A DNA stretch of 64,000 nucleotides from an uncultured Bacteroides sp. GTDB lineage: Bacteria > Bacteroidota > Bacteroidia > Bacteroidales > Bacteroidaceae. Within the stretch, counting starts at the first letter, position 1. Each line of letters begins with the position of its first letter. The stretch lies in assembly GCA_944322345.1 (NCBI GenBank), contig CALUOO010000010.1:1-64000 (forward strand). The letters run 5' to 3'. The notes beneath the pieces were generated by a model. The model ran no database searches and was not told where the DNA came from. It saw only the letters and a program-made list of their open reading frames with translations. This document shows, piece after piece, positions 1-64,000 of the stretch. The position numbers were made by a program, and so were the translations under genes.

Positions 1-12
1 ACAGTATCGACA

Positions 13-309
13 ATGGAAGTATTGATTTTTCAGAAAGAGGCGTTTGAGGAAATGGCGGCGAAGTTCAGCCGCTTCTCAGACCGTGTGAACGAACTCCTTG
101 CCAAGCAAGGCAGCAAGTCATTAAACCGCTGGATGGACAACCAAGAGGTCTGCCAACAGTTGAACATCAGTCCGCGCACCTTGCAGACGCTGCGTGACAA
201 CGGCACGCTGGCTTATTCGCAGATAAACCACAAGGTGTTTTACCGACCGGAGGATGTGCTGCGCATCGTCAAGCCCGTTGAACGTAAGCTGGCAGACAAA
301 GCCGTTTGA
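13..309 (+). CDS. Small helix-turn-helix protein, excisionase-like
   Basis: A 98-residue protein whose C-terminal half is a MerR/excisionase-type winged helix: WMDNQEVCQQLNISPRTLQ, then a wing around YSQINHKVFYRPEDV. The N-terminal 35 residues look helical. Proteins of this size and layout are common next to integrases in Bacteroides conjugative and mobilizable elements, where they act as Xis-type factors directing excision. The gene lies 31 bp upstream of a clear paralogue (341-634) in the same orientation, so both are probably co-transcribed. The start near the window edge is the first ATG; an upstream start cannot be checked. The role in excision is inferred from family and context. Confidence 0.75.
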   Translation: MEVLIFQKEAFEEMAAKFSRFSDRVNELLAKQGSKSLNRWMDNQEVCQQLNISPRTLQTLRDNGTLAYSQINHKVFYRPEDVLRIVKPVERKLADKAV

Positions 310-340
310 TTATTATTGTACCACTAAATCCAATGTAACA

Positions 341-634
341 ATGAGTGAAATGATTACCAAGAACCATGCGCTTGTCGCCGAGTTCGGCGACAGCCTTGAC
401 CGTCTGCTGGACGGCATCGAGAACTTCATGGCAAACAGCCGTCCGACATTGGGCGGTGAACGTTTCCTGACGGACAGGGAGGTATCGGCACGGCTGAAAG
501 TGAGCCGACGCACCTTGCAGGACTACCGCAACAACGGCATAATCGCCTATTACCAGTTGGGCGGCAAGATTCTATACAAGGAATCGGACATCGAACGGAT
601 GTTTGCCGCCAATTATCGGGAGGCGTTCAGATAG
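341..634 (+). CDS. Second small helix-turn-helix protein, excisionase-like
   Basis: A 97-residue paralogue of the preceding gene. It has the same helix-turn-helix and wing (FLTDREVSARLKVSRRTLQ, then YYQLGGKILYKESDIERMF) and a helical N-terminus ending in the segment GIENFMANSRP. I chose the ATG at 341 (MSEMITK) because the longer frame upstream overlaps the first HTH gene and reads as out-of-frame sequence. Paired excisionase-like proteins next to integrases are known from Bacteroides elements such as CTnDOT (Xis2c and Xis2d). The gene ends just before a strong hairpin that separates it from the leftward-reading integrase block. Confidence 0.75.
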   Translation: MSEMITKNHALVAEFGDSLDRLLDGIENFMANSRPTLGGERFLTDREVSARLKVSRRTLQDYRNNGIIAYYQLGGKILYKESDIERMFAANYREAFR

Positions 635-664
635 GCTGACGGAAATCCCCTGTAAAACGGTGTT

Positions 665-709
665 ACCCTCAAACGGCGTAAGAGATAGCCTTACACGCCG
701 TTTGAGGGT
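665..709. terminator. Perfect 15-bp hairpin between convergent genes
   Basis: ACCCTCAAACGGCGT at 665-679 is exactly complementary to ACGCCGTTTGAGGGT at 695-709, with a 15-nt loop. A third, diverged copy of the right arm (ACGCCGTCTGAGGT) follows at about 715-729. The element lies between the rightward HTH genes and the leftward RhuM-like gene, so it is probably a bidirectional terminator. No long T-run follows. The extra arm copy allows an alternative pairing. Confidence 0.6.
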
Positions 710-734
710 ATCTCATACGCCGTCTGAGGTCTGC

Positions 735-1115
735 TCAATTTCCCGCTCTCTTTCCACGCGACGGGGAGAGCGAAAAGAAAAGGTTGACGGGCTGTCTGTT
801 GTTCATGGTCAGCCTGCTCATGATGAACCGCCGGAAAGCCATGCTCTCCCGACCTCTTAACTTGAAGGAAACGGCTATCACCATTTCAAGGCTGTAAACA
901 TCGTAGTTTATCCCGTTGTCCTGTTTGATGTACCGCTTCGTTTCGCTTTCCAACAATTCGCCATTCTTGTATATGGCATGGACAGCCTTGCGGATGTGGC
1001 AGCCGAACACGTTGAACGCATCGGACATTTCCTGCTGCGTCATCCAAACGGGAGCGGTCGGCATGGCAACCGCCCCGTTTTCTGTGATTGTGATTATTCC
1101 TCTTTCCATACTCAT
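735..1115 (-). CDS. RhuM-like small protein coupled to integrase
   Basis: A 126-residue protein that resembles the N-terminal part of the RhuM/virulence-protein family: a short beta region (GIITITENGAVAMP), WMTQQEMSDAFNVFGCHIRKAV as a helix-turn-helix-like segment, IYKNGELLESETKRYI, then a YDVYSLEMVIAVSFKLR core. The function of RhuM-like proteins is poorly known. Its start overlaps the end of the integrase at 1112-2323 by 4 bp (ATGA), which implies translational coupling. A second protein of the same family sits next to another integrase tail at 4062-4433, so the pairing with recombinases recurs. The C-terminal tail past residue 105 is probably disordered. Confidence 0.6.
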   Translation of the reverse strand: MSMERGIITITENGAVAMPTAPVWMTQQEMSDAFNVFGCHIRKAVHAIYKNGELLESETKRYIKQDNGINYDVYSLEMVIAVSFKLRGRESMAFRRFIMSRLTMNNRQPVNLFFSLSPSRGKRAGN

Positions 1116-2323
1116 CTGTCATTGTTTTTCGTCAATCCGTTGGCTTTCCTGACCTGCATCAGCCTGTCCATGTCCTCCGATATCTTGTCGTCTGTCACCT
1201 TTGCATATGCCTGCGTGGTTCGGATATTGGTGTGTCCCATCATCTTGCTGATGCTTTCTATCGGTATCCCGGCGGACATCAGCAGGGTTCCGAACGTGTG
1301 GCGGCTTTGATGGTAGCTGAGCGAGCCTTTCACTCCCGCCAGCACTCCGATTTCATGGATGGCATACCAAATCATGTCGCGGTTGGGCATCGGGAACACG
1401 GGCTTGGTGTCATCCTCAGTGTTATAAAGGTCGAGTATCTGTTCCGCCACCGGATGCAGGGGGATGAACGACTCCACGCCCGTCTTCTTGCGCAGGATGC
1501 GGATGTACCGCCTGCCATCAACCGTCCTGCCGATATGGCGCGGGTAAAGTTCCTGCACGTCCACATACGAGAGTGCGGTGAATGCCGAGAAAATGAACGT
1601 CCTGCGCACCAGCTCCTGCCACTTGTTCGTCATGGGATGCTCCATGATGTACATCAACTGGCTACGGCTGATATGCCTGAGTTGCGGTGCGTCCTTCTTT
1701 TCGTAAGGCACGTCCGCCGTAGGGTTGAAGCGGAGCAGCCCCTTGTCCACCGCGATGTAGAGCAACCTGTTGAGCCACGTCATGCAGTGGTTCACATGGG
1801 AGGCTCTGCATCCTTTCTCCTTTACATATTGTTTAAAGCCGTAGCCGAAGTCCTCCGTGACGTCTTCAAGGGCAATGTCCTTCATTTTCAAGGATAACAG
1901 GTATTCCCGCAGGTAAGCCTGCGTGCTCTTGGACTGGCGGTAGCTGGAAGTGGAGTTGATTTCCTTCGAGCGCACCCTCAACCGTTCCCGTTCCTCCTCC
2001 CCGATTTGCAGCAGGGTCGTGGGTGCGGCGCTCACCTTGGTAATTTCGTTCTTCAATAGTTCCGCACTGACTACCCCGTCCCTTCTCAGCAGGTCGTCAT
2101 ACGCCTGCCCGATACGTTTCCGAAGTTCGTCCAGCCTGTTGTTAGTGCGTTGTTCTTTTGTCTCGCCCGTCTTGGCGTTCCAGTCCTCCGCTTTGCAGTA
2201 GATACCCGTTGAAAAAGCGTTCTGTCTGCCGTCAATGGAAATACGGCACTGGATGGCGGTGGTTCCGTCCGCCTTGACCTTGTTGCGGTTGATGTAGTAC
2301 AATATGTTAAATGTGCTGCGCAT
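1112..2323 (-). CDS. Tyrosine recombinase/integrase (403 aa)
   Basis: A phage-integrase-family site-specific recombinase of typical Bacteroides length. The N-terminal arm-binding region (NILYYINRNKVKADG) is followed by a SAM-like core-binding domain at about residues 110-205 and a catalytic domain at about 220-400. Catalytic motifs visible near the C-terminus are SYHQSRHTFGT (H-x-x-R box) and GHTNIRTTQAYAKV with the nucleophilic Tyr. The usual first catalytic Arg region reads FTALSYVDV, with Ser where most families have Arg, as reported for IntDOT-type enzymes. It lies 20 bp downstream of a second integrase (2344-3573), so the two form a tandem cassette transcribed with the RhuM-like gene. 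It probably integrates or excises the element carrying it. Confidence 0.9.
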   Translation of the reverse strand: MRSTFNILYYINRNKVKADGTTAIQCRISIDGRQNAFSTGIYCKAEDWNAKTGETKEQRTNNRLDELRKRIGQAYDDLLRRDGVVSAELLKNEITKVSAAPTTLLQIGEEERERLRVRSKEINSTSSYRQSKSTQAYLREYLLSLKMKDIALEDVTEDFGYGFKQYVKEKGCRASHVNHCMTWLNRLLYIAVDKGLLRFNPTADVPYEKKDAPQLRHISRSQLMYIMEHPMTNKWQELVRRTFIFSAFTALSYVDVQELYPRHIGRTVDGRRYIRILRKKTGVESFIPLHPVAEQILDLYNTEDDTKPVFPMPNRDMIWYAIHEIGVLAGVKGSLSYHQSRHTFGTLLMSAGIPIESISKMMGHTNIRTTQAYAKVTDDKISEDMDRLMQVRKANGLTKNNDR

Positions 2324-2343
2324 AATTGTAATTTTTTAGTGGG

Positions 2344-3573
2344 TTAAAGAATAAGTTTCATGTCCTTGGTCGCCTCGATGTACCTGTCCATATCGTCGAA
2401 CAGTTTTTTCGGAGTGACACGCGCGTATATCTGCGTGGTGCTGATATCCGAATGTCCGAGCATCTTGCTCACCGTTTCGATGGGCACGCCGTTCTCAAGC
2501 GTTATCAGGGTCGAGAACGAGTGCCGTCCCATATGGTAGGTAAGCGGGCCTTTAATCCCTGCCATGACCCTCAGGCTTGAAAGGTTCCACATCAACGCGG
2601 CATGTTCTATATGAGGGAGCAGCGTCTTGCGCGACTTGCTGTGGTATTTGTCTATCAGTTCGATGGCTTCCGGCAGCAGCTTCACACGCGACAGTTTTCC
2701 GTTCTTGCCGCGCTGGTATTTCAGCCACAATGCGCCGTCATCATCTTTGGAGAGATTGTCAGGCGTGACTGATACCGCGTCAATGTAGGAAGTACCCGTA
2801 TAGCAGGCAAAGAGGAAAAGGTCGCGGGTGACGTTGTGCGACCAGCGGTGCTCCTCTATCTCCAAGTCGCGCAGCCTCTCGAAGTCCTCACGGCTCAACG
2901 CCCTCGGGGTACGCTCTTTCTGTCTCGGAAGCGGATAATGCTCGAAGTGGCAGATGTCCGCATGGCCTTCCTTGAAAGCGATGCGGCAGACCTTCTTCAA
3001 CACGGACAGGTAGTGGCGTACCGTTTCTATGCCCAGCCCGTTTTCAATGACTACATATTCCTGAAACTCCCGTATGAACTGCTCGTTCAACTGGCAGAAG
3101 GCAAGGTCGGCGACCTTGTGCCGCTTGGCGATGAACTCTGCCAGCCTTCTCCGGGTATATACGTAGTTCGGCAGGGTACGGGAGGAATACTCCGTCCCGA
3201 TGAGCGACTTGATTTCCTCAATATGCCTGTCGAGCAGTTTCAGGAGTGTCATGCGGTTTTCCATGCCTCCTTGGAACAAGTCCCTGACCGCCGCCGCGTC
3301 AAAATCCATCCTACGGCTGACGAGCGTGTCGAATGCGGTGTTTATGGACATCAGCAGCCTGTCTATCCTCGCGTTCGTCTCCACCGCTTCCCGGCTCTTG
3401 CCGTCCAGACGGCTTTCCCTCGCGTTCCACAACTCCGGCGCACAGGACAGCTTGCAACTGAACTGCGCCATTGTCCGGTTCACTGTAATCCTTCCCATTA
3501 TCGGGGCCTTGCCCGACTTGTCCGTCACGCTCCTTTTCAGGTAGAGCAGCACCTTGAATTTCTCAATCTTCAT
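2344..3573 (-). CDS. Tyrosine recombinase/integrase (409 aa)
   Basis: The first gene of the leftward recombinase cassette. The N-terminal arm-binding segment begins MKIEKFKVLLYLKR. A core-binding domain spans about residues 105-205, and the C-terminal catalytic domain contains TYHMGRHSFSTL (H-x-x-R) and GHSDISTTQIYARV with the nucleophilic Tyr. The Arg-I position is again replaced (YTGTSYIDA). It shares only family-level similarity with the next gene, so the pair is not a recent duplication. Tandem, non-identical integrases occur in several Bacteroides mobilizable and hybrid elements, where both may be needed. Upstream (3574-3850) there is no gene; the promoter must lie there. Confidence 0.9.
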   Translation of the reverse strand: MKIEKFKVLLYLKRSVTDKSGKAPIMGRITVNRTMAQFSCKLSCAPELWNARESRLDGKSREAVETNARIDRLLMSINTAFDTLVSRRMDFDAAAVRDLFQGGMENRMTLLKLLDRHIEEIKSLIGTEYSSRTLPNYVYTRRRLAEFIAKRHKVADLAFCQLNEQFIREFQEYVVIENGLGIETVRHYLSVLKKVCRIAFKEGHADICHFEHYPLPRQKERTPRALSREDFERLRDLEIEEHRWSHNVTRDLFLFACYTGTSYIDAVSVTPDNLSKDDDGALWLKYQRGKNGKLSRVKLLPEAIELIDKYHSKSRKTLLPHIEHAALMWNLSSLRVMAGIKGPLTYHMGRHSFSTLITLENGVPIETVSKMLGHSDISTTQIYARVTPKKLFDDMDRYIEATKDMKLIL

Positions 3574-3853
3574 ACGCTTACTGTTTTTGTTGCAAAATTA
3601 ATTCACGGGTAAGCGTCCATTGATTTGTAAAACATTGCAGAACAGTGAAAAGCACGCCGGAGCCGAAGTATTTGATTTGCCCACCGTTACCAGTCGGATT
3701 TTGGAAACAGCATGGCTAACGCTTTGGTAACTGAAACCTCTCCGTATTCCACACCGCATTGCTTTTTACCGATATGGCAGAATGATGAAAAACTGCTTGT
3801 TTTCAACGGGTTGCGTTTATCTTGCGCATATCTGTTTCCTGATGCTTTTTGAC

Positions 3854-4065
3854 TTTGTTTACATTGCTCAAGGCATGGGTTTGCGACCCTGGCTCTCAGC
3901 AAAGGGATGCCAATCGAGAGCGTCAGCCGTATTTTGGGACATACGAACATTGAGACCACGCAAATCTATGCGAAGATAACCGTGCAGAAATTGGATAATG
4001 ACCTCACGATGTTGGGCGACAAACTGAGCAAATCATTCGGAAACGTGAAAATGGCAGGGATATGA
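3854..4065 (+). pseudogene. C-terminal remnant of a tyrosine recombinase
   Basis: About 70 codons on the plus strand, open from just after a TGA at about 3851 and lacking a plausible start codon, read CLHCSRHGFATLALSKG, then MPIESVSRILGHTNIETTQ and IYAKITVQKLDNDLTML. This is the catalytic end of an integrase: the H-x-x-R box, the GH motif and the Tyr nucleophile are kept. The N-terminal domain and most of the catalytic domain are missing. The stop overlaps the start of the next RhuM-like gene (ATGA at 4062-4065), the same coupling as in the intact cassette at 1112-1115. The sharp loss of homology near 3854 suggests a junction of element insertion or deletion. Confidence 0.75.
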
Positions 4066-4433
4066 AACGGGAAATAATCACAACGGACAGCTATGGTAGA
4101 ATTACCATACCATCCGATACAGGTAATATATGGATGAATGAAATGGAGCTGGTGGAACTGTTCGGGGTAATCGCCCCGACGCTCCGTGCCGCCATCCGTG
4201 CCGTGTACAAGTGTGGAGTTTTGAATCCTCTTGAAGCAGAAAAACGTATCAGGCTGCCCAACGGCTATTATGCGGACATGTATGCCCTGCCGATGGTGGT
4301 GGCACTCGCTTTCCGTATTGACACGTCAAGTACCGCAATGATTCGCAATGTCCTGCTGGAAAGATTGTGCCAGCGAAAAAAGGAACAAGTCCTGCTGGTA
4401 TCAATGAATAACAGGATGCCGTATGAATGTTAG
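4062..4433 (+). CDS. RhuM-like small protein downstream of integrase remnant
   Basis: A 123-residue homologue of the minus-strand protein at 735-1115. It has the same order of segments: an N-terminal beta region (REIITTDSYGRITIPSD), WMNEMELVELFGVIAPTLRA, VYKCGVLNPLEAEKRIRL, and a YADMYALPMVVALAFRI core. It starts inside the stop of a truncated integrase (4-bp overlap), which mirrors the intact integrase/RhuM-like pair. Identity between the two is modest by eye, so they come from different elements rather than a local duplication. It is followed by a clear terminator at 4558-4594. Function is unknown; a DNA-binding or regulatory role linked to recombination is a guess. Confidence 0.6.
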   Translation: MKREIITTDSYGRITIPSDTGNIWMNEMELVELFGVIAPTLRAAIRAVYKCGVLNPLEAEKRIRLPNGYYADMYALPMVVALAFRIDTSSTAMIRNVLLERLCQRKKEQVLLVSMNNRMPYEC

Positions 4434-4557
4434 CATGAACTTTTAATGTTCAGCCATTTGATGATTAACGGTTTAATCTGACGTAGTGACGACATGAAGT
4501 CATTGAATCTGTAAATCAGTACGTCAGTCAATCTGTAATTATCTGCAACAACCAGTC

Positions 4558-4594
4558 CCCGAAGACGTGCATATTCCACGACTTCGGGCTTTTT
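4558..4594 (+). terminator. Rho-independent terminator after the RhuM-like gene
   Basis: CCCGAAG (4558-4564) pairs with CTTCGGG (4582-4588), followed by CTTTTTT. It ends transcription of the small gene at 4062-4433. Confidence 0.75.
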
Positions 4595-5190
4595 TATCTC
4601 CTTTTATCTGAAAGAGCCACCCGTTTATACTGCATTTTCTTTTGGCATGACCTATTTTGCGCCGTTCCGCATAGATTTGCGTATCAAGATTTTACCGACA
4701 CTTCCGTAGCTTTGCAACCATGTTTAACCCGTTGCCGACAGAATGTAGGCAGCACTAAAACCTGTATCAAGAACATGAAGAAAAAAATCATTTGCGTAGG
4801 TACAACTCTCTACAGGATTGTAAATCGGGATTGTCATTATTCACCTATAAGGGGAATAGGACGTTACTACACGGTAAACAACATACAGCTGGAAAAATTC
4901 TGATATTTTGATGAGATGATGAAAGTATATATAAACATAAAGAGAAACAGCAACTTACGTCTCCATCAACCTTTCAACAAGAGAATCGGGGTGATGAAAA
5001 AAGAAAGGACATACCGCACTCTACATCACTTTTCTTTTGGCGAGCGGTTTGATGAAACGATGATAAATGTATATCATCTTGGTTATCAGTATATTATCCT
5101 ATCAACTCATCAATTCATCGGATTTTTATCCACCAACAAGTCTGCGGGACAAACGGATGGAAGGAAATGCCACTATCCGCAAGCTGGTCG

Positions 5191-5223
5191 GTCGGACATC
5201 CGACCTGCCTGTTGTCCGACCAG
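5191..5223. repeat. Overlapping GTCGGAC inverted repeats
   Basis: GTCGGA-CA-TCCGAC (5191-5204) is a perfect hairpin. The longer arm CTGGTCGGTCGGAC (5184-5197) can instead pair with GTCCGACCAG (5214-5223). Two mutually exclusive folds share one arm. Position upstream of a relaxase fits a protein-binding or nic-region role. Confidence 0.5.
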
Positions 5224-5315
5224 CCGACAAGGGAAGGCGTATCATATCAATGAAAAGAAAAGATCTGCCTATACCGCTGGTACTCTCACAGGCTTTTGAG
5301 AACAGAAAAGCCATA

Positions 5316-5373
5316 GCTCATTAGGGCATTTTCTTTACGCAGTGCAGGCACAGCTAAAAATGCCCCAATGAGC
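5316..5373. repeat. 17-bp imperfect inverted repeat, possible oriT
   Basis: GCTCATTAGGGCATTTT (5316-5332) and AAAATGCCCCAATGAGC (5357-5373) are complementary at 16 of 17 positions, with a 24-nt loop. The element is about 105 bp upstream of the MobV-type relaxase start. Pre/Mob-family relaxases are known to act at an inverted-repeat site located just upstream of their own gene, so this is a reasonable oriT candidate. An attenuator is the main alternative. Confidence 0.5.
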
Positions 5374-5478
5374 CAACGGGGTTACACCCCTCTGGACACC
5401 CCCGTTTGCCATGCGGCATGACCGCAGCGGACGGAAACCAACAAACCAAATTGTCAAACTTGAAAACGAAAAACAAGC

Positions 5479-6786
5479 ATGGGATATATAAGCATTCAAA
5501 TCAACAAAGCGAAAGGCTCGGCTGACACGGGCGCATCCGACCACATAGAACGTAAGACCATACCCAAGAACGCAGACCCTACACGTACACATCTCAACCG
5601 TGAACTGGTGGAGTTTCCCGATGGAGTGTCCGACCGTACCGAAGCGATAAGCCACCGCATCCGCACGGCTGGCATCAAGCGGAAGATAACTCCAGACCAA
5701 GTGCGGGCAATTAGAATCGTACTTTCGGGTACGCACGAGGATATGATGAAAATACAGGACGAGGGCAGACTTGATGAATGGTGTGATGACAACCTGCAAT
5801 GGCTGCACCGCACCTTCGGCAAGGAAAATACCGTTTCGGCAGTCCTGCACATGGATGAGCACACACCGCACATTCATGCCACGGTCGTACCGATAGTAAC
5901 AGGAGAGCGCAGGAAAGCCAAGAAAAAGCAGACGGAAGGTAAACGCTCCTACCGCAAGAAAGCCAATATCGTGCGTCTGTGTGCCGATGATGTGCTGACA
6001 CGTGAGAAACTCGTTGCCTATCACGACAGTTACGCAAGAGTAATGGAAAAATACGGTTTGCAACGTGGCGTACGTGGCTCGGAAGCACGGCATACGACAA
6101 CAGCCCAATACTACCGTGATTTGATACGGCAGACGGGTGAACTTGAAGCCAATGTGCAACAGTTACAGACAGAGCAGCAACAAGCAGAGCAACAGCTTGA
6201 CGAGGTAAGGCAGGAAGTCAAGTCGGAGAAACTGGAAGCAGCCAAGACGGAAGCGAAAGCCGCATTCGTGGCAAAAGTCTGTTCTCTTTTCGGTGGTGGT
6301 AAACTGAAAGAGTTTGAACATAGAAATGAAGATTTGCAAAAGCGCATACAGGAACTTGAAGAAAAAGCCATACAACGAGAAGAACAACATGTCAAGCAGA
6401 TGCAGGAAATGAAGAATGCTTACGAACGACAATACCGCAAACTATCGGAATTTACGGATTTTGTCAAACGCTACTTCCCTTATGTGGAAAAGCTGATGCC
6501 TACTATCAAGTTTTTGCGTGATACTCTGAATTTTAGCGATGGGCTAATCAAAAAGCTGTGCATGTTCAAGGATGTCACCATTAAAGGTAAACTCTATTCT
6601 TCTGAATTCCGACAGCTCTTTAAGACTGATGGTTCGATTTGTTCACTTAAAGAAACTTCGGATGGAAAATTTGACCTCAAAATAGACGGCGTTTCACATG
6701 TAAGTTGGTTCAGACGCAAGAAAGACGAGTATATGGAAGCATTGGGATTGCCAACGAAGAAACAAAATCGAGATATTAAGTTGTAA
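5479..6786 (+). CDS. mob: MobV/Pre-family plasmid mobilization relaxase
   Basis: A 435-residue relaxase of the Pre/MobV family, which nicks DNA at oriT to start conjugal mobilization using transfer machinery from a helper element. The N-terminal domain carries the family's metal-binding signature H-x-D-E-x-x-P-H-x-H (HMDEHTPHIH, residues 124-133). Upstream, the SHRI segment and the Asn in THLNREL resemble motif I, where MobV enzymes carry an Asn or Tyr-dependent nicking function. Residues about 210-325 are a long coiled coil (QQLQTEQQQAEQQL and following), usual for the family. The C-terminal 100 residues are unassigned. The gene stands alone, preceded by candidate oriT repeats and followed by the defence-like operon, which it probably helps to spread. 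Confidence 0.9.
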   Translation: MGYISIQINKAKGSADTGASDHIERKTIPKNADPTRTHLNRELVEFPDGVSDRTEAISHRIRTAGIKRKITPDQVRAIRIVLSGTHEDMMKIQDEGRLDEWCDDNLQWLHRTFGKENTVSAVLHMDEHTPHIHATVVPIVTGERRKAKKKQTEGKRSYRKKANIVRLCADDVLTREKLVAYHDSYARVMEKYGLQRGVRGSEARHTTTAQYYRDLIRQTGELEANVQQLQTEQQQAEQQLDEVRQEVKSEKLEAAKTEAKAAFVAKVCSLFGGGKLKEFEHRNEDLQKRIQELEEKAIQREEQHVKQMQEMKNAYERQYRKLSEFTDFVKRYFPYVEKLMPTIKFLRDTLNFSDGLIKKLCMFKDVTIKGKLYSSEFRQLFKTDGSICSLKETSDGKFDLKIDGVSHVSWFRRKKDEYMEALGLPTKKQNRDIKL

Positions 6787-6808
6787 ATCAAAATAAAGTC
6801 CGTAATAG

Positions 6809-6841
6809 TTGGTGACATATCACGGAGTTTTTGTACTTTTG
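6809..6841 (+). promoter_or_regulatory. Bacteroidetes-type promoter ahead of the stem-loop leader
   Basis: TACTTTTG at 6834-6841 matches the -7 consensus TAnnTTTG. A TTGG at 6809-6812, 21 bp upstream, can serve as the -33 box. Initiation a few bases after 6845 would place the 121-nt stem-loop (6908-7028) in the 5' leader of the four-gene operon. Confidence 0.55.
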
Positions 6842-6907
6842 TAGCTGGATTGAGACAACTCTTTCCAAGGCATATTAGAATAAAGAAGAAGCGTTATGCT
6901 AATCGTG

Positions 6908-7028
6908 GTGTCGGAAACCTAGGAAATTTCCCAAACATACAAACGATGATTGCATAGTGGTTCTCACGCTATAGCGTGGGCTGCTATTGTTATATCTGTT
7001 TGTATAGGTTTCCTAGGACCTCCGACAC
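6908..7028 (+). ncRNA. Long three-part stem-loop leader
   Basis: Three nested helices are visible: GTGTCGGA (6908-6915) with TCCGACAC (7021-7028); CCTAGGAAA (6918-6926) with TTTCCTAGG (7009-7017); ATACAAAC (6937-6944) with GTTTGTAT (6998-7005). The apex holds a 14-bp palindrome, CACGCTATAGCGTG (6965-6978). A further hairpin, GTGAAC/GTTCAC (7031-7050), lies just before the first gene. The order and spacing argue for a folded RNA, either a leader controlling the operon or a separate small RNA. A MITE-like inverted repeat is the alternative. I do not recognise the family. Confidence 0.6.
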
Positions 7029-7073
7029 AGGTGAACGATTTGTAGTTCACGCTTCGTGTTAAAAATATATGGT

Positions 7074-8327
7074 ATGATTTTTAAATGGCTTAAAAAACTA
7101 TTTGGATTATATGATAGTTCACCAACTGAAATCCCTGCAAATGGTGAACTCAAGCCATCTGCCTCTAAGTCGCTTTATGATGAACTTGACAAAAGGAAAG
7201 AACATGTAAAGCAAAATAGGGACAAACTTAAACAATCGCCAATTGATTGGTATTCTTTAAATACTCCTTCCCAAAAAGATGAATTACAAACTCGCGTCTT
7301 TTCTCCGCGTAAATTTGAGAATATACCTTCTCTCCAAACTTTAAAAGATGAAAGATTAAGGAAAGAGGCACATGAATTAAAAGTACGAGAGGAAAGAACA
7401 AAATCATTATTAGATAAACTTGAAACCCTTATTGCTCAGCGAAAGTTCCAAGAGGCAAAGCAAATAATGGATGAAATTACGCATGAAATAGTGCGTATAA
7501 AAGATTCGGTTCTAAGAAAACGATACACGGATATACAAAAGTCTTTATCTGAATTAGAAAGAGAATTAGAACATGAAAGACTTGTTAAGTTAGCTGAAGA
7601 ACAAAAACGCAAAGAGGAAGAAGAACGCAAGAAAAGAGAAAGAGAAGAAAAGGAAAGGGTTGAGAATGAAAAAAGAATAGCAGAAGAACGAATTCGGAAA
7701 CAACAGGAAGCAAATAGACTTGCCGAAGAAGCCAGAAAAAAAGAACAGGCAGAATTAGCAGAAAAGGAACGATTAGAGGTCCTATCTACTGAGCGAAAAG
7801 AAAATTGGTCTGATTTCAAACAAATATTGGACAACAATGGTATTCGATACCTATACCATTTTACGGATAGACGAAATATTCCATCCATTAAACGGCATGG
7901 AGGCTTATTTTCTTGGCAATATTGTGATACTCATGGCATAACAATCCCAAGCCCAGGAGGAATAGGGTTCGGGAGAAACTTGGACCTAAGGTATGGATTA
8001 GAAGATTATGTGCGTTTAAGCTTTTGCAAAGAACATCCAATGAAGTATATTGCAATGAAAGATGGGAGAATTCAGAATCCTGTTGTATTGCTTATAGATA
8101 TAGAAGTAGCTTATCTAAAAGGAACTTTATTTTCTGATATGAATGCTACAAAAACTGGGCACAAGACTGGTGGTGCTCTAAATGATTTAAGCAAAGTCCG
8201 TTTTGATATCGTTAAATTGCCAAATCATTTTAACTTGGAAGAACCTGAAAAGAGTTTTTACCAAGCCGAAATATTGGTGAAAACATTTATTCCTAAACGA
8301 TATATTGTAAATCTTGATAATTTTTGA
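7074..8327 (+). CDS. DarT-like ADP-ribosyltransferase with coiled-coil N-terminus
   Basis: A 417-residue protein. The C-terminal 165 residues match the DarT (DUF4433) fold by motif: LYHFTDRRNIPSI with Y261-H-F-T264 (NAD-binding loop), GLFSW shortly after, LEDYVRLSFCKEHPMKYI (about 309-326), which corresponds to the family's DYVPFYF-PRSPM segment, and FYQAEILV with the probable catalytic Glu399. DarT enzymes transfer ADP-ribose to bases in DNA; whether the target here is thymine or guanine cannot be read from sequence. Residues about 95-250 form a highly charged coiled coil (KRKEEEERKKREREEKER region), absent from stand-alone DarT toxins. I use ATG 7074; a GTG at 7056 is possible. It is the first gene of a four-gene operon, 3 bp before the next. 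Confidence 0.75.
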   Translation: MIFKWLKKLFGLYDSSPTEIPANGELKPSASKSLYDELDKRKEHVKQNRDKLKQSPIDWYSLNTPSQKDELQTRVFSPRKFENIPSLQTLKDERLRKEAHELKVREERTKSLLDKLETLIAQRKFQEAKQIMDEITHEIVRIKDSVLRKRYTDIQKSLSELERELEHERLVKLAEEQKRKEEEERKKREREEKERVENEKRIAEERIRKQQEANRLAEEARKKEQAELAEKERLEVLSTERKENWSDFKQILDNNGIRYLYHFTDRRNIPSIKRHGGLFSWQYCDTHGITIPSPGGIGFGRNLDLRYGLEDYVRLSFCKEHPMKYIAMKDGRIQNPVVLLIDIEVAYLKGTLFSDMNATKTGHKTGGALNDLSKVRFDIVKLPNHFNLEEPEKSFYQAEILVKTFIPKRYIVNLDNF

Positions 8328-8330
8328 ATT

Positions 8331-9023
8331 ATGATATACATAGAAAATAAAAAAAGAAAGTTGGAAAAAATAAAGGAAGAATATCCCAATGCTATAATAC
8401 TGGATATTACCTCTAATTCTGAGACGCGATATGCAAAAATATTGAGTCCGTTTTATCCACATGGAAATATACCTATTCCTTTTACTGACGGATTAAAGGC
8501 TACCTGTGTCGAAGCGGTCTGGCAAGGACTAAAAGTCTTTGAGAATGCAGGCGTGGATTTTGCGACATTCAAAAATGATACAATGCGAGATTTAAAACGG
8601 ACAGTACGAAAATATGGAATGCCCAAAGGACACAGTAAAGGAGCTTATAGTAAAGAGTTATTGGGATACTTTGAAGCGAGGATGCTTATCTATCTTCCAA
8701 CGTATAAATGGGTGCTGGATAACGTTCCCGAAGTTCATCATGTAATAGAAAGAATAAAAGCGCAAAGCAAAATTCAAGATATTGTATTATTAGATTATAA
8801 TACAAATATAGACTTTCGAGATATTTCAAAGCCATTGTCACACGCAGGTTTGGTAAAATTATACATTGACGGTAAATATCCCAATGGCATAGAGGATTAC
8901 CAGCCAATGACACAGGAAGAAATGGATGCAAAGAAAGTTAGGGAGAAAGAACTAAAGAAAGAACTAAAACGTAGGGCAAAAGAACGCAAAATCGCACAAA
9001 GCCAAAAACTGTTTGAAGAATAA
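8331..9023 (+). CDS. Probable NADAR-like partner of the DarT-like toxin (DUF6939-type)
   Basis: A 230-residue protein. Its core (residues 34-75) reads YAKILSPFYPHGNIPIPF, then CVEAVWQGLKVFE. The spacing E61-x3-Q65-x2-K68 equals the E-H-x-x-Q-x-x-K signature of NADAR/YbiA proteins, and S-P-F-Y-P-H-G sits where they carry their aromatic substrate loop. By memory it resembles the uncharacterised DUF6939 group. NADAR proteins are known as ADP-ribosyl-hydrolase antitoxins for some DarT toxins, so an antidote role is likely but inferred. The C-terminal 35 residues are a Lys/Arg/Glu-rich helix. It follows the toxin by 3 bp, which supports coupled expression. Confidence 0.6.
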   Translation: MIYIENKKRKLEKIKEEYPNAIILDITSNSETRYAKILSPFYPHGNIPIPFTDGLKATCVEAVWQGLKVFENAGVDFATFKNDTMRDLKRTVRKYGMPKGHSKGAYSKELLGYFEARMLIYLPTYKWVLDNVPEVHHVIERIKAQSKIQDIVLLDYNTNIDFRDISKPLSHAGLVKLYIDGKYPNGIEDYQPMTQEEMDAKKVREKELKKELKRRAKERKIAQSQKLFEE

Positions 9024-9047
9024 GTTGAACAATTAGAATTTGTAAAG

Positions 9048-10553
9048 ATGGAAATGATACAAGAATACATCGGTTTAATTATCGCGGTCATCGTTGTAGC
9101 TGCTGTTATTATATTTCAAATTCGTAGCTTCCTTAAAACAAAAGGGAAAATTAAAGAGCTTGATAGCTTGTTTGAAGATGTTGACACTCTGTCGCTAAAA
9201 GAAACGTCTATTACACCGAGTGTACTAAGGAATAAAGAGTTTCTACAGAAATTTTTGCAAAGCATTCCACCACGCCATAATGATGAAAACGGTGATGAAA
9301 GCAAGGATTATACAGACTTATCACTTATTGTTTTTCAGGACGGGAGTAAGTCTTCCAATAAGAGATTTAAAATGATTATCAATCGCACGAATGAGTACTT
9401 GTGCAAAAATACAGGGACAAGTGCTGATTTAGGGGTATTAGAAGACATATGTGACAGTCAAAAAGAAACATTAGAGGATGAAATACAAAATAGCCTTAAT
9501 GTTCCTCTATATTTAGGACTTGCAGGCACTTTTATAGGAATTATTACAGGATTATTGGGTGTTGATTTTGACCAAATTTTTGGCAACTCAAATAACTTGA
9601 ATGGATTACAACATTTATTATATGGCATAGTTGCAGCTATGTGTGCAAGTTTATTAGGCTTAGGTTTTACCGTATATAATAGTGCTGTAACATATAAGGC
9701 TGCTGTAAGCAAATGTGACAACGGTAAAGGAAATTATATGAATTTCCTAAGACGTGAATTGATGCCATTATTATCAAATAGTATGGCTTCAAGCCTAAAT
9801 TCATTAAAGGGAGTATTAGGACACTTTGTAGATAAATTTGGTAGGAATTTAGATGCCTATGCCGATTCTGCTGAATTATTAAACGACAATTTGGAGAAAC
9901 AACATTTAGTCTTAGCGGAAATAAACAAACTGAGTTTAACTCGAACCGCTAATAAAATTGCAGAAACCTTTATGCAATTAAAAGATTCATCCGATGCATT
10001 AGCTGTTTTCCGTACATACCAAGAACAACTCAATTCGACAATATCCAATGCATCAGGAGTTATAAATCAAATACAAACTTTAATTGGTAAATTCGAAAAT
10101 TTCTCTACAGGACTTTCCATTGTTATAAGTAATCAGAATAAAACTGCCGAGCTTCAGCGAGAGTTTCAAGAAGCAATAACGACCCATTTTCCGACAGGGG
10201 CAGAAGCAAGGGAGATTTGGAGAAAGGAATTTGATTTGCTTATGTCTGAAGGGAAACACGTTTCTGAAAGTTTGTCAGCACAACTTACAGCATCAACGGA
10301 ATACATTCAGAATTTTGTCACCAATAACAAAGAGTTCTTTGATACATTTGATAAGCTGAAAGAAGTGCTTGATATAATGATACAATATACGCAAGTTCAA
10401 GCGGAATGTTATAAGGATATGAAGGGTGAAATATTAAATCTGAGAACGGATTTTCATAACGCTCAACTTGAGGATATAGAGTTAAACAAATCGATTCTTA
10501 AGGCTATAGAAACAATGACAGAATCTATTAAAAACTTAAAAGAAGAAAAGTAA
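9048..10553 (+). CDS. MotA/TolQ/ExbB-like membrane protein with coiled-coil tail (ZorA-like)
   Basis: A 501-residue inner-membrane protein. TM1 is at about residues 7-25. Two adjoining TM helices, VPLYLGLAGTFIGIITGLLGV (152-172) and LLYGIVAAMCASLLGLGFTVY (about 190-211), carry the glycine-rich pattern of MotA/TolQ/ExbB proton-channel subunits. After them residues about 230-500 are almost entirely helical coiled coil, facing the cytoplasm. This layout matches ZorA of Zorya defence systems, where the channel subunits pair with ZorB and the long tail signals to effectors. It is shorter than many ZorA proteins. It overlaps nothing and lies 2 bp before the ZorB-like gene. The effectors known for Zorya (ZorC, ZorD, ZorE, ZorF/G) are absent here. 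Confidence 0.8.
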   Translation: MEMIQEYIGLIIAVIVVAAVIIFQIRSFLKTKGKIKELDSLFEDVDTLSLKETSITPSVLRNKEFLQKFLQSIPPRHNDENGDESKDYTDLSLIVFQDGSKSSNKRFKMIINRTNEYLCKNTGTSADLGVLEDICDSQKETLEDEIQNSLNVPLYLGLAGTFIGIITGLLGVDFDQIFGNSNNLNGLQHLLYGIVAAMCASLLGLGFTVYNSAVTYKAAVSKCDNGKGNYMNFLRRELMPLLSNSMASSLNSLKGVLGHFVDKFGRNLDAYADSAELLNDNLEKQHLVLAEINKLSLTRTANKIAETFMQLKDSSDALAVFRTYQEQLNSTISNASGVINQIQTLIGKFENFSTGLSIVISNQNKTAELQREFQEAITTHFPTGAEAREIWRKEFDLLMSEGKHVSESLSAQLTASTEYIQNFVTNNKEFFDTFDKLKEVLDIMIQYTQVQAECYKDMKGEILNLRTDFHNAQLEDIELNKSILKAIETMTESIKNLKEEK

Positions 10554-10555
10554 TT

Positions 10556-11200
10556 ATGTCAAAAAACAGAAGTAATACTTTCTGGTTAAGTTATTCTGAC
10601 CTCATGACAAGCTTGTTTTTCATTATGCTTGTTCTATTTATAGTGTGTGTCGTTAAGATGAAAGGTATTAATACACAATTAGATAAGGAGGTAAACGCTA
10701 AAGAGGAACAGCTCAGAAAAATCGAAGAACTAAATAACTCGATTAAAGAAATAGATGATAAGTATTTCGCATACGATGAGCAATTCAAGAGGCATACATT
10801 AAAAGACATTGAAGTCTCTTTTAATACATATAGTTCTAATATCCATGATATAGAGCGAGAACAACTTGAGAAGTTATTAAAAGCAGGTCAGGCAATCGTC
10901 CGTTTTATGAATAGTGCAAAAAGCAAAATTCCAGAAGCTCAATACATGCTTATCATAGAAGGACAATCGTCAAAAGATTATTATACAAGAAATTATGAGC
11001 TTAGCTATGAAAGAGCATTGGCTCTAATTAAATTCTGGTCTAGTAATGGTATTGAGTTCGATTCACTTGGCAATTGTGAGGTTTTAATCTCAGGAAGTGG
11101 ACAATCAAGCAAATTTAGAGTTCAACCTGATGTTAGAGGGAATAAAGATAACCAACGATTTGTTATACACATAATTCCGAAACCCGGCATCATAGAATAA
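10556..11200 (+). CDS. MotB/OmpA-like peptidoglycan-binding stator partner (ZorB-like)
   Basis: A 214-residue protein with one TM helix directly after a short cytoplasmic N-terminus: FWLSYSDLMTSLFFIMLVLF. Asp15 in the S-Y-S-D-L-M-T motif corresponds to the proton-binding Asp of MotB/ZorB. A periplasmic helix follows, then an OmpA-like domain (about 110-212): MLIIEGQSS, NYELSYERALALIKFW, GIEFDSL, and a final strand RFVIHIIPKPG. Such domains bind peptidoglycan and anchor the stator. It is the last gene of the operon, 2 bp after the ZorA-like gene. Together they should form an A5B2-type ion-driven complex, by analogy with Zorya and MotAB. Confidence 0.8.
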   Translation: MSKNRSNTFWLSYSDLMTSLFFIMLVLFIVCVVKMKGINTQLDKEVNAKEEQLRKIEELNNSIKEIDDKYFAYDEQFKRHTLKDIEVSFNTYSSNIHDIEREQLEKLLKAGQAIVRFMNSAKSKIPEAQYMLIIEGQSSKDYYTRNYELSYERALALIKFWSSNGIEFDSLGNCEVLISGSGQSSKFRVQPDVRGNKDNQRFVIHIIPKPGIIE

Positions 11201-11325
11201 TTGGAAAGAGGCAATAGGGAATCTTTTATCTGCTGAAAATTATAAGAAAATGATATTCTTGTTTTATTCATTAGCTCAATGCTTATAGATACACCCTAAA
11301 TGAATGATATTTAAAATATTCTCTG

Positions 11326-11333
11326 TATTTTTG
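11326..11333 (+). promoter_or_regulatory. Possible -7 box ahead of a 36-codon frame
   Basis: TATTTTTG matches TAnnTTTG and lies about 33 bp before the ATG at 11366. No clear -33 box was found. Confidence 0.35.
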
Positions 11334-11365
11334 CATCCGTAAGAGTTACCCAAACAAGCAAAGCG

Positions 11366-11476
11366 ATGCAGACTACGGCAATTGGAACGGTTGCCAAGTC
11401 ATTACCCCAAAACGTGGTAATTCTTCTAACTCTCTTGATTCCAAAGAGGTATATTCCTTATACAGATTTACATTAA
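11366..11476 (+). CDS. Possible 36-residue hydrophobic peptide
   Basis: A short frame encodes MQTTAIGTVAKSLPQ, then NVVILLTLLIPKRYIPYTDLH. The centre could be a short membrane helix. A -7 box lies upstream. The same DNA also folds: AGAGTTA (11343-11349 region) with TAACTCT (about 11426-11432), GGCAA/TTGCC and ATTACC/GGTAAT hairpins inside. It may therefore be a small RNA rather than a coding gene, or chance. No ribosome-binding site stands out. It lies between the defence operon and the minus-strand ncRNA, near the probable boundary of the accessory region. Confidence 0.25.
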   Translation: MQTTAIGTVAKSLPQNVVILLTLLIPKRYIPYTDLH

Positions 11477-11488
11477 TTTTTAAAACAT

Positions 11489-11674
11489 AAAAAAGCGGAA
11501 AGGCGTTTTCCTGTCTACGAGGTTGGGAGTCGAAGCCCATATGCACTAACAGGAAACGCCCTCCGCATATATAGTAGGGGAGGGCGAATAACTGTTTTCT
11601 TCGTGCATGTGATTTTTCGACTTTTACCTCGCACAGAAATCAGCTATATCGCTTAATATATCAATTTTACAAAT
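11489..11674 (-). ncRNA. Rod-shaped structured RNA, about 186 nt (6S-like size)
   Basis: On the minus strand, a promoter (11681-11712) precedes about 186 nt ending in a hairpin with a T-run (plus-strand AAAAAA at 11489-11494). Five helices nest perfectly: ACCTCG (11626-11631)/CGAGGT (11518-11523), extended by ACAG/CTGT; TTCGACT (11616-11622)/AGTCGAA (11528-11534); GTGCAT (11603-11608)/ATGCAC (11541-11546); CTGTT (11592-11596)/AACAG (11548-11552); GGAGGGCG (11579-11586)/CGCCCTCC (11557-11564). The 3' part can instead form the terminator GGCGTTTTCCTGT (11502-11514)/ACAGGAAACGCC (11549-11560). Length and rod shape recall 6S RNA, but I see no sequence match and no large central bubble, so the family is open. 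Confidence 0.75.
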
Positions 11675-11680
11675 CTTAAG

Positions 11681-11712
11681 CAAAAGTAGTACTTAAATAA
11701 TTAATATCCAAA
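11681..11712 (-). promoter_or_regulatory. Promoter of the rod-shaped RNA
   Basis: Reading the minus strand, TTTG (11712-11709) and TACTTTTG (11688-11681) are separated by 20 bp, an exact fit to the Bacteroidetes -33/-7 promoter consensus. Initiation would fall near 11674. Confidence 0.7.
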
Positions 11713-11826
11713 TACAAAAACAGATTTTATAAAATATTCCATATTACAATATAAAAAATGAATCAATATTCCCTTATCAACTTTTCAATAATTCTTTCCC
11801 TATTGCCGGCAAAGGCCGACCGATTT

Positions 11827-11890
11827 GTCAGGCAACCTTTCCCAACGTATTGGCAAAGGTTAGCTGACGCGAGCCGAAAGGTTACCCAAC
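11827..11890. repeat. Intergenic 22-bp-period array A (three units)
   Basis: Units of 20 bp begin at 11827, 11849 and 11871: GTCAGGCAACCTTTCCCAAC, TTGGCAAAGGTTAGCTGAC (plus one base), and GAGCCGAAAGGTTACCCAAC. A degenerate unit may precede (GCCGGCAAAGGCCGACCG, from about 11806). The left border CCGATTTGTCAG resembles the CCGTTTGT border of array F. It is the most diverged array, lying between the minus-strand RNA and mazG. Confidence 0.8.
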
Positions 11891-11965
11891 AAATCCCTTT
11901 TCCGTACCCGGATTTACCTCACAAAATTGTACCTTTGCCAAAGTCAAAAAAACATTCGAACAACA

Positions 11966-12754
11966 ATGATACATACCAGACAAGAACAAATGGAAGCTTT
12001 CGGGCGATTGCTCGACATTCTTGACGAACTACGCGTGAAATGTCCGTGGGACAAGAAGCAGACAAACGAGAGTCTGCGTCCCAACACCATCGAAGAGACC
12101 TACGAGTTGTGTGACGCTCTGATGAGAGACGACAAGAAAGAAATCTGCAAGGAGTTGGGAGACGTCCTGCTACACGTAGCCTTCTATGCGAAAATCGGAT
12201 CGGAAACAGGCGATTTCGACATCAAGGACGTATGCGACAAACTTTGTGACAAGCTCATCTTCCGCCATCCGCATGTATTTGGTGAAGTAAAAGCCGAAAC
12301 AGCCGGACAAGTGTCCGAGAATTGGGAACAACTGAAACTGAAAGAAAAAGACGGGAACAAAAGCGTATTGAGCGGTGTACCGGCGGCACTTCCGTCGCTG
12401 ATCAAAGCCTATCGCATCCAAGACAAGGCCCGAAATGTCGGTTTCGATTGGGAAGAACGGGAACAGGTATGGGAAAAAGTAAAAGAAGAGATAGGAGAAT
12501 TTCAGGCAGAAGTAGCCAACATGGATAAAGACAAAGCAGAAGCCGAATTCGGTGATGTGATGTTCAGCCTTATCAATGCTGCCCGCTTATATAAAATCAA
12601 TCCCGACAATGCGCTGGAACGTACCAACCAGAAATTCATCCGCCGCTTTAACTATCTGGAGGAGCATACCATCAAACAAGGGAAAAACCTGAAAGAGATG
12701 TCACTCGAAGAGATGAATGCCATCTGGAACGAGGCAAAAGAAAAAGGGCTTTAA
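11966..12754 (+). CDS. mazG: Nucleoside triphosphate pyrophosphohydrolase MazG
   Basis: A 262-residue protein of two tandem MazG domains. It hydrolyses (d)NTPs to the monophosphate and pyrophosphate, a cytosolic housecleaning activity. The first domain shows CPWDKKQT (26-33), the Mg-binding E-E-x-x-E (43-47 in IEETYEL) and ELGDVLLHV. The second has EEIGEFQAEV and EFGDVMFSL. Length matches the usual 260-270. I chose ATG 11966 (MIHTRQEQ) over the in-frame ATG at 11927 because family similarity begins there. A -7-like TACCTTTG (11930-11937) lies just upstream, and repeat array A sits upstream of that. It starts the core-chromosome part of the window. Confidence 0.92.
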   Translation: MIHTRQEQMEAFGRLLDILDELRVKCPWDKKQTNESLRPNTIEETYELCDALMRDDKKEICKELGDVLLHVAFYAKIGSETGDFDIKDVCDKLCDKLIFRHPHVFGEVKAETAGQVSENWEQLKLKEKDGNKSVLSGVPAALPSLIKAYRIQDKARNVGFDWEEREQVWEKVKEEIGEFQAEVANMDKDKAEAEFGDVMFSLINAARLYKINPDNALERTNQKFIRRFNYLEEHTIKQGKNLKEMSLEEMNAIWNEAKEKGL

Positions 12755-12840
12755 TATAACAAGCTGGAAAGTTGGCAGACCTGCTACCAGCTTTCCAGCT
12801 CAAAATCATTTATCCGACATATATTTGTTGTAAGACTGGA

Positions 12841-13437
12841 CTAAAATGCAAACCCCAGACGCACATTGCCCGTATGTCTGAACTTCACACCGGAAATCCA
12901 CCATCCGGTATAATCAAATCCAAAAGAAACAATATCCGTAACCCTATGGGCATATCCAAGCGTTACCGAAGCAGCCATTCTTGGCTTCAGATCAGCATCT
13001 TTCAGCTTTACTGTAGGAGGATCATAAGTATCAAAAAAAGGTTCTTCTATATTTACTTGAGAAACGCCGCAAGTAGACTGGAAGAATATAATATGCCTGA
13101 ATGTACTCAACAGATCAACTCCTAATCCTACTCCACCATTGAATTCGCGCATTGTCCAGTCAAACAGGTATTTATCCTGCGACTCACTTCCTTCTACCAT
13201 TCGCATCTCGCGCTGGTCGTAAAATCCCATATGGAAATTGGCAAGGCTATAAAACTGGTCAGACAGATAGTATTTGAATTCCGCACCGATTCCACCTCCA
13301 CTGGGTCTGACTCCGGGAGAAAGACGTGAAAAATATTCATAGCCTCCCATCACCGAAAACTGAAAACGTCTTTGGGCATCTACCGAAAGAGCTGTACAGA
13401 TCAATATAATGACAAAAAATAATCTCGTTAACCGCAT
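12841..13437 (-). CDS. Small outer-membrane beta-barrel protein, unknown function
   Basis: A 198-residue exported protein with signal peptide (RLFFVIILICTALSVDA) cleaved before QRRFQF. The rest alternates hydrophobic and polar residues, as in an 8-10-stranded porin-like barrel, and ends in the C-terminal aromatic strand NVRLGFAF typical of outer-membrane insertion. Gly-rich turns (GGGIGAEFKYYLSDQFY, NGGVGLGVDLL) support this. I do not recognise the family. It converges on mazG with an 87-bp gap and seems to be a single-gene unit. Confidence 0.7.
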   Translation of the reverse strand: MRLTRLFFVIILICTALSVDAQRRFQFSVMGGYEYFSRLSPGVRPSGGGIGAEFKYYLSDQFYSLANFHMGFYDQREMRMVEGSESQDKYLFDWTMREFNGGVGLGVDLLSTFRHIIFFQSTCGVSQVNIEEPFFDTYDPPTVKLKDADLKPRMAASVTLGYAHRVTDIVSFGFDYTGWWISGVKFRHTGNVRLGFAF

Positions 13438-13584
13438 ATCCCTAACATAATAGCATAAGATTCTTTCAATCTAGTCATGTATCAGCTCCAAATATAGGTA
13501 TCAGCCAAAGACTTTACTACATTTATTCACCATCATTATGTTAAAGATACAAAAAACAGGCAGTCATACAATGCCTGTAAAACG

Positions 13585-13621
13585 AATCAGGAGAGTATCC
13601 CATAAGAATACCCTCCTGATT
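13585..13621. terminator. Hairpin between the Spy-like gene and the barrel gene
   Basis: AATCAGGAG (13585-13593) pairs with CTCCTGATT (13613-13621), extended by GTAT/ATAC inside. It lies downstream of the leftward Spy-like gene (13698-14156) and probably ends the sigma-factor operon. Confidence 0.6.
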
Positions 13622-13697
13622 CTATCTTACCGAGAATAGTTAATCTTTCTATAAACGCGAAGACTACAGATTGCCCAAGCCTTACACAAATCAGCCG

Positions 13698-14156
13698 TTA
13701 CTTCCGTTTCGGAGCATTGCCTTTGTGGTGCATACCACGCAACATTTCACGGTGGAAACGAGTTTCAGCCCGTTGAATTAGATAAATTTTCTTACTGGAG
13801 ATCACCTTTCTAAATTTCTCCAAATAACTTTTATCTAGATTGTCGGAAGCAATACGCTTATCACACACTCCCTCAACAATCTCCTCATATTGCTTTTCTG
13901 TAGTTTGCGTATCTTCCCCTTTGCGAAGCAGACTCCACGATTCATCATTCAGCTTTTTCTTCTTATCCTGCAATTCAAAATATAAAGGAAAGAATTTTGC
14001 AGCTTCTTCTTTAGTCAATCCAGCCTGTTCTGTAATAAATTCTTTCTGCTTTGCTCTGAATTCCTCACGGGATAAACGCTGGTCACAGCCATCAAAAGCC
14101 TGCGAAAAAGATATAAACCCACAGAGAAAGACAATTAAAACAATCAATTTCTTCAT
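13698..14156 (-). CDS. Periplasmic Spy/CpxP-like helical protein
   Basis: A 152-residue exported protein. The signal peptide (KLIVLIVFLCGFISFSQA) is followed by an all-helical, charged domain: EEFRAKQKEFITEQAGLTKEE, FFPLYFELQDKKKKLNDE, and a final KKIYLIQRAETRFHREML. The last two helices resemble the LTxxQ region of Spy/CpxP-type chaperones and metal sensors. The tail is basic (GNAPKRK). It is the last gene of a leftward operon with an ECF sigma factor and a membrane protein, which suggests a sensor or chaperone role in an envelope-stress circuit. That role is inferred. Confidence 0.65.
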   Translation of the reverse strand: MKKLIVLIVFLCGFISFSQAFDGCDQRLSREEFRAKQKEFITEQAGLTKEEAAKFFPLYFELQDKKKKLNDESWSLLRKGEDTQTTEKQYEEIVEGVCDKRIASDNLDKSYLEKFRKVISSKKIYLIQRAETRFHREMLRGMHHKGNAPKRK

Positions 14157-14177
14157 TCTATATTCAAAATTTTATAT

Positions 14178-14555
14178 TTATTCACCTGAGAACTCACTTA
14201 GATATACATATAACGAATAGTCATCCATCATACTTCCATCTATTGCCGCATCAATTATCTCATCCGAGACCGTCTCTGTATCCGTTACCGAAGAGACTGC
14301 ACTATTGTCTTTCAGTGTTCTATGATCGGACGATGCCACACGGATAATTAAAGCTGCTCCTACAAACATGGCTGCCATGTAAAGCAACGGTTTCAACTTT
14401 GTCCACGTGGTAACCTGTTCTTCCTTTTCCGAAGGTTTTTCTTTCTCCGGAAGTTTGTCCATCATGCTCGAAGCGAACTGCTCAAAATAGCCATCCGGAA
14501 CTTTAAAAGGGTTTTCCTTCCCTATTTTTTTCATTAGGTTATCTTCCACATTCAT
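14178..14555 (-). CDS. Single-pass membrane protein, probable anti-sigma factor
   Basis: A 125-residue protein: a cytoplasmic N-terminal segment (PFKVPDGYFEQFASSMMDKLPEKE), one TM helix (LKPLLYMAAMFVGAALIIRV, about residues 56-75) and an acidic extracytoplasmic tail. The motif FKVPDGYFE recurs in small Bacteroidetes proteins encoded next to ECF sigma factors. It lies 46 bp downstream of the sigma gene and 21 bp upstream of the Spy-like gene. Topology and position fit a membrane anti-sigma or co-regulator. No ZAS zinc motif is visible, so the assignment rests on context. Confidence 0.6.
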   Translation of the reverse strand: MNVEDNLMKKIGKENPFKVPDGYFEQFASSMMDKLPEKEKPSEKEEQVTTWTKLKPLLYMAAMFVGAALIIRVASSDHRTLKDNSAVSSVTDTETVSDEIIDAAIDGSMMDDYSLYVYLSEFSGE

Positions 14556-14601
14556 ACGTTTTCTCCTCTCTATTTGTTAGACAACAGACTGATTAAAAGG
14601 T

Positions 14602-15153
14602 TTAATCCACTCCCTCGAAAAACTTCTCTATTTTCTTCACCGCATGATGATACGATGCCTTGAGTGCTCCGACAGACGTACCGAAGATTTCGGACATCTC
14701 CTCATATTTCATTTCCTGATAATATTTAAGATTGAACACCATCCTCTGTTTCTCGGGTAATGTCATCAAGGCTTGCTGTAAGAGTAATTGCAGGCGGTCG
14801 CCAGAGAAATAAGGATCACTTTCCAACTCCCGCACGGCTACAGCCTCCGGATCATCAATCGGAACGGTGTTTGCCATACGTTGTCTGCCAAGAAAAGTCA
14901 GACATTCATTCAAAGCAATACGGTAAAGCCATGTCGATAGTTTTGCCTCTGCACGGAAATAGTCAATGCTCGTCCATGCCTTTACAAACGTATTTTGAAG
15001 GATATCGTTCGCATCCTCATGCGACAGCACTATACGGCGTATCTGCCAATAGAGCTGCTCGCTATATTGTGCTACAATCATTTCAAATCCTTTCCGCTGT
15101 GTTTTCTCATCTTGAATGAGCTGCAACACTTCGCGTTCGTCGTAGGATGTCAT
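14602..15153 (-). CDS. ECF-type RNA polymerase sigma factor
   Basis: A 183-residue sigma-70-family factor with only regions 2 and 4. Region 2 (about 25-95) includes DANDILQNTFVKAW and AKLSTWLYRIALNECL. Region 4 (about 125-178) includes LPEKQRMVFNLKYYQEMKY and the helix-turn-helix EEMSEIFGTSVGALKASYHH. It directs RNA polymerase to a dedicated set of promoters, typically for envelope functions. It heads the set with the membrane anti-sigma-like and Spy-like genes, and lies 34 bp after rnz, so it may be co-transcribed with rnz. Confidence 0.93.
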   Translation of the reverse strand: MTSYDEREVLQLIQDEKTQRKGFEMIVAQYSEQLYWQIRRIVLSHEDANDILQNTFVKAWTSIDYFRAEAKLSTWLYRIALNECLTFLGRQRMANTVPIDDPEAVAVRELESDPYFSGDRLQLLLQQALMTLPEKQRMVFNLKYYQEMKYEEMSEIFGTSVGALKASYHHAVKKIEKFFEGVD

Positions 15154-15187
15154 AGTCTCGTATTCTGTTTTATTTATGATTTCTACT

Positions 15188-16117
15188 CTAACAGTTTGTC
15201 TGCCCTACCGGAAGACATAAATTTTCTTTTGCCAATACAGTCTGAGGAAAAATGGCCGATGCCTCCTCCAGTAACAGCTGTTCGTCTTCATATCGCGCAG
15301 AGAAATGTCCAATTACAAGTCTCTCCACATTCGCCGACAAAGCAATCTGAGCAGCCTGCATGGCTGTTGTATGGTAGGTTTCCTTGGCTCTAGCCAAATC
15401 GGCCTGAGCAAATGTTGCCTCGTGAAACAAAAGATTAACTCCCTGAATCTGACTGATAATTTCTTTACGATAGATAGTATCGGAACAATAGGCATACTTT
15501 CGGGGAGGATCGGAAGGACGAGTCAGACGGTGATTCGGTATTACTTCTCCCTCAGCAGTTACAAAATCAGCCCCATTCTTAATACGATTCAGTTCATATA
15601 CCGGCACCTGATAAAAATCAATCATCTCACGGATGATATGATTCGGTAAAGGTTGCTCTTCGAACAAGAACCCGCAGCATGGAATGCGGTGTTGCAGAGG
15701 AATAGTGCTTATCTTCACCGAACGGTCTTCGTAAATCAACATCGGTTCTTTCGTTTCAAATTCATGAAAGACTACATTGTAAGTCAAAGTCTTGCAAAAA
15801 TAACCCAACATTGGGGCAAGCAGTTCTTCCAATCCTTTGGGCGAATGAATATGCAATTCGGCAGTACGTCCCAGCAGCCCGAAGGTGGAAATCAGCCCTA
15901 ACAGTCCAAAACAATGGTCACCGTGCAGATGGGAAATAAAAATATGATTCAGCCGGGAAAACTTAAGACGCGATCTGCGTAATTGCATCTGTGCTCCTTC
16001 GCCACAGTCGATCATAAAAAGCTTTTCACGCAGGTTCACAACCTGCGATGTAGCGAAATGACGCGTAGTTGGCAGAGCGGAGCCACAGCCCAGTATGTGT
16101 AACTCGAATTTTTCCAT
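15188..16117 (-). CDS. rnz: Ribonuclease Z (tRNA 3'-end processing)
   Basis: A 309-residue metallo-beta-lactamase-fold endonuclease that trims tRNA 3' trailers. The zinc motif H-x-H-x-D-H is at residues 63-68 (SHLHGDH), preceded by LGCGSALPT and IDCGEGAQMQL, both diagnostic for RNase Z. Later ligands appear in YCSDTIY, LLFHEATF and IGHFSARY. I chose ATG 16117 (MEKFELHILG) because the family begins there; the longer frame adds 13 unrelated residues. A -7-like sequence (minus-strand TATATTTG, 16130-16123) precedes it. It is the first gene of a possible operon with the ECF sigma factor. Confidence 0.93.
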   Translation of the reverse strand: MEKFELHILGCGSALPTTRHFATSQVVNLREKLFMIDCGEGAQMQLRRSRLKFSRLNHIFISHLHGDHCFGLLGLISTFGLLGRTAELHIHSPKGLEELLAPMLGYFCKTLTYNVVFHEFETKEPMLIYEDRSVKISTIPLQHRIPCCGFLFEEQPLPNHIIREMIDFYQVPVYELNRIKNGADFVTAEGEVIPNHRLTRPSDPPRKYAYCSDTIYRKEIISQIQGVNLLFHEATFAQADLARAKETYHTTAMQAAQIALSANVERLVIGHFSARYEDEQLLLEEASAIFPQTVLAKENLCLPVGQTNC

Positions 16118-16235
16118 ACACTGCAAATATAGGGCATTTAAAATTGATATTCTCACGATGGAAGAAAAAAATGAGCGACAACCACAATGCCATTGTCCCG
16201 ATAAAGATGAAATTCTGTCTGCATAAACGCAAAAA

Positions 16236-16257
16236 GGGCATTCCTCACGGAATGCCC
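16236..16257 (-). terminator. rpsA terminator
   Basis: On the minus strand GGGCATTC (16257-16250) pairs with GAATGCCC (16243-16236) and is followed by TTTTT. Classic Rho-independent terminator for rpsA. Confidence 0.85.
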
Positions 16258-16293
16258 TCTCCTCTTTGTTTAACTTAAGCTAATATAAAAGAA

Positions 16294-18075
16294 TTATTTC
16301 TTTCCTTCCAATTGTTCTTTCAAAGCTGCCAAAGCATCGATATCACCCAATGTAGTAGAAGCAGCCTGATTCTGGATCAGCGGTTCGTTCTTTGAAGATT
16401 TCTTAGAAGAAGCTTTCTTTTCTGCTTTTTCTTCTGCTTTTGCAGCATCTTCGAAGATACGGCTGTGAGATACAATGATTCTCTTAGCATCCTTGTTGAA
16501 TTCGATCACCTTGAACGGAAGTTTCTCTTCCAGTTGTGCCTGTGTACCGTCTTCTTTTACCAAGTGCTTCGGAGTTGCAAATCCTTCTACACCGTAAGGC
16601 AAAGCTACAACAGCACCCTTATCCAGCATTTCGATGATTGTACCATCGTGTACAGAACCTACTGTAAATACAGTTTCGAATACATCCCAAGGATTCTCTT
16701 CGAGTTGTTTGTGACCTAAGCTCAGACGACGGTTTTCTTTGTCGATTTCCAGAACCTGTACCTCGATGTCTGCACCGATCTGAGTAAATTCTGACGGGTG
16801 TTTGATCTTCTTTGTCCAAGAAAGGTCAGAGATGTGGATCAAACCGTCTACACCTTCTTCGATTTCTACGAATACACCGAAGTTAGTGAAGTTGCGTACT
16901 TTTGCAGTATGCTTAGAACCTACAGGATATTTCTCTTCGATAGTTTCCCAAGGATCTGCTTTCAGTTGTTTGATACCCAATGACATCTTACGTTCGTCAC
17001 GGTCAAGAGTCAGGATCACAGCTTCAACTTCGTCACCTACCTTCATGAAGTCTTGTGCAGAACGCAAGTGTTGTGACCAAGACATTTCAGATACGTGGAT
17101 CAATCCTTCTACGCCCGGAGCGATTTCGATGAATGCACCGTAATCAGCCATCACAACTACCTTACCCTTAACAGTATCACCTACCTTCAAGTTCGGATCA
17201 AGTGCATCCCATGGGTGCGGAGTCAGCTGTTTCAAACCTAATGCAATGCGTTTCTTTTCGTCATCGAAGTCGAGGATAACAACGTTCAGTTTCTGATCCA
17301 GTTCAACCACTTCTTTCGGATCGCTAACACGTCCCCAAGAAAGGTCAGTGATGTGGATCAAACCGTCTACGCCGCCCAAGTCGATGAATACACCGTAAGA
17401 GGTAATATTTTTAACAGTTCCTTCGAGAACCTGTCCTTTTTCAAGTTTACCGATAATTTCTTTCTTCTGTTGTTCCAGTTCAGCTTCGATAAGAGCTTTG
17501 TGAGAAACAACTACATTCTTGAATTCCTGGTTGATCTTAACAACCTTGAATTCCATAGTCTTACCAACAAATACATCGTAGTCGCGGATCGGTTTTACGT
17601 CGATCTGAGAACCCGGCAAGAATGCTTCGATACCGAATACATCTACAATCATACCGCCCTTTGTACGACATTTGATATATCCCTTGATGATTTCTTCGTT
17701 TTCCAATGCTGCGTTAACACGATCCCAAGAACGAGTAGCGCGAGCTTTTCTATGAGAAAGAACCAGTTGTCCTTTTTTGTCTTCCTGATTTTCGATATAT
17801 ACTTCTACAGTATCACCTACTTTCAGATCAGGATTGTAACGGAATTCGTTCAACGGAATGATACCATCAGATTTGTAACCGATGTTCACAACTACTTCAC
17901 GCTTGTTCATTGCGATTACGGTTCCATCTACCACTTCACGATCGTTCACCTTGTTCAGGGTAGAATCATAAGCTTTTTCCAATTCTTCATGACTAACGTT
18001 AGTCACGGTTTCGCCATTTTCGTAAGCATCCCAGTTGAAGTCTTCAATAGGAGCAACATTCTTTAAGTTTTCCAT
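16294..18075 (-). CDS. rpsA: 30S ribosomal protein S1
   Basis: A 593-residue protein with about six S1 (OB-fold) repeats, needed for translation initiation on many mRNAs. The repeats are recognisable from recurring GTVKNITSYGVFIDLGGVDGL, GLIHVSEMSW and GLIHISDLSW segments, with DPKEVVELDQKL-type linkers between them. The C-terminus is Lys/Ala/Glu-rich (KAEEKAEKKASSKKS). Length matches Bacteroidetes S1 (about 590-600), longer than the E. coli 557. Codon use is strongly biased, as expected for a highly expressed gene. A good promoter (18137-18167) and a terminator (16236-16257) make it monocistronic. Confidence 0.96.
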   Translation of the reverse strand: MENLKNVAPIEDFNWDAYENGETVTNVSHEELEKAYDSTLNKVNDREVVDGTVIAMNKREVVVNIGYKSDGIIPLNEFRYNPDLKVGDTVEVYIENQEDKKGQLVLSHRKARATRSWDRVNAALENEEIIKGYIKCRTKGGMIVDVFGIEAFLPGSQIDVKPIRDYDVFVGKTMEFKVVKINQEFKNVVVSHKALIEAELEQQKKEIIGKLEKGQVLEGTVKNITSYGVFIDLGGVDGLIHITDLSWGRVSDPKEVVELDQKLNVVILDFDDEKKRIALGLKQLTPHPWDALDPNLKVGDTVKGKVVVMADYGAFIEIAPGVEGLIHVSEMSWSQHLRSAQDFMKVGDEVEAVILTLDRDERKMSLGIKQLKADPWETIEEKYPVGSKHTAKVRNFTNFGVFVEIEEGVDGLIHISDLSWTKKIKHPSEFTQIGADIEVQVLEIDKENRRLSLGHKQLEENPWDVFETVFTVGSVHDGTIIEMLDKGAVVALPYGVEGFATPKHLVKEDGTQAQLEEKLPFKVIEFNKDAKRIIVSHSRIFEDAAKAEEKAEKKASSKKSSKNEPLIQNQAASTTLGDIDALAALKEQLEGKK

Positions 18076-18136
18076 TAAATAAAATAAGTTGTTAATAATT
18101 AATTAAATAAGACATTATATTGCTATAAATCGGGCG

Positions 18137-18167
18137 CAAAGGTAGAAATATTTTCTTGACTACCAAA
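18137..18167 (-). promoter_or_regulatory. rpsA promoter
   Basis: On the minus strand TTTG (18167-18164) and TACCTTTG (18144-18137) are 19 bp apart, matching the Bacteroidetes -33/-7 consensus. The 5' leader is about 60 nt. Confidence 0.75.
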
Positions 18168-18258
18168 AGTTTTTAGCAACTGTTTTGATTTACAGACAAT
18201 AAACTGTGGTTATATCAGATATTTTGGCATCTTTCCGAGGGAATCTGACAAGGCATTT

Positions 18259-18344
18259 CTCAGCTAACCTTTCCCAACGTGTCAGCTAACCTTTCCCAAT
18301 GTGTTGGCTAACCTTTCCCAACACGACAGCTAACCTTTGCCAAC
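18259..18344. repeat. Intergenic 22-bp-period array B (four units)
   Basis: Units begin at 18259, 18281, 18303 and 18325: CTCAGCTAACCTTTCCCAAC, GTCAGCTAACCTTTCCCAAT, GTTGGCTAACCTTTCCCAAC, GACAGCTAACCTTTGCCAAC. All cores point the same way. The array ends with AAACGG, as do E and F. It lies between the rpsA promoter and the end of the DUF5686 gene; the rest of that gap holds nothing further that I can see. Confidence 0.92.
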
Positions 18345-18423
18345 AAACGGATAAAGGAGTAGAAAGTAAAGATTGGATAAATCGCTATTAAACAGCAATA
18401 TAAATGAAGTAAAAACAAGAGAA

Positions 18424-20616
18424 TCAACGGTTGAACAACTCAAATGTAAACTTGCACCCTACCCCACTGAACTTCCAGTTTTCGCTGCCTACAAAAACAC
18501 CAAAATCAAAAATTTGCGTACCAATACCGTAGCCCACCTCCAGATAAGGCTGCAAGTGAGGCATAGAAAGTGCACTGACATACAGACGCTCGTTTTCTAC
18601 ATAACGTGTATATTTCATCAGATGCCGCAACAAGAGGAAAGGAGCTTCGTAGGTAAAATGCCCGCGGACATAGCTGCGTGAAGAGTTATACCACCGTCCG
18701 TCCAGCAACTGGAAAACGCCACCGATTTCATCGTTCCAGCCCACCGGAAGATTACGGTGTGAGAAATTGGCAAAATCCACAAAATAAAGTTCATCACGGT
18801 TGGTAAATGCGCCAAATCCCAAACGATAATAGATATTCCTCATCAAGCCCATTCGTATCTGGTGTTGCAGATCGAGCTCCACCCGCTCGTATTCACCCGT
18901 ACTTTTCAGCACCCCTTTGATTCCCCGCTCATAATCGACCGACAGAGTAGGATAAAACGAACGGAGATTCATCTTTCGTTTTCCGTTCATATAATAGTAT
19001 AGTCCCGGAGTCCACTCCACCCTGACTCGCGGAGCGAAACTGATATATGTATCCGAAAACTTTTCCATTAAATCGGGAAAGAATATGGCATACTTCTTAT
19101 ACAGATCAAAAGCAGCCGAATGTTCAGGTATCCTCTTGTGAGCGGAGAAACCGATACTTATATCCAACCCATTCACAACCTCTATGCTATGCTGGAAACT
19201 AAAATAGAAGTCCTTGAAATAGTCAAGTTGAAACTGATCAAAGTCGAAGATACTATCGGGCATCGCCTTAAGTTCATCCAGCATCTTACTACTGTAAATT
19301 CGGTTTCCGTTACCAAAATTCAGCTTGATAAAGCCACGCTTCTGAGGGAAATACTCAAAATCAGCATTCACCGACCAGTAAAATTCTTTACGGGTAAAAT
19401 TATAACCCACTTTCGGAACAACCCTAAGAATCCTGTCGCCCTGAAAGAAACGGTTGTATATAAAGTCCTGCCTGTACGACAATCCGTTACTTCCGCTATA
19501 ACTGAACAGCAAAGGATTTATAAAAGGAGAAAAACGGACACTGCCGATGTTGGCCCAGTTGAATTTATAGTCTTCCAATACTTTGTCGCTCATAACTCCC
19601 CAAAATGCCTGACTCTTTGATTTTTTCTGTCGGACAACCGTATCGGTTCTTACCCTATGGTCACGATACAGTTTCCGTTCGTCCTCAGTAAGCGGAAGCG
19701 GACGCAAAATAGCAAAGGCACTGGAATCTGTCATATAAGCATTCGTATCACAACGTAAAGAAAAAGATTCAGTAAGATCATATTTCGACCTTCTTCTTTT
19801 ACTATGCATCTTCTCACCCTTCAGTTCAATCGATTTATAGTCCAAAGAAGCCGTATAATTGCCATCCACTTTGTTTCCTACAAAAACAAAACTTGCATCC
19901 AGTTCATACAGCACCGGAAGGAATTCATCTTTCTGTCCGGCTTCGCCCATCTGTATCTGACACGTAAAACGGATGAAGCCTGACCTGCCCGAAAAACGGA
20001 TCTCACGGACACTCCAGTTTCTGTTGCTGATAATCATGTATCCCTCCACCAACTGGTCACTTTTAGTTTTTGGAATAAAGCCTACACGAAAGTTTATCCC
20101 CGAAGTATCATACATGACACTGTCGATACAATATTTATAATATTTCTTACCATTTTGAGCGACAGGAGACAAAAGCCGTTCATCATTCAGCAAAGAAGCC
20201 GAATAGACATTCACCTTCAGATATTCCAGCAGACCGGGTAGGCCACGGTTTCCACGTATGGTTCCCTGCGAAGCCTTTACCTTCTGATCGTAAATGTCTG
20301 GAGCTGTATAATGCAGATCACTATAAGTTTCGAGCAAATATTCGTTGACGCCTTTCTGCAGACGAAACATGGAAGGAACATAGCGAAGAATAAAATTCTT
20401 CTTGCGGATATCCATCTTACCTTTTATATATAGGTTAGCCCGGAAATCCTGAACTATCGACTCGTAAAAAGGAGCGCTCTCCATCACTCTGTCAACAACA
20501 GAGTCGACAAATTCTTTATGATAAACTCCGTTGAGAGTAGGGATAGAACCAACAAGCTTCCCCTCCGCACTGTAAGCGAGGAGACACAGCGTTATTATAA
20601 GTATTCCACGTATCAA
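18424..20616 (-). CDS. DUF5686-family outer-membrane protein
   Basis: A 730-residue exported protein with a short signal peptide (GILIITLCLLAYSAEG). The N-terminal half (to about 330) holds the DUF5686 pattern: FVDSVVDRVMESAPFYESIVQDFRANLYIKG, conserved IRGNRGLPGLLEYLKVNVYSASLL, and VGFIPKTKSDQLVEGYMIIS. The C-terminal half is rich in amphipathic strands (QHSIEVVNGLDISIGFSAHKR, YLEVGYGIGTQIFDFGVFVG) and ends in CKFTFELFNR, consistent with a beta-barrel. Family members often carry an N-terminal carboxypeptidase-like domain; that is missing here. The function is unknown. Repeat array B follows its 3' end. Confidence 0.8.
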   Translation of the reverse strand: MIRGILIITLCLLAYSAEGKLVGSIPTLNGVYHKEFVDSVVDRVMESAPFYESIVQDFRANLYIKGKMDIRKKNFILRYVPSMFRLQKGVNEYLLETYSDLHYTAPDIYDQKVKASQGTIRGNRGLPGLLEYLKVNVYSASLLNDERLLSPVAQNGKKYYKYCIDSVMYDTSGINFRVGFIPKTKSDQLVEGYMIISNRNWSVREIRFSGRSGFIRFTCQIQMGEAGQKDEFLPVLYELDASFVFVGNKVDGNYTASLDYKSIELKGEKMHSKRRRSKYDLTESFSLRCDTNAYMTDSSAFAILRPLPLTEDERKLYRDHRVRTDTVVRQKKSKSQAFWGVMSDKVLEDYKFNWANIGSVRFSPFINPLLFSYSGSNGLSYRQDFIYNRFFQGDRILRVVPKVGYNFTRKEFYWSVNADFEYFPQKRGFIKLNFGNGNRIYSSKMLDELKAMPDSIFDFDQFQLDYFKDFYFSFQHSIEVVNGLDISIGFSAHKRIPEHSAAFDLYKKYAIFFPDLMEKFSDTYISFAPRVRVEWTPGLYYYMNGKRKMNLRSFYPTLSVDYERGIKGVLKSTGEYERVELDLQHQIRMGLMRNIYYRLGFGAFTNRDELYFVDFANFSHRNLPVGWNDEIGGVFQLLDGRWYNSSRSYVRGHFTYEAPFLLLRHLMKYTRYVENERLYVSALSMPHLQPYLEVGYGIGTQIFDFGVFVGSENWKFSGVGCKFTFELFNR

Positions 20617-20645
20617 TTCCCCTTTCTCCCTTAATTAGAGTTTTG

Positions 20646-21245
20646 TCAATCTTTCTGCAATGCTTCAATAAGCAGTGTTATATTGGCAGTAAACAGACGG
20701 ACAGCAATAGCAAGCAAAATAATGCCGAAAAATTTCCTGATAATATAAATGCCTCCTTTTCCAAGAAAGCGTTCAACCCGCCCGGTCATACTCACTACAA
20801 AATATACCCATACCATATTCAGGAGTAAAGCAATCACAATATTAATACTGGCATACTCTGCACGCAAAGAGAGCAACATTGTAAATGAGCCGGCCCCTGC
20901 CAAAAGCGGAAATACAAGAGGAACAAGAGTCGCCTCCTTTATAGGCCCCTGATTCTTAAATATTTCTATATCAAGAATCATTTCCAGCGACAATAAAAAG
21001 ATGACAAATGCCCCGGCAATAGCAAACGACTCTATGTCTACCCTGAAAAGTTTCAGCAACATATCGCCGGCAAAGAAAAATCCCAGCATCAAGACCAAAG
21101 ATATCAGTGTAGCTTTCAGTGCGTTGACGCCCTTTCCCTTTTCCTTCAGATTAATAATAATAGGGATTGCCCCGATAATGTCTATTACGGCAAACAGTGC
21201 AATAAATGCACTGAACATCTGTTGCCAATCAAAACCTGCTAACAT
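20646..21245 (-). CDS. MarC-family integral membrane protein
   Basis: A 199-residue protein with six predicted TM helices, for example FSAFIALFAVIDIIGAIPIII, LISLVLMLGFFFAGDMLLKLF, FAIAGAFVIFLLSLEMIL and IRKFFGIILLAIAVRLFTANI. The P-l-i-x-N signature segment (AIPIIINLKEKGK) is in helix 1. MarC (UPF0056) proteins have no proven transport function; the old link to multiple antibiotic resistance was withdrawn. I chose ATG 21245 (MLAGFDW) because the longer frame adds 53 non-homologous residues. It ends 29 bp before the DUF5686 gene and may be co-transcribed with it. Confidence 0.85.
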   Translation of the reverse strand: MLAGFDWQQMFSAFIALFAVIDIIGAIPIIINLKEKGKGVNALKATLISLVLMLGFFFAGDMLLKLFRVDIESFAIAGAFVIFLLSLEMILDIEIFKNQGPIKEATLVPLVFPLLAGAGSFTMLLSLRAEYASINIVIALLLNMVWVYFVVSMTGRVERFLGKGGIYIIRKFFGIILLAIAVRLFTANITLLIEALQKD

Positions 21246-21382
21246 ATTTTTCTTTTTTACTATGCAAATATAGTCTATTTCTAGGCTTTCAAACAATAAA
21301 AAAAACAAAAAGAAAGAACAACCGAAGACACTCTTATCATATTTATGAATAAATTTGTAAAAACAAATACGAATAATCATAT

Positions 21383-22048
21383 ATGGAAACGATGTTCGAC
21401 ACACTGCTTCAACTGCCCTTATTTCAAGGACTTTGTCGTGAAGATTTCACAAGCATACTGGACAAAGTGAAATTACATTTCGTCAAACACAAAACAGGAG
21501 AAAACATTATTGAAAGTCAAACTCCCTGCAGACAATTGTGTTTTCTGCTAAAGGGCGAACTCTCTATGATCACTACTTCGAAAGAAAATATCTATACTGT
21601 CATCGAACGGATAAGCGCCCCCTATCTGATTGAGCCACAATCGCTATTTGGCATGAATACAACCTACGCTTCCTCCTATGTCACCCATAAGGATACACAT
21701 ACAGTAAGCATCAGCAAAACTTTTGTAATGAACGATCTGTTTCAATACGAAATATTCCGCCTCAACTATATGAACATTATCAGTAACCGGACGCAAAACT
21801 TCTATGCACGCCTATGGGAGGAACCGGTAACCGACCTAAGAAGCAAGCTGATCCGTTTCTTTACGACACATTGTGAAAAAATGCAGGGAGAAAAGATATT
21901 CAAAATAAAGATGGAAGATCTGGCACGCTGTCTGGACAGCACACGGCTAAACACATCAAAAGCACTCAATGAACTGCAGGATGAAGGAATTATAGAATTG
22001 AGAAGAAAGGAAATCATCATTCCTCGGGCTGAAAAACTAAAAGAATAA
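21383..22048 (+). CDS. Crp/Fnr-family transcription regulator
   Basis: A 221-residue regulator. Residues about 1-130 form a cyclic-nucleotide-binding-like beta-roll ([21 protein letters not shown], then [14 protein letters not shown]). The C-terminal winged helix includes [37 protein letters not shown], where the recognition helix is [13 protein letters not shown]. Cys residues are not arranged as in Fnr, so oxygen sensing is unlikely. The effector is unknown. It is divergent from marC and stands alone. The regulon cannot be predicted. Confidence 0.88.
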
Positions 22049-22200
22049 ATCTACTCCCTCATCAGAGTTACAACGACCATCCTTCACATAACCACACTGC
22101 CACCAACGGCTAAGAACCATCAAAGTAGTGCAGGCAAGTCATTAATGCCCTAACATACTTCGTTAAAAGACTCAGAGTTCGCGATTTTAGCAAAAAAGAA

Positions 22201-22269
22201 AACACACTATAGATATACTATCCATGCATCTTTCCCAATGCAGATGCACCATATACCTATAGCGTGTTT
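22201..22269. terminator. Two-tier hairpin downstream of the GH109 gene
   Basis: AACACACTATAGATATA (22201-22217) pairs imperfectly with TATACCTATAGCGTGTT (22252-22268). Inside, TGCATC (22225-22230) pairs with GATGCA (22243-22248). It separates the convergent Crp-type and GH109 genes and probably terminates both. Confidence 0.55.
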
Positions 22270-22282
22270 CTAAAAAGAATAA

Positions 22283-23695
22283 TTATTTATTAGCAAAAGC
22301 GTAGCTATATCCTTGTACTTTCTGCCATCCGCCACGAGTAAAATCGGGCACTTCAACAGGAGCCGAATTGTTTTCGATAGACAGTCTGGTCAGTTCTGCC
22401 ATACAGCACCACTCTGCCAAATCATATACATCCATATCCAACGGCAATCCATTACGCAAGCAATACACCAGACGGTAATCCATGATATAATCCATACCGC
22501 CATGTCCACCAACTTTCTTAGCAGTTTCTTCCAACTCTGCATCCAAAATAGGACTTCTGTATTTTTCCATTAACGCCTGCTTAACATCTGCCGGTACAGA
22601 ACCGTGAGCATTCAGATTTTCATGGTTAGGCACTTCGTCTGCCTTTACCTGAGACGGTCTCAAGCAATATTCTTCGATAGGATACTTGCTGGCATATCCG
22701 TCTGTTCCTACCACCTGATACATACGGCTGTAAGGGCGCGGTGTCATCACATTGTGCTGTATCAGCATAGTGCGTTCCTTCTCTGTACGAATAATAGTGG
22801 TTGTCTGATCACCATTCTGGAAATCTTTTACATCTTCTCCAGTCTGTTTCTTTATATATGCAGGACCGTTGGCTGCCTTGGTATCCATAGCAACCAGTGT
22901 CTTCATTCTATCTCCACGATGAATGTTGAGCAACTGACAGGCAGGGCCCATGCCATGTGTCGCATAGACATCGCCACGGTTCTGACGATTAAAATCCATA
23001 CGCCAGTTATTCCAATAATAAGGCCAGAAATCTTCCAGATTATGGATATATGCACCTTCAACGTGAAGAATTTCTCCGAACACTCCCTGCTGTGCCATAT
23101 TCAGAGTAGTCAGTTCAAAGAAATCATACACACAGTTTTCCAGCTGCATACAGTGTTTACGGGTTTTCTCTGAAGTATTGATCAATTTCCAGATTTCTTC
23201 CAATGTCATAGCTGCCGGAACTTCAATTGCAACATGCTTGCCATGCTCCATTGCATAAACACCCATTTCGGCATGATGTTTCCAATCGGTTGCAATATAT
23301 ACCAAATCTATATCATCACGCTCGCACAACTGTTTCCAAGCGTCTTCCGATCCACTATAAGAAGCAGCTTCGGGCAACCCGGCATTTTTCAGGATTTTCT
23401 GTGAATTCTCCACTCTCTCTGGCTGAAGATCACACAATGCTACAATTTTTGTCCCGGGAATGTAAGCAAAACGTTGTACTGCACCGGGGCCTCTCATGCC
23501 TAATCCGATAAAGCCTACACGCACTGTATCCAATTTCGGCGCTACCAACTGAATCACATCTTCCTGTCCGGCAGGACGAGCAGGAGTTTCGACTTGAATA
23601 GGAGTAAAAGCTGTCTTTTCTTTCTGAGTGCTACAGCCTGTCTGACCCAACAGTAATGTCAGACCAATGATGAAGATCGATAATTGCTTTTTCAT
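22283..23695 (-). CDS. GH109-type Gfo/Idh/MocA lipoprotein (alpha-N-acetylgalactosaminidase-like)
   Basis: A 470-residue lipoprotein: signal and lipobox LIIGLTLLLGQTGC-type end at Cys21. The Rossmann NAD-binding motif follows at about residues 58-75 (RVGFIGLGMRGPGAVQRF), then ALCDLQPERVENSQ and the conserved KHVAIEVPAAMTLEE. The C-terminal domain has EVHGAYIHNLEDFW-like and DVYATHGMGPACQLL segments, characteristic of GH109 rather than dehydrogenases. GH109 enzymes use a bound NAD in a redox-elimination mechanism to remove terminal GalNAc, for example from A-antigen or mucin glycans. A -7-like box (minus-strand TACTTTTG near 23750) precedes the gene. Substrate assignment is by family. Confidence 0.88.
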   Translation of the reverse strand: MKKQLSIFIIGLTLLLGQTGCSTQKEKTAFTPIQVETPARPAGQEDVIQLVAPKLDTVRVGFIGLGMRGPGAVQRFAYIPGTKIVALCDLQPERVENSQKILKNAGLPEAASYSGSEDAWKQLCERDDIDLVYIATDWKHHAEMGVYAMEHGKHVAIEVPAAMTLEEIWKLINTSEKTRKHCMQLENCVYDFFELTTLNMAQQGVFGEILHVEGAYIHNLEDFWPYYWNNWRMDFNRQNRGDVYATHGMGPACQLLNIHRGDRMKTLVAMDTKAANGPAYIKKQTGEDVKDFQNGDQTTTIIRTEKERTMLIQHNVMTPRPYSRMYQVVGTDGYASKYPIEEYCLRPSQVKADEVPNHENLNAHGSVPADVKQALMEKYRSPILDAELEETAKKVGGHGGMDYIMDYRLVYCLRNGLPLDMDVYDLAEWCCMAELTRLSIENNSAPVEVPDFTRGGWQKVQGYSYAFANK

Positions 23696-23849
23696 GATCT
23701 TTCTCAGGGGGGTTAAAGGGTTATTAATAAGTCTATTTTATCAGTGGACAAAAGTAATCAATATATTGCAACTTTTATCTTTATTATCAATATTTTTTAT
23801 GAGGATGGACAATAAAAAGAGAATCTGTCTCCAGATTCTCTTTGGTAAG

Positions 23850-23922
23850 AGCGGAAGACGGGGCTCAAACCCGCGACCCTCAGCTTGGAAGGCTAATGCT
23901 CTATCAACTGAGCTACTTCCGC
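23850..23922 (-). tRNA. tRNA-Gly (anticodon TCC)
   Basis: On the minus strand a 73-nt cloverleaf: acceptor GCGGAAG paired with CTTCCGC, D-arm GCTC...GAGC, anticodon loop CTTCCAA with anticodon TCC, and T-loop GGGTTTGAGCCCC. CCA is not encoded. It sits 8 bp downstream of tRNA-Tyr, so both are likely from one transcript. Confidence 0.95.
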
Positions 23923-23930
23923 AATTTTTG

Positions 23931-24013
23931 TGGGCAAAGATGGATTCGAACCACCGAAGGCGTAAGCCAGCAGATTTACAGTCTGCCCCATTTGGCCACT
24001 CTGGTATTTGCCC
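23931..24013 (-). tRNA. tRNA-Tyr (anticodon GTA)
   Basis: On the minus strand an 83-nt tRNA with a long variable arm (CTGGCTTACGCCTT). The acceptor GGGCAAA pairs with TTTGCCC, the anticodon loop is CTGTAAA (GTA), and the T-arm is CGGTGGTTCGAATCCATC. CCA is not encoded. It is the first of the tRNA pair. Confidence 0.95.
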
Positions 24014-24061
24014 TTTCGCATTTAAGAAGGTTTGTTTCTCAATTGCGGTGCAAAGATACGA

Positions 24062-24556
24062 CTATTTCTTTAAGTTCCAAAAAAAATCGATCATTTTTAT
24101 TGCAGTAATTGCACATTCGTCTCCTTTATTGCCCAGTTTGCCTCCTGCACGGTCTTCTGCCTGTTCCATCGTATTGGTAGTAATCAGTCCATAAATAACT
24201 GGAACATCGCCAGTTGCATTCAGTTGGGTGATTCCTTGGGTGGCTCCCATGCAAACATAGTCAAAATGTGGTGTATCTCCTCTAACCACACAACCAATTG
24301 CAATAATTGCATCCGCATCGCTGTTTTTCATCATCTGATTGGCACCAAAAGTCAGTTCGAAACTTCCGGGAACGGTTTTCACATAAATATTTTCGTCTTT
24401 GGCACCGTGTCGCTTCAAGGTATCGACCGCACCCTTTAGTAAAGCTCCGGTAATATTGAAGTTCCATTCGGAAACAACAATTCCGAATTTCATATTTTCC
24501 GCATTGGGAACTGAATTAAAATCATACTCCGATAAATTGTGATAAGCTGTTGCCAT
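24062..24556 (-). CDS. ribH: 6,7-dimethyl-8-ribityllumazine synthase
   Basis: A 164-residue enzyme of riboflavin biosynthesis: it condenses 5-amino-6-ribitylaminouracil with 3,4-dihydroxy-2-butanone 4-phosphate. Family motifs are visible: [42 protein letters not shown] (with the catalytic His) and [17 protein letters not shown], then [14 protein letters not shown] chose ATG 24556 (MATAYHNL); the longer frame would add 12 residues unlike the family. The gene is followed by the two tRNA genes. No other rib genes lie nearby. Confidence 0.95.
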
Positions 24557-24691
24557 AGTATTTATATCCTTTAATGATAAAAGTTGATTCATAAAAAAAG
24601 CACATATTACACGGTTCCACGATTCTAATGACTTCAGGTATTCCGTCTAATGTGTGCTTGAGTATTTTTAGCGGGCTTCTTCAGCCCTGTT

Positions 24692-24777
24692 ATTGGGTAA
24701 CCTTTCCCAACAGATTGGGTAACCTTTGCTGACGTGTCAGCTAACCTTTCCCAACAAGTCAGCTAACCTTTGCCAAT
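24692..24777. repeat. Intergenic 22-bp-period array C (four units)
   Basis: Units begin at 24692, 24714, 24736 and 24758: ATTGGGTAACCTTTCCCAAC, ATTGGGTAACCTTTGCTGAC, GTCAGCTAACCTTTCCCAAC, GTCAGCTAACCTTTGCCAAT. The period is exactly 22 bp and all cores point the same way. The right end reads AACCGG. It lies between ribH (upstream side) and the TPR gene (downstream side), both read leftwards. Confidence 0.93.
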
Positions 24778-24827
24778 AACCGGCCAGCAGTATACCCTCT
24801 CTTCCTCTTAAAACAAAGATGTTGCGA

Positions 24828-25511
24828 TTACTTCTTCATCAATTTAGCTTGCTCGATATATTTATCTATATCAAAAGCTACGTATGAATCGAAATAATCG
24901 TCCTTTATCTTGGTATAGGCATTGATAGCATCGTCATATTTACCTTGTTTAACAAGGATTTCTCCTGCCTGCTTCAGGAAGATAGGGCTCAGCGTACTAT
25001 TGTCTGCCTTATCTGCAGCCGACAGTAAAGTAGAAGCTGCTTTATCCAACTGGCCGAGCTGTGCATAGCAGTTACCCATCGCACCTAAAATGGCAGGAGC
25101 TACCATTTGGTCGTTGCTATTGAAGCCATCCAGCATCTTCAGAGCCTCGTCATATTTGCCTAACTGTGCATAGCAAAGTCCGGCATAAGCTTTAGCCAGA
25201 TTAGCAGCTTTTGTTCCGCTATATTCTTCAGCCACATTCAGGAAGCCTTTATAGGTGAGGCTATCGCCGTTCAAAGCCTGTTCGTAGTTGTCTTGTTCAA
25301 AGTATTCCTGTCCTTTAAACAAAGCAGCCTGTGCTTTCTCTTCACGGGGTTCTGCGTAGAAGTTCTGGTACAAGATAAAACCCACTACGATGATAACAAC
25401 GGCTGCTACACCGCCGATGATCGCATTTTTGTACTTCACAAGGAATGCCTCTGATTGTGTCAGTGCATCCTCAACATTCAGATGTTCATTCTGATTTTTT
25501 TGTTCTGCCAT
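24828..25511 (-). CDS. Membrane-anchored tetratricopeptide-repeat protein
   Basis: A 227-residue protein with an acidic cytoplasmic N-terminus (NEHLNVEDALTQSEAFLVKYKN), one TM helix (AIIGGVAAVVIIVVGFILY, about 31-49) and TPR repeats filling the rest: AALFKGQEYFEQDNYEQAL, NLAKAYAGLCYAQLGKYDEAL, AILGAMGNCYAQLGQLDKAA and AGEILVKQGKYDDAINAY. The layout is that of YfgM-type proteins, which bind the Sec translocon and periplasmic chaperones in Proteobacteria. Here it may play a comparable scaffold role; that is by analogy. It is divergent from recF. Confidence 0.8.
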   Translation of the reverse strand: MAEQKNQNEHLNVEDALTQSEAFLVKYKNAIIGGVAAVVIIVVGFILYQNFYAEPREEKAQAALFKGQEYFEQDNYEQALNGDSLTYKGFLNVAEEYSGTKAANLAKAYAGLCYAQLGKYDEALKMLDGFNSNDQMVAPAILGAMGNCYAQLGQLDKAASTLLSAADKADNSTLSPIFLKQAGEILVKQGKYDDAINAYTKIKDDYFDSYVAFDIDKYIEQAKLMKK

Positions 25512-25644
25512 TGTTGTATGATTCTTTTTTTGTTATTATTCGTTATTTTATAATTCGACTCGCAAAAGTAGTTTTTTTATGTTTCCCCACGAAATTTAGA
25601 GCCATCTTTTTTTCTTTTATCCCTGAAAACCACGAAAATCTTGC

Positions 25645-25652
25645 TACTTTTG
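25645..25652 (+). promoter_or_regulatory. Possible recF -7 box
   Basis: TACTTTTG, 23 bp before the recF ATG. No clear -33 box. A matching box on the minus strand (25570-25563) could serve the divergent TPR gene. Confidence 0.5.
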
Positions 25653-25675
25653 CGGTCCCAATCAATGCATTTACG

Positions 25676-26785
25676 ATGATACTGAAAAGGATATCCATAT
25701 TAAACTATAAGAATCTGGAGCAGGTAGAGCTGGATTTTTCAAAAAAACTGAACTGTTTTTTCGGACAGAACGGAATGGGAAAGACGAATCTGCTTGATGC
25801 CATTTATTTTCTCTCATTTTGTAAAAGTGCAGGAAATCCGATAGACTCGCAAAACATCCGGCACGAACAAGATTTTTTTGTCATTCAGGGTTTCTACGAA
25901 GACGAAGATGGTAATGCTGAGGAAATCTATTGCGGAATGAAACGGCGTTCTAAAAAGCATTTCAAGCGAAACAAGAAAGAATACACTCGTTTTTCCGACC
26001 ACATAGGCTTTTTACCGTTGGTAATGGTCTCACCTGCCGATGCAGAACTGATTTCCGGTGGCAGCGACGAACGACGCCGCTTTATGGATGTAGTTATCTC
26101 ACAATACGATAAGGAGTATCTGAATGCACTGATCCGATACAACAAGGCATTGCAGCAGCGCAACACCCTACTGAAAAGTGACCTTCCGGTAGAAGAAGAA
26201 CTGTTTCTCATTTGGGAAGAGATGATGGCACAGGCAGGTGAAATCGTATTCCAAAAGCGTGAATCATTCATTAAGGAATTCATACCTATTTTCCAGTCAT
26301 TTTACTCATTCATTTCTCAAGACAAAGAAAAAGTAGGGTTGTCTTACGATTCGCATGCACGAGAGAACTCACTGCTCGAAGTGCTCAAGCAAAGCCGGGA
26401 GCGCGACAAAATCATGGGATTCTCCCTGCGGGGAATACATAAAGACGAACTCAACATGTATTTGGGAGAGTTTCCCATAAAGAAGGAAGGTTCGCAAGGA
26501 CAAAACAAAACTTATCTTATCGCCTTGAAACTTGCCCAGTTCGACTTCTTGAAACGTACCGGACAGACAGTCCCCCTGTTACTTCTGGACGATATTTTCG
26601 ACAAGCTGGATGCATCTCGTGTGGAGCAGATAATAAAACTGGTAGCAGGTGACAACTTCGGTCAGATATTTATAACAGACACCAACCGGGAGCATCTGGA
26701 CCGTATATTATATAAGGTAGGAAGTGATTATAAGATATTCTGTGTTGACAAAGGAGCTGTCTGCGAATCAAAATCGGAACAATGA
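25676..26785 (+). CDS. recF: DNA replication and repair protein RecF
   Basis: A 369-residue SMC-like ATPase that helps load RecA at gapped DNA. The Walker A motif is GQNGMGKTN (30-38), the ABC-signature region is within KKEGSQGQNKTYLIAL, and Walker B is PLLLLDDIFDKLD with the catalytic acidic pair. The D-loop and the FITDTNREHL switch follow. I chose ATG 25676 (MILKRISILNYKN), where family similarity begins; the longer frame runs back into the divergent gene's region. Its stop overlaps the DUF721 gene by 4 bp, a pairing common in many bacteria. Confidence 0.96.
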   Translation: MILKRISILNYKNLEQVELDFSKKLNCFFGQNGMGKTNLLDAIYFLSFCKSAGNPIDSQNIRHEQDFFVIQGFYEDEDGNAEEIYCGMKRRSKKHFKRNKKEYTRFSDHIGFLPLVMVSPADAELISGGSDERRRFMDVVISQYDKEYLNALIRYNKALQQRNTLLKSDLPVEEELFLIWEEMMAQAGEIVFQKRESFIKEFIPIFQSFYSFISQDKEKVGLSYDSHARENSLLEVLKQSRERDKIMGFSLRGIHKDELNMYLGEFPIKKEGSQGQNKTYLIALKLAQFDFLKRTGQTVPLLLLDDIFDKLDASRVEQIIKLVAGDNFGQIFITDTNREHLDRILYKVGSDYKIFCVDKGAVCESKSEQ

Positions 26786-27069
26786 GAAAAAACGACGCTG
26801 AACAAATAGGGAAACTAATCAGGCAATACCTCCGACAGGAGAGCCTTGAATCACCACTCAACGAACAAAGATTACTGGATGCTTGGCCACGTATTTTAGG
26901 AGCTGCCGCAAACTATACCAGTAATCTTTATATTCGGAACCAGACACTTCATGTCCACCTTACTTCTGCTGCTTTGCGACAGGAGCTAATGATGGGGCGT
27001 GAAGTACTGATACGTGCTTTAAACAAAGAAGTGGGAGCTACCGTAATTACAAACATCATTTTCCAGTAA
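26782..27069 (+). CDS. DUF721 (DciA-like) protein
   Basis: A 95-residue protein of the DUF721 family, whose members include DciA, the replicative helicase loader in bacteria lacking DnaC. Conserved features: the N-terminal helix IGKLIRQYLRQ, the tryptophan in LLDAWPRILGAA, and the KH-like end LYIRNQTLHVHLTSAALRQEL. It is translationally coupled to recF (ATGA overlap at 26782-26785) and converges on the PHP phosphatase, whose stop overlaps its end by 14 bp. Confidence 0.85.
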   Translation: MRKNDAEQIGKLIRQYLRQESLESPLNEQRLLDAWPRILGAAANYTSNLYIRNQTLHVHLTSAALRQELMMGREVLIRALNKEVGATVITNIIFQ

Positions 27070-27847
27070 GGAAGGGAATTGTATCTACGGTCTTTATTCC
27101 CAAACTTTTCAGATTCTGTATGGCACGGTCGTAATAAACCGGCGTTTCTAAAGCATGATTATCGTGTGCATCTAGACCGATAATAGCAGTACATCCTTCA
27201 TTGGCTGCAATTTTCCAGAATTCAGGATGGGGAATATGCATCTCTTCGGATGTCTGATGCTCAGCCTCATAAGCAATGTTATACTCCAAAGGAAGTCCCA
27301 AACGGGCAGCCGTACGACAAATATGTCTGCTGATCAGTTTACAATGACGATCGAACTGCGGATATGAACGCATGAACAGATCTGGATGTGCCATGTAGGC
27401 AAACATTCCGCTTTCCATACCCTCAATAGCGCTCTCTTCATACAGTTCCAACATATCTACAGTATCTGTGTGCCGTCCAAAATAAGGGAACTTCTCATCA
27501 GAATGGAAATGATGGTTACCGAAAATCACATAATCCAGCTCATATTCCTTAATGATTCCCTTCAACCAATGAATATAATCGGGAAAATATTCACATTCCA
27601 AGCCGATTTTGATACTGATACGGTCTTTGTATTTCTCACGTAATGAACGGAGGCTTTCAACATATCCCGGCAGTTCGTCGGGAGTCATTCGTATGTCTGA
27701 GACATAATCGGTTCGATACTTCCACGGAGTATGATCGGAAAAGCCCAACTCCTGATAACCACCTTTAAGGGCACTTACAATAAAATCTTCGTCGCTACCT
27801 GTCGCATGCTGGCAGCGAGTGGTATGAGTGTGATAATTTGTTCTCAT
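27056..27847 (-). CDS. PHP-family phosphatase (histidinol-phosphatase-like)
   Basis: A 263-residue PHP-domain hydrolase. Metal-binding motifs are NYHTHTTRCQHA (residues 4-15), ELGFSDHTPW, GLECEYFPDY, GNHHFH and, near the end, IGLDAHD. The family includes HisK-type histidinol-phosphate phosphatases (step in His synthesis) and other phosphoesterases. No his genes lie nearby except hisS, 34 kb away, so the substrate is uncertain. Its start lies inside the end of the 5-formyl-THF cyclo-ligase gene (53-bp same-strand overlap). Confidence 0.82.
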   Translation of the reverse strand: MRTNYHTHTTRCQHATGSDEDFIVSALKGGYQELGFSDHTPWKYRTDYVSDIRMTPDELPGYVESLRSLREKYKDRISIKIGLECEYFPDYIHWLKGIIKEYELDYVIFGNHHFHSDEKFPYFGRHTDTVDMLELYEESAIEGMESGMFAYMAHPDLFMRSYPQFDRHCKLISRHICRTAARLGLPLEYNIAYEAEHQTSEEMHIPHPEFWKIAANEGCTAIIGLDAHDNHALETPVYYDRAIQNLKSLGIKTVDTIPFLTGK

Positions 27848-28379
27848 CTGTAGTTATAATTATATCCATTCGGATGTCAAACGGTTCTGCCGGGACCGAA
27901 TCTACCAACTGAAAGGGGAAGCAGACTCCTATCTTGCAGGCATGCGGCAGGAGAGGTAAAAAGCGATCATAATATCCCTTTCCCCTTCCCAGACGATTAC
28001 CATTCAAATCGAAAGCCACACCGGGTATCACAGCAAGATCAATATGCTCATAGTCTGTAAACGGTTCACCTTCCGGCTCGCTGATGCCATAAGCACCTGT
28101 GGCAAGTTTTTCTGCTCCTGTATAACAGCGCAATTCAAGTTCATCACCTACAACAACAGGCAGCACAATACATTTACTCTTATACCACTTTTCAATGAAA
28201 TCATGAGTATACACCTCGTCTTTCAGCGAATGGTAGAGCAATAGGGTGCTTGCCTGTTCAAACTCAGGCAAACGCTCTATCTGTTCCCATATCTTTGCAG
28301 AGATAGTCCTCAACGTGATATCTGAGCATTGGGACTTCTTCATACTGATCAAGCTGCGCAGTTCTCTTTTTTGTTTCAT
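27795..28379 (-). CDS. 5-formyltetrahydrofolate cyclo-ligase
   Basis: About 194 residues. The enzyme converts 5-formyl-THF to 5,10-methenyl-THF with ATP in one-carbon metabolism. Motifs: basic N-terminus MKQKRELRSLISMKK, YHSLKDEVYTHDF, and the signature VIPGVAFDLNGNRLGRGKGYYDRFL, followed by CFPFQLVDSVPAEPFDIRMD. I chose ATG 28379, where family similarity starts; an upstream ATG at 28433 exists. Even so, the 5' end lies about 116 bp inside the ctp protease gene in another frame, and the 3' end overlaps the PHP gene by 53 bp. Tight overlap suggests coupled translation. Confidence 0.88.
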   Translation of the reverse strand: MKQKRELRSLISMKKSQCSDITLRTISAKIWEQIERLPEFEQASTLLLYHSLKDEVYTHDFIEKWYKSKCIVLPVVVGDELELRCYTGAEKLATGAYGISEPEGEPFTDYEHIDLAVIPGVAFDLNGNRLGRGKGYYDRFLPLLPHACKIGVCFPFQLVDSVPAEPFDIRMDIIITTDENKLSHSYHSLPACDR

Positions 28380-30033
28380 CTTTCTGTTCCTCTGCTTCTT
28401 CAGCCACTTCGGGAGCTTTTGGGAATGCTTCACCTTTTTGCAGAATCTCTATTCCTTTATTAACAGTAGCATCTGTCGTATTGAAATACTTGACATACTC
28501 CTGCAGCCCCAACATATTATATATAATATTGCCGTAGATATTCTTTTCGAGCAATTTATACGATTTCTGTATGAGGATGTTTCTTCTCTTCACTCCCTTG
28601 CTGTCTGCAAAACGGACAAATTGTTCAATAATACCCTGACTACGCAAATACTCCGACAGTTTTTCTTCCGTGTCATACTCTTTCAGCTTCTGACGGTTAT
28701 TGTCAGTATATTGGAACGTAAACTGTATGGTCAATCCCCTTCCAATCACTGTAGAGAGATAGGAAGTCACTCCCGTCGTATCCTGAGGCACAAAAACATC
28801 CGGCATAATTCCTCCACCTCCGTATACTACACGGCCAAGTCCCGTATAGTAACGTTCGCTTTCATTCTGCCTAATACTGTCGCGTGAGAAAAACTCTCCA
28901 TGCTCATAACGATTATAAATATCCAGTTCGTAATTACGATCATTTCCACTTTCATAAGGACGTTGAATGCATCGGCCCGATGGGGTATAATAGCGTGCAA
29001 TGGTCAAGCGAATAGCAGATCCGTCACTAAAGTCAATCGGTTGCTGTACAAGTCCCTTTCCAAAAGAACGGCGTCCAACTACAGTACCGCGGTCGTTGTC
29101 CTGAATAGCACCAGTAAAAATCTCGCTGGCCGAAGCCGATCCCTCGTCGATCAACACAACCAGAGGAATCTGCTGGCAACTACCTGTTCCATTAGCAAAC
29201 TCTTCCGAACGAGGATATTTTCTTCCTTGAGTATAAACTATCAGTTTACCTTCCGGCAGGAACTCATTGACCATACGGATAGCCGCTTCCATATATCCAC
29301 CGGTATTGCCACGAAGATCAACTATAAGTCCCTTACATTTATTATGGTTCAACTGCGCCAATGCGTTCAATAATTCTACATGAGTAGTACGTCCAAACTT
29401 ACTGATTTTCACATAACCAATACTATCATTCAGCATATACGAAGCATCCAACGTATTTTGAGGAATATCTCCACGAACCACTGTAAACTCCAGCAATTCT
29501 TTTTCTCCCAAACGCTTGATGCCCAGCTTCACTTCCGATCCTTTAGGCCCCTTCAATGTACGCATGGCAGTCTCGTTGGTCACTTTCTTACCTACAAACA
29601 AACTGTCATTCACTTTCACAATACGGTCACCTGCCAAAATACCCACTTTCTCCGACGGACCTCCCTGGACCACAGCATTTACATGGATGGTATCATTCTG
29701 TATGGTAAACTGAACACCTATTCCACTGAAACTTCCTTCCAATTCCGAGGTTACTTCCTCCAGATTCTGTGCCGGAATATAGGTAGAATGGGGATCAAGC
29801 TCCGCCAAGATCTGTGGCATTGCTTTTTCTACCAGATCACTCATGTTTACCGTATCTACATACTGGTCATCTACAATTCTCAGCAATGCGTTCAGTTTAT
29901 TGGATGATCCGTTGATAATTCCCAGACGATTACCTGCAAAATGCTTAGCATAGAATGTACCGACAAGAATACCTATTACTACACTAACTGCAATGATGAC
30001 TGGTGTAAAACGTGAAGAGTTTTTCGTACTCAT
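28264..30033 (-). CDS. S41 C-terminal processing peptidase with PDZ domain
   Basis: A 589-residue exported or membrane-anchored serine protease. An N-terminal TM/signal segment (PVIIAVSVVIGILVGTFY) is followed by a PDZ domain at about 90-170 (GIGVQFTIQNDTIHV, AGDRIVKVND). The protease core contains GYVKISKFGRTTHVELL, DLRGNTGGYMEAAI, and the catalytic Ser/Lys region IDEGSASASEIFTGAIQD and GRRSFGKGLVQ. A charged C-terminal tail (EEAEEQKDETKKRTAQLDQ) is the part encoded over the start of the cyclo-ligase gene. CtpA-type enzymes degrade or process envelope proteins; substrates here are unknown. Confidence 0.92.
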   Translation of the reverse strand: MSTKNSSRFTPVIIAVSVVIGILVGTFYAKHFAGNRLGIINGSSNKLNALLRIVDDQYVDTVNMSDLVEKAMPQILAELDPHSTYIPAQNLEEVTSELEGSFSGIGVQFTIQNDTIHVNAVVQGGPSEKVGILAGDRIVKVNDSLFVGKKVTNETAMRTLKGPKGSEVKLGIKRLGEKELLEFTVVRGDIPQNTLDASYMLNDSIGYVKISKFGRTTHVELLNALAQLNHNKCKGLIVDLRGNTGGYMEAAIRMVNEFLPEGKLIVYTQGRKYPRSEEFANGTGSCQQIPLVVLIDEGSASASEIFTGAIQDNDRGTVVGRRSFGKGLVQQPIDFSDGSAIRLTIARYYTPSGRCIQRPYESGNDRNYELDIYNRYEHGEFFSRDSIRQNESERYYTGLGRVVYGGGGIMPDVFVPQDTTGVTSYLSTVIGRGLTIQFTFQYTDNNRQKLKEYDTEEKLSEYLRSQGIIEQFVRFADSKGVKRRNILIQKSYKLLEKNIYGNIIYNMLGLQEYVKYFNTTDATVNKGIEILQKGEAFPKAPEVAEEAEEQKDETKKRTAQLDQYEEVPMLRYHVEDYLCKDMGTDRAFA

Positions 30034-30069
30034 AATTATACTGATTCCTTATTTTAAAGATTTGTTTTC

Positions 30070-30513
30070 TTATTCGTTTTCCGCAGAAGAGAGCCCAATA
30101 TATACAACCTCGATACCTGCCCTTTTCAGCAGTTCGATGCCATCTTCCAGACGGTAATGTTCGGAATAAACAACCCGTTTTATCCCTGCCTGAATAATCA
30201 GTTTAGCACATTCTATACACGGAGAAGCAGTCACATACATAGTAGCCCCATCACTGCTGTTATTGGAACGGGCTATTTTGGTAATGGCATTCGCCTCCGC
30301 ATGAAGCACGTAAGGTTTTGTCAGATTGTTCTCATCCTCACATATATTTTCGAATCCCGACGGAGTTCCATTGTATCCGTCCGAAATTATCATTTTATCT
30401 TTTACAATCAAAGCCCCTACTTTACGTCGCTGGCAATAAGAGTTTTCCGCCCATATATTGGCCATACGTATGTAGCGCTTATCAAGTTCGTGTTGTTTCT
30501 TATCCGCATCCAT
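30070..30513 (-). CDS. Deoxycytidylate (dCMP) deaminase
   Basis: About 147 residues. Zinc-dependent cytidine-deaminase fold: HAEANAI (catalytic His and Glu) and SPCIECAKLI (P-C-x-x-C zinc ligands). The family converts dCMP to dUMP for dTTP synthesis; RRKVGALIVKDKMIISDGYNGTPSG is typical of dCMP deaminases (ComEB-like). I favour ATG 30513 (MDADKKQHELD). A GTG at 30537 in the same frame overlaps the stop of the upstream lipoprotein gene by 1 bp and is possible. It lies 36 bp upstream of the ctp protease gene. Confidence 0.9.
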   Translation of the reverse strand: MDADKKQHELDKRYIRMANIWAENSYCQRRKVGALIVKDKMIISDGYNGTPSGFENICEDENNLTKPYVLHAEANAITKIARSNNSSDGATMYVTASPCIECAKLIIQAGIKRVVYSEHYRLEDGIELLKRAGIEVVYIGLSSAENE

Positions 30514-30536
30514 GACAATTCGCAGTTTTCTTTTCA

Positions 30537-31034
30537 CTATTTGGCAACTCTGAAAAACATACGGTATTTGACACCCTGCTTTTCGTATATAAGATATAGA
30601 TTCTGACTGTCACCATCATAAGAGGTTGCACTGTTTAAGCCTTCAAGGAAACTACGTGCAAGCGGATCCTCTTCATCTTTGCCAGACAGTGCAGCTCTGA
30701 ATTCATGGTTTTTGCCATTGGCACTCCACTGTCCGTTCATAGGCTGAGTAACCGTTGTTCCACTCACCTGTCCTTGGATTAAATCTCCGTCTACAGTTCC
30801 TTTAAAATTAACAGTAAAAGAAGTTGCTTTTTTTGTTAAATTATTCATACTCAACTCTTTTTTTTCTTCATTACCGCCCCAGAAATCGTACATTTTGCCT
30901 TCTCCATCTTTGGAAATCATGTTCAGTTTCCATGTCTTTCCCGTAAAAATGGCGGCCACATCATCCGAATCATTGCACCCGGAAAGAAGAGGGAGCAACA
31001 AGAATAATCCAATAATTCTATATACTGTTTTCAT
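30537..31034 (-). CDS. DUF4847-type lipoprotein, unknown function
   Basis: A 165-residue lipoprotein with signal and lipobox (GLFLLLPLLSGC) ending at Cys20, then a compact beta-rich domain of lipocalin-like character: TGKTWKLNMISKDGEGKMYDFWGG, TSFTVNFKGTVDGDLIQGQVSG, and NLYLIYEKQGVKYRMFFRV. By memory it fits the Bacteroidales DUF4847 group. It sits between the M3 peptidase and dCMP deaminase genes, separated by 26 bp from the first, and is probably co-transcribed. The role is unknown. Confidence 0.7.
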   Translation of the reverse strand: MKTVYRIIGLFLLLPLLSGCNDSDDVAAIFTGKTWKLNMISKDGEGKMYDFWGGNEEKKELSMNNLTKKATSFTVNFKGTVDGDLIQGQVSGTTVTQPMNGQWSANGKNHEFRAALSGKDEEDPLARSFLEGLNSATSYDGDSQNLYLIYEKQGVKYRMFFRVAK

Positions 31035-31060
31035 AATTCAATCACCTATTCCTTTTTCTG

Positions 31061-33208
31061 TTACCGAATTCCATTCCGTCTCAATAAGGCATCAATAGTC
31101 GGTTCTTGCCCGCGGAAACGCTTGTAAAGCGTCATTGGATGTTCGGTACCCCCTTTAGAGAGGATATTATAACGGAACGAATCAGCCACTTCCTTATTAA
31201 ATATACCTTTCTCTTTGAATACCGAAAAAGCATCTGCATCCAGTACCTCTGCCCATTTATAACTATAATATCCGGCAGCATATCCCCCAGCAAAAATATG
31301 AGAAAACTGTGTACTCATACAAGCCTCTTCTACAACCGAAAGCAACTGAGCCCGCCTCCATGCCTCCTGCTCGTATGCCTTGACGTCACCCTCGAAGGGT
31401 TCGGTACGAGTGTACCATGCCATATCCAACAGTCCGAAGCTAACCTGTCGCAGACAGGCATATGCCGCATTAAAATTAGACGAATCCACAATGCGCTGTA
31501 CCAAATCGCCAGGAATAAGTTCTCCTGTCTGATAATGATGAGCAAAGGTATACAGAAAATCTTTTTCAATGGCAAAGTTCTCCATAATTTGCGAAGGAAG
31601 CTCCACAAAATCCCAATAGACATTCGTCCCGCTAAGACTCTGGTAAGTAGAATTTGCAAACATTCCATGCAGACTATGCCCGAACTCATGCAGAAATGTC
31701 TCTACTTCACTGAAAGTCAGCAGAGCAGGTTTGTTTCCCGTGGGACGGGTAAAGTTCATTACCAATGAAATGTGCGGACGACTATTCACACCTGTTTCCG
31801 GATCTATCCACTGTTCTTTAAAGCTGGTCATCCATGCGCCTGAACGTTTTCCACTCCGCGGATGGAAATCGGTATAGAGCACAGCCAAATAACTCCCGTC
31901 TTTATCATACACATCGTATACCTCCACTTCCGGATGATAAACCGGAATATCCGCATTTTTCCGGAACGTGATGCCATACAGGCGTTCGGCAAGCCCAAAG
32001 ACTCCTTTCTTCACCTGTTCCAGTTCAAAGTAGGGACGAAGCATTTCCTCATTAAGATTGAATCTCCTGTCTTTCAGTTTATTGGAATAATAGTTCCAGT
32101 CCCAAGGCATCACTTCGAAATCCGCTCCTTGTTCCTCGCGTGCCAAATTCTGTACCTCCTGATACTCTTTCTTGGCAGTAGGGGTATAAGCTTCCAACAG
32201 ATCGTCCAACAGTTTATATACACGTTCGCTATTTTCTGCCATCCGTTTCTTCAACACATATTCAGCATAATCCTTATAGCCGAGCAGATGTGCTATCTGT
32301 AAACGTGCATTGACTATTTTTTTTACGATCTCAATGTTGCTATATTCATTATCATGCGTACATTTCGTATTATAAGCCATGTAGAGTTTCCGACGCAGGT
32401 CGCGGTTGTCGGCATATGTCATGAAAGGAACATAACTTGGCGCATGCAACGTAAATATCCATCCTTCTTTTCCCTCGTTACGTGCAGTCTCGGCTGCCGT
32501 TTCCACCACGATATCCGGCAATCCGGAAAGATCCTCCTCATCTGTCAGACACAACTGATACTGATTTGTTTCTTTCAGATTGTTTTCTCCGAAGCTTAGT
32601 GTCAACGTGCTAAGTTCTGTGGTCAGACGACGGTATTCTTCGCGGGCCCTTCCTTCAAGATTAGCTCCATGACGTACAAACCCATCATATATATTTTCCA
32701 GCAACTGGTTCTGTTCAGAGGTCAGTCCCAATGTACTGCGCTTGTCATAAACCTTTTTGATGCGTGCAAACAGTTTTTCATTCAGCGTGATATTGTTGCT
32801 ATGTTCGCTAAGCAACGGCATCACTTTTTGTGCCAAAGCTTGTAATTCATCATTGGTCTCGGCACTAAGCATATTACTGAACACTGTAGTCACCCTGTCC
32901 AGCAAACTGCCCGAACGTTCGTAAGCCTCAACCGTATTGGCAAAGGTAGGTTCTTCTTCCGATTCTGTTATAGCCTCTATCTCTGCCTTCTGCAATTCAA
33001 TTCCTTTCAATATGGCAGGCTCATAATGTTCGGTACGGATACGGTCAAAGGGGACCGTACCATGTGGTGTATGATATTCCTCAAAAAAAGGATTTCCGAC
33101 ATTTATCATAGAGTCCATATCTGTTCTGTTCATTGGTTGATATTCATTATTTAGTAAGCCACAAAAGTATAAAAAAATAGAAGAAGAGAAAGACAAAAGA
33201 TATTTCAT
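31061..33208 (-). CDS. M3-family metallopeptidase (peptidyl-dipeptidase Dcp-like)
   Basis: About 715 residues of a thimet-type zinc peptidase. The HEXXH motif is in FLHEFGHSLHGMF, with the third ligand Glu in the following helix; DVFHPRSGKRSGAWM-like (YTDFHPRSGKRSGAW) and SLVMNFTRP segments precede it. The C-terminal substrate region AAGYYSYKWAEVLDADAFSVF is typical of Dcp. I chose ATG 33208 because the next 18 residues (KYLLSFSSSIFLYFCGLL) resemble a signal peptide. An internal ATG at 33133 (MNRTDMDS) would give a cytosolic form. It cleaves dipeptides from small peptides. Confidence 0.92.
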   Translation of the reverse strand: MKYLLSFSSSIFLYFCGLLNNEYQPMNRTDMDSMINVGNPFFEEYHTPHGTVPFDRIRTEHYEPAILKGIELQKAEIEAITESEEEPTFANTVEAYERSGSLLDRVTTVFSNMLSAETNDELQALAQKVMPLLSEHSNNITLNEKLFARIKKVYDKRSTLGLTSEQNQLLENIYDGFVRHGANLEGRAREEYRRLTTELSTLTLSFGENNLKETNQYQLCLTDEEDLSGLPDIVVETAAETARNEGKEGWIFTLHAPSYVPFMTYADNRDLRRKLYMAYNTKCTHDNEYSNIEIVKKIVNARLQIAHLLGYKDYAEYVLKKRMAENSERVYKLLDDLLEAYTPTAKKEYQEVQNLAREEQGADFEVMPWDWNYYSNKLKDRRFNLNEEMLRPYFELEQVKKGVFGLAERLYGITFRKNADIPVYHPEVEVYDVYDKDGSYLAVLYTDFHPRSGKRSGAWMTSFKEQWIDPETGVNSRPHISLVMNFTRPTGNKPALLTFSEVETFLHEFGHSLHGMFANSTYQSLSGTNVYWDFVELPSQIMENFAIEKDFLYTFAHHYQTGELIPGDLVQRIVDSSNFNAAYACLRQVSFGLLDMAWYTRTEPFEGDVKAYEQEAWRRAQLLSVVEEACMSTQFSHIFAGGYAAGYYSYKWAEVLDADAFSVFKEKGIFNKEVADSFRYNILSKGGTEHPMTLYKRFRGQEPTIDALLRRNGIR

Positions 33209-33302
33209 AGGACGATGAATTATGTTTTTTTGGCTTGAAGATCGTCCAAACAATACCAATGTCACCCTTCTCTTCTCCTGTAAGATTTACGGATGTCAGA
33301 AA

Positions 33303-34073
33303 TCATCTTTTTTTAAACAGCCTTGCAAAGTCTTCTCCGGCTTTCAAGGCGCAAGACATCACATCTGTTTCAGGATTCTTGTTTTTAGGATTCCAAAAGC
33401 CCCCTTGCTGCACGATTGTTTCTTTGCGGAAGCCTGTAGCAGCGCTGTAATCAATCCAATACAGCCTCCAGCAAGCCTTATAATCAACTACCGAAGAATA
33501 ACTCTCTCCGCCCGCCGAAACAGTTGTTGAAACAAAAGGAATCTCATTCCCGAAAGACGAATCCATATTTACTTCTGAAGACATCTCTTCCTGATTGACC
33601 CTGAAATCAATATTCTTGTTCATAATAACTACTTCAATCCTCTCTGCACGGCAAAGAGAATCAAGATGTTCTTCCGACTGTAAAACCTGACTGTCCATTT
33701 CCATTACAGACACAAAGCTCCGCAATTCATCGGCAGCCCGATACGAAGCTATCAGATCATAAAAACGGTTATCCATCTTTCCTTTGAACATATATTTATT
33801 AAAACTACTACTGAAACCGCTTGTTCTGCCCAACACACGATTGTTCATAAATGCAGAGTCCACCTCCGACACAGATATCTTCCCCATATCTAATGAATCA
33901 GAACCATACACAAACAACACCTTGTACCGCTCCAAAGGCAAAGAAACACCTTTCACATCTACAGTGTCCGTTCCGTTCACGACCTTCGTATGAACCGGAA
34001 TCCTGTAGGTTGCATGGCAACTGCCCATCAAAAAGAGCAGAATTACCGATAGAATATTAATAATTCGTTCCAT
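33303..34073 (-). CDS. Lipoprotein of unknown function (DUF6340-like guess)
   Basis: A 256-residue lipoprotein: signal INILSVILLFLMGSC with lipobox Cys19. The mature part has VNGTDTVDVKGVSLPLERYK, a central helical segment (FYDLIASYRAADELRSFV, LDSLCRAERIEVVIMNKN) and, late, DYKACWRLYWIDYSAATGF. The late Trp-rich segment recalls a Bacteroidales lipoprotein group (DUF6340), but I am not sure. It converges with nothing and lies upstream of the M3 peptidase by 94 bp. A 39-residue lipopeptide gene overlaps its start (34057-34176). Confidence 0.6.
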   Translation of the reverse strand: MERIINILSVILLFLMGSCHATYRIPVHTKVVNGTDTVDVKGVSLPLERYKVLFVYGSDSLDMGKISVSEVDSAFMNNRVLGRTSGFSSSFNKYMFKGKMDNRFYDLIASYRAADELRSFVSVMEMDSQVLQSEEHLDSLCRAERIEVVIMNKNIDFRVNQEEMSSEVNMDSSFGNEIPFVSTTVSAGGESYSSVVDYKACWRLYWIDYSAATGFRKETIVQQGGFWNPKNKNPETDVMSCALKAGEDFARLFKKR

Positions 34074-34176
34074 GTTTATCTACTTCGGTTAAACCATTAT
34101 CTACCATAGAATCCTGCGTACAGGAAATGATAAATGAAACAATCGCCCACATCGGCAATAACAACAACTTTTTCAT
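34057..34176 (-). CDS. 39-residue lipoprotein-like peptide
   Basis: A short minus-strand frame starts MKKLLLLPMWAIVSFIISC, a complete signal and lipobox with Cys19, then TQDSMVDNGLTEVDKHGTNY. It overlaps the start of the 256-residue lipoprotein gene by 17 bp, so the pair may be translated together. It is too short for ordinary gene callers. The lipobox and position support it as real; the mature part is only about 20 residues. Confidence 0.5.
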   Translation of the reverse strand: MKKLLLLPMWAIVSFIISCTQDSMVDNGLTEVDKHGTNY

Positions 34177-34315
34177 AAACGCATCCTTTTAGAGTGTAAC
34201 AAAATATATAGAATCAATACCTCAGTCCCTAAAATTAGCACAAAAGTTCACGAATCATCACGTTATTATAACAAACAATCAAATATAAATGTTCTATCAT
34301 CCGTAACACAAAAAA

Positions 34316-34339
34316 GCCGCCGCAGTTTCCTGCGGCGGC
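34316..34339 (-). terminator. gapA terminator
   Basis: GCCGCCGCAG-TTTC-CTGCGGCGGC is a perfect 10-bp hairpin. On the minus strand it is followed by TTTTTTGTG, a classic terminator for gapA. Confidence 0.9.
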
Positions 34340-34369
34340 TCCTCTATATCCTTATCAGTTGTCTAACGA

Positions 34370-35488
<1,119 letters not shown>

Positions 35489-35529
35489 TTATATTAGCAC
35501 ATTAAAATCACATTAAATATTGAAAAAAG

Positions 35530-35973
35530 ATGGGAAAGAATTCGTTTTTTAAAGACTTTAAAGCGTTTGCCATGAAAGGCAACGTGATTGATATGGCTGT
35601 CGGAGTAATAATCGGCAGCGCTTTTGGCAAAATCGTTTCATCACTCGTAACCAACATAATCATGCCGCCTTTTGGATTGTTGGTGGGAGGGGTTAATTTC
35701 ACCGATCTGAAATGGGTGATGAAAGAAGCTGTATATGGAACAGACGGCAAAGAACTGACTCCCGCCGTGACGCTGGAATACGGACAGTTTCTACAAGCGA
35801 CATTCGACTTTCTGATTATCGCTTTCTCCATTTTTCTGTTTATACGTTTGCTGAACAGACTGACAACCAAAAGGAAATCCGATGAGCCGTCCGTACAGCC
35901 CGCCCCTCCAGCACCATCCAAGGAAGAATTGTTGCTGACAGAAATCCGCGACTTGTTGAAGGAACGGAAATAG
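35530..35973 (+). CDS. mscL: Large-conductance mechanosensitive channel
   Basis: A 147-residue channel subunit that opens on membrane tension to release solutes. N-terminal helix [19 protein letters not shown] and TM1 [19 protein letters not shown] contain the family's gate signature; the loop [11 protein letters not shown]-like segment precedes TM2 ([19 protein letters not shown]). The cytoplasmic helix [13 protein letters not shown] closes it. The linker ([11 protein letters not shown]) is Pro-rich. Length is normal. Downstream, up to guaA (36438), there is a C/T-rich then G-rich stretch (36002-36045) that can form a weak hairpin, then repeat array D. Confidence 0.95.
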
Positions 35974-36222
35974 ACATCATCCTCACTCCCTTCCCTCTTT
36001 ACCACCTCCCCCTCTTTTTCCTAGGAGGAGGTAAGGAGGAGGTTTTCTTTACTTTTATTTCTTTCTTCATTCTTTTGATACTTTTCTTTTTCTTTCTTTT
36101 CAATGCGTTACATTTAATAGCTTAATGTTACATTAATCCCCTTTCAAACCACATTGAATGGAACCAATGAATACATAATTCAATAAATTATCCTATTGTT
36201 TTCACATAAAAAAAACAGGAAG

Positions 36223-36330
36223 ATTGGGAAAGGTTAGCTATCACATTGGAAAAGGTTAGCTGTCGCGTTGGGTAACCTTTCCCAATCTGTTGGCAAAGGT
36301 TAGCTGACACACCGGGAAAGGTCAACTGAC
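36223..36330. repeat. Intergenic 22-bp-period array D (five units)
   Basis: Units begin at 36223, 36245, 36267 and 36289: ATTGGGAAAGGTTAGCTATC, ATTGGAAAAGGTTAGCTGTC, GTTGGGTAACCTTTCCCAAT, GTTGGCAAAGGTTAGCTGAC. A worn fifth (CACCGGGAAAGGTCAACTGA, 36310) follows. Unit 3 is inverted relative to the others. It lies between mscL and guaA, which are co-directional. Confidence 0.92.
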
Positions 36331-36395
36331 ACAAGCCGTAAATAATCCATTATTATTTTCCTTTAAAAAGCATTTCCAGTTCAGTATATTTTCCG

Positions 36396-36403
36396 TATTT
36401 TTG
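36396..36403 (+). promoter_or_regulatory. Possible guaA -7 box
   Basis: TATTTTTG, 34 bp before the guaA ATG. The -33 box is weak. Array D ends about 65 bp upstream. Confidence 0.5.
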
Positions 36404-36437
36404 CACATCATTATTTATTAAAAACCCATACATTGAT

Positions 36438-37991
36438 ATGCAGGAAAAAATAATAATTCTTGATTTCGGCTCACAGACCACACAACTCATCGGTCGTCGC
36501 GTCCGCGAGCTGAATGTCTATTGTGAAATTGTACCTTACAACAAGTTTCCGAAAGGTGACGAAACCGTGAAAGGTGTCATTCTGTCGGGAAGTCCTTTCT
36601 CTGTTTACGACAAGGATGCCTTTAAGGTAGATTTAAGCGAAATCCGCGGCAAGCTCCCTATTCTGGGCATCTGCTACGGTGCACAGTTCATCTCCTACAG
36701 CAACGGTGGAAAGGTAGAACCGGCAGGTACACGCGAATACGGCCGTGCACACCTCAGTACGTTCGATACACAAAATGTGCTTTTCAAGAATGTTCGTCCC
36801 AACACACAAGTATGGATGAGCCACGGCGATACCATCACAGCCATTCCAGACAACTTTAAGGTGATTGCCTCTACCGACAAAGTGAAAATTGCCGCTTATC
36901 AGGCAGAAGGCGAGAAAATGTGGGGCGTACAGTTCCATCCGGAAGTGTTCCATAGCGAAGATGGCACACAAATGTTGCGCAACTTCGTAGTGGATGTCTG
37001 CGGATGCAGCCAAAGCTGGAGCGCATCTTCGTTTGTAGACACCACCGTTGCCGAGTTGAAGGAACAGGTAGGCAACGACCGCGTAATCTTAGGACTGAGT
37101 GGAGGCGTAGACTCATCAGTAGCTGCTGTACTATTGCACCGTGCCATTGGCAAGAACCTGACATGTATTTTCGTAGACCACGGGTTGCTGCGCAAAAACG
37201 AATTCAAGAACGTGATGCACGACTATGAATGTCTGGGACTAAACGTGATCGGTGTAGACGCCAGCGCCAAATTCTTCAAAGATCTGGAAGGTGTAACCGA
37301 CCCGGAACAAAAGCGTAAGATTATCGGCCGCGACTTCGTAGAGGTATTCAACGAAGAAGCTCGCAAAATAACCGATGCCAAATGGCTGGCACAGGGAACC
37401 ATCTATCCCGACCGTATCGAAAGTCTGAACATCACGGGAAAGACCATCAAGAGCCATCACAACGTGGGCGGACTTCCCGAAGAGATGCATCTGCAACTGT
37501 GTGAACCGCTGAAATGGCTGTTTAAGGACGAAGTACGCCGTGTAGGTCGTCAGTTAGGCATCCCCGAACATCTGATCAGCCGCCATCCATTCCCCGGACC
37601 GGGACTGGCAGTCCGTATCTTGGGCGACATCACTCCCGAAAAGGTACGTATCCTACAGGATGCAGACGATATTTTCATCCAAGGCTTGCGTGACTGGAAG
37701 GTGAAAGATGCCGAAGGTAACGAGACTTCACTCTACCATCAGGTATGGCAGGCCGGCGTCATTCTGTTGCCTGTTCAATCAGTGGGAGTAATGGGAGACG
37801 AGCGTACATACGAACGTGCTGTAGCTCTGCGTGCCGTCACTTCTACAGATGCCATGACAGCAGACTGGGCTCATCTGCCTTACGAGTTCTTGGGCAAGGT
37901 GTCAAACGATATCATCAATAAAGTGAAAGGTGTAAACCGCGTCACCTATGACATCAGTTCAAAACCACCTGCCACAATAGAATGGGAGTAA
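36438..37991 (+). CDS. guaA: GMP synthase (glutamine-hydrolysing)
   Basis: A 517-residue enzyme of purine synthesis: XMP to GMP. The N-terminal class I amidotransferase domain (1-190) has the nucleophile in GICYGAQ and the His/Glu pair in [13 protein letters not shown]. The ATP pyrophosphatase domain starts with the P-loop [13 protein letters not shown] (about 218-230). The dimerisation domain includes [15 protein letters not shown] and ends in PPATIEWE, the invariant C-terminus. Length is as usual. It stands alone, with a terminator at 38013-38041. Confidence 0.97.
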
Positions 37992-38012
37992 ATACAGCTC
38001 CTTATATAATCT

Positions 38013-38041
38013 AATAAAGGTGTGTACTGCACACCTTTATT
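38013..38041 (+). terminator. guaA terminator
   Basis: AATAAAGGTGTG (38013-38024) pairs perfectly with CACACCTTTATT (38030-38041), giving a 12-bp stem with a 5-nt loop. It ends guaA just before the exported isomerase-like gene. Confidence 0.75.
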
Positions 38042-38087
38042 ACTATAACTTATACCTAAAACGACTATAACTAAAAACAAATTATAC

Positions 38088-39026
38088 ATGAAAACTATCT
38101 TATCTGTATGTCGCAGAAATCTGGCGGCATTAATGTGTATGGCAATCGCCATTACCCTGTTTGCAACTCCCGAAACTGCTTGGGCTAAGAAAGAAAAGAA
38201 AATAGGGATACAACTCTATTCAGTAATGGACGCTATGAACAAAGCGCCTAAAGCATCTATTGAGCGCCTTGCCGGTATGGGCTATAAGGCTGTAGAATTG
38301 GTTCAATGGGGAGGCAATCCCAAAGTATTCGGACTTCCTGCAGACGAATTCAAGGCTCTTTGCGACGATAATGATATTAAAATCATCTCTACCCACTCTG
38401 GAATTCAGGAAGATCCTTCAAAAGAGGAAGAGATTATGAACAACTGGAGAAAGCTGTTCGAAATTCAGAAAGCATGCGGAGGTAAATACTTCGTTATTCC
38501 AAGTTATCAGGCTGAATATACAGTAGAGGGCATACAGCGTATGTGCGACTATTTCAACCGCGTAGGAAAATTGGCAGCCGAATATGGGTTGAAACTCGGG
38601 TATCACAACCACTCCGGCGAATATCAGAAGCTGAAAGATAGCGACAAAGTAATGTGGGAGTATCTTGTAGAAAACACCGATCCTAAATATGTATGCTTCG
38701 AGCTGGATGTATATTGGTGTACAAAAGGAGGAAAAGATCCTGTAGACTATTTGAAAAAATATCCCAAACGCATTGAGTTACTTCACATTAAAGACGATTT
38801 CGTTATCGGCGAAACCGGCACTATCAATTTCGAAGGAATCTTCAAACAATTCTACAAAAACGGAATGAAAGACTATGTAGTTGAAATTGAGACACCGCAG
38901 TGGCTGCGTGAAAAGAAAAATGCAGACGGCAGCAAATACTCACAGGAACAAATCAACGAAGAAATATTCAAAGCAGCACAAAAGAGTGCAGACTATCTGA
39001 AAGCTGCAGATTTCGTAAAGAAATAA
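38088..39026 (+). CDS. Exported sugar phosphate isomerase/epimerase-like TIM-barrel protein
   Basis: A 312-residue protein with a signal peptide (LAALMCMAIAITLFATPETAWA) followed by a xylose-isomerase-like/AP-endonuclease-2 TIM barrel. Barrel metal-site motifs: GIQLYSVMDAM, MGYKAVELVQWGGN, IISTHSGIQED, LGYHNHSGEYQ (His pair), CFELDVYWCTKGG and ELLHIKDD. The family includes inosose dehydratases, epimerases and 3-keto-sugar lyases; the exact substrate is unknown. Periplasmic location points to glycan breakdown. Good terminator at 39054-39085. Confidence 0.85.
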   Translation: MKTILSVCRRNLAALMCMAIAITLFATPETAWAKKEKKIGIQLYSVMDAMNKAPKASIERLAGMGYKAVELVQWGGNPKVFGLPADEFKALCDDNDIKIISTHSGIQEDPSKEEEIMNNWRKLFEIQKACGGKYFVIPSYQAEYTVEGIQRMCDYFNRVGKLAAEYGLKLGYHNHSGEYQKLKDSDKVMWEYLVENTDPKYVCFELDVYWCTKGGKDPVDYLKKYPKRIELLHIKDDFVIGETGTINFEGIFKQFYKNGMKDYVVEIETPQWLREKKNADGSKYSQEQINEEIFKAAQKSADYLKAADFVKK

Positions 39027-39053
39027 TCTAAGCACAAAGTGCAAATCGAATAG

Positions 39054-39085
39054 CGGGGTATATCTGTAGATGCAGATATGCCCCG
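39054..39085 (+). terminator. Terminator after the isomerase-like gene
   Basis: CGGGGTATATCTG (39054-39066) pairs with CAGATATGCCCCG (39073-39085) and is followed by TTTTATT. Confidence 0.85.
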
Positions 39086-39124
39086 TTTTATTGTTTCTTC
39101 CGTCTATTATTAAAAACATTTTCT

Positions 39125-39155
39125 TTTGCCAATAGGAAATGAATTAATACCTTTG
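39125..39155 (+). promoter_or_regulatory. Promoter of the NahK-like kinase gene
   Basis: TTTG (39125-39128) and TACCTTTG (39148-39155) are 19 bp apart, an exact Bacteroidetes -33/-7 arrangement. Confidence 0.75.
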
Positions 39156-39198
39156 CCAACGACCATCAATTGTTTAACTTATAAAAATTCATTTACCC

Positions 39199-40287
39199 AT
39201 GAGAAATTTATCAGACATTGTCAGCAAGTTCAAAATTCAAGGAACAGTGGAAAGCATCAACCCGCTAGGTGCAGGGCTTATCAACGACACCTATAAGGTA
39301 AGTACTCAAGAAACAGATGCTCCCAATTATGTGCTGCAACGTATCAATCATGCCATATTCCAAAACGTAGAACTGTTACAGAACAACATTGTCGCTGTCA
39401 CAAAACATATCCGGAAAAAGCTACTCGAAGCTGGCGAACAAGACATCGACCGGAAAGTATTAAGTTTTCTGGAAACCGAAGAAGGAAAGACCTACTGGTT
39501 CGATGGTGAGAACTATTGGCGGATCATGGTATTTATTCCCAATGCCAAAACCTATGAGACTGTAAATCCTGAGTACTCTTACTACGCCGGACAAGCATTC
39601 GGACATTTTCAAGCCATGCTGGCAGATATTCCTGAAACATTGGGAGAGACAATCCCCGACTTTCACAACATGGAATTCCGCCTGCAACAATTACGTGAAG
39701 CTGTAGCGACCAATGCAGCAGGAAGATTGGAAGAGGTGAAATATTACTTGGACGAAATAGAGAAACGAGCCGACGAAATGTGCAAAGCAGAACGTTTGTA
39801 CAGAGAAGGAAAACTTCCCAAACGTGTATGCCACTGCGACACCAAAGTGAACAACATGATGTTCGACGAAAACGGAAAAGTATTGTGTGTTATCGATTTG
39901 GATACAGTAATGCCAAGCTTCATCTTCTCCGATTACGGAGACTTCCTCCGTACAGGAGCCAATACAGGCGACGAGGACGACAAAGACCTCGACCGCGTAG
40001 AATTCAACATGGACATATTCCGGGCATTTACACGAGGATATCTGGAAAGTGCACGTTCATTCCTGACTCCTATCGAGATTGAAAACCTTCCTTATGCCGC
40101 AGCATTATTCCCCTACATGCAATGCGTACGTTTCTTAGCCGACTACATTAACGGAGATACTTACTATAAAATCAAGTATCCGGAACATAATCTGGTACGT
40201 ACTAAAGCACAGTTCAAGCTACTACAAAGCGTAGAAGCACACACACCGGAAATGATTGCATTTATAAAAGAATGTTTGGAAAAATAA
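39199..40287 (+). CDS. Aminoglycoside-phosphotransferase-fold sugar kinase (NahK-like)
   Basis: A 362-residue kinase of the APH fold. The N-lobe has NPLGAGLINDTYKV and YVLQRINHAIF (lysine-like position). The C-lobe has the catalytic loop RVCHCDTKVNNMMFD, with Asp in CHCD and Asn in NN, and the metal-binding ID-x-D segment VIDLDTVMPSF. This pattern is that of N-acetylhexosamine 1-kinase (NahK), which phosphorylates GlcNAc and GalNAc in mucin-glycan salvage. The GalNAc-releasing GH109 enzyme at 22.3 kb would supply a fitting substrate. No Leloir-pathway neighbours are present, so substrate is by family. Confidence 0.85.
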   Translation: MRNLSDIVSKFKIQGTVESINPLGAGLINDTYKVSTQETDAPNYVLQRINHAIFQNVELLQNNIVAVTKHIRKKLLEAGEQDIDRKVLSFLETEEGKTYWFDGENYWRIMVFIPNAKTYETVNPEYSYYAGQAFGHFQAMLADIPETLGETIPDFHNMEFRLQQLREAVATNAAGRLEEVKYYLDEIEKRADEMCKAERLYREGKLPKRVCHCDTKVNNMMFDENGKVLCVIDLDTVMPSFIFSDYGDFLRTGANTGDEDDKDLDRVEFNMDIFRAFTRGYLESARSFLTPIEIENLPYAAALFPYMQCVRFLADYINGDTYYKIKYPEHNLVRTKAQFKLLQSVEAHTPEMIAFIKECLEK

Positions 40288-40304
40288 TCCGATAGTCCAG
40301 AAAG

Positions 40305-40955
40305 CTATCGGACAAATTTTCCACCTTTCCAACGATATACAATAGGACGGCGGAGATACGGTTTCAGTTTCTCTGCCGTTTCTGTTGACATATAATCAGA
40401 AGTAGTCAGTGTCAGAGTAAGGTCAGTGTTTTCTTTAGTAAAATCAGCCTTCATCAGCAGCATATCAGCAGCATGACGGGCTTCATTGTAAGCATAAATA
40501 TCTGTTGAATCAGGCGCAGACAAGAAATCGTCCATCACCGGGAGAGCAATAAACTTTTCCGCATCCAAGGGCTCCCATGCCTGAGTATAGAAATGAATGC
40601 TGCTGTCACAGGCAGGAGCACAAACAGTAGCTATCGTACAGATGACCTGAGTGGTATCATTCAGTTGCAAAACTTTCATCTGCCATGCACTTTGCGAAGA
40701 CATCTGCATCCGGATATAGTCCTTGCTCAAATCTGTCATTTCCGATTTATGTCCAAAACGATTCTCTATTACAGCCTTCATCTTGCTCTCCAGAAAATCA
40801 ATACAATCCTCGCGATTCACTTTTGTCAGCAAAGGAGTAACAGAATCCGGCATGTTGATAAACAGCGTTTTTGCCTCCTGAGCATAGGATGAAGAAATAA
40901 TAAGAAAAGCCGCTATAAGGGAAGAGAACGTCTGAATTAATTTACCCACTCTCAT
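40305..40955 (-). CDS. DUF3256-family exported protein
   Basis: A 216-residue protein with signal peptide (FSSLIAAFLIISSSYA). The mature part matches the DUF3256 pattern: LFINMPDSVTPLLTKVNREDCIDFLESKM, YIRMQMSSQSAWQMKVLQLNDTTQVIC and the ending PYLRRPIVYRWKGGKFV. Function is unknown; the family is Bacteroidetes-restricted. It is the last gene of a leftward set: truA, an EamA transporter, DUF3256. Spacing of 33 bp to the transporter gene supports co-transcription. Confidence 0.8.
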   Translation of the reverse strand: MRVGKLIQTFSSLIAAFLIISSSYAQEAKTLFINMPDSVTPLLTKVNREDCIDFLESKMKAVIENRFGHKSEMTDLSKDYIRMQMSSQSAWQMKVLQLNDTTQVICTIATVCAPACDSSIHFYTQAWEPLDAEKFIALPVMDDFLSAPDSTDIYAYNEARHAADMLLMKADFTKENTDLTLTLTTSDYMSTETAEKLKPYLRRPIVYRWKGGKFVR

Positions 40956-40988
40956 ATCATTATCATTTTCAAGTTATTACATTTATTT

Positions 40989-41891
40989 TCAGTTTTTAGT
41001 TCCCAAATATAAGAATATCATTCCGATTAGCACCAAGATAAGGTCGACCGCCTTACTTTTTAAATTCTTTTCACGGAACAGCAATGCACCAAACAAGAAC
41101 GATACAATTACACTGCCACGCCGTACCATGGAGACTATAGAAATCATGGAATCATCGTAACTCAAAGCATAAAAGTAAGCAAAATCGGCAGCGGAAAGAA
41201 ATATGGATATCAGAATGATTGTCCATTTCCAGCGGAACGGTGTAGTACTTTTTCGCTTAGGAAGCCACAGCAGCAACAATACCGGACACATAATGAAAAC
41301 TTGATAAACATTATACCACGATTGCACCAGCATAGGGTTCAATTCTTTCATCAGATATTTATCGTACAATCCACTGACAGCTCCCATCACAGCAGCCAAC
41401 ACAATGAACAGAATCCAACGATTATGCTTGAAATCAATGCCTTCCTTTTTACCCGAACGACTCAACAGGAAAAAAGAAATAACAGCCAGCCATACACCTA
41501 TCCACTGGTAAAGATTCAAGCGCTCACCAAATACCAGCATAGCACCAATCAACGTCATTACCGGACGGGTTGCATTGATGGGGCCAACAATGGTAATTGG
41601 AAGATGTTTCATACCAAAATACCCGAATATCCACGAGGAGAGCACAATAAACGATTTGACAATAATAAATTTATGCTGCTCCCACCCGGCAAGTGGTACA
41701 TGAAAGATTGTCTCATCCAGACATCCGGGAACACATGCCGAAATAATGATAAACGGCAAGAAAATGAGACTGGAAAATAATGTATTCAGAAACAAAACAG
41801 GAAGAACTGCATTATCCTTTAAAGATTGTTTCTTGAAAACATCATAGAATCCCAGTAGTGCAGCGGAAAGGAATGCTAAAAGTAACCACAT
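40989..41891 (-). CDS. DMT/EamA-family transporter
   Basis: A 300-residue inner-membrane protein with about ten TM helices in two EamA repeats, for example FLSAALLGFYDVFKK, VLPVLFLNTLFSSLIFLPFI, FIVLSSWIFGYFGMKHLPITIVGPINATRPV, and late SAADFAYFYALSYDDSM and VSFLFGALLFREKNL. The family exports or imports small metabolites; the substrate cannot be told from sequence. It sits between truA and the DUF3256 gene. Confidence 0.9.
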   Translation of the reverse strand: MWLLLAFLSAALLGFYDVFKKQSLKDNAVLPVLFLNTLFSSLIFLPFIIISACVPGCLDETIFHVPLAGWEQHKFIIVKSFIVLSSWIFGYFGMKHLPITIVGPINATRPVMTLIGAMLVFGERLNLYQWIGVWLAVISFFLLSRSGKKEGIDFKHNRWILFIVLAAVMGAVSGLYDKYLMKELNPMLVQSWYNVYQVFIMCPVLLLLWLPKRKSTTPFRWKWTIILISIFLSAADFAYFYALSYDDSMISIVSMVRRGSVIVSFLFGALLFREKNLKSKAVDLILVLIGMIFLYLGTKN

Positions 41892-41980
41892 GTAAGTATT
41901 TAAATTTGTGAGTTTTTAAGTTTGTAAGTTCAAAATATTCCAGTAGCCTTTCTCCAAAGCAGAAAACCGGAAGCACATTT

Positions 41981-42736
41981 TCACCGGAAGATCGATTCCG
42001 GATATTCGACATTGACAAGAAACAATGCCTGTCCTGGTGCAGACGTTCCTGCTTTGCAACGGTCTTTCTGCTCAATAATCCGACGGAAACCATCGACGGT
42101 CAGTTTTCCTCTGCCCACTTCTACAAGTGTACCGACAATGGCACGTACCATATTCCTAAGGAAACGGTCGGCACGGATTGTAAATACCCACGTATGTTCA
42201 TCTTCCTGCGTCCATTCGGCATGAGTGATACGACAATTATTTGTCTTTACATCCGTATGCAGTTTACTGAAACTTGTAAAGTCGGTATATTCAGACAATA
42301 CTTGTGCTGCCTGATTCATCCGGTTATAATCCAATTCTGTAAATATGCGCCAACGGTACTGGCGCTGAAAAGGATATTTGGTTGTAGTCACATAATATTT
42401 ATAAGTACGTGCAACAGCATCGAAACGTGCATGTGCCTCGGGCACTACCTCTCGAACTTTATAGACAGAAATATCGGGAGGCAGAAGTCTGTTCAGCTTA
42501 TCTGCAACTAAATCCGTATCCAACGGCTCTTCACTATCAAAGTGCGCAACCATTAGCGAAGCATGCACTCCTGCATCTGTCCGTCCTGCTCCTACAACCT
42601 CCGTTTCGCGACGAAGAAAAGTAGATAATGCTTTCGAAAGGCATTCCTGCACACTTATCCCATTAGGCTGTACCTGCCAGCCATGGTAGTTTGTGCCATC
42701 ATACGCCAAATATATAAAGTATCTTTGCAGACTCAT
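41981..42736 (-). CDS. truA: tRNA pseudouridine(38-40) synthase
   Basis: A 251-residue enzyme that makes pseudouridine at tRNA positions 38-40. Motifs: [16 protein letters not shown], catalytic Asp in [11 protein letters not shown], and [22 protein letters not shown] chose ATG 42736 (MSLQRYFIY), which matches the family start; the longer frame adds 8 residues. It is the first gene of the leftward set with an EamA transporter and a DUF3256 protein. Confidence 0.95.
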
Positions 42737-42950
42737 CTTTCTTTTGTTTTCAAGGCGCAAAAGTAGTCATTTTCCTGTATACTTTTAAGGCAAGAGCATC
42801 TTCATTTTACTCCCCTACCTGTTTTTAGGACAACCTTTTCCTGCTGTCACGCAAATTGCCATCGTCAAGTTGATAAAAAAACTTGAATCATTTCAAAGAC
42901 TGATGAACATATTTCCCATCTACTTGTTTATTAAACAAAAGCATTACATT

Positions 42951-44033
42951 ATGAAGAAAAAACTATCACTTATATTACTGGCTTCCGTGGGGCTGTTAGC
43001 CTCTCACATTCCGACAAATGCCTGCACGGGAATCACCCTTAAAAGCAAAGATGGAAATACCATTGTAGCACGAACTATCGAATGGGGAGGAAGTGACCTT
43101 AACAGCCAATATGTGATTGTTCCACGAGGACATACCGAGCAATCATACACTCCGGAAGGGGTCAACGGAATGACTTTTACCGCCCGATACGGATATGTTG
43201 GATTATCAGTCGAGCAAAAAGAGTTTGTTGCCGAAGGACTGAACGAAGCAGGGCTTTCAGCCGGACTATTCTATTTTCCTCGCTATGGAAGTTACGAAAG
43301 TTACCAACCCGACAAAAAAGACAAAAGCATTTCAGACCTGCAACTTGTATCCCTGATATTAGGAAAATGTGCAACGGTCAACGAGGTAAAAGAGACTTTA
43401 AATGAAATACACGTCATCAATATCGACCCGCGAGCATCCACTGTACACTGGAGATTTACCGATCTGTCGGGAAAGCAGCTTGTTCTCGAAATCACAGACG
43501 GCATACCTCATTTCTATGAAAATAAGTTAGGAGTACTGACCAACTCTCCGGGATTTGAGTGGCAGCTGACTAATCTGAACAATTACGTCAACTTGTTCCC
43601 CGGCACAGCACCAGAACGGCAAGCAGGAGAAATTACCCTCACCTCGTTTGGTGCCGGAAGCGGTTTCTTAGGCATTCCGGGTGATGTCACCCCTCCCTCA
43701 CGTTTTGTACGTGCAGCCTTCTTTCAGGCAACAGCACCTCAACAGGAAACTGCACTGAAAACCGTACTGCAATCTTTTCAGATATTAAACAATTTCGATA
43801 TCCCCATCGGGGTAGAATTTGCAGAAGGGAAAATTCCATGTGACATTCCAAGTGCCACTCAATGGACATCGGCCACCGACATGAGTAACCGGATCATCTA
43901 CTTCCGGACAATGTATAACAGCAGCATCCGCTGCATCGACCTACACACTATAGATTTCTCCACCACAACGTATCAAGCCATACCGTTGGACAAGGAGAAG
44001 CAGCAACCCGTGGAAAAGATTGCCATTAAGTAA
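42951..44033 (+). CDS. Choloylglycine hydrolase/bile salt hydrolase-family enzyme
   Basis: A 360-residue exported Ntn-hydrolase. The signal peptide (KKLSLILLASVGLLASHIPTNA) ends directly before Cys25, the nucleophile that must become the mature N-terminus. Further catalytic positions: Arg41 in VARTIEWGG, the Asn-bearing GLNEAGLSAGLF, Asn in LTNSPGFEWQL and Arg in PPSRFVRAAFF. The family cleaves the amide bond of conjugated bile acids, or the acyl chain of penicillins or homoserine lactones. Bile salt hydrolases of gut Bacteroides look like this, but substrate specificity cannot be read. I chose ATG 42951, since the upstream ATG adds no homologous sequence. A strong terminator follows. Confidence 0.88.
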   Translation: MKKKLSLILLASVGLLASHIPTNACTGITLKSKDGNTIVARTIEWGGSDLNSQYVIVPRGHTEQSYTPEGVNGMTFTARYGYVGLSVEQKEFVAEGLNEAGLSAGLFYFPRYGSYESYQPDKKDKSISDLQLVSLILGKCATVNEVKETLNEIHVINIDPRASTVHWRFTDLSGKQLVLEITDGIPHFYENKLGVLTNSPGFEWQLTNLNNYVNLFPGTAPERQAGEITLTSFGAGSGFLGIPGDVTPPSRFVRAAFFQATAPQQETALKTVLQSFQILNNFDIPIGVEFAEGKIPCDIPSATQWTSATDMSNRIIYFRTMYNSSIRCIDLHTIDFSTTTYQAIPLDKEKQQPVEKIAIK

Positions 44034-44111
44034 GAAGGGTGGCATAAAGAAAAAGAAACTATCCCCCATTCTATAGAGACTTTTTCTATCGTTTTCACAA
44101 TACATTCTATA

Positions 44112-44154
44112 AAAAAAGTACAGTTTCACCTTAACAGATGGACTGTACTTTTTT
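44112..44154 (+). terminator. Terminator after the bile-salt-hydrolase-like gene
   Basis: AAAAAAGTACAGT (44112-44124) pairs with ACTGTACTTTTTT (44142-44154): a 13-bp stem ending in a T-run. The symmetrical A/T ends let it act on both strands. Confidence 0.8.
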
Positions 44155-44201
44155 ATTTATTAAACACAATAAGCAATCAATTTTCCTAGCTGCCACACAG
44201 G

Positions 44202-44366
44202 CTAAAAGGATCGGTTTACCTCTATCCTATGCGACTGTTTCATATATTTCTGCGTTGTAGCCACCATAGAACGTCCCATATAGAACAAAAACAAAAGACC
44301 AATTATTATCATCAACGTTCCTATCAGTGCAAAACGGCTTCTCTGTTCCAGCGTATTACTACCCAT
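44202..44366 (-). CDS. 54-residue membrane protein
   Basis: A minus-strand frame encodes MGSNTLEQRSRFALIG, a TM helix (TLMIIIGLLFLFYMG), then RSMVATTQKYMKQSHR and IEVNRSF. A TM helix followed by a basic, amphipathic tail gives an N-out/C-in or single-span arrangement. A purine-rich GGAAATGAGAT lies just before the ATG. It lies 78 bp downstream of the flippase-like gene in the same direction, so it may be the last gene of the glycosyltransferase/flippase operon. Unknown family; coding status is supported by the clean start, TM helix and position. Confidence 0.5.
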   Translation of the reverse strand: MGSNTLEQRSRFALIGTLMIIIGLLFLFYMGRSMVATTQKYMKQSHRIEVNRSF

Positions 44367-44444
44367 ATCTCATTTCCTTTCTTTCCTCGATGCAAAGATA
44401 GAAACGAGAGGCTACAAATTGTTTTCAAAGATGTTTCAAAAAAG

Positions 44445-45467
44445 TTAAAGATTAAATTTCTTTAGCCATCCCGGAATAATGCAGACACCTATAATGAGAT
44501 ACATATAATAGGTAATGATTCGCCAGACGAAAGCGACAACCAATGCCATGCCCGAAACTGTGAAAAAATCGGCATAATAAACCTGAAACATGTACTCGCT
44601 AATACCACTTCCACCCGGAGTAGGGCTGACAGTCATCACAATCCACAGTATCAGCTGACGGACAAAAGCAATCAGCTGGTTGCCGTCTGTAGTAAACGCC
44701 AGTAACAGGGCATTGACCACCAGATAACGCGAGCACCATGCCAGACAAGTCATTCCGAATGCCTTGAGCCAAAAGTCAAAAGACTTTCCACTAATCTGAT
44801 GAGAGCTTTCTACCAGATTGTCGGTCAGTTCGTCAATCTGTCTCTTCCAACGGCGAAGTAAGGGCAAACGGAACAGACCGGTAAGTAAATGCTTTACCCA
44901 TTCCGGACGGTGAAACAGAGCTATGTATAGCAGGAAAGTCCACGCTGCTATCACCCCATAAACTACAAAGAAGAGTATCTTGACACTTTCGGAAAAAACA
45001 GATACCGCCCCAAATAAATCGGAAAACGAGAAGAACAACAAAGCCAGCGGGCAAGCCAACACCAGAAACAGCTCGTCTAAAAACAGACAGGAAATCATCA
45101 GTGCCGTACTGCGTCCCGCATTGATTCCTTCGCGATTCAGAAACAGCACAATCAGGCTGCTACCACCCACAGCCGAAGGCGTAACGGCCGAAGTAAATTC
45201 GCAAAGCATATTGACATTGAAAGCCTGCCTCCACGACAAAGAGCCTTCGGAAAGATAGCGGAAACGGGCAATCAGCCCACCGTCACGACCGAACATAAAC
45301 AAAAAAGCCAGCAGCAGTCCTCCTAATAATTGCCAGGAAAAACGGATGCCAGTAAACAAATCAGGGTTAAAATCCTTCCAGAATAACCATCCTACCACAG
45401 AAAGGCCGATGACTACAGGAATTATAACATATGAAAACTTAAACGGCTTATTTTTTGCTGTATCCAC
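44445..45467 (-). CDS. Lysylphosphatidylglycerol-synthase-TM-like (UPF0104) membrane protein
   Basis: A 340-residue protein with about eight TM helices, among them FSYVIIPVVIGLSVVGWLFW, LLGGLLLAFLFMFGR, LILWIVMTVSPTPGGSGISEY and VVAFVWRIITYYMYLIIGVC. The PTPGGSGISE motif in the late loop is the hallmark of the LPG-synthase TM region (UPF0104/AglD-like) family. These proteins often flip lipids or lipid-linked sugars. The gene overlaps the preceding glycosyltransferase gene by 20 bp, so the pair probably makes and flips one glycolipid. Confidence 0.85.
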   Translation of the reverse strand: MDTAKNKPFKFSYVIIPVVIGLSVVGWLFWKDFNPDLFTGIRFSWQLLGGLLLAFLFMFGRDGGLIARFRYLSEGSLSWRQAFNVNMLCEFTSAVTPSAVGGSSLIVLFLNREGINAGRSTALMISCLFLDELFLVLACPLALLFFSFSDLFGAVSVFSESVKILFFVVYGVIAAWTFLLYIALFHRPEWVKHLLTGLFRLPLLRRWKRQIDELTDNLVESSHQISGKSFDFWLKAFGMTCLAWCSRYLVVNALLLAFTTDGNQLIAFVRQLILWIVMTVSPTPGGSGISEYMFQVYYADFFTVSGMALVVAFVWRIITYYMYLIIGVCIIPGWLKKFNL

Positions 45468-46611
45468 TGTTTTTACGTTTCATTAGGTTCGTATATCGGT
45501 CGTACACCTCTTCGGCAACATCTTCCCACGAACGGGCTATGGTCTGCGCAGCAACATCACCGGCTGAGGAAATCAACTGTGGCTGCTTCATCAACTCTGC
45601 GATGCGACCGGCATAAGCATCCACTGTGGCCGGAGTCAGAAAGCCATTGGACGAATCAGTGATTATTTCGGCAGCCGTCGAATGTTCGATCATTACAGAT
45701 GGCGTATGCAATGCCGCAGCTTCGCGCACCACCAGCGGTGCATTGTCATACAACGAAGGGAAAAGGAACAAATCGGCAGCCGCATAATATTTCTTCAGCA
45801 ACTCTCTATCTGTAATGCTGCCCACAAAAGTAACTTTTTCGGTCAGCAACAGATGTTCAGCCTTCTGTTTCATCTCTGCAGCAGCATATCCGCTACCGAC
45901 AAAAAACATTCTGAAAGGCAACTCTCTGATTTTGCCCAACGCATCCAGCAGAAAAGACAGATTCTTTTCCCAGATATGCTGTCCGACAAAAAGGAACATC
46001 ATCTCTCCGTCGGCAACTCCAAGCATTTGCCGCGCAGACTTTCTAATCTCATCCACCGGGCTTCCATCGGCAAAGTCATTACCATTATCCACCACTTCCA
46101 CTTTTCCCTTATACCCATATTCACGCAACGTCTCCTCTACGGCAGCCTGCGGAATCCAGACCTCATCAGCACCTTCGTAGAACTCTACAATGTTGCGTAT
46201 CAAATAGTCGACCAACGGTTTGCAGGGAATGGCACGTTCAAAATCCGTGCGATATTTAGAGTGAAATGTAGCCACCAGCGGTACATGCTGCGAACGCGCT
46301 ATACGCATAGCCAACGAACCGGATGAGAATGGGCAATGGGCATGCACCAAATCGAACGACAATTTATGAATACGTGCATGAAATGGCCAGTCAATTCGCG
46401 GAAATCCCAGCCTATACGGCTTTCGCATCGGGATAGGAATAGAAGAATAACGGTAGACCGGATAAGCCTCGTCATCCCTGGCACCGGGTGCAGTGGGTGT
46501 CACCACACAAACGTCACCAGCCTTCTTGTTCAGCCAATAAGCATAATTCTGTGTCGTCAATGAAACGCCGTCCATAATGGGCGGGAAACAATCGTTAAAT
46601 AGACCTATCAT
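45448..46611 (-). CDS. GT4-family glycosyltransferase
   Basis: A 387-residue GT-B-fold enzyme. N-lobe: LFNDCFPPIMDGVSLTTQNYAYWL, HAHCPFSSGSLAMRIA, and FHSKYRTDF. C-lobe: GQHIWEKNLSFLLDAL, VGSGYAAAEMK, the E-x7-E region PSLYDNAPLVVREAAAL, and STAAEII. Donor and acceptor are unknown; enzymes of this shape act on diacylglycerol, ceramide or phosphoinositol lipids. I chose ATG 46611 (MIGLFNDCF) where family similarity starts; the longer frame runs back towards array E. The 3' end overlaps the flippase-like gene, which suggests a glycolipid pathway. Confidence 0.9.
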   Translation of the reverse strand: MIGLFNDCFPPIMDGVSLTTQNYAYWLNKKAGDVCVVTPTAPGARDDEAYPVYRYSSIPIPMRKPYRLGFPRIDWPFHARIHKLSFDLVHAHCPFSSGSLAMRIARSQHVPLVATFHSKYRTDFERAIPCKPLVDYLIRNIVEFYEGADEVWIPQAAVEETLREYGYKGKVEVVDNGNDFADGSPVDEIRKSARQMLGVADGEMMFLFVGQHIWEKNLSFLLDALGKIRELPFRMFFVGSGYAAAEMKQKAEHLLLTEKVTFVGSITDRELLKKYYAAADLFLFPSLYDNAPLVVREAAALHTPSVMIEHSTAAEIITDSSNGFLTPATVDAYAGRIAELMKQPQLISSAGDVAAQTIARSWEDVAEEVYDRYTNLMKRKNSGYSKK

Positions 46612-46794
46612 CCTGTTTCTACCAATCTGTTTGCAACAAAATAATCGAATGCAAAGCCAGTTAAATAATATAATTAGGTACGAGCAGTTCTGTCCGTCTG
46701 CACGAAGCTCCACACACATTCATCAGGATTTATGTTCCACCTTTCTGTCATTCAGCGAATTACAGCAGAAAGACGAAACCTTTTCCCCTCTCGT

Positions 46795-46880
46795 GTCAGC
46801 TAACCTTTGCCAACAGATTGGGAAAGGTTACCCAACGCGACAGCTAACCTTTCCCAACACGACAGCTAACCTTTGCTGAC
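46795..46880. repeat. Intergenic 22-bp-period array E (four units)
   Basis: Units begin at 46795, 46817, 46839 and 46861: GTCAGCTAACCTTTGCCAAC, ATTGGGAAAGGTTACCCAAC, GACAGCTAACCTTTCCCAAC, GACAGCTAACCTTTGCTGAC. Unit 2 is inverted. The array ends in AAACGG. It lies between the divergent glycosyltransferase and hydrogenase genes; the remaining 200 bp before the hydrogenase hold its promoter. Confidence 0.93.
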
Positions 46881-47043
46881 AAACGGGCTATATTGAAGCC
46901 TCCAATGTAGCAACAAAACTGAAACAGACCTATCCTGTTCGTCGCGCAAAGATATGTCAATCTTTGTGAAGAAAGAGTATAATAATTCAGATATAATACC
47001 GGTAATTCTTCATTTTTAATTCTTCAATCTTAAATTAAAGCAT

Positions 47044-47051
47044 TATCTTTG
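47044..47051 (+). promoter_or_regulatory. Possible promoter of the hydrogenase operon
   Basis: TATCTTTG, 29 bp before the hydrogenase ATG, matches TAnnTTTG. The -33 region is A/T-rich without a clear TTTG. Confidence 0.5.
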
Positions 47052-47080
47052 CACTCGTTAACAATTCTTTATATCAAAAT

Positions 47081-48550
47081 ATGGCATTTACTAATAACAT
47101 TATGATTGTCCGCCATAAGCTATTGGCTGACCTGGTAAGACTTTGGAAAGACAACCAATTAGTAGAAAAAATCGATCGGCTGCCCATCGAGCTAAGCCCC
47201 CGGAAGGCAAAAGCCGTCGGTCGATGCTGTATTCACAAAGAACGCGCCGTCTGGAAATATAAAATGTTTCCGCTGATGGGCTTCGACATGGAAGACGAGC
47301 ATGACGAATTGACTCCCCTCTCGGATTATGCACGCAGAGCACTGGAACGTAAGGCTCCAAACAAGGAAAACATTATGTGTGTCATAGACGAGGCATGCTC
47401 CTCCTGTGTACAGATCAATTACGAAATCACAAACCTATGCCGAGGATGTGTGGCACGCAGTTGCTACACGAACTGCCCCAAAGACGCTATACGCTTCAAG
47501 AAAAACGGACAGGCAATGATCGACCACGATGCATGTATCAGCTGCGGCATCTGCCACAAAAGCTGTCCTTATCATGCCATTGTCTATATGCCTGTTCCCT
47601 GCGAAGAATCGTGTCCGGTAAAGGCAATCAGTAAAGACGAACATGGCATCGAGCATATCGACGAAAGCAAATGTATCTATTGCGGAAAATGCATGAATGC
47701 CTGCCCGTTCGGAGCTATTTTCGAGATATCACAGACATTCGACGTGCTGGAAGGAATCCGTAAGGGAGAAAAAATGGTTGCCATCATCGCACCGTCAATT
47801 CTCGGGCAGTTCAGCACCTCTATCGAACAGGTATACGGAGCTTTCAAGGGAATAGGCTTCGCCGATGTCATCGAAGTGGCCGAAGGAGCCATGCAGACTA
47901 CCAGCAACGAAGCACACGAATTGCTGGAGAAGCTGGAAGAAGGACAGAAATTCATGACTACCTCCTGCTGCCCGTCTTACATCGAGCTGGTAGAAAAACA
48001 TATTCCCAACCTGAAACCCTACGTTTCTACAACAGGATCGCCCATGTACTATGCAGCACGCATCGCCAAGGCGAAGCATCCCGACGCAAAGATCGTATTT
48101 GTCGGCCCGTGTGTTGCCAAAAGAAAAGAAATACGCCGCGACGAAGCTGTAGACTTCATCCTGACATTCGAAGAAGTAGGCTCTATTTTTGCCGGATTCG
48201 ACATTCAGTTAGAACAGACACAGCCTTTCTCTGTAGTTCAGACGTCTGTACGCGAAGCTCACGGATTTGCACAGGCTGGAGGCGTGATGGGAGCTGTGAA
48301 GGCTTATCTGAAAGACGAGGCTGCCAAAATCAACGCCGTTCAGGTGTCCGACCTGAACAAGAAAAATATCGCCCTGTTGCGTGCGGCTGCCAAAACCGGA
48401 AAAGCTCCGGGACAATTCATCGAAGTCATGGCTTGCGAAGGAGGATGTATTACAGGTCCAAGTACACACAACGACATTGTAAACGGACGACGCCAGCTGA
48501 CTCAGGAACTGCTCAAACAGAAAGAGACCTATGATACAATGGGTCGATAA
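47081..48550 (+). CDS. Monomeric [FeFe]-hydrogenase
   Basis: A 489-residue iron-sulfur enzyme that takes up or evolves H2. Cys-rich ferredoxin-like segments occupy about residues 105-225 (ACSSCVQINYEITNLCRGC, ACISCGICHKSCPYHAI, KCIYCGKCMNACPFGAIF). The H-cluster domain has L1 TSCCPSYIE, L2 FVGPCVAKRKEI and L3 EVMACEGGCITGPS. L1 lacks the usual Trp (TSCCPxW) and L2 has FVGPC rather than MPC, as in group B monomeric enzymes. It is followed, with a 20-bp overlap, by hydE, then hydG and hydF, so the full maturation set is present. It probably disposes of excess reductant in fermentation. Confidence 0.9.
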   Translation: MAFTNNIMIVRHKLLADLVRLWKDNQLVEKIDRLPIELSPRKAKAVGRCCIHKERAVWKYKMFPLMGFDMEDEHDELTPLSDYARRALERKAPNKENIMCVIDEACSSCVQINYEITNLCRGCVARSCYTNCPKDAIRFKKNGQAMIDHDACISCGICHKSCPYHAIVYMPVPCEESCPVKAISKDEHGIEHIDESKCIYCGKCMNACPFGAIFEISQTFDVLEGIRKGEKMVAIIAPSILGQFSTSIEQVYGAFKGIGFADVIEVAEGAMQTTSNEAHELLEKLEEGQKFMTTSCCPSYIELVEKHIPNLKPYVSTTGSPMYYAARIAKAKHPDAKIVFVGPCVAKRKEIRRDEAVDFILTFEEVGSIFAGFDIQLEQTQPFSVVQTSVREAHGFAQAGGVMGAVKAYLKDEAAKINAVQVSDLNKKNIALLRAAAKTGKAPGQFIEVMACEGGCITGPSTHNDIVNGRRQLTQELLKQKETYDTMGR

Positions 48551-49592
48551 ACTGCGGGAACAACGGAAACTCCAACCGGAAGAACTACGGCTGTTGCTGA
48601 CCGAGTATGATGCCGGACAGCTGGAATACATCAACCGGCAGGCACGCGAAGTCTGCCAGCAACAGTTCGGAAACAAGATCTATATCCGGGGGCTGATTGA
48701 AATCAGCAACTGCTGTCGGAACAACTGCTATTACTGTGGCATACGCAAAGGGAATCCGCATGTCAAGCGTTACCGGTTAAGCGAAGAAAGCATCCTTGCC
48801 TGTTGCAGGCAAGGATACGATTTAGGATTCCGGACATTTGTACTGCAAGGAGGAGAAGATCCGGCTCTGACAGACGAACGGATAGAAAAACTAGTTTCTT
48901 CCATCCGCCAGAACTATCCCGACTGTGCCATCACCCTGTCGCTCGGCGAGAAATCCCGGGAAGCATACGAACGTTTCTTTCGGGCAGGTGCCAACCGCTA
49001 TCTGTTGCGTCACGAAACATTCGACGAATGCCATTACCGGAAGCTGCATCCACAGGAGATGTCCTTACCACATCGGCTTCAATGTTTACAGGATTTGAAG
49101 GAAATCGGTTATCAGACAGGAACAGGCATTATGGTAGGAAGTCCGTGGCAAACAGTAGAGAATATCATTGAGGATATCCTGTACATCGAGCGGCTGAAAC
49201 CTGAGATGATTGGCATCGGTCCTTTCCTGCCACACAGCGATACCCCTCTTTCAGGATACTCCGCAGGCTCACTGGAACTGACACTGCTGCTACTCTCCAT
49301 CTTCCGCCTGATGCACCCCTCGGCGCTGATTCCTTCAACAACAGCCTTGGCAACCCTCTCGCCCGATGGTCGCCAGCGGGGAATACTTGCAGGAGCCAAT
49401 GTAGTAATGCCCAACCTGTCGCCACCGGACGAGCGTTGCAACTATGCATTGTATGACAATAAAGCCTCATTGGGAGCAGAATCAGCTGAAGGATTGGCTA
49501 TTTTGCAAAAACAGTTGCAGGAAATAGGATACGAAATCTCGAAGGAGAGAGGAGACAGCCCCTCTCAGACAATAACGAAAGATAAATCTTAA
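48531..49592 (+). CDS. hydE: [FeFe]-hydrogenase maturase HydE (radical SAM)
   Basis: A 353-residue radical SAM enzyme of H-cluster assembly. The cluster motif C-x3-C-x2-C reads SNCCRNNCYYCGIRKGN (about 63-79). The barrel shows TFVLQGGEDPAL, ITLSLGEKSREAYERFFRAG, RYLLRHETFDECHYRKLHP and TGIMVGSPWQT, all found in HydE/PylB-like proteins. HydE acts on the diiron precursor used for the azadithiolate-bearing subcluster. Its start overlaps the end of the hydrogenase gene by 20 bp; hydG follows after 17 bp. Confidence 0.93.
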   Translation: MIQWVDKLREQRKLQPEELRLLLTEYDAGQLEYINRQAREVCQQQFGNKIYIRGLIEISNCCRNNCYYCGIRKGNPHVKRYRLSEESILACCRQGYDLGFRTFVLQGGEDPALTDERIEKLVSSIRQNYPDCAITLSLGEKSREAYERFFRAGANRYLLRHETFDECHYRKLHPQEMSLPHRLQCLQDLKEIGYQTGTGIMVGSPWQTVENIIEDILYIERLKPEMIGIGPFLPHSDTPLSGYSAGSLELTLLLLSIFRLMHPSALIPSTTALATLSPDGRQRGILAGANVVMPNLSPPDERCNYALYDNKASLGAESAEGLAILQKQLQEIGYEISKERGDSPSQTITKDKS

Positions 49593-49609
49593 AAACTTAT
49601 AATCCAAAT

Positions 49610-51028
49610 ATGTACCAACCCAAGTCTCCAAAAGCAGAAGAGTTCATCAGTCATGAAGAAATTCTGGAAATACTGGAATATGCCAAAAACAACAAAAGCA
49701 ACCGCGAACTGATAGAACAGCTTATCAGTAAAGCCACTCTTTGCAAGGGACTGACGCATCGGGAAGCCGCAGTCCTGTTGGAATGTGACCAACCCGACCT
49801 GACAGAACGCATATTCCAACTTGCCAAAGAAATCAAGCAACGTTTCTATGGCAACCGCATCGTCATGTTTGCACCTCTCTATCTGTCCAACCATTGTGTA
49901 AACGGATGTGTATATTGTCCGTATCATGCCAAGAACAAGACTATCGGTCGCAGAAAACTGACACAGGAGGAGATACGTAAAGAGGTCATTGCCCTACAGG
50001 ACATGGGACATAAACGACTGGCACTCGAAGCAGGCGAACACCCGACACTAAACCCCATTGAGTACATACTGGAATCCATTCGTACCATCTACTCTATCAA
50101 GCATAAAAACGGAGCCATCCGGAGGGTAAACGTCAACATAGCTGCCACTACAGTAGAAAATTACCGGCGACTGAAAGAGGCTGGTATCGGAACATACATT
50201 CTCTTTCAGGAGACGTACCACAAAGCTAACTACGAATCACTCCACCCCACAGGTCCTAAGAGTAACTACGCTTATCACACGGAAGCAATGGATCGCGCCA
50301 TGGAGGGAGGCATCGACGACGTGGGACTGGGTGTACTTTTCGGACTGAACACTTACCGGTACGACTTCGTTGGATTGCTCATGCATGCCGAGCATCTGGA
50401 AGCACGCTTCGGAGTAGGTCCACACACTATCAGCGTACCACGTATTTGCCCGGCAGACGACATCAACACCAACGATTTCCCCGATGCCATATCCGACGAT
50501 ACGTTCAGCAAAATTGTCGCCGTCATCCGTATCTCGGTGCCTTACACAGGAATGATTATTTCTACACGGGAGTCGCAGGAATCACGTCGCAGGGTACTCG
50601 AACTGGGAGTCTCACAAATAAGTGGAGGATCGCGCACAAGTGTAGGAGGATATGCAGAAGAAGATCGCTCGGAAGAGAATTCGGCACAATTCGACGTCAG
50701 CGACACACGGACACTGGATGAAATCGTGGGCTGGCTGCTTGATCTTGGCTATCTGCCGAGTTTCTGTACAGCCTGCTATCGCGAAGGACGTACTGGCGAC
50801 CGCTTCATGTCGCTTGTCAAATCGGGGCAGATAGCCAACTGCTGTGCCCCCAACGCACTGATGACATTGAAAGAGTATCTGGAAGACTATGCCTCTGACG
50901 ATATCCGACGGAAAGGAATCGCCTTGATACGTCAAGAAGCCGAACAGATACCCAACCCCAAAATCAAGGAAATAACTCTCCGACGTCTGAAAGAGATTGA
51001 AGAGGGAAAAAGAGATTTCAGATTCTGA
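49610..51028 (+). CDS. hydG: [FeFe]-hydrogenase maturase HydG (tyrosine lyase)
   Basis: A 472-residue ThiH-like radical SAM enzyme. It cleaves tyrosine to make the CO and CN ligands of the H-cluster. The radical SAM motif is CVNGCVYCPYHAKN. Further features are LALEAGEHPTLNPIEYI, YILFQETYHKANYESLHPTGPKSNY, and a C-terminal second-cluster motif CTACYREGRTGDRFM with the conserved Cys pair, then CAPNALMTLKEYLEDYA. Length is standard. It lies between hydE and hydF; hydF begins 31 bp after its stop. Confidence 0.95.
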   Translation: MYQPKSPKAEEFISHEEILEILEYAKNNKSNRELIEQLISKATLCKGLTHREAAVLLECDQPDLTERIFQLAKEIKQRFYGNRIVMFAPLYLSNHCVNGCVYCPYHAKNKTIGRRKLTQEEIRKEVIALQDMGHKRLALEAGEHPTLNPIEYILESIRTIYSIKHKNGAIRRVNVNIAATTVENYRRLKEAGIGTYILFQETYHKANYESLHPTGPKSNYAYHTEAMDRAMEGGIDDVGLGVLFGLNTYRYDFVGLLMHAEHLEARFGVGPHTISVPRICPADDINTNDFPDAISDDTFSKIVAVIRISVPYTGMIISTRESQESRRRVLELGVSQISGGSRTSVGGYAEEDRSEENSAQFDVSDTRTLDEIVGWLLDLGYLPSFCTACYREGRTGDRFMSLVKSGQIANCCAPNALMTLKEYLEDYASDDIRRKGIALIRQEAEQIPNPKIKEITLRRLKEIEEGKRDFRF

Positions 51029-51059
51029 TTCACCATTAAATAAAGGAGCAATAAAAGCA

Positions 51060-52262
51060 ATGAACCAGACGCCCAACTCCAACCGGCTCCACATCGCCCT
51101 GTATGGCAAACGTAACAGTGGAAAGTCGTCACTCATCAATGCACTGACCGGACAAGAGACAGCCATCGTCTCCGATATTCCCGGCACCACCACCGACCCT
51201 GTGTCGAAAGCGATGGAAATTCACGGCATAGGAGCCTGCCTGTTTATCGACACCCCGGGATTCGATGATGAAGGAGAACTGGGAGAAATGCGCATTACAC
51301 AAACCCTAAAAACGACCGAACGCACAGACATCGCCTTGCTGCTCTGTGGCGGAGACTCGCTGGAAGAAGAAACAGATTTAAAGGAAGAGCTGCACTGGTT
51401 TGACATGTTGAAAAAACGGGAGATTCCCACCATTCTGATAATAAACAAAACCGATATACGCAAGAATACGGCGAACCTTGCTTCCAGCATCAAGGAAGCG
51501 ACAGGCGATACTCCCATACTGGTCAGTGCACAACAACGAACAGGTATGGAACTGATACGCCAAGCCATCCTCGAACGGCTTCCACAGGATTTTGAGCAAC
51601 CCAGCATCACGGGGAAACTGGTAGAGGAAGGTGATCTTGTTCTGCTCGTCATGCCGCAGGACATACAGGCACCTAAAGGCCGACTCATCCTGCCGCAGGT
51701 ACAGACTATCCGCGAACTGCTTGATAAACACTGCTCGATAATGAGTTGTACTACCGACCGACTGCCTCAGACATTGCAGGCTCTCTCCCGTCCTCCGCAC
51801 CTCATTATCACCGACTCGCAAGTGTTCCGCACCGTCTATGAGCAGAAGCCAGCCGAAAGCCGGCTGACCTCTTTTTCCATTCTTTTTGCCGGATACAAAG
51901 GAGATATTGACTATTATGTAGAAAGTGCCGCAGCCATTGACAGCCTGACACCCTCATCGAGAGTCTTGATTGCCGAAGCATGTGCACATGCCCCGCTGAC
52001 CGAAGACATCGGACGGGTGAAACTGCCTCGTTTGCTACGTAAGCGAATAGGCGAAGAGCTGACAATAGACATTGTTGCTGGCAGAGACTTTCCGGACGAT
52101 TTATCACCTTATTCACTCATCATCCACTGCGGTGCCTGCATGTTCAATCGCAAATATGTGCTCAGCCGTATCGGGAAAGCCCGCCTACAACACATTCCCA
52201 TGACCAACTATGGAGTGGCACTTGCCTATCTGAACGGGATACTGAAAGAAGTGGAATACTGA
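51060..52262 (+). CDS. hydF: [FeFe]-hydrogenase maturation GTPase HydF
   Basis: A 400-residue scaffold GTPase that delivers the diiron subcluster to the hydrogenase. The G1 P-loop is GKRNSGKSS (16-24), then DIPGTTTDPV, G3 IDTPGFDDEGELG and G4 INKTD. The C-terminal cluster-binding domain contains IIHCGACMFN (C-x2-C) with a nearby His. I chose ATG 51060 (MNQTPNSNRLH), because the longer frame from 50997 only adds sequence overlapping hydG. It completes the operon hydrogenase-hydE-hydG-hydF. The stop is followed immediately by the convergent hydrolase gene. Confidence 0.94.
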   Translation: MNQTPNSNRLHIALYGKRNSGKSSLINALTGQETAIVSDIPGTTTDPVSKAMEIHGIGACLFIDTPGFDDEGELGEMRITQTLKTTERTDIALLLCGGDSLEEETDLKEELHWFDMLKKREIPTILIINKTDIRKNTANLASSIKEATGDTPILVSAQQRTGMELIRQAILERLPQDFEQPSITGKLVEEGDLVLLVMPQDIQAPKGRLILPQVQTIRELLDKHCSIMSCTTDRLPQTLQALSRPPHLIITDSQVFRTVYEQKPAESRLTSFSILFAGYKGDIDYYVESAAAIDSLTPSSRVLIAEACAHAPLTEDIGRVKLPRLLRKRIGEELTIDIVAGRDFPDDLSPYSLIIHCGACMFNRKYVLSRIGKARLQHIPMTNYGVALAYLNGILKEVEY

Positions 52263-52263
52263 C

Positions 52264-53427
52264 TCACTTCTGCGGAATCTTTATTTCCACTTCTGCAGAA
52301 AAGACAAGTCTCGGATCCTGCCGCTCGCGAAGCGTACGTGCGATAGTTTCCGAAGAACGTCTTACACGTTTCTTCAAAAGTCTCTTTCCGTTATATTCCA
52401 CAATAATGGGACGATTAAGGTCGGCCACCTCATCATTAAGACAAAGAGTAAACGAAGGATAGTCGCAACGTTCCACAATGATACGGTTTCCTTTTCGACC
52501 GACTATCAGTTGCATACCGGGACGTGCATCTTTAAGATTCACCTTCAACCAATACATAGAGGAACGCAGCATTGTCTCCTCCTGCCTCCAGACAATGCGG
52601 TCGGGAATCGGATTTCGACGATATTGTGCCATCCACCCGATTGCAGCCGTATCAGCACGGTCCATCCAATGCCCCTTACCTTTAATAATGTGCGTTTCAT
52701 GAATATATCCTTGAGGATCGGTTGCACGAAGACTGTCCATCACAGCCCCTTTGACAGCAGCAAGGCGGTTACGATCGTAGGCAACATCGTTTTCCCCCAT
52801 CCAGATCATAAAAGGGAGATTACGCAGATTAAGCTGCGAGGCTTCACCGGGATGCCCTGCCATCATGGATGCTGCCGCCCAACGGTCGGCCATACGAGGA
52901 GCCATTCGCCAAACACCATCTCCACCAGCGGAATAGCCTAGCAGGTAAACCTTATCTGGATTGACATTCATCTCTGCTATAGCTGTAGCAATAAGTTGTT
53001 CAAAAAAAACATTCATCTCCGGACGAAACCACATATTCCAGTCGTCAAAAGGTGCACGGGGAGCTACATAGACTCCTTCGGCAGGGGTATAAAGGCGTAT
53101 CTGATTAAACCATTGCTGATTGTTTACAACCGCAGGAGCACTTCCTCCACCATGCATGGATATATACAGGCTCCGCCCGTCAGGGGGGCATTCACCAAAA
53201 ACTTTATAAAGGATAGGCATACGAAGAGAATCAATCACAAAAGTTTTCATTTCCCACATATTCCCATAGTCGCGCCGTATTTCATTAAGCCACTTCTCCA
53301 CTTGCATTTCCGTTTCTTTCTGAGCCTCATCTGCAGACATTCTTTTCTGTGCCTGCACATTTTCTACTGATCCCCACTGACAACAAATGAGGAGAAAGAA
53401 AATAAATAATTGTTCCCGTTTCATCAT
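52264..53427 (-). CDS. Exported alpha/beta hydrolase (esterase/peptidase-like)
   Basis: A 387-residue exported enzyme: signal peptide QLFIFFLLICCQWGSVENVQA, then an alpha/beta-hydrolase domain with oxyanion-type loop ISMHGGGSAPAVVN, nucleophile elbow LLGYSAGGDGVW (Ser) and late IIKGKGHWMD (His). The last 100 residues form a beta-rich extra domain (MQLIVGRKGNRIIVERCDYPSF). A longer paralogue lies at 60011-61414 with the same plan. Specific substrates are unknown; acetyl-ester or peptide cleavage are both possible. Confidence 0.75.
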   Translation of the reverse strand: MMKREQLFIFFLLICCQWGSVENVQAQKRMSADEAQKETEMQVEKWLNEIRRDYGNMWEMKTFVIDSLRMPILYKVFGECPPDGRSLYISMHGGGSAPAVVNNQQWFNQIRLYTPAEGVYVAPRAPFDDWNMWFRPEMNVFFEQLIATAIAEMNVNPDKVYLLGYSAGGDGVWRMAPRMADRWAAASMMAGHPGEASQLNLRNLPFMIWMGENDVAYDRNRLAAVKGAVMDSLRATDPQGYIHETHIIKGKGHWMDRADTAAIGWMAQYRRNPIPDRIVWRQEETMLRSSMYWLKVNLKDARPGMQLIVGRKGNRIIVERCDYPSFTLCLNDEVADLNRPIIVEYNGKRLLKKRVRRSSETIARTLRERQDPRLVFSAEVEIKIPQK

Positions 53428-53646
53428 TATGATATTGTTTCAATAAATTCAACATGCTATTTCTACACAAACCGATAAATCGTTTGTCGATTGGACAAAT
53501 GTACAAAATACAGCACGAATCTTCATAGAGATATCTGTTTATTTTACCAGACAGCCGAACATTATATTTACAAGTAAATTGTTAAATTTTTGTCGGGACA
53601 TACAACCAAATGCCCAAATGTATTGTTATAAAACGAAAAAAGTATC

Positions 53647-54252
53647 ATGATGAATAAAGTAAAACTAATCTCATGGATAAGCATTGCGCTAATGGCATGT
53701 ATTAATCCTGTAAATGCAATAGCCCAAGATAAAAGCCCCCAAAAGGGAAAAGGTGAAAAAGTTATCTGCCGCGGATATGAAGCTCATACCAATGGAAGCA
53801 TGGTAAGAGTAGGGCAAAAGGCTCCCGATTTTCATGCAGTCAATGCAGAGATGGAAGAAGTCAGTCTATCATCGTTTCGTGGTAAACGGGTAATTCTGAA
53901 CGTCTTTCCCAGTCTTGATACTCCAACATGTGCACTCTCTGTTCGTCAATTTAATGCTCATGCTTCAGAATTGCCAAATACCGTTGTTTTATGTCTTTCA
54001 ATGGATCTTCCGTTTGCCCAGTCACGCTTCTGTAGTGCCGAAGGACTGAAAAATGTTCTTCCTCTGTCCGTATTCCGTAGTCATGATTTCGTGGATGGTT
54101 ATGGATTACGTTTAACAGACGGACCTCTGAAAGGATTAATGGCACGTGCAGTCATCATAATAGATGAAAATGGAAAAGTTCTATACACACAGTTGGTAGA
54201 TGTCATTTCAAATGAACCCGATTACGAAACCGCACTAAAAGCAGTACAATAG
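53647..54252 (+). CDS. tpx: Exported thiol peroxidase (Tpx-like)
   Basis: A 201-residue protein: signal peptide ISWISIALMACINPVNAIA, then a peroxiredoxin domain. The peroxidatic Cys is in FPSLDTPTCALSVRQFN, and a second Cys lies in AQSRFCSAEGL, as in atypical two-Cys Tpx enzymes, where it forms the disulfide after peroxide reduction. The lead-in VRVGQKAPDF and the late FVDGYGLRLTDGPLKGLMARAVIIID match the family. Most Tpx proteins are cytosolic or lack a clear signal, so a periplasmic form is slightly unusual. The NlpE-like lipoprotein gene follows by 56 bp; the pair looks like an envelope-stress unit. Confidence 0.88.
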   Translation: MMNKVKLISWISIALMACINPVNAIAQDKSPQKGKGEKVICRGYEAHTNGSMVRVGQKAPDFHAVNAEMEEVSLSSFRGKRVILNVFPSLDTPTCALSVRQFNAHASELPNTVVLCLSMDLPFAQSRFCSAEGLKNVLPLSVFRSHDFVDGYGLRLTDGPLKGLMARAVIIIDENGKVLYTQLVDVISNEPDYETALKAVQ

Positions 54253-54308
54253 CCATAAAGACAATAACTCAAAAACAAACTGAATACTAACTAAAAACAA
54301 GTAATGAA

Positions 54309-54776
54309 ATGAAAAAACAGATTTACACAATTGTCTGCCTATGCCTAAGTCTTACTATGCTAAGCTGTAATGGCAATAAACAAAAGGAGAACGGATTAGC
54401 AGCAGAACAAAATGCAAAAAACGCAACAGAAGTCGTTGATATGCACAATGCCGAGAACTCATTGGATTACTGGGGAACATATGTAGGTACATTCCCTGCT
54501 GCTGACTGTCCGGGAATAGACATGACACTTGTGATTAACAAAGACAAAAGTTATATATGGGACTATAAATACTTGGAACGCGATGCCACTTTTCAAGGAA
54601 AAGGGACTTACACTGTTGAAGGCAATATTATGACCTTAACTGACAAAGATGGTCAAGTCTCCTATTTCAAAGTAGAAGAAGGACAAATAAGAAAGCTCGA
54701 TAACGAAAAAAAGCAAATCACAGGTGACCTTGCCGACATGTTTATCCTGAAGATGAAACAGACAGCAGCTGAATAG
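54309..54776 (+). CDS. NlpE-like lipoprotein
   Basis: A 155-residue lipoprotein with signal and lipobox VCLCLSLTMLSC (Cys20). The mature domain matches the NlpE N-terminal barrel: YWGTYVGTFPAADCPGIDMTLVINKDKSYIWDY, then GKGTYTVEGNIMTLTDKDGQVSYFKVEEGQI. The family's usual CADC motif reads A-A-D-C here, so one Cys is lost. In E. coli NlpE senses surface and envelope problems through Cpx; Bacteroidetes lack that circuit in the same form, so function is open. It follows the Tpx gene and may be co-expressed. Confidence 0.82.
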   Translation: MKKQIYTIVCLCLSLTMLSCNGNKQKENGLAAEQNAKNATEVVDMHNAENSLDYWGTYVGTFPAADCPGIDMTLVINKDKSYIWDYKYLERDATFQGKGTYTVEGNIMTLTDKDGQVSYFKVEEGQIRKLDNEKKQITGDLADMFILKMKQTAAE

Positions 54777-54811
54777 AGTATATGGTATAATACAGCAATA
54801 TGCAAGAGATA

Positions 54812-54845
54812 GACCGCCAAACCTAAATTTATCGGTTTGACGGTC
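54812..54845. terminator. Terminator between NlpE-like and kinase-fusion genes
   Basis: GACCG-CAAAC-type arm (54812-54822) pairs with GTTTG-CGGTC-type arm (54835-54845). Poly-T/A tracts on both sides fit a two-way terminator for the convergent genes. Confidence 0.65.
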
Positions 54846-54868
54846 AAAATATAATAATAAAAAAAAGG

Positions 54869-56179
54869 TTACATTGCTTGTAGTTTCTTATAATATAATC
54901 CGGCTATCAAATCGCATGCTATCGGTAAATCCATACTACCGGTATTGATCATCAAGTCATAATTGTGCGGATCTCCCCATTTTCCTCCCGTATAATATTC
55001 GTAATGGGCAATGCGCGACTGATTAATACGCCTTATTTCAGCTTCCGCTTTATCAGGTTCAAGTCCATATTCATTGCAACAACGATCATTCGCACTTTTC
55101 TTGTCGGAATAGCAAAATACACGAGTAGCCTGCGGATCATCGTGCAAAATATAATCAGCACAACGCCCTATAATGACACATGACTTCTCTGAAGCCAAAC
55201 GACGAATCACCTTTCCTTGTGCGACAAAAAGCGCATCACGTGATGACAAGCTAAAGTTCAGCGACGATTCATAATTCTGAAATATGATATTTTTCAGCCA
55301 AACAGGCGACATACGTTGTTCATTCTCTGAAATATACTGCTTCGTCATACCACTTTCGTCTGCAGCCATTTCAATGAGTTCCTTATCATAAAAAGCTATT
55401 CCCAACCGTTTGGCCAGCAGTTCTCCCAATAAATGTCCTCCACTTCCATATTCACGGGCAATAGTAATTACCACAGGGCGCTTGCCTCCTGTTTCTACGG
55501 TAGAGGCAGATGATGACTCTATATCTGCATTGCCTATCCAATGATCGAATATCTTATAATAAGGCTTCAAGAAATGGACTATGGGACCAACCACCAGTGC
55601 TGCAACTACCGTTCCCTCACGTACTCCATAAATGCCAGACATGAATATCAATGAAATAACGCATGACAAGACAACCAGACTTACATCAAGACCTAATTTA
55701 ACAAAGCCAAATTCCTTTTTCAGACTCTTTGAGATAACACGTACCATGTATTCTCCTGCTACCATAGCAATATCTGCCTTAACCTCCAGACCGATACCGA
55801 CAGCCAGAATAAAGCATCCAATAGCCAAACTAGACAGCTGATATATGTAATTTGTAGGTACAAGCCAATCAAGCATACCCATAGAAATATCAATAAATGT
55901 ACCGAAACAAAGGGTTATAGGAATCTGCAGTAGAAACATACGTAAGTCGTCGCGCACTTCACGTGGTTTCATAAACAACAAATCTATAACCATAAACAAC
56001 AAATTGACAATGATTGTCCATTGTCCCATTGTATAAGGGGTAAACATACTTAATACATACGTCACACTCGTGATAGGAGAAGTACCCAATAATGCACGTG
56101 TAACGAAAGCTATACCAAAAGCATTGATAAAAATAGAAACAACAAACAATAAATAACGCCTGAAAACAAATTTACTCAT
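54869..56179 (-). CDS. Membrane-domain/cytidylate-kinase-like fusion protein
   Basis: A 436-residue protein with two parts. Residues 1-205 are a membrane domain of YitT/YczE type (DUF6198-like) with five or six TM helices: YLLFVVSIFINAFGIAFVTR, PYTMGQWTIIVNLLFMVIDL and LVVLSCVISLIFMSGIYGVREGT. Residues about 230-436 are a cytidylate-kinase-like P-loop domain: VITIAREYGSGGHLLGELLAKRLG (P-loop GSGG), GIAFYDKELIE and SCVIIGRCADYILHDD. The CMK-like part lacks the classical Walker A Lys/Ser pattern of G-x4-G-K-S/T. The fusion places a kinase-like domain at the membrane. The enzymatic activity is unproven. Confidence 0.8.
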   Translation of the reverse strand: MSKFVFRRYLLFVVSIFINAFGIAFVTRALLGTSPITSVTYVLSMFTPYTMGQWTIIVNLLFMVIDLLFMKPREVRDDLRMFLLQIPITLCFGTFIDISMGMLDWLVPTNYIYQLSSLAIGCFILAVGIGLEVKADIAMVAGEYMVRVISKSLKKEFGFVKLGLDVSLVVLSCVISLIFMSGIYGVREGTVVAALVVGPIVHFLKPYYKIFDHWIGNADIESSSASTVETGGKRPVVITIAREYGSGGHLLGELLAKRLGIAFYDKELIEMAADESGMTKQYISENEQRMSPVWLKNIIFQNYESSLNFSLSSRDALFVAQGKVIRRLASEKSCVIIGRCADYILHDDPQATRVFCYSDKKSANDRCCNEYGLEPDKAEAEIRRINQSRIAHYEYYTGGKWGDPHNYDLMINTGSMDLPIACDLIAGLYYKKLQAM

Positions 56180-56309
56180 AAATACCTTTCATTTTATGAG
56201 GTGCAAATTTCGTACTATTTTTCCGCTCATAAACACACAAAAAACAACCATCATTAGTCTAATTCGAAACAAATCGATAATTTTGGGCAAATTACAAACA
56301 AATAGACCA

Positions 56310-57197
56310 ATGAATCATAACCTGTATCAATGGATTAAAGAACAAAAGAACAGCAACTTGTATCAGGATAATATATTTGCAACCATTCTGAATGGTTCGG
56401 AAGACCAAACTAACAATGAATGGTCAGCCAAAGACATATTCCTGTTTGCATTGGTTACAGATGGAAAGTGTAATGTCATACTAAATGAAAGAAACACGTC
56501 TTTACAAGAAGGAAGTATCGTAATACAGACTCCAAGCATCAATGCGACTTATAGTCACACCAGCAACAAATTTCAAATGCATTGTCTCTGTCTGAAACCT
56601 TATTTTTTCGACAGTCTGCCTGCAGGCGTACAACTTTACAACCAATTCACCGGGTTTATTCAAAACCACCATCAGCCTGTTCTGCATTTAGGATATGAAC
56701 ATTATAACTTTCTGAGAAACACTACTACTTTATTCGAAAAACAACTTACAAATTACCATCTGCACCCAGAAGGACTTATCAGATATCTGACAAACTTTTA
56801 TCTGATGCAGATAGCCAACATCTTATACGAGAACAATATCAAGGCAAGTGCACCCATCAAACATTCCAATGAAATTTACCGTGAATTCCGGAAACTGCTG
56901 CTCGACAATTACCGTCAGCAGCACCAGCTGACGTTCTACTCCGACAAGCTTTCCATCACACCGACTTACCTCTCAAGAATAGTAAAAAGAATCACCGGAC
57001 AAACAGTCTTTCAGCACTTGACAGAATTGATCTGTGCCGACGCACGTGAAATGCTGGCAACTACCGATACTGGAATCAAAGAAATAACCGATATACTTGG
57101 ATTTAATGACCAGTCATCGTTCGGAAAATTTTTTAAGAAACATGCAGGTGTATCACCCACACAGTTCAGAATGGAACAGGGAAAAACAAAAGGCTGA
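56310..57197 (+). CDS. AraC-family transcription regulator
   Basis: A 295-residue regulator. The N-terminal half (to about 180) is a cupin-like sensing domain with LVTDGKCNVILNERNTSLQEGSIVIQTPS. The C-terminal double helix-turn-helix spans about 195-292: HQLTFYSDKLSITPTYLSRIVKRITGQTV for the first and DTGIKEITDILGFNDQSSFGKFFKKHAGVSP for the second, the AraC signature. I chose ATG 56310 (MNHNLYQW) because a -7-like TAATTTTG (56278-56285) lies directly upstream; the longer frame has no homology. It is divergent from the fusion gene and precedes the S9 peptidase. Confidence 0.9.
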   Translation: MNHNLYQWIKEQKNSNLYQDNIFATILNGSEDQTNNEWSAKDIFLFALVTDGKCNVILNERNTSLQEGSIVIQTPSINATYSHTSNKFQMHCLCLKPYFFDSLPAGVQLYNQFTGFIQNHHQPVLHLGYEHYNFLRNTTTLFEKQLTNYHLHPEGLIRYLTNFYLMQIANILYENNIKASAPIKHSNEIYREFRKLLLDNYRQQHQLTFYSDKLSITPTYLSRIVKRITGQTVFQHLTELICADAREMLATTDTGIKEITDILGFNDQSSFGKFFKKHAGVSPTQFRMEQGKTKG

Positions 57198-57230
57198 AAC
57201 TGCATAACAATATAACAGTTATATGGATTA

Positions 57231-57262
57231 TTTGCCTGCCCGAAAAACAATACCTACTTTTG
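57231..57262 (+). promoter_or_regulatory. Promoter of the S9 peptidase gene
   Basis: TTTG (57231-57234) and TACTTTTG (57255-57262) are 20 bp apart, matching the Bacteroidetes consensus. The ATG is 31 bp downstream. Confidence 0.75.
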
Positions 57263-57293
57263 CAATCAACTAATACAAGTATTAACTACACGC

Positions 57294-59831
57294 ATGAAAA
57301 AGAGAACATTCATCCTGACAATCTACCTGGCAGGAAGCATCGCCCTTCAGGCACAGGAACGACTGACACAGTTCGATGTACGCGATGCCGGAGAAGTGCG
57401 CACTCCTATTATGAATGACAGCATCAATCCCAAAGGAGAAAAGCACACTATAGACAAACTGATGCAGACCCCCGTGGTACTTGACCTGCCAAGCGCACCA
57501 ATGCAGACAATCGAGACAGATTCTACCGGTTGCCTTCGATTGGAAAAAGCCGAAAAGAACTACAAGTTCTATCTCGTACGAACCAATATCCGTGCCGAAC
57601 GATTCATGAAGGGAAGCATCAAAGTGACTTCACCTGTACGTTGGGAAGCATTTGTTGACGGTATTTCACGTATGAAAAAAGTGACAGCCGAAGATAGTGT
57701 GACCAATTCATCAGCACGTAACATTGCCCTCACAATGGAACCTGAGAAAGATTATGAAATCACTATAAAACTGCTCTCTTCCTCGGAAGATAAAACCGTT
57801 CCCACACTGAGCTGTGAATTTATAAAAGATCCAAAGTTCAAAGAAATAGGCATTACTTCAGGTTCAACCATAAAACAACGTTTTTCGCTCGACAATACAG
57901 TGTATGGCAACAAGGTAGTTGATGTGTCGGTTTCGCCAAGCGGCAAATATCTGCTAACACGCTACTGGAACAGCTATTCGGCAAAACGTTCGTATGTATA
58001 CTGCCAACTGAGCGAGCTGAAAACCGGTAAAACACTCCTAGAGAATGCAAAGGACGGCATGCAATGGATGCCTAAAAGCGACAAACTCTATTATACTGCG
58101 ACTGCTATGACCGGCAAAAACGTCATTACACTCGACCCGGCTACGCTAAAAGAAGAAGTAATCCTCCAAAACATCCCCGAACAAGGATTCAGATGGTCAC
58201 CCAACGAAGACTATCTGATCTACTATCCACAAGAAGAGGGAATAAAAGAGAACGGACCGTTACGCCGCATCGTCAGTCCGGAAGACCGCATACCTAATAC
58301 ACGTAACCGCAGCTTCCTTGCCAAGTATACGCTTGCTACCGGTGTGTCCGAACGTCTGACTTACGGAAATCATTCCACTTACCTTCAGGACATTTCTCCG
58401 GACGGTAAGCGAATTGTTTACAGTACCTCCAGAGAAAACATTACCCAACGTCCATTCTCACTTTCTTCACTGTTTCAGATAAATCTGGAAACACTGAAAG
58501 TCGATACACTGTTCTACGAACAACGTTTTCTTGGAGGAGCCAGTTATTCACCGGACGGAACGCAACTGCTGCTGACCGCCAGCCCCGAAGCATTCGGAGG
58601 CATCGGCAAAAACTGCGGAAACCATCCTATTGCCAACGACTACGACACACAGGCCTTCATCATGAATCTGGCAACCCGGGAAATAGACCCGATTACCAAA
58701 GACTTCAACCCCTCAGTCAGTCCTATCCAATGGAATGTAAAAGACGGATGTATCTACTTTAATACTGATGACGGCGACTGCAAGAACATCTATCGCTATT
58801 CTCCTAAAAGCAGGACATTCGAAAAACTGAATCTCGAAGTAGACGTTGTCGGTAAATTCTCTTTGTCTGAATTCAATCCAAGCATAGCAGCCTACCTCGG
58901 CCAGTCCGACCACAATGCAGGAGTTGCCTATCTGTACGATATGAAGAAAAAGACCTCGCGTCTGCTTGCCGACCCCATGAAACCGATACTGGAAAAAATA
59001 GAACTGGGAAAAACAGAACCGTGGAACTTCACTGCCTCAGACGGTACACTGATTACTGGAAAGATGTGTCTTCCTCCGAACTTCGACCCGAACAAGAAGT
59101 ATCCCATGATTGTCTATTACTATGGCGGAACCACTCCCACCACACGCGGCATCAGCAATCCCTATTGCGCACAGCTGTTCGCTTCACGCGACTATGTGGT
59201 CTATGTCATTCAGCCCAGCGGAACAATCGGATTCGGTCAGGAGTTCTCGGCGCGCCATGTTAATGCATGGGGCAAACGTACTGCCGACGACATCATCGAA
59301 GGAACCAAACAATTCTGTAAGGAGCATCCGTTTGTTGACGAGAAACGTATCGGATGCATCGGTGCCTCATACGGTGGTTTCATGACGCAATACCTACAGA
59401 CGCAAACCGATATCTTTGCCGCTGCCGTCTCTCATGCCGGCATCAGCAACGTTACCAGCTACTGGGGCGAAGGATACTGGGGATACTCATACAATGCCAT
59501 TGCCGCTGCCGACAGTTATCCATGGAGCAATCCAGAACTCTTTACCAAGCAAGGCTCTCTGTTTAATGCCGACAAAATAAACACCCCGTTACTCCTGCTT
59601 CATGGCACGGTAGACACCAACGTCCCGACCGGAGAAAGCATCCAGCTTTTCAACGCTCTGAAGATTCTTGGAAAAACCGTGGAACTGATTACCGTAGACG
59701 GTGAAAACCACTTTATCTCGGATTACGACAAACGCATCAAGTGGCACAACTCTATTATGGCATGGTTTGCCCGCTGGTTGCAAGACCGCCCCGAATGGTG
59801 GAACGAAATGTATCCCGAACGGCATCTGTAA
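57294..59831 (+). CDS. S9-family prolyl oligopeptidase-like peptidase
   Basis: An 845-residue exported serine peptidase. Signal peptide TFILTIYLAGSIALQAQ; a beta-propeller N-terminal part (WD/DPP-IV type) includes VDVSVSPSGKYLLTRYWNS, MQWMPKSDKLYYTAT, EQGFRWSPNEDYLIYY and LQDISPDGKRIVYST. The catalytic alpha/beta domain is at about 590-845, with the Ser elbow GCIGASYGGFMTQ, Asp in LLLLHGTVDTNVPTGES and His in VDGENHFISDYDKR. Family members are prolyl- or acyl-peptide-specific and take part in peptide use outside the cytoplasm. It is monocistronic with its own promoter. Confidence 0.93.
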   Translation: MKKRTFILTIYLAGSIALQAQERLTQFDVRDAGEVRTPIMNDSINPKGEKHTIDKLMQTPVVLDLPSAPMQTIETDSTGCLRLEKAEKNYKFYLVRTNIRAERFMKGSIKVTSPVRWEAFVDGISRMKKVTAEDSVTNSSARNIALTMEPEKDYEITIKLLSSSEDKTVPTLSCEFIKDPKFKEIGITSGSTIKQRFSLDNTVYGNKVVDVSVSPSGKYLLTRYWNSYSAKRSYVYCQLSELKTGKTLLENAKDGMQWMPKSDKLYYTATAMTGKNVITLDPATLKEEVILQNIPEQGFRWSPNEDYLIYYPQEEGIKENGPLRRIVSPEDRIPNTRNRSFLAKYTLATGVSERLTYGNHSTYLQDISPDGKRIVYSTSRENITQRPFSLSSLFQINLETLKVDTLFYEQRFLGGASYSPDGTQLLLTASPEAFGGIGKNCGNHPIANDYDTQAFIMNLATREIDPITKDFNPSVSPIQWNVKDGCIYFNTDDGDCKNIYRYSPKSRTFEKLNLEVDVVGKFSLSEFNPSIAAYLGQSDHNAGVAYLYDMKKKTSRLLADPMKPILEKIELGKTEPWNFTASDGTLITGKMCLPPNFDPNKKYPMIVYYYGGTTPTTRGISNPYCAQLFASRDYVVYVIQPSGTIGFGQEFSARHVNAWGKRTADDIIEGTKQFCKEHPFVDEKRIGCIGASYGGFMTQYLQTQTDIFAAAVSHAGISNVTSYWGEGYWGYSYNAIAAADSYPWSNPELFTKQGSLFNADKINTPLLLLHGTVDTNVPTGESIQLFNALKILGKTVELITVDGENHFISDYDKRIKWHNSIMAWFARWLQDRPEWWNEMYPERHL

Positions 59832-59887
59832 TTTATTCTCACCACAGAGGGACACAGAGTCTCTAAGTGGTGAACCTTAAACAGACA

Positions 59888-59970
59888 AAACGCAGATTAG
59901 AGAAGATCAATGCAGATTATATTATACTGATAAGATAAAAACCTGCTGAAATCTACGCTAATCTGCGTTT
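59888..59970. terminator. 13-bp inverted repeat in the S9/hydrolase convergent gap
   Basis: AAACGCAGATTAG (59888-59900) is exactly complementary to CTAATCTGCGTTT (59958-59970); a diverged copy (TGCAGATTAT, 59911-59920) lies between. The loop of 57 nt is long for a terminator. A different role, or a repeat element, remains possible. Confidence 0.45.
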
Positions 59971-60010
59971 CGTTTTCAGTCTGTACTGAGTTATAACAGC
60001 TCTATTCCTC

Positions 60011-61414
60011 TCACAGCTCCACCTCGATTGCTGCCGGATATACCCTTCGGGGATCAAAGAAAGCAGCGCAACTGTTGACCATGTGCTTCAAATCTGGTTT
60101 CACCTTTCCCTGAAACACTTTCTTCCCATTCACCGTTACCGTCACCTTTTCCTTCAGGTCAACCAACTCGTCACAAAGGTATATTGTCACCTTTCCTCGG
60201 GTGGCAGGAGTATATTTCTTTGTAAATTTCAATTCTATCCCCCACCTCGGATCGCGCTGTAGCGTTTCATAAACCACTTCGTCTACCCGCAGGTCTATTT
60301 CGTTACCGGAGATATTCATCTCATAATAAGTACGCGTCTTATCATCGGCATTCGAGCGCTCGTTGACATACAGATTATAGAATCCTTTCCGATAGAGGCC
60401 ATCCATTTCGAAATTCTCCCAGCTCAGCTGTTTGGGATAAGGATTTCGCACAAACTTCTTCAGCCAAGGGGTAGTAGGACGATAGTCAATGGCATGCCCC
60501 ATGTTAGGTATCAGCTCTATGTGGTGTACAAACCGACCGGGATGCTGTTGCTGCAGACTATCGAATGTTGCAGCAGTATATCCGGTGAGCAGATTACGGT
60601 AGAAGCCGAAATCCATGGCACCTGTCCGCAGTGAGAAAGCGATATTGCTACAGTTCTCAACAGGAGCATTTTTCAACGGTTCTCCGCCTGCCATCGGACC
60701 TGCACCAGCCAGATAGTCGGCATAAAAAGACGCCAAGCGCTGGCTGCCATATCCACCTTCGGAGATACCAAACAGATAAATTCTATCTGGATTTACCTCG
60801 CCTGACAGCAGCGACTGACGCAACAGCCTCTCCCATGCAAACTGTTTTGCCTTCTGCCACCAACGGTAATATTCCCCTTCGTTTGGTATCTGGGGGATGA
60901 AATAAACAGAAGGAGCATCCTCAAACATGCTGCATATTTTCAGTCCGGTAGCCCATTCTTGTGCTTTAGGTCCAGATCCATGAAGATACAGAAACATAGG
61001 CACTCCACTATCCGCAGACTGAGCCATGCTTCCTTTTCTTCCCCAATAATAAGGCATCGCAGCATGCGGTTCCAGCGTGTCCGGCAATGCCCAACGTCCA
61101 GTAGACGTTTCTGAAAGTGGTTTCAACGGAATCAGCTTTTCTTCATCAAAAGCCTGATTGGCTTCTTTCCACAGTTGCCAGACTTCTTCACTGCACTCCG
61201 CCACTTCAGAGAGCTTCAGGCGGTTTCCGTCAGTGAAGCTACTGCTTTTTCCAGACAGGCATCCGGCAAAATACGCCTTGATTTCCTCTCTCTCCTTCTC
61301 CTTCAGAACCGTTTTCGGTTTCTCTTTTCCTGTCACGACAGCATGCACTGCAGGCGACACTACCAGCCCACAGGCACAACACAGCAAGAATATACATCTC
61401 TTAATTGTTCTCAT
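60011..61414 (-). CDS. Exported alpha/beta hydrolase (paralogue of 52264-53427)
   Basis: A 467-residue exported enzyme with signal peptide CIFLLCCACGLVVSPAVHA. The hydrolase domain shows LYLHGSGPKAQEWATG (oxyanion loop), FGISEGGYGSQRL (nucleophile elbow GISEGG) and LIPNMGHAIDYRPTTPWL (His). The C-terminal 130 residues are an extra beta domain: GKVTIYLCDELVDLKEKVTVTVNGKKVF. The order and the extra domain match the protein at 52264-53427; similarity by eye is moderate. It lies upstream of nothing in the same direction; hisS is 172 bp away and reads the same way. Substrate unknown. Confidence 0.75.
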   Translation of the reverse strand: MRTIKRCIFLLCCACGLVVSPAVHAVVTGKEKPKTVLKEKEREEIKAYFAGCLSGKSSSFTDGNRLKLSEVAECSEEVWQLWKEANQAFDEEKLIPLKPLSETSTGRWALPDTLEPHAAMPYYWGRKGSMAQSADSGVPMFLYLHGSGPKAQEWATGLKICSMFEDAPSVYFIPQIPNEGEYYRWWQKAKQFAWERLLRQSLLSGEVNPDRIYLFGISEGGYGSQRLASFYADYLAGAGPMAGGEPLKNAPVENCSNIAFSLRTGAMDFGFYRNLLTGYTAATFDSLQQQHPGRFVHHIELIPNMGHAIDYRPTTPWLKKFVRNPYPKQLSWENFEMDGLYRKGFYNLYVNERSNADDKTRTYYEMNISGNEIDLRVDEVVYETLQRDPRWGIELKFTKKYTPATRGKVTIYLCDELVDLKEKVTVTVNGKKVFQGKVKPDLKHMVNSCAAFFDPRRVYPAAIEVEL

Positions 61415-61513
61415 TCTCTTATTTTTTTAAATATCAGATTTACAGTGCAAATATAGGTAAAAGGTAAGTGTTTTGATAAAACAAGAAGAAAGTTTTCAGA
61501 ACACAAGCAATAT

Positions 61514-61557
61514 AAAAGCACCGGCACGCTCCCCAAAAGGGACTGCACCGGTGCTTT
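61514..61557 (-). terminator. hisS terminator
   Basis: AAAAGCACCGG (61514-61524) pairs with CCGGTGCTTT (61548-61557). On the minus strand it ends in GCTTTTAT. It separates hisS from the hydrolase gene. Confidence 0.75.
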
Positions 61558-61585
61558 CATCTCCCTCCTCAGCCGGGAAGAAGCA

Positions 61586-62953
61586 TTATCTGTTCTGCAA
61601 AGCAGTTATCATCTCGTCTACCGTAACAAGCGATTGCTCGCCCGTCTCCATATTCTTAAGCATTGCCTTCCCTTCGTTCATCTCGTTTTCACCGACAATG
61701 GCAACAAAAGGAATATTCTTTGCATTGGCATATCCCATCTGCTTCTTCATCTTGGCAGCATCGGGGAATATCTCAGCACGTATACCGGCTGCGCGCACTT
61801 TCGACAACATGCCCATAGCAAAAGCAGCCTCGGCGGCACCGAAGTTTACAAACAGTACTTCTGTTCCGTTCACCGCCTCCTTAGGATACAGGTCGAGCTG
61901 GTTGAGGACATCGAATATGCGGTCGGCTCCAAACGAAATGCCTACACCCGATACGCCTGCCATGCCGAACACACCGGTCAGGTTATCATAACGTCCGCCA
62001 CCAGTGATGCTTCCTATCTGCACGTCGAGCGCCTTCACCTCGAAAATAGCTCCTGTGTAGTAGTTCAGTCCACGTGCCAGTGTCAGGTCGAGCTCAATCT
62101 CGTTCTTCAGCCCCATAGTCTCCAGTGTGTTCAGGATAAATTCACTCTCCTCCACACCTTTCAGTCCCGTTTCGCTGGCTGCAAGCACCTGTTTCAGTGT
62201 TGCCAGCTTATCGGCATTCGTACCGCTGAGCAGGATAATAGGTTGCAGCTTCGCAATCGCCTCATCGCTGATACCCTTTTCGCGCAGTTCGGTATTCACG
62301 TTGTCCAGTCCTATCTTGTCCAGCTTGTCGATAGCCACAGTAATGTCGACAATCTTGTCTGCCTCACCGATAATCTCGGCTATACCTGTCAGAATCTTAC
62401 GGTTGTTTATCTTGATGCAGACACGGATGCCAAAACGGCTGAACACTGTGTCTACAATCTGCATCAGTTCCACTTCGTTCAACAGTGAATCGCTTCCCAC
62501 CACGTCGGCATCACACTGATAGAACTCACGGTAACGTCCTTTCTGCGGACGGTCGGCACGCCACACGGGCTGAATCTGATAGCGCTTGAAAGGGAAGGTA
62601 ATCTCGTCACGGTGCATCACCACGTAGCGTGCAAAGGGAACAGTCAGGTCGTAACGCAATCCCTTTTCACAGAACTTGCTTGCCAGCTTGGCTGCATTCC
62701 GGCTCAGCAGTTCCTCGTCGGTAATACCCGAAAAGTAGTCACCCGAATTCTGAATCTTGAACAGAAGTTTGTCGCCCTCCTCGCCATACTTTCCCATCAG
62801 TGTAGAAAGCATCTCCATTGCCGGCGTCTCTATCTGCTGGAATCCATACAGATGATATACGTCGCGGATGGTATTGAATATATAGTTGCGTTTCGCCATC
62901 TCCACAGGCGAAAAATCACGAGTTCCTTTAGGAATGCTTGGTTTTGTTGCCAT
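61586..62953 (-). CDS. hisS: Histidine-tRNA ligase
   Basis: A 455-residue class II aminoacyl-tRNA synthetase. Motif 1 region [23 protein letters not shown]; motif 2 in [32 protein letters not shown]; histidine-A motif in [14 protein letters not shown] and [12 protein letters not shown]; motif 3 [15 protein letters not shown]. The C-terminal anticodon-binding domain follows ([16 protein letters not shown]). Length is as usual. A -7-like box (minus-strand TAAATTTG, 62989-62982) precedes the ATG. Monocistronic. Confidence 0.96.
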
Positions 62954-63096
62954 ACGATTACAATGTTTTATTTTAATCGTGCAAATTTACACGAAAAACT
63001 TGAATAAGGCAGAAAACCTGATACAGTTTTTTCGGTTTGTCCTGTCGTTCTGCATCCCCTGTTTCGGCCCAGAATTATCCCATAGAAAAGCCGTTT

Positions 63097-63182
63097 GTTG
63101 GCAAAGGTTAGCTGACGTGTTGGCAAAGGTTAGCCAACATGTTAGGAAAGGTTAGCTGACACGACAGCTAACCTTTGCTGAC
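63097..63182. repeat. Intergenic 22-bp-period array F (four units)
   Basis: Units begin at 63097, 63119, 63141 and 63163: GTTGGCAAAGGTTAGCTGAC, GTTGGCAAAGGTTAGCCAAC, GTTAGGAAAGGTTAGCTGAC, GACAGCTAACCTTTGCTGAC. Unit 4 is inverted and forms with unit 3 a perfect stem AAAGGTTAGCTG / CAGCTAACCTTT. The borders are inverted too: CCGTTTGT before, ACAAACGG after. It lies between divergent hisS and the broken glycosidase gene. Confidence 0.93.
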
Positions 63183-63266
63183 AAACGGGGGAAATAGATG
63201 CATAAAAACCATAGTACAGCAAACTTTTTTCAGAGAAAAAATGTTTTTTAAAAAAGTCCCAATACA

Positions 63267-64000
63267 ATGACACGATTTATCGGAATATTTCTCCTGATTC
63301 ATTATTCGCTGGTTCTTTATGCACTCCCCCCAAAAGGCATAAAAGCACAAGAATCATTCAGAGCATATGATTTCATTCAGTCAATAGGCATCAACACCCA
63401 CTTTGGATATTATGACACACAGTATCGCCATTATGAGAAAGTGCTGAAGAAACGGTTGCTGGAACTGGGAGTAAAACATATCCGTGACGGGACATACAAT
63501 AATGATGTATTGCAGAAATACAAGGATATTGGTGAAAATGGAGTCAGACTATTGCTAATTACACCTCATGATAAAGCAGTGGAGCGCGCTAAAGCTATAG
63601 GCAGCATGTTATGGGGTGTCGAGGCCGTAAATGAACCGGATGGGGGAAAACAACCGGGTACATGGGAAAAAGAAGCACGCTTAGAGCAACAGCAACTATA
63701 TGAGTCCATTAAAAACGATGCCGAAACGCAGAACATTGCTGTAGTAGGAGTGTCGTTGGCAAATATCCGTGACAATCCTCGAAGACTTGGTGACATATCA
63801 CAATGGATGGACTATGGCGGCATACACCCCTATGCAGCCGGACAATACCCGGCTTTTCACTGGGGATAGGGAATGTCTATGGATAACGCCGTTTCCGAGG
63901 CACGGAGGGTAAGCGGCAATAAGCCTCTGATAGTCACCGAATGTGGCTATCACAATAAAGAGCACAACCCCAATCATCCGGGAGTGCCCGAAGCAGTTGC
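63267..64000 (+). pseudogene. Glycoside-hydrolase-like gene with in-frame amber codon, cut by the window edge
   Basis: An exported TIM-barrel protein: signal LLIHYSLVLYALPPKGIKA, then SIGINTHFGYYDTQYRHYEKV, VKHIRDGTYNNDVLQKY, VEAVNEPDGG (acid/base-like Asn-Glu-Pro motif) and WMDYGGIHPYAAGQYPAFHWG. A TAG at 63867-63869 follows, yet the same frame continues with sense sequence GMSMDNAVSEARRVSG, then NKPLIVTECGYHN, a typical nucleophile strand (TEC), to the window end. The stop thus cuts the barrel between acid/base and nucleophile. I call it a nonsense-broken gene; suppression or sequencing error are alternatives. Confidence 0.7.

Follow-up and report, generated by a model that had tools for sequence, protein, structure and literature searches.

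A four-gene operon in the stretch of 64,000 nucleotides that was analysed (hereafter the window) fairly probably encodes one functional unit, in which an adaptor fused to a DarT ADP-ribosyltransferase ties this enzyme to the cytoplasmic side of a Zorya-like ZorAB motor, together with a NADAR hydrolase from the same operon. We infer that the motor gates the transferase, that DNA is the target and that the operon acts in phage defence.

Operon and carrying element

The four genes lie on the forward strand between positions 7074 and 11200. Gene 1 (7074-8327) encodes the adaptor-DarT fusion; its ATG at 7074 agrees better with homologues than the upstream GTG at 7056. It is followed by gene 2 (8331-9023, a DUF6939 protein resembling NADAR ADP-ribosyl hydrolases and the presumed antitoxin), gene 3 (9048-10553, a ZorA-like channel subunit of the MotA/TolQ type) and gene 4 (10556-11200, a ZorB-like stator with one membrane helix carrying Asp15 and a periplasmic OmpA-like domain). 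The intervals of 3, 24 and 2 bp agree with an earlier note on this DNA, which had described four genes 2-24 bp apart on one strand. That note had also placed them in a mobile context, and this was confirmed by a Mob_Pre, MobV-like relaxase of the carrying element (5479..6786, forward strand, 2.1e-26) and two tyrosine integrases (1112-2323 and 2344-3573, reverse strand, 1.8e-14 and 1.3e-15). A long, conserved hairpin between relaxase and operon (6885..7045, forward strand) probably belongs to the backbone of the mobile element rather than to the defence system; as a known RNA it had no Rfam match up to E 1. The same hairpin also occurs near other cargo.

A PADLOC scan of the four operon proteins and 16 neighbours (13 to 23695) detected no ZorC-G. 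Among the neighbours, the relaxase gave coiled-coil-type matches to JetC, LmuB and DruC, a 126-residue protein matched mad1, and two small proteins matched PDC-S05/S23. Relatives of gene 3 were not found in viral contigs, nor were gene 2 and the DarT domain in phage records.

The adaptor-DarT fusion and its NADAR-like partner

The DarT domain lies at 7836..8327 (forward strand). Residues 261-413 of gene 1 matched Pfam DarT at 3e-27 (96.1 bits against a cut-off of 22.5), and NCBIfam toxin_DarT scored 44 bits against a cut-off of 150. The HxT and QxE motifs (H262, T264, Q397 and E399) were invariant in all 18 alignment rows. The motifs YHFT and QAEILV, with E399, from which a DarT-like ADP-ribosyltransferase had been proposed, are thus present and conserved, and gene 1 is predicted to be such an enzyme. 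Against the PDB, the DarT profile matched 7omu (6.6e-12), 8baq (1.3e-9) and 7omv (4.2e-6), and all four matches up to E 1 were labelled DarT, DNA ADP-ribosyltransferase or macrodomain protein; the macrodomain protein is presumably a DarTG fusion. Gene 1 carries Ser, as said of DarT1, where 7omu, 7omv and 7yk3, which we take to be DarT2-like, carry Tyr in a gap-free alignment, whereas the alignment of 8baq is shifted at this position. 7omu and 7yk3 share the Asn that gene 1 has at the base-contacting position.

The DarT domain is preceded by a conserved helical module delimited from the alignment (the adaptor, residues 1-175, 7074..7598, forward strand, with an invariant Trp59) and by a charged linker (7599..7835, forward strand, 59% K/R/E/D across residues 151-250). 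The adaptor probably forms a coiled coil; a heptad pattern was seen at residues 93-166, the heptad measure of the whole protein being inside the range of shuffles. The adaptor HMM matched 14 of the 675 ORFs called in the locus set, each directly upstream of ZorA or of NADAR-ZorA; seven of these were training rows and four were repeats, which leaves L002, L010 and L013 as independent matches. Over 393 whole genomes we obtained one clear and two marginal matches. Nine other coiled-coil or DarT proteins scored at most 5.1 bits against the adaptor HMM (the best being the short ORF before ZorA in L015). The earlier note had suggested that the gene 1 extension could touch the ZorA-like tail; in L013 it stays with the motor under a different effector (64.9 bits, the best of 500 shuffles reaching 8.6). 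The link between adaptor and motor is an evolutionary one, and the ZorA tail may recruit or unlock the adaptor-DarT protein.

Gene 2 matched Pfam DUF6939 (4.2e-69) and NADAR-DarT1 (7.5e-7, 29.3 bits against a cut-off of 27), and weakly PADLOC SduA (0.0014 and 0.0069). E61, K68 and D155 were invariant in 22 of 22 rows. The spacing of 7 between E61 and K68 equals that of E88 and K95 in the E. coli C7 NADAR, whereas D155 sits 94 residues past the Glu compared to 83 for D171 in that protein. The profile gave a weak PDB match to 8bat (0.094), and the structure model had a mean pLDDT of 50.9. Family match and invariant residues together support the NADAR-like protein with an E-x3-Q-x2-K signature that had been read in this gene. 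In 10 of 13 distinct loci, including some that lack ZorAB, DUF6939 adjoins DarT or stands one gene off, as an antitoxin would, and gene 2 is presumed to be the antitoxin of gene 1.

The ZorAB-like motor

Gene 4 matched PADLOC ZorB1 at 1.7e-17 and NCBIfam ZorB1 at 28.5 bits against a cut-off of 400. The three best PDB matches of its family profile were 8vvn (3.4e-9), 8qyd (1.8e-6) and 8vvi (8.5e-4), 8qyd being, we assume, ZorAB as well. The ZorAB structures 8vvn and 8vvi are those of PMC11890865. Asp15, in the motif FWLSYSDLMTS, was present in 12 of 12 ZorB-family rows, so that the MotB/OmpA-like stator with a conserved Asp15 was recovered as described. In ZorB I, peptidoglycan is bound by His186, Leu199, Arg203, Arg254 and Arg259, and the contacting His is needed in ZorB I and II (PMC11890865). 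When these residues were placed on the gene 4 family through the 8vvn alignment, all 12 rows had Q, N, Y or M in place of the His, while the Leu and Arg of LSxxRA and an Arg of NxRF were retained; the sensor may therefore read peptidoglycan differently from ZorB I and II.

Gene 3 has hydrophobic segments at about 7-25, 154-174 and 187-209 and a heptad-rich tail extending to residue 501, with heptads in 0.105 of windows, where none of 30 shuffles exceeded 0.040. Its best PADLOC match was ZorA1 (6.4e-9). It is placed in Zorya only weakly, because NCBIfam ZorA scored 9.2 bits against a cut-off of 100 and its PDB matches included no solved ZorA, the best being TolQ at 0.17. The ZorA-like channel with a long tail is a tentative assignment from sequence, the weakest of the four.

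Recurrence of the operon and exchange of its parts

Of the 18 loci carrying a close ZorA relative, 14 showed the full four-gene order. Counts are given unmerged and merged because L003, L004, L012 and L118 are 99.97-100% identical across 3673 bases; merging these four copies gives 11 of 15. Where upstream DNA was present, the order occurred in 14 of 16 loci (merged 11 of 13), and the four exceptions among the 18 comprise two loci with different partners and two cut by a contig end. Within one set of 14 loci it was found in 11, the near-identical L003, L004 and L012 among them, with ZorA identity as low as 63%. Co-occurrence, which the earlier note had proposed to count, is conserved among these loci. 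A chance neighbourhood of the four genes is ruled out by the recurring order. Intergenic gaps ranged from -7 to +24 bp in most loci, with a 4-base overlap of genes 1 and 2 in L005, L009 and L011. Some copies may be inactive, since gene 1 of L010 is split and that of L012 has lost part of its N-terminus.

The locus set drew on 16 of the 27 non-own genomes matched. Distant ZorA relatives (L039-L048, L084-L097, L109 and L110), many of which have gene sizes in common with each other, were left out of the system counts; Pfam was run among them on the proteins of L039, L040, L041, L044 and L093.

Between the window and L002, motor, NADAR and adaptor are 94-98% identical and the DarT domain 59%, the differing segment (about 7900-8300) falling inside this domain. 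L013 retains motor and adaptor but has nuclease-like domains in place of DarT and no NADAR. In the distant locus L038, a TPR-DarT and ZorAB are followed by an ADP-ribosylglycohydrolase (9e-45). Exchange of the ZorB sensor domain between relatives is suggested by ZorB identities between loci and by differing positions in trees, many forks of which are poorly supported. The sequences indicate that relatives have swapped the catalytic domain and the reversing enzyme, and probably the sensor domain as well, around a constant ZorA core.

Discussion

The reading of the operon as one unit is supported by an adaptor and motor that stay constant under differing effectors (window/L002, L013), by a different reversing enzyme in L038, by the invariant catalytic residues and by a ZorB profile that finds solved ZorBs. 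Sequence evidence also points to an ART fold in gene 1 and relates gene 2 to NADAR, and with the conserved co-occurrence these are the three points on which the earlier note had staked its model. Zorya depends on the channel Asp and on the ZorA tail, and its DNA-damaging effector is brought to ZorAB when a phage infects (PMC11890865). By analogy, periplasmic ZorB would respond to an envelope disturbance caused by a phage, and ion flow past the conserved Asp15 would move the ZorA tail, which could then recruit or unlock the adaptor-DarT near entering DNA. DarT, whose active site is conserved, would, like its family, attach ADP-ribose to bases in single-stranded DNA, most probably to guanine, and stall replication; the NADAR protein, its catalytic residues conserved, would strip stray ADP-ribose off the host's DNA and so set a threshold, perhaps also permitting recovery. 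Several observations count against such a unit: ZorA is only weakly placed in Zorya, the ZorB family lacks the peptidoglycan-binding His, gene 1 is split or truncated in L010 and L012, no adaptor was detected in L083 alongside its DarT, NADAR and ZorAB, and the partners of the motor in L037 are PP2C and VWA proteins. The Zorya effector ZorE, moreover, can also act without ZorAB against one phage, according to an excerpt of PMC13192584.

We consider it unlikely that two separate defences stand side by side, with a DarT-NADAR toxin-antitoxin travelling with a ZorAB whose own effector is elsewhere or lost. DarT-DUF6939 pairs without a ZorA match in the analysed stretch do occur in L051, L054 and L111-L114 (the short contigs L049 and L116 are uninformative), but ZorC-G were missing from the proteins scanned, order and spacing are maintained across wide divergence, the adaptor is common to DarT and nuclease-like versions of gene 1, and the difference between the window and L002 lies mainly in the catalytic domain. 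Quite unlikely, too, is an adaptor that holds DarT inactive at the membrane until a lost ion gradient or a damaged envelope frees an abortive-infection toxin, with NADAR as a safety. The genetics fit this as well as recruitment, and the presence of a reversing enzyme speaks for an effector that is leaky and harms the host; Zorya effectors are, however, described as recruited to ZorAB upon infection (PMC11890865). That the transferase acts on RNA or protein, the unit serving a stress response or a non-phage conflict, is very improbable: the alignment to PDB entries points both ways on base specificity, but the PDB labels are those of DarT, DNA ADP-ribosyltransferase and macrodomain proteins, the domains replacing DarT in L013 are nuclease-like, and NADARs reverse guanine adducts in DNA, as an excerpt of PMC11543638 describes.

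A ZorAB-like motor joined to a DarT-NADAR pair was not found in the literature searched. With DarTG2 (DarT2 and the macrodomain protein DarG) the operon shares the logic of reversible base ADP-ribosylation, but its partner is NADAR-like and gene 1 has Ser instead of the Tyr of the presumably DarT2-like structures. Like DarTG1 (DarT1-NADAR), it combines a DarT catalytic domain with an adjacent NADAR-like protein whose Glu, Lys and Asp match; DarTG1 is, however, described in the excerpted PMC11543638 as a two-gene unit, whereas here about 250 residues precede DarT, two motor genes follow and gene 2 comes from the DUF6939 branch. The likeness to Zorya I-III (ZorAB with ZorCD, ZorE or ZorFG) lies in the MotA/MotB-like pair, the Asp in the ZorB helix, the long ZorA tail, the OmpA-like periplasmic domain and a presumed DNA-damaging effector in the operon. 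It differs in having no ZorC-G match, an adaptor-fused ADP-ribosyltransferase with a reversing enzyme as effector and a ZorB without the peptidoglycan-contacting His, and in its occurrence in Bacteroidales, outside the genera listed as chief carriers of types I-III (PMC11890865).

Returning to the unit reading, we lean slightly towards a broader form of it: a fourth kind of Zorya-like immunity, in which the motor would gate reversible DNA ADP-ribosylation. Three parts would each be exchanged on a constant motor and adaptor: the ZorB-domain sensor, the reversing enzyme (ADP-ribosylglycohydrolase or NADAR) and the effector, which would be one of two sorts of DarT, an LRR-extended DarT, a nuclease or perhaps PP2C. 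For the hand-over from ZorAB to its effector, a published model suggests recruitment via a flexible rod (PMC11890865). In the present operon, this hand-over would presumably fall to a domain of its own that is fused to the effector and retained when the effector differs. Two families of reversing enzymes occur beside ZorAB-DarT, and the operon offers DarT-type toxins a candidate trigger.

Organization of the operon and its protein families

As the earlier note had described, the four genes form a tight array on the + strand, with gaps of 3, 24 and 2 bp. Gene 1 (7074-8327, +) encodes 417 residues comprising a 175-residue adaptor, a charged linker and a C-terminal DarT domain (Pfam, 3e-27). The product of gene 2 (8331-9023, +) matched Pfam DUF6939 (4.2e-69) and also the DarT1-associated NADAR family (29.3 bits, cut-off 27), while genes 3 (9048-10553, +) and 4 (10556-11200, +) matched PADLOC ZorA1 (6.4e-9) and ZorB1 (1.7e-17). 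The mobile-element neighbours proposed for the operon were found upstream of it: a relaxase and two tyrosine integrases. Two small window proteins (735-1115, -, 7.5e-14; 4062-4433, +, 1.9e-7) matched the PADLOC candidate family PDC-S05.

A long hairpin (6885-7045; z -7.2), with no match in Rfam, lies between the relaxase and the cargo. Ten copies were aligned, leaving aside L118 as a repeat and L120 as badly truncated; both sides changed in 19 of 53 pairs of a structure derived from these same sequences, two of them near-identical. Alignment cells were paired at 96%, compared to 38-44% when slid. For four of five measures, no shuffle among 500 reached the observed value, while for the fifth 53 did. 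The pBUN1 copy sits between mobV and a beta-lactamase gene, and a Parabacteroides plasmid copy precedes AbiE-like genes. Possibly the hairpin is a structured element, of RNA or DNA, located where the backbone of Bacteroidales mobile elements meets the cargo.

The DarT-like protein and its putative partner

The DarT-like assignment of gene 1 was corroborated by the Pfam match, by profile searches and by the catalytic residues: His262, Thr264, Gln397 and Glu399 are invariant across 18 DarT-domain rows, an alignment that omits L112 (unknown residue), L010 (split gene) and repeats. The DarT profile retrieved four PDB entries in all up to E 1, namely 7omu (6.6e-12), 8baq (E. coli C7 DarT1, 1.3e-9), 7omv (4.2e-6) and 7yk3 (0.018); the window sequence used alone recovered none of them. 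As to base specificity, the family carries Ser at the Tyr position of 7omu, 7omv and 7yk3, as is said of DarT1, but the 8baq alignment is shifted there; the Asn at the site of base contact is not diagnostic.

The proposed NADAR-like character of gene 2 also held, as the protein passes the Pfam NADAR cut-off and Glu61, Lys68 and Asp155 are invariant across 22 DUF6939 rows. Judging from passages of PMC11543638, the Glu61/Lys68 spacing is that of E88/K95 in E. coli C7 NADAR, whereas the Glu-to-Asp distance is 83 residues there and 94 in DUF6939. Structural support was weak: the DUF6939 profile matched the NADAR structure 8bat in the PDB at 0.094, ranked behind two unrelated matches (0.011 and 0.017), and a narrower alignment retrieved no NADAR structure there.

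DUF6939 searches gave 13 distinct loci (6 among 100 relatives, 7 among 393 order members). DarT adjoins DUF6939 or lies one gene off in ten of them (window, L049, L051, L052, L054, L111-L114 and L116) and is not nearby in L050, L053 and L115. ZorAB was found in two, the window and L052; the DarT-DUF6939 pair is therefore wider than its link to ZorAB. These locus counts suggest that gene 2 behaves as a DarT partner. At L051, L049, L111, L113 and L114 DarT is N-terminal in a protein of about 480 residues, and L051 has a Schlafen/AlbA-HATPase neighbour. Relatives of gene 2 with 42-53% identity occur on Prevotella, Kitasatospora and Bartonella plasmids (NZ_CP091789.1, NZ_CP115452.1, NZ_CP104891.1), and the family therefore extends past Bacteroidota.

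Recurrence of the four-gene unit

A single scan of the genome collection with gene 3 returned 14 loci, 11 of them with the quartet in complete order. Among the others, the L007 contig starts at ZorA, L015 has 564 bases ahead of ZorA to the contig end, holding a 107-residue ORF and no NADAR, and L013 has a different effector. Matches to the ZorA profile in whole genomes, window included, were found in 13/393 order, 28/399 family and 3/296 phylum members, the majority being distant (E 1e-19 to 1e-73); L037 and L083 were added from the close ones, and L118 from a Parabacteroides distasonis plasmid. The four genes recur together, with the quartet in 14 of 18 close loci (window, L002-L006, L008-L012, L014, L083 and L118), excluding L052 and L082 as repeats of L012 and L014. 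The remaining four have other partners (L013, L037) or are cut (L007, L015). One operon is common to L003, L004, L012 and L118 (99.97-100% identity across 3673 bases); once these were merged, the quartet occurred in 11/15 loci, or 11/13 with upstream DNA present. L008, a 4.4-kb contig, is labelled as a Bacilli bin, likely a binning error.

Intergenic gaps range from -7 to +24 bp with three exceptions, all between ZorA and ZorB: L008 and L010 each have -17, and L009 has -116, the result of an ORF start called too early. Genes 1 and 2 clearly overlap by 4 bases in L005, L009 and L011; their overlaps in L003, L004 and L012 hinge on an earlier start codon. The L002 contig starts within gene 1, which is broken into two frames in L010 and lacks its N-terminus in L012.

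The ZorAB-like motor

The Asp15 expected in ZorB is kept in 12 of 12 rows, and the three top PDB matches of the ZorB profile were 8vvn, 8qyd and 8vvi. In ZorB I and II a His contacts peptidoglycan, according to PMC11890865; this family has Q, N, Y or M in its place and retains the Leu and Arg of the LSxxRA motif. Three stretches of ZorA are hydrophobic (about 7-25, 154-174 and 187-209), and its tail, predicted to be a coiled coil, is richer in heptad windows (0.105) than any of 30 shuffles (at most 0.040). The coiled-coil extension predicted for gene 1 fared less well: the extension is present, but its heptad measure (0.051) falls inside the shuffle range (up to 0.064), so that its coiled coil is no more than plausible.

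Probable exchange of effector, reversing enzyme and sensor

Between the window and L002, identity is 97% for ZorA, 95% for NADAR, 94% and 98% for the membrane and periplasmic parts of ZorB, and 97% for the adaptor portion present in L002, but 59% for the DarT domain. DNA identity in 100-base steps is 96-100% over 7301-7900, 56-62% over 7901-8300 and 84-100% onward to 11200. L002 carries an extra 221-residue tail with LRR (LRR_4, 6.7e-7).

The adaptor profile, trained without L013, recognized this locus with 64.9 bits; the highest score among 500 shuffles was 8.6. There, the adaptor is fused to nuclease-like domains with weak matches (PDDEXK_1 4.4e-4, 20.7 bits for a cut-off of 22; DUF559 0.0045; Cas4 2.1e-5), and NADAR is lacking. 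In the ZorA tree L013 falls inside a supported 11-member clade (96/99) while the DarT-bearing L010 and L083 fall outside, so that replacement of DarT in L013 is the simpler reading. The more distant L038 (ZorA profile, 3.9e-73) has on one strand ZorAB, DarT after TPRs (1.4e-17) and an ADP-ribosylglycohydrolase (9e-45). This set (2185-11422), seen at one locus, adjoins an MmeI/Eco57I-like restriction enzyme. In L037 (5646-10416), a close ZorAB is flanked by PP2C (5.5e-25; possible coiled coil) and VWA (2.9e-8) proteins.

ZorB periplasmic parts form two groups, with 82-98% or 30-40% identity to that of the window, which do not track ZorA identity: L008 and L010 have 71% and 63% for ZorA with 84% and 82% for the periplasmic part, L011 and L007 75% and 73% with 34%. 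The presumed sensor part of ZorB was thus probably exchanged between relatives. A distant ZorAB-like pair occurs in another gene set, in L093, L041, L044 and loci of similar gene sizes (among L042-L048, L084-L097, L109 and L110). Below Pfam cut-offs, a 486-residue protein of L093 weakly resembles tubulin, its 1177-residue protein Ppx/GppA and a 612-residue protein of L044 FtsA; the large L041 protein had no Pfam match.

Relation to Zorya

ZorAB joined to DarT or NADAR was not found in titles or abstract openings among the matches listed in the open-licence literature, which is no proof of novelty. Passages of PMC12255303 and PMC11811056, both naming Zorya and DarT, do not link them, and those of PMC11543638 (including its DarT1 section), PMC11125620, PMC9503650, PMC7159879 and PMC13192584 show no ZorAB-DarT/NADAR link. 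No mention of DUF6939 was found in open-licence full texts. Public records annotate the L118 proteins as hypothetical or as DUF4433, a name for DarT.

Passages of PMC11890865 describe how in Zorya ZorAB senses, its tail is required and DNA-damaging effectors are recruited, findings that support the analogy with the window operon; a 2026 preprint describes one case of ZorE acting without ZorAB (PMC13192584). At the level of sequence, the comparisons establish conserved active-site residues and operon, an adaptor that accompanies the motor, and relatives in which the effector or the reversing enzyme is a different one. In the window operon the motor would sense, rotate and recruit its effector, with DNA as the likely target and phage defence as the likely role. 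By this analogy the system appears to work like Zorya, yet it belongs to none of types I-III.
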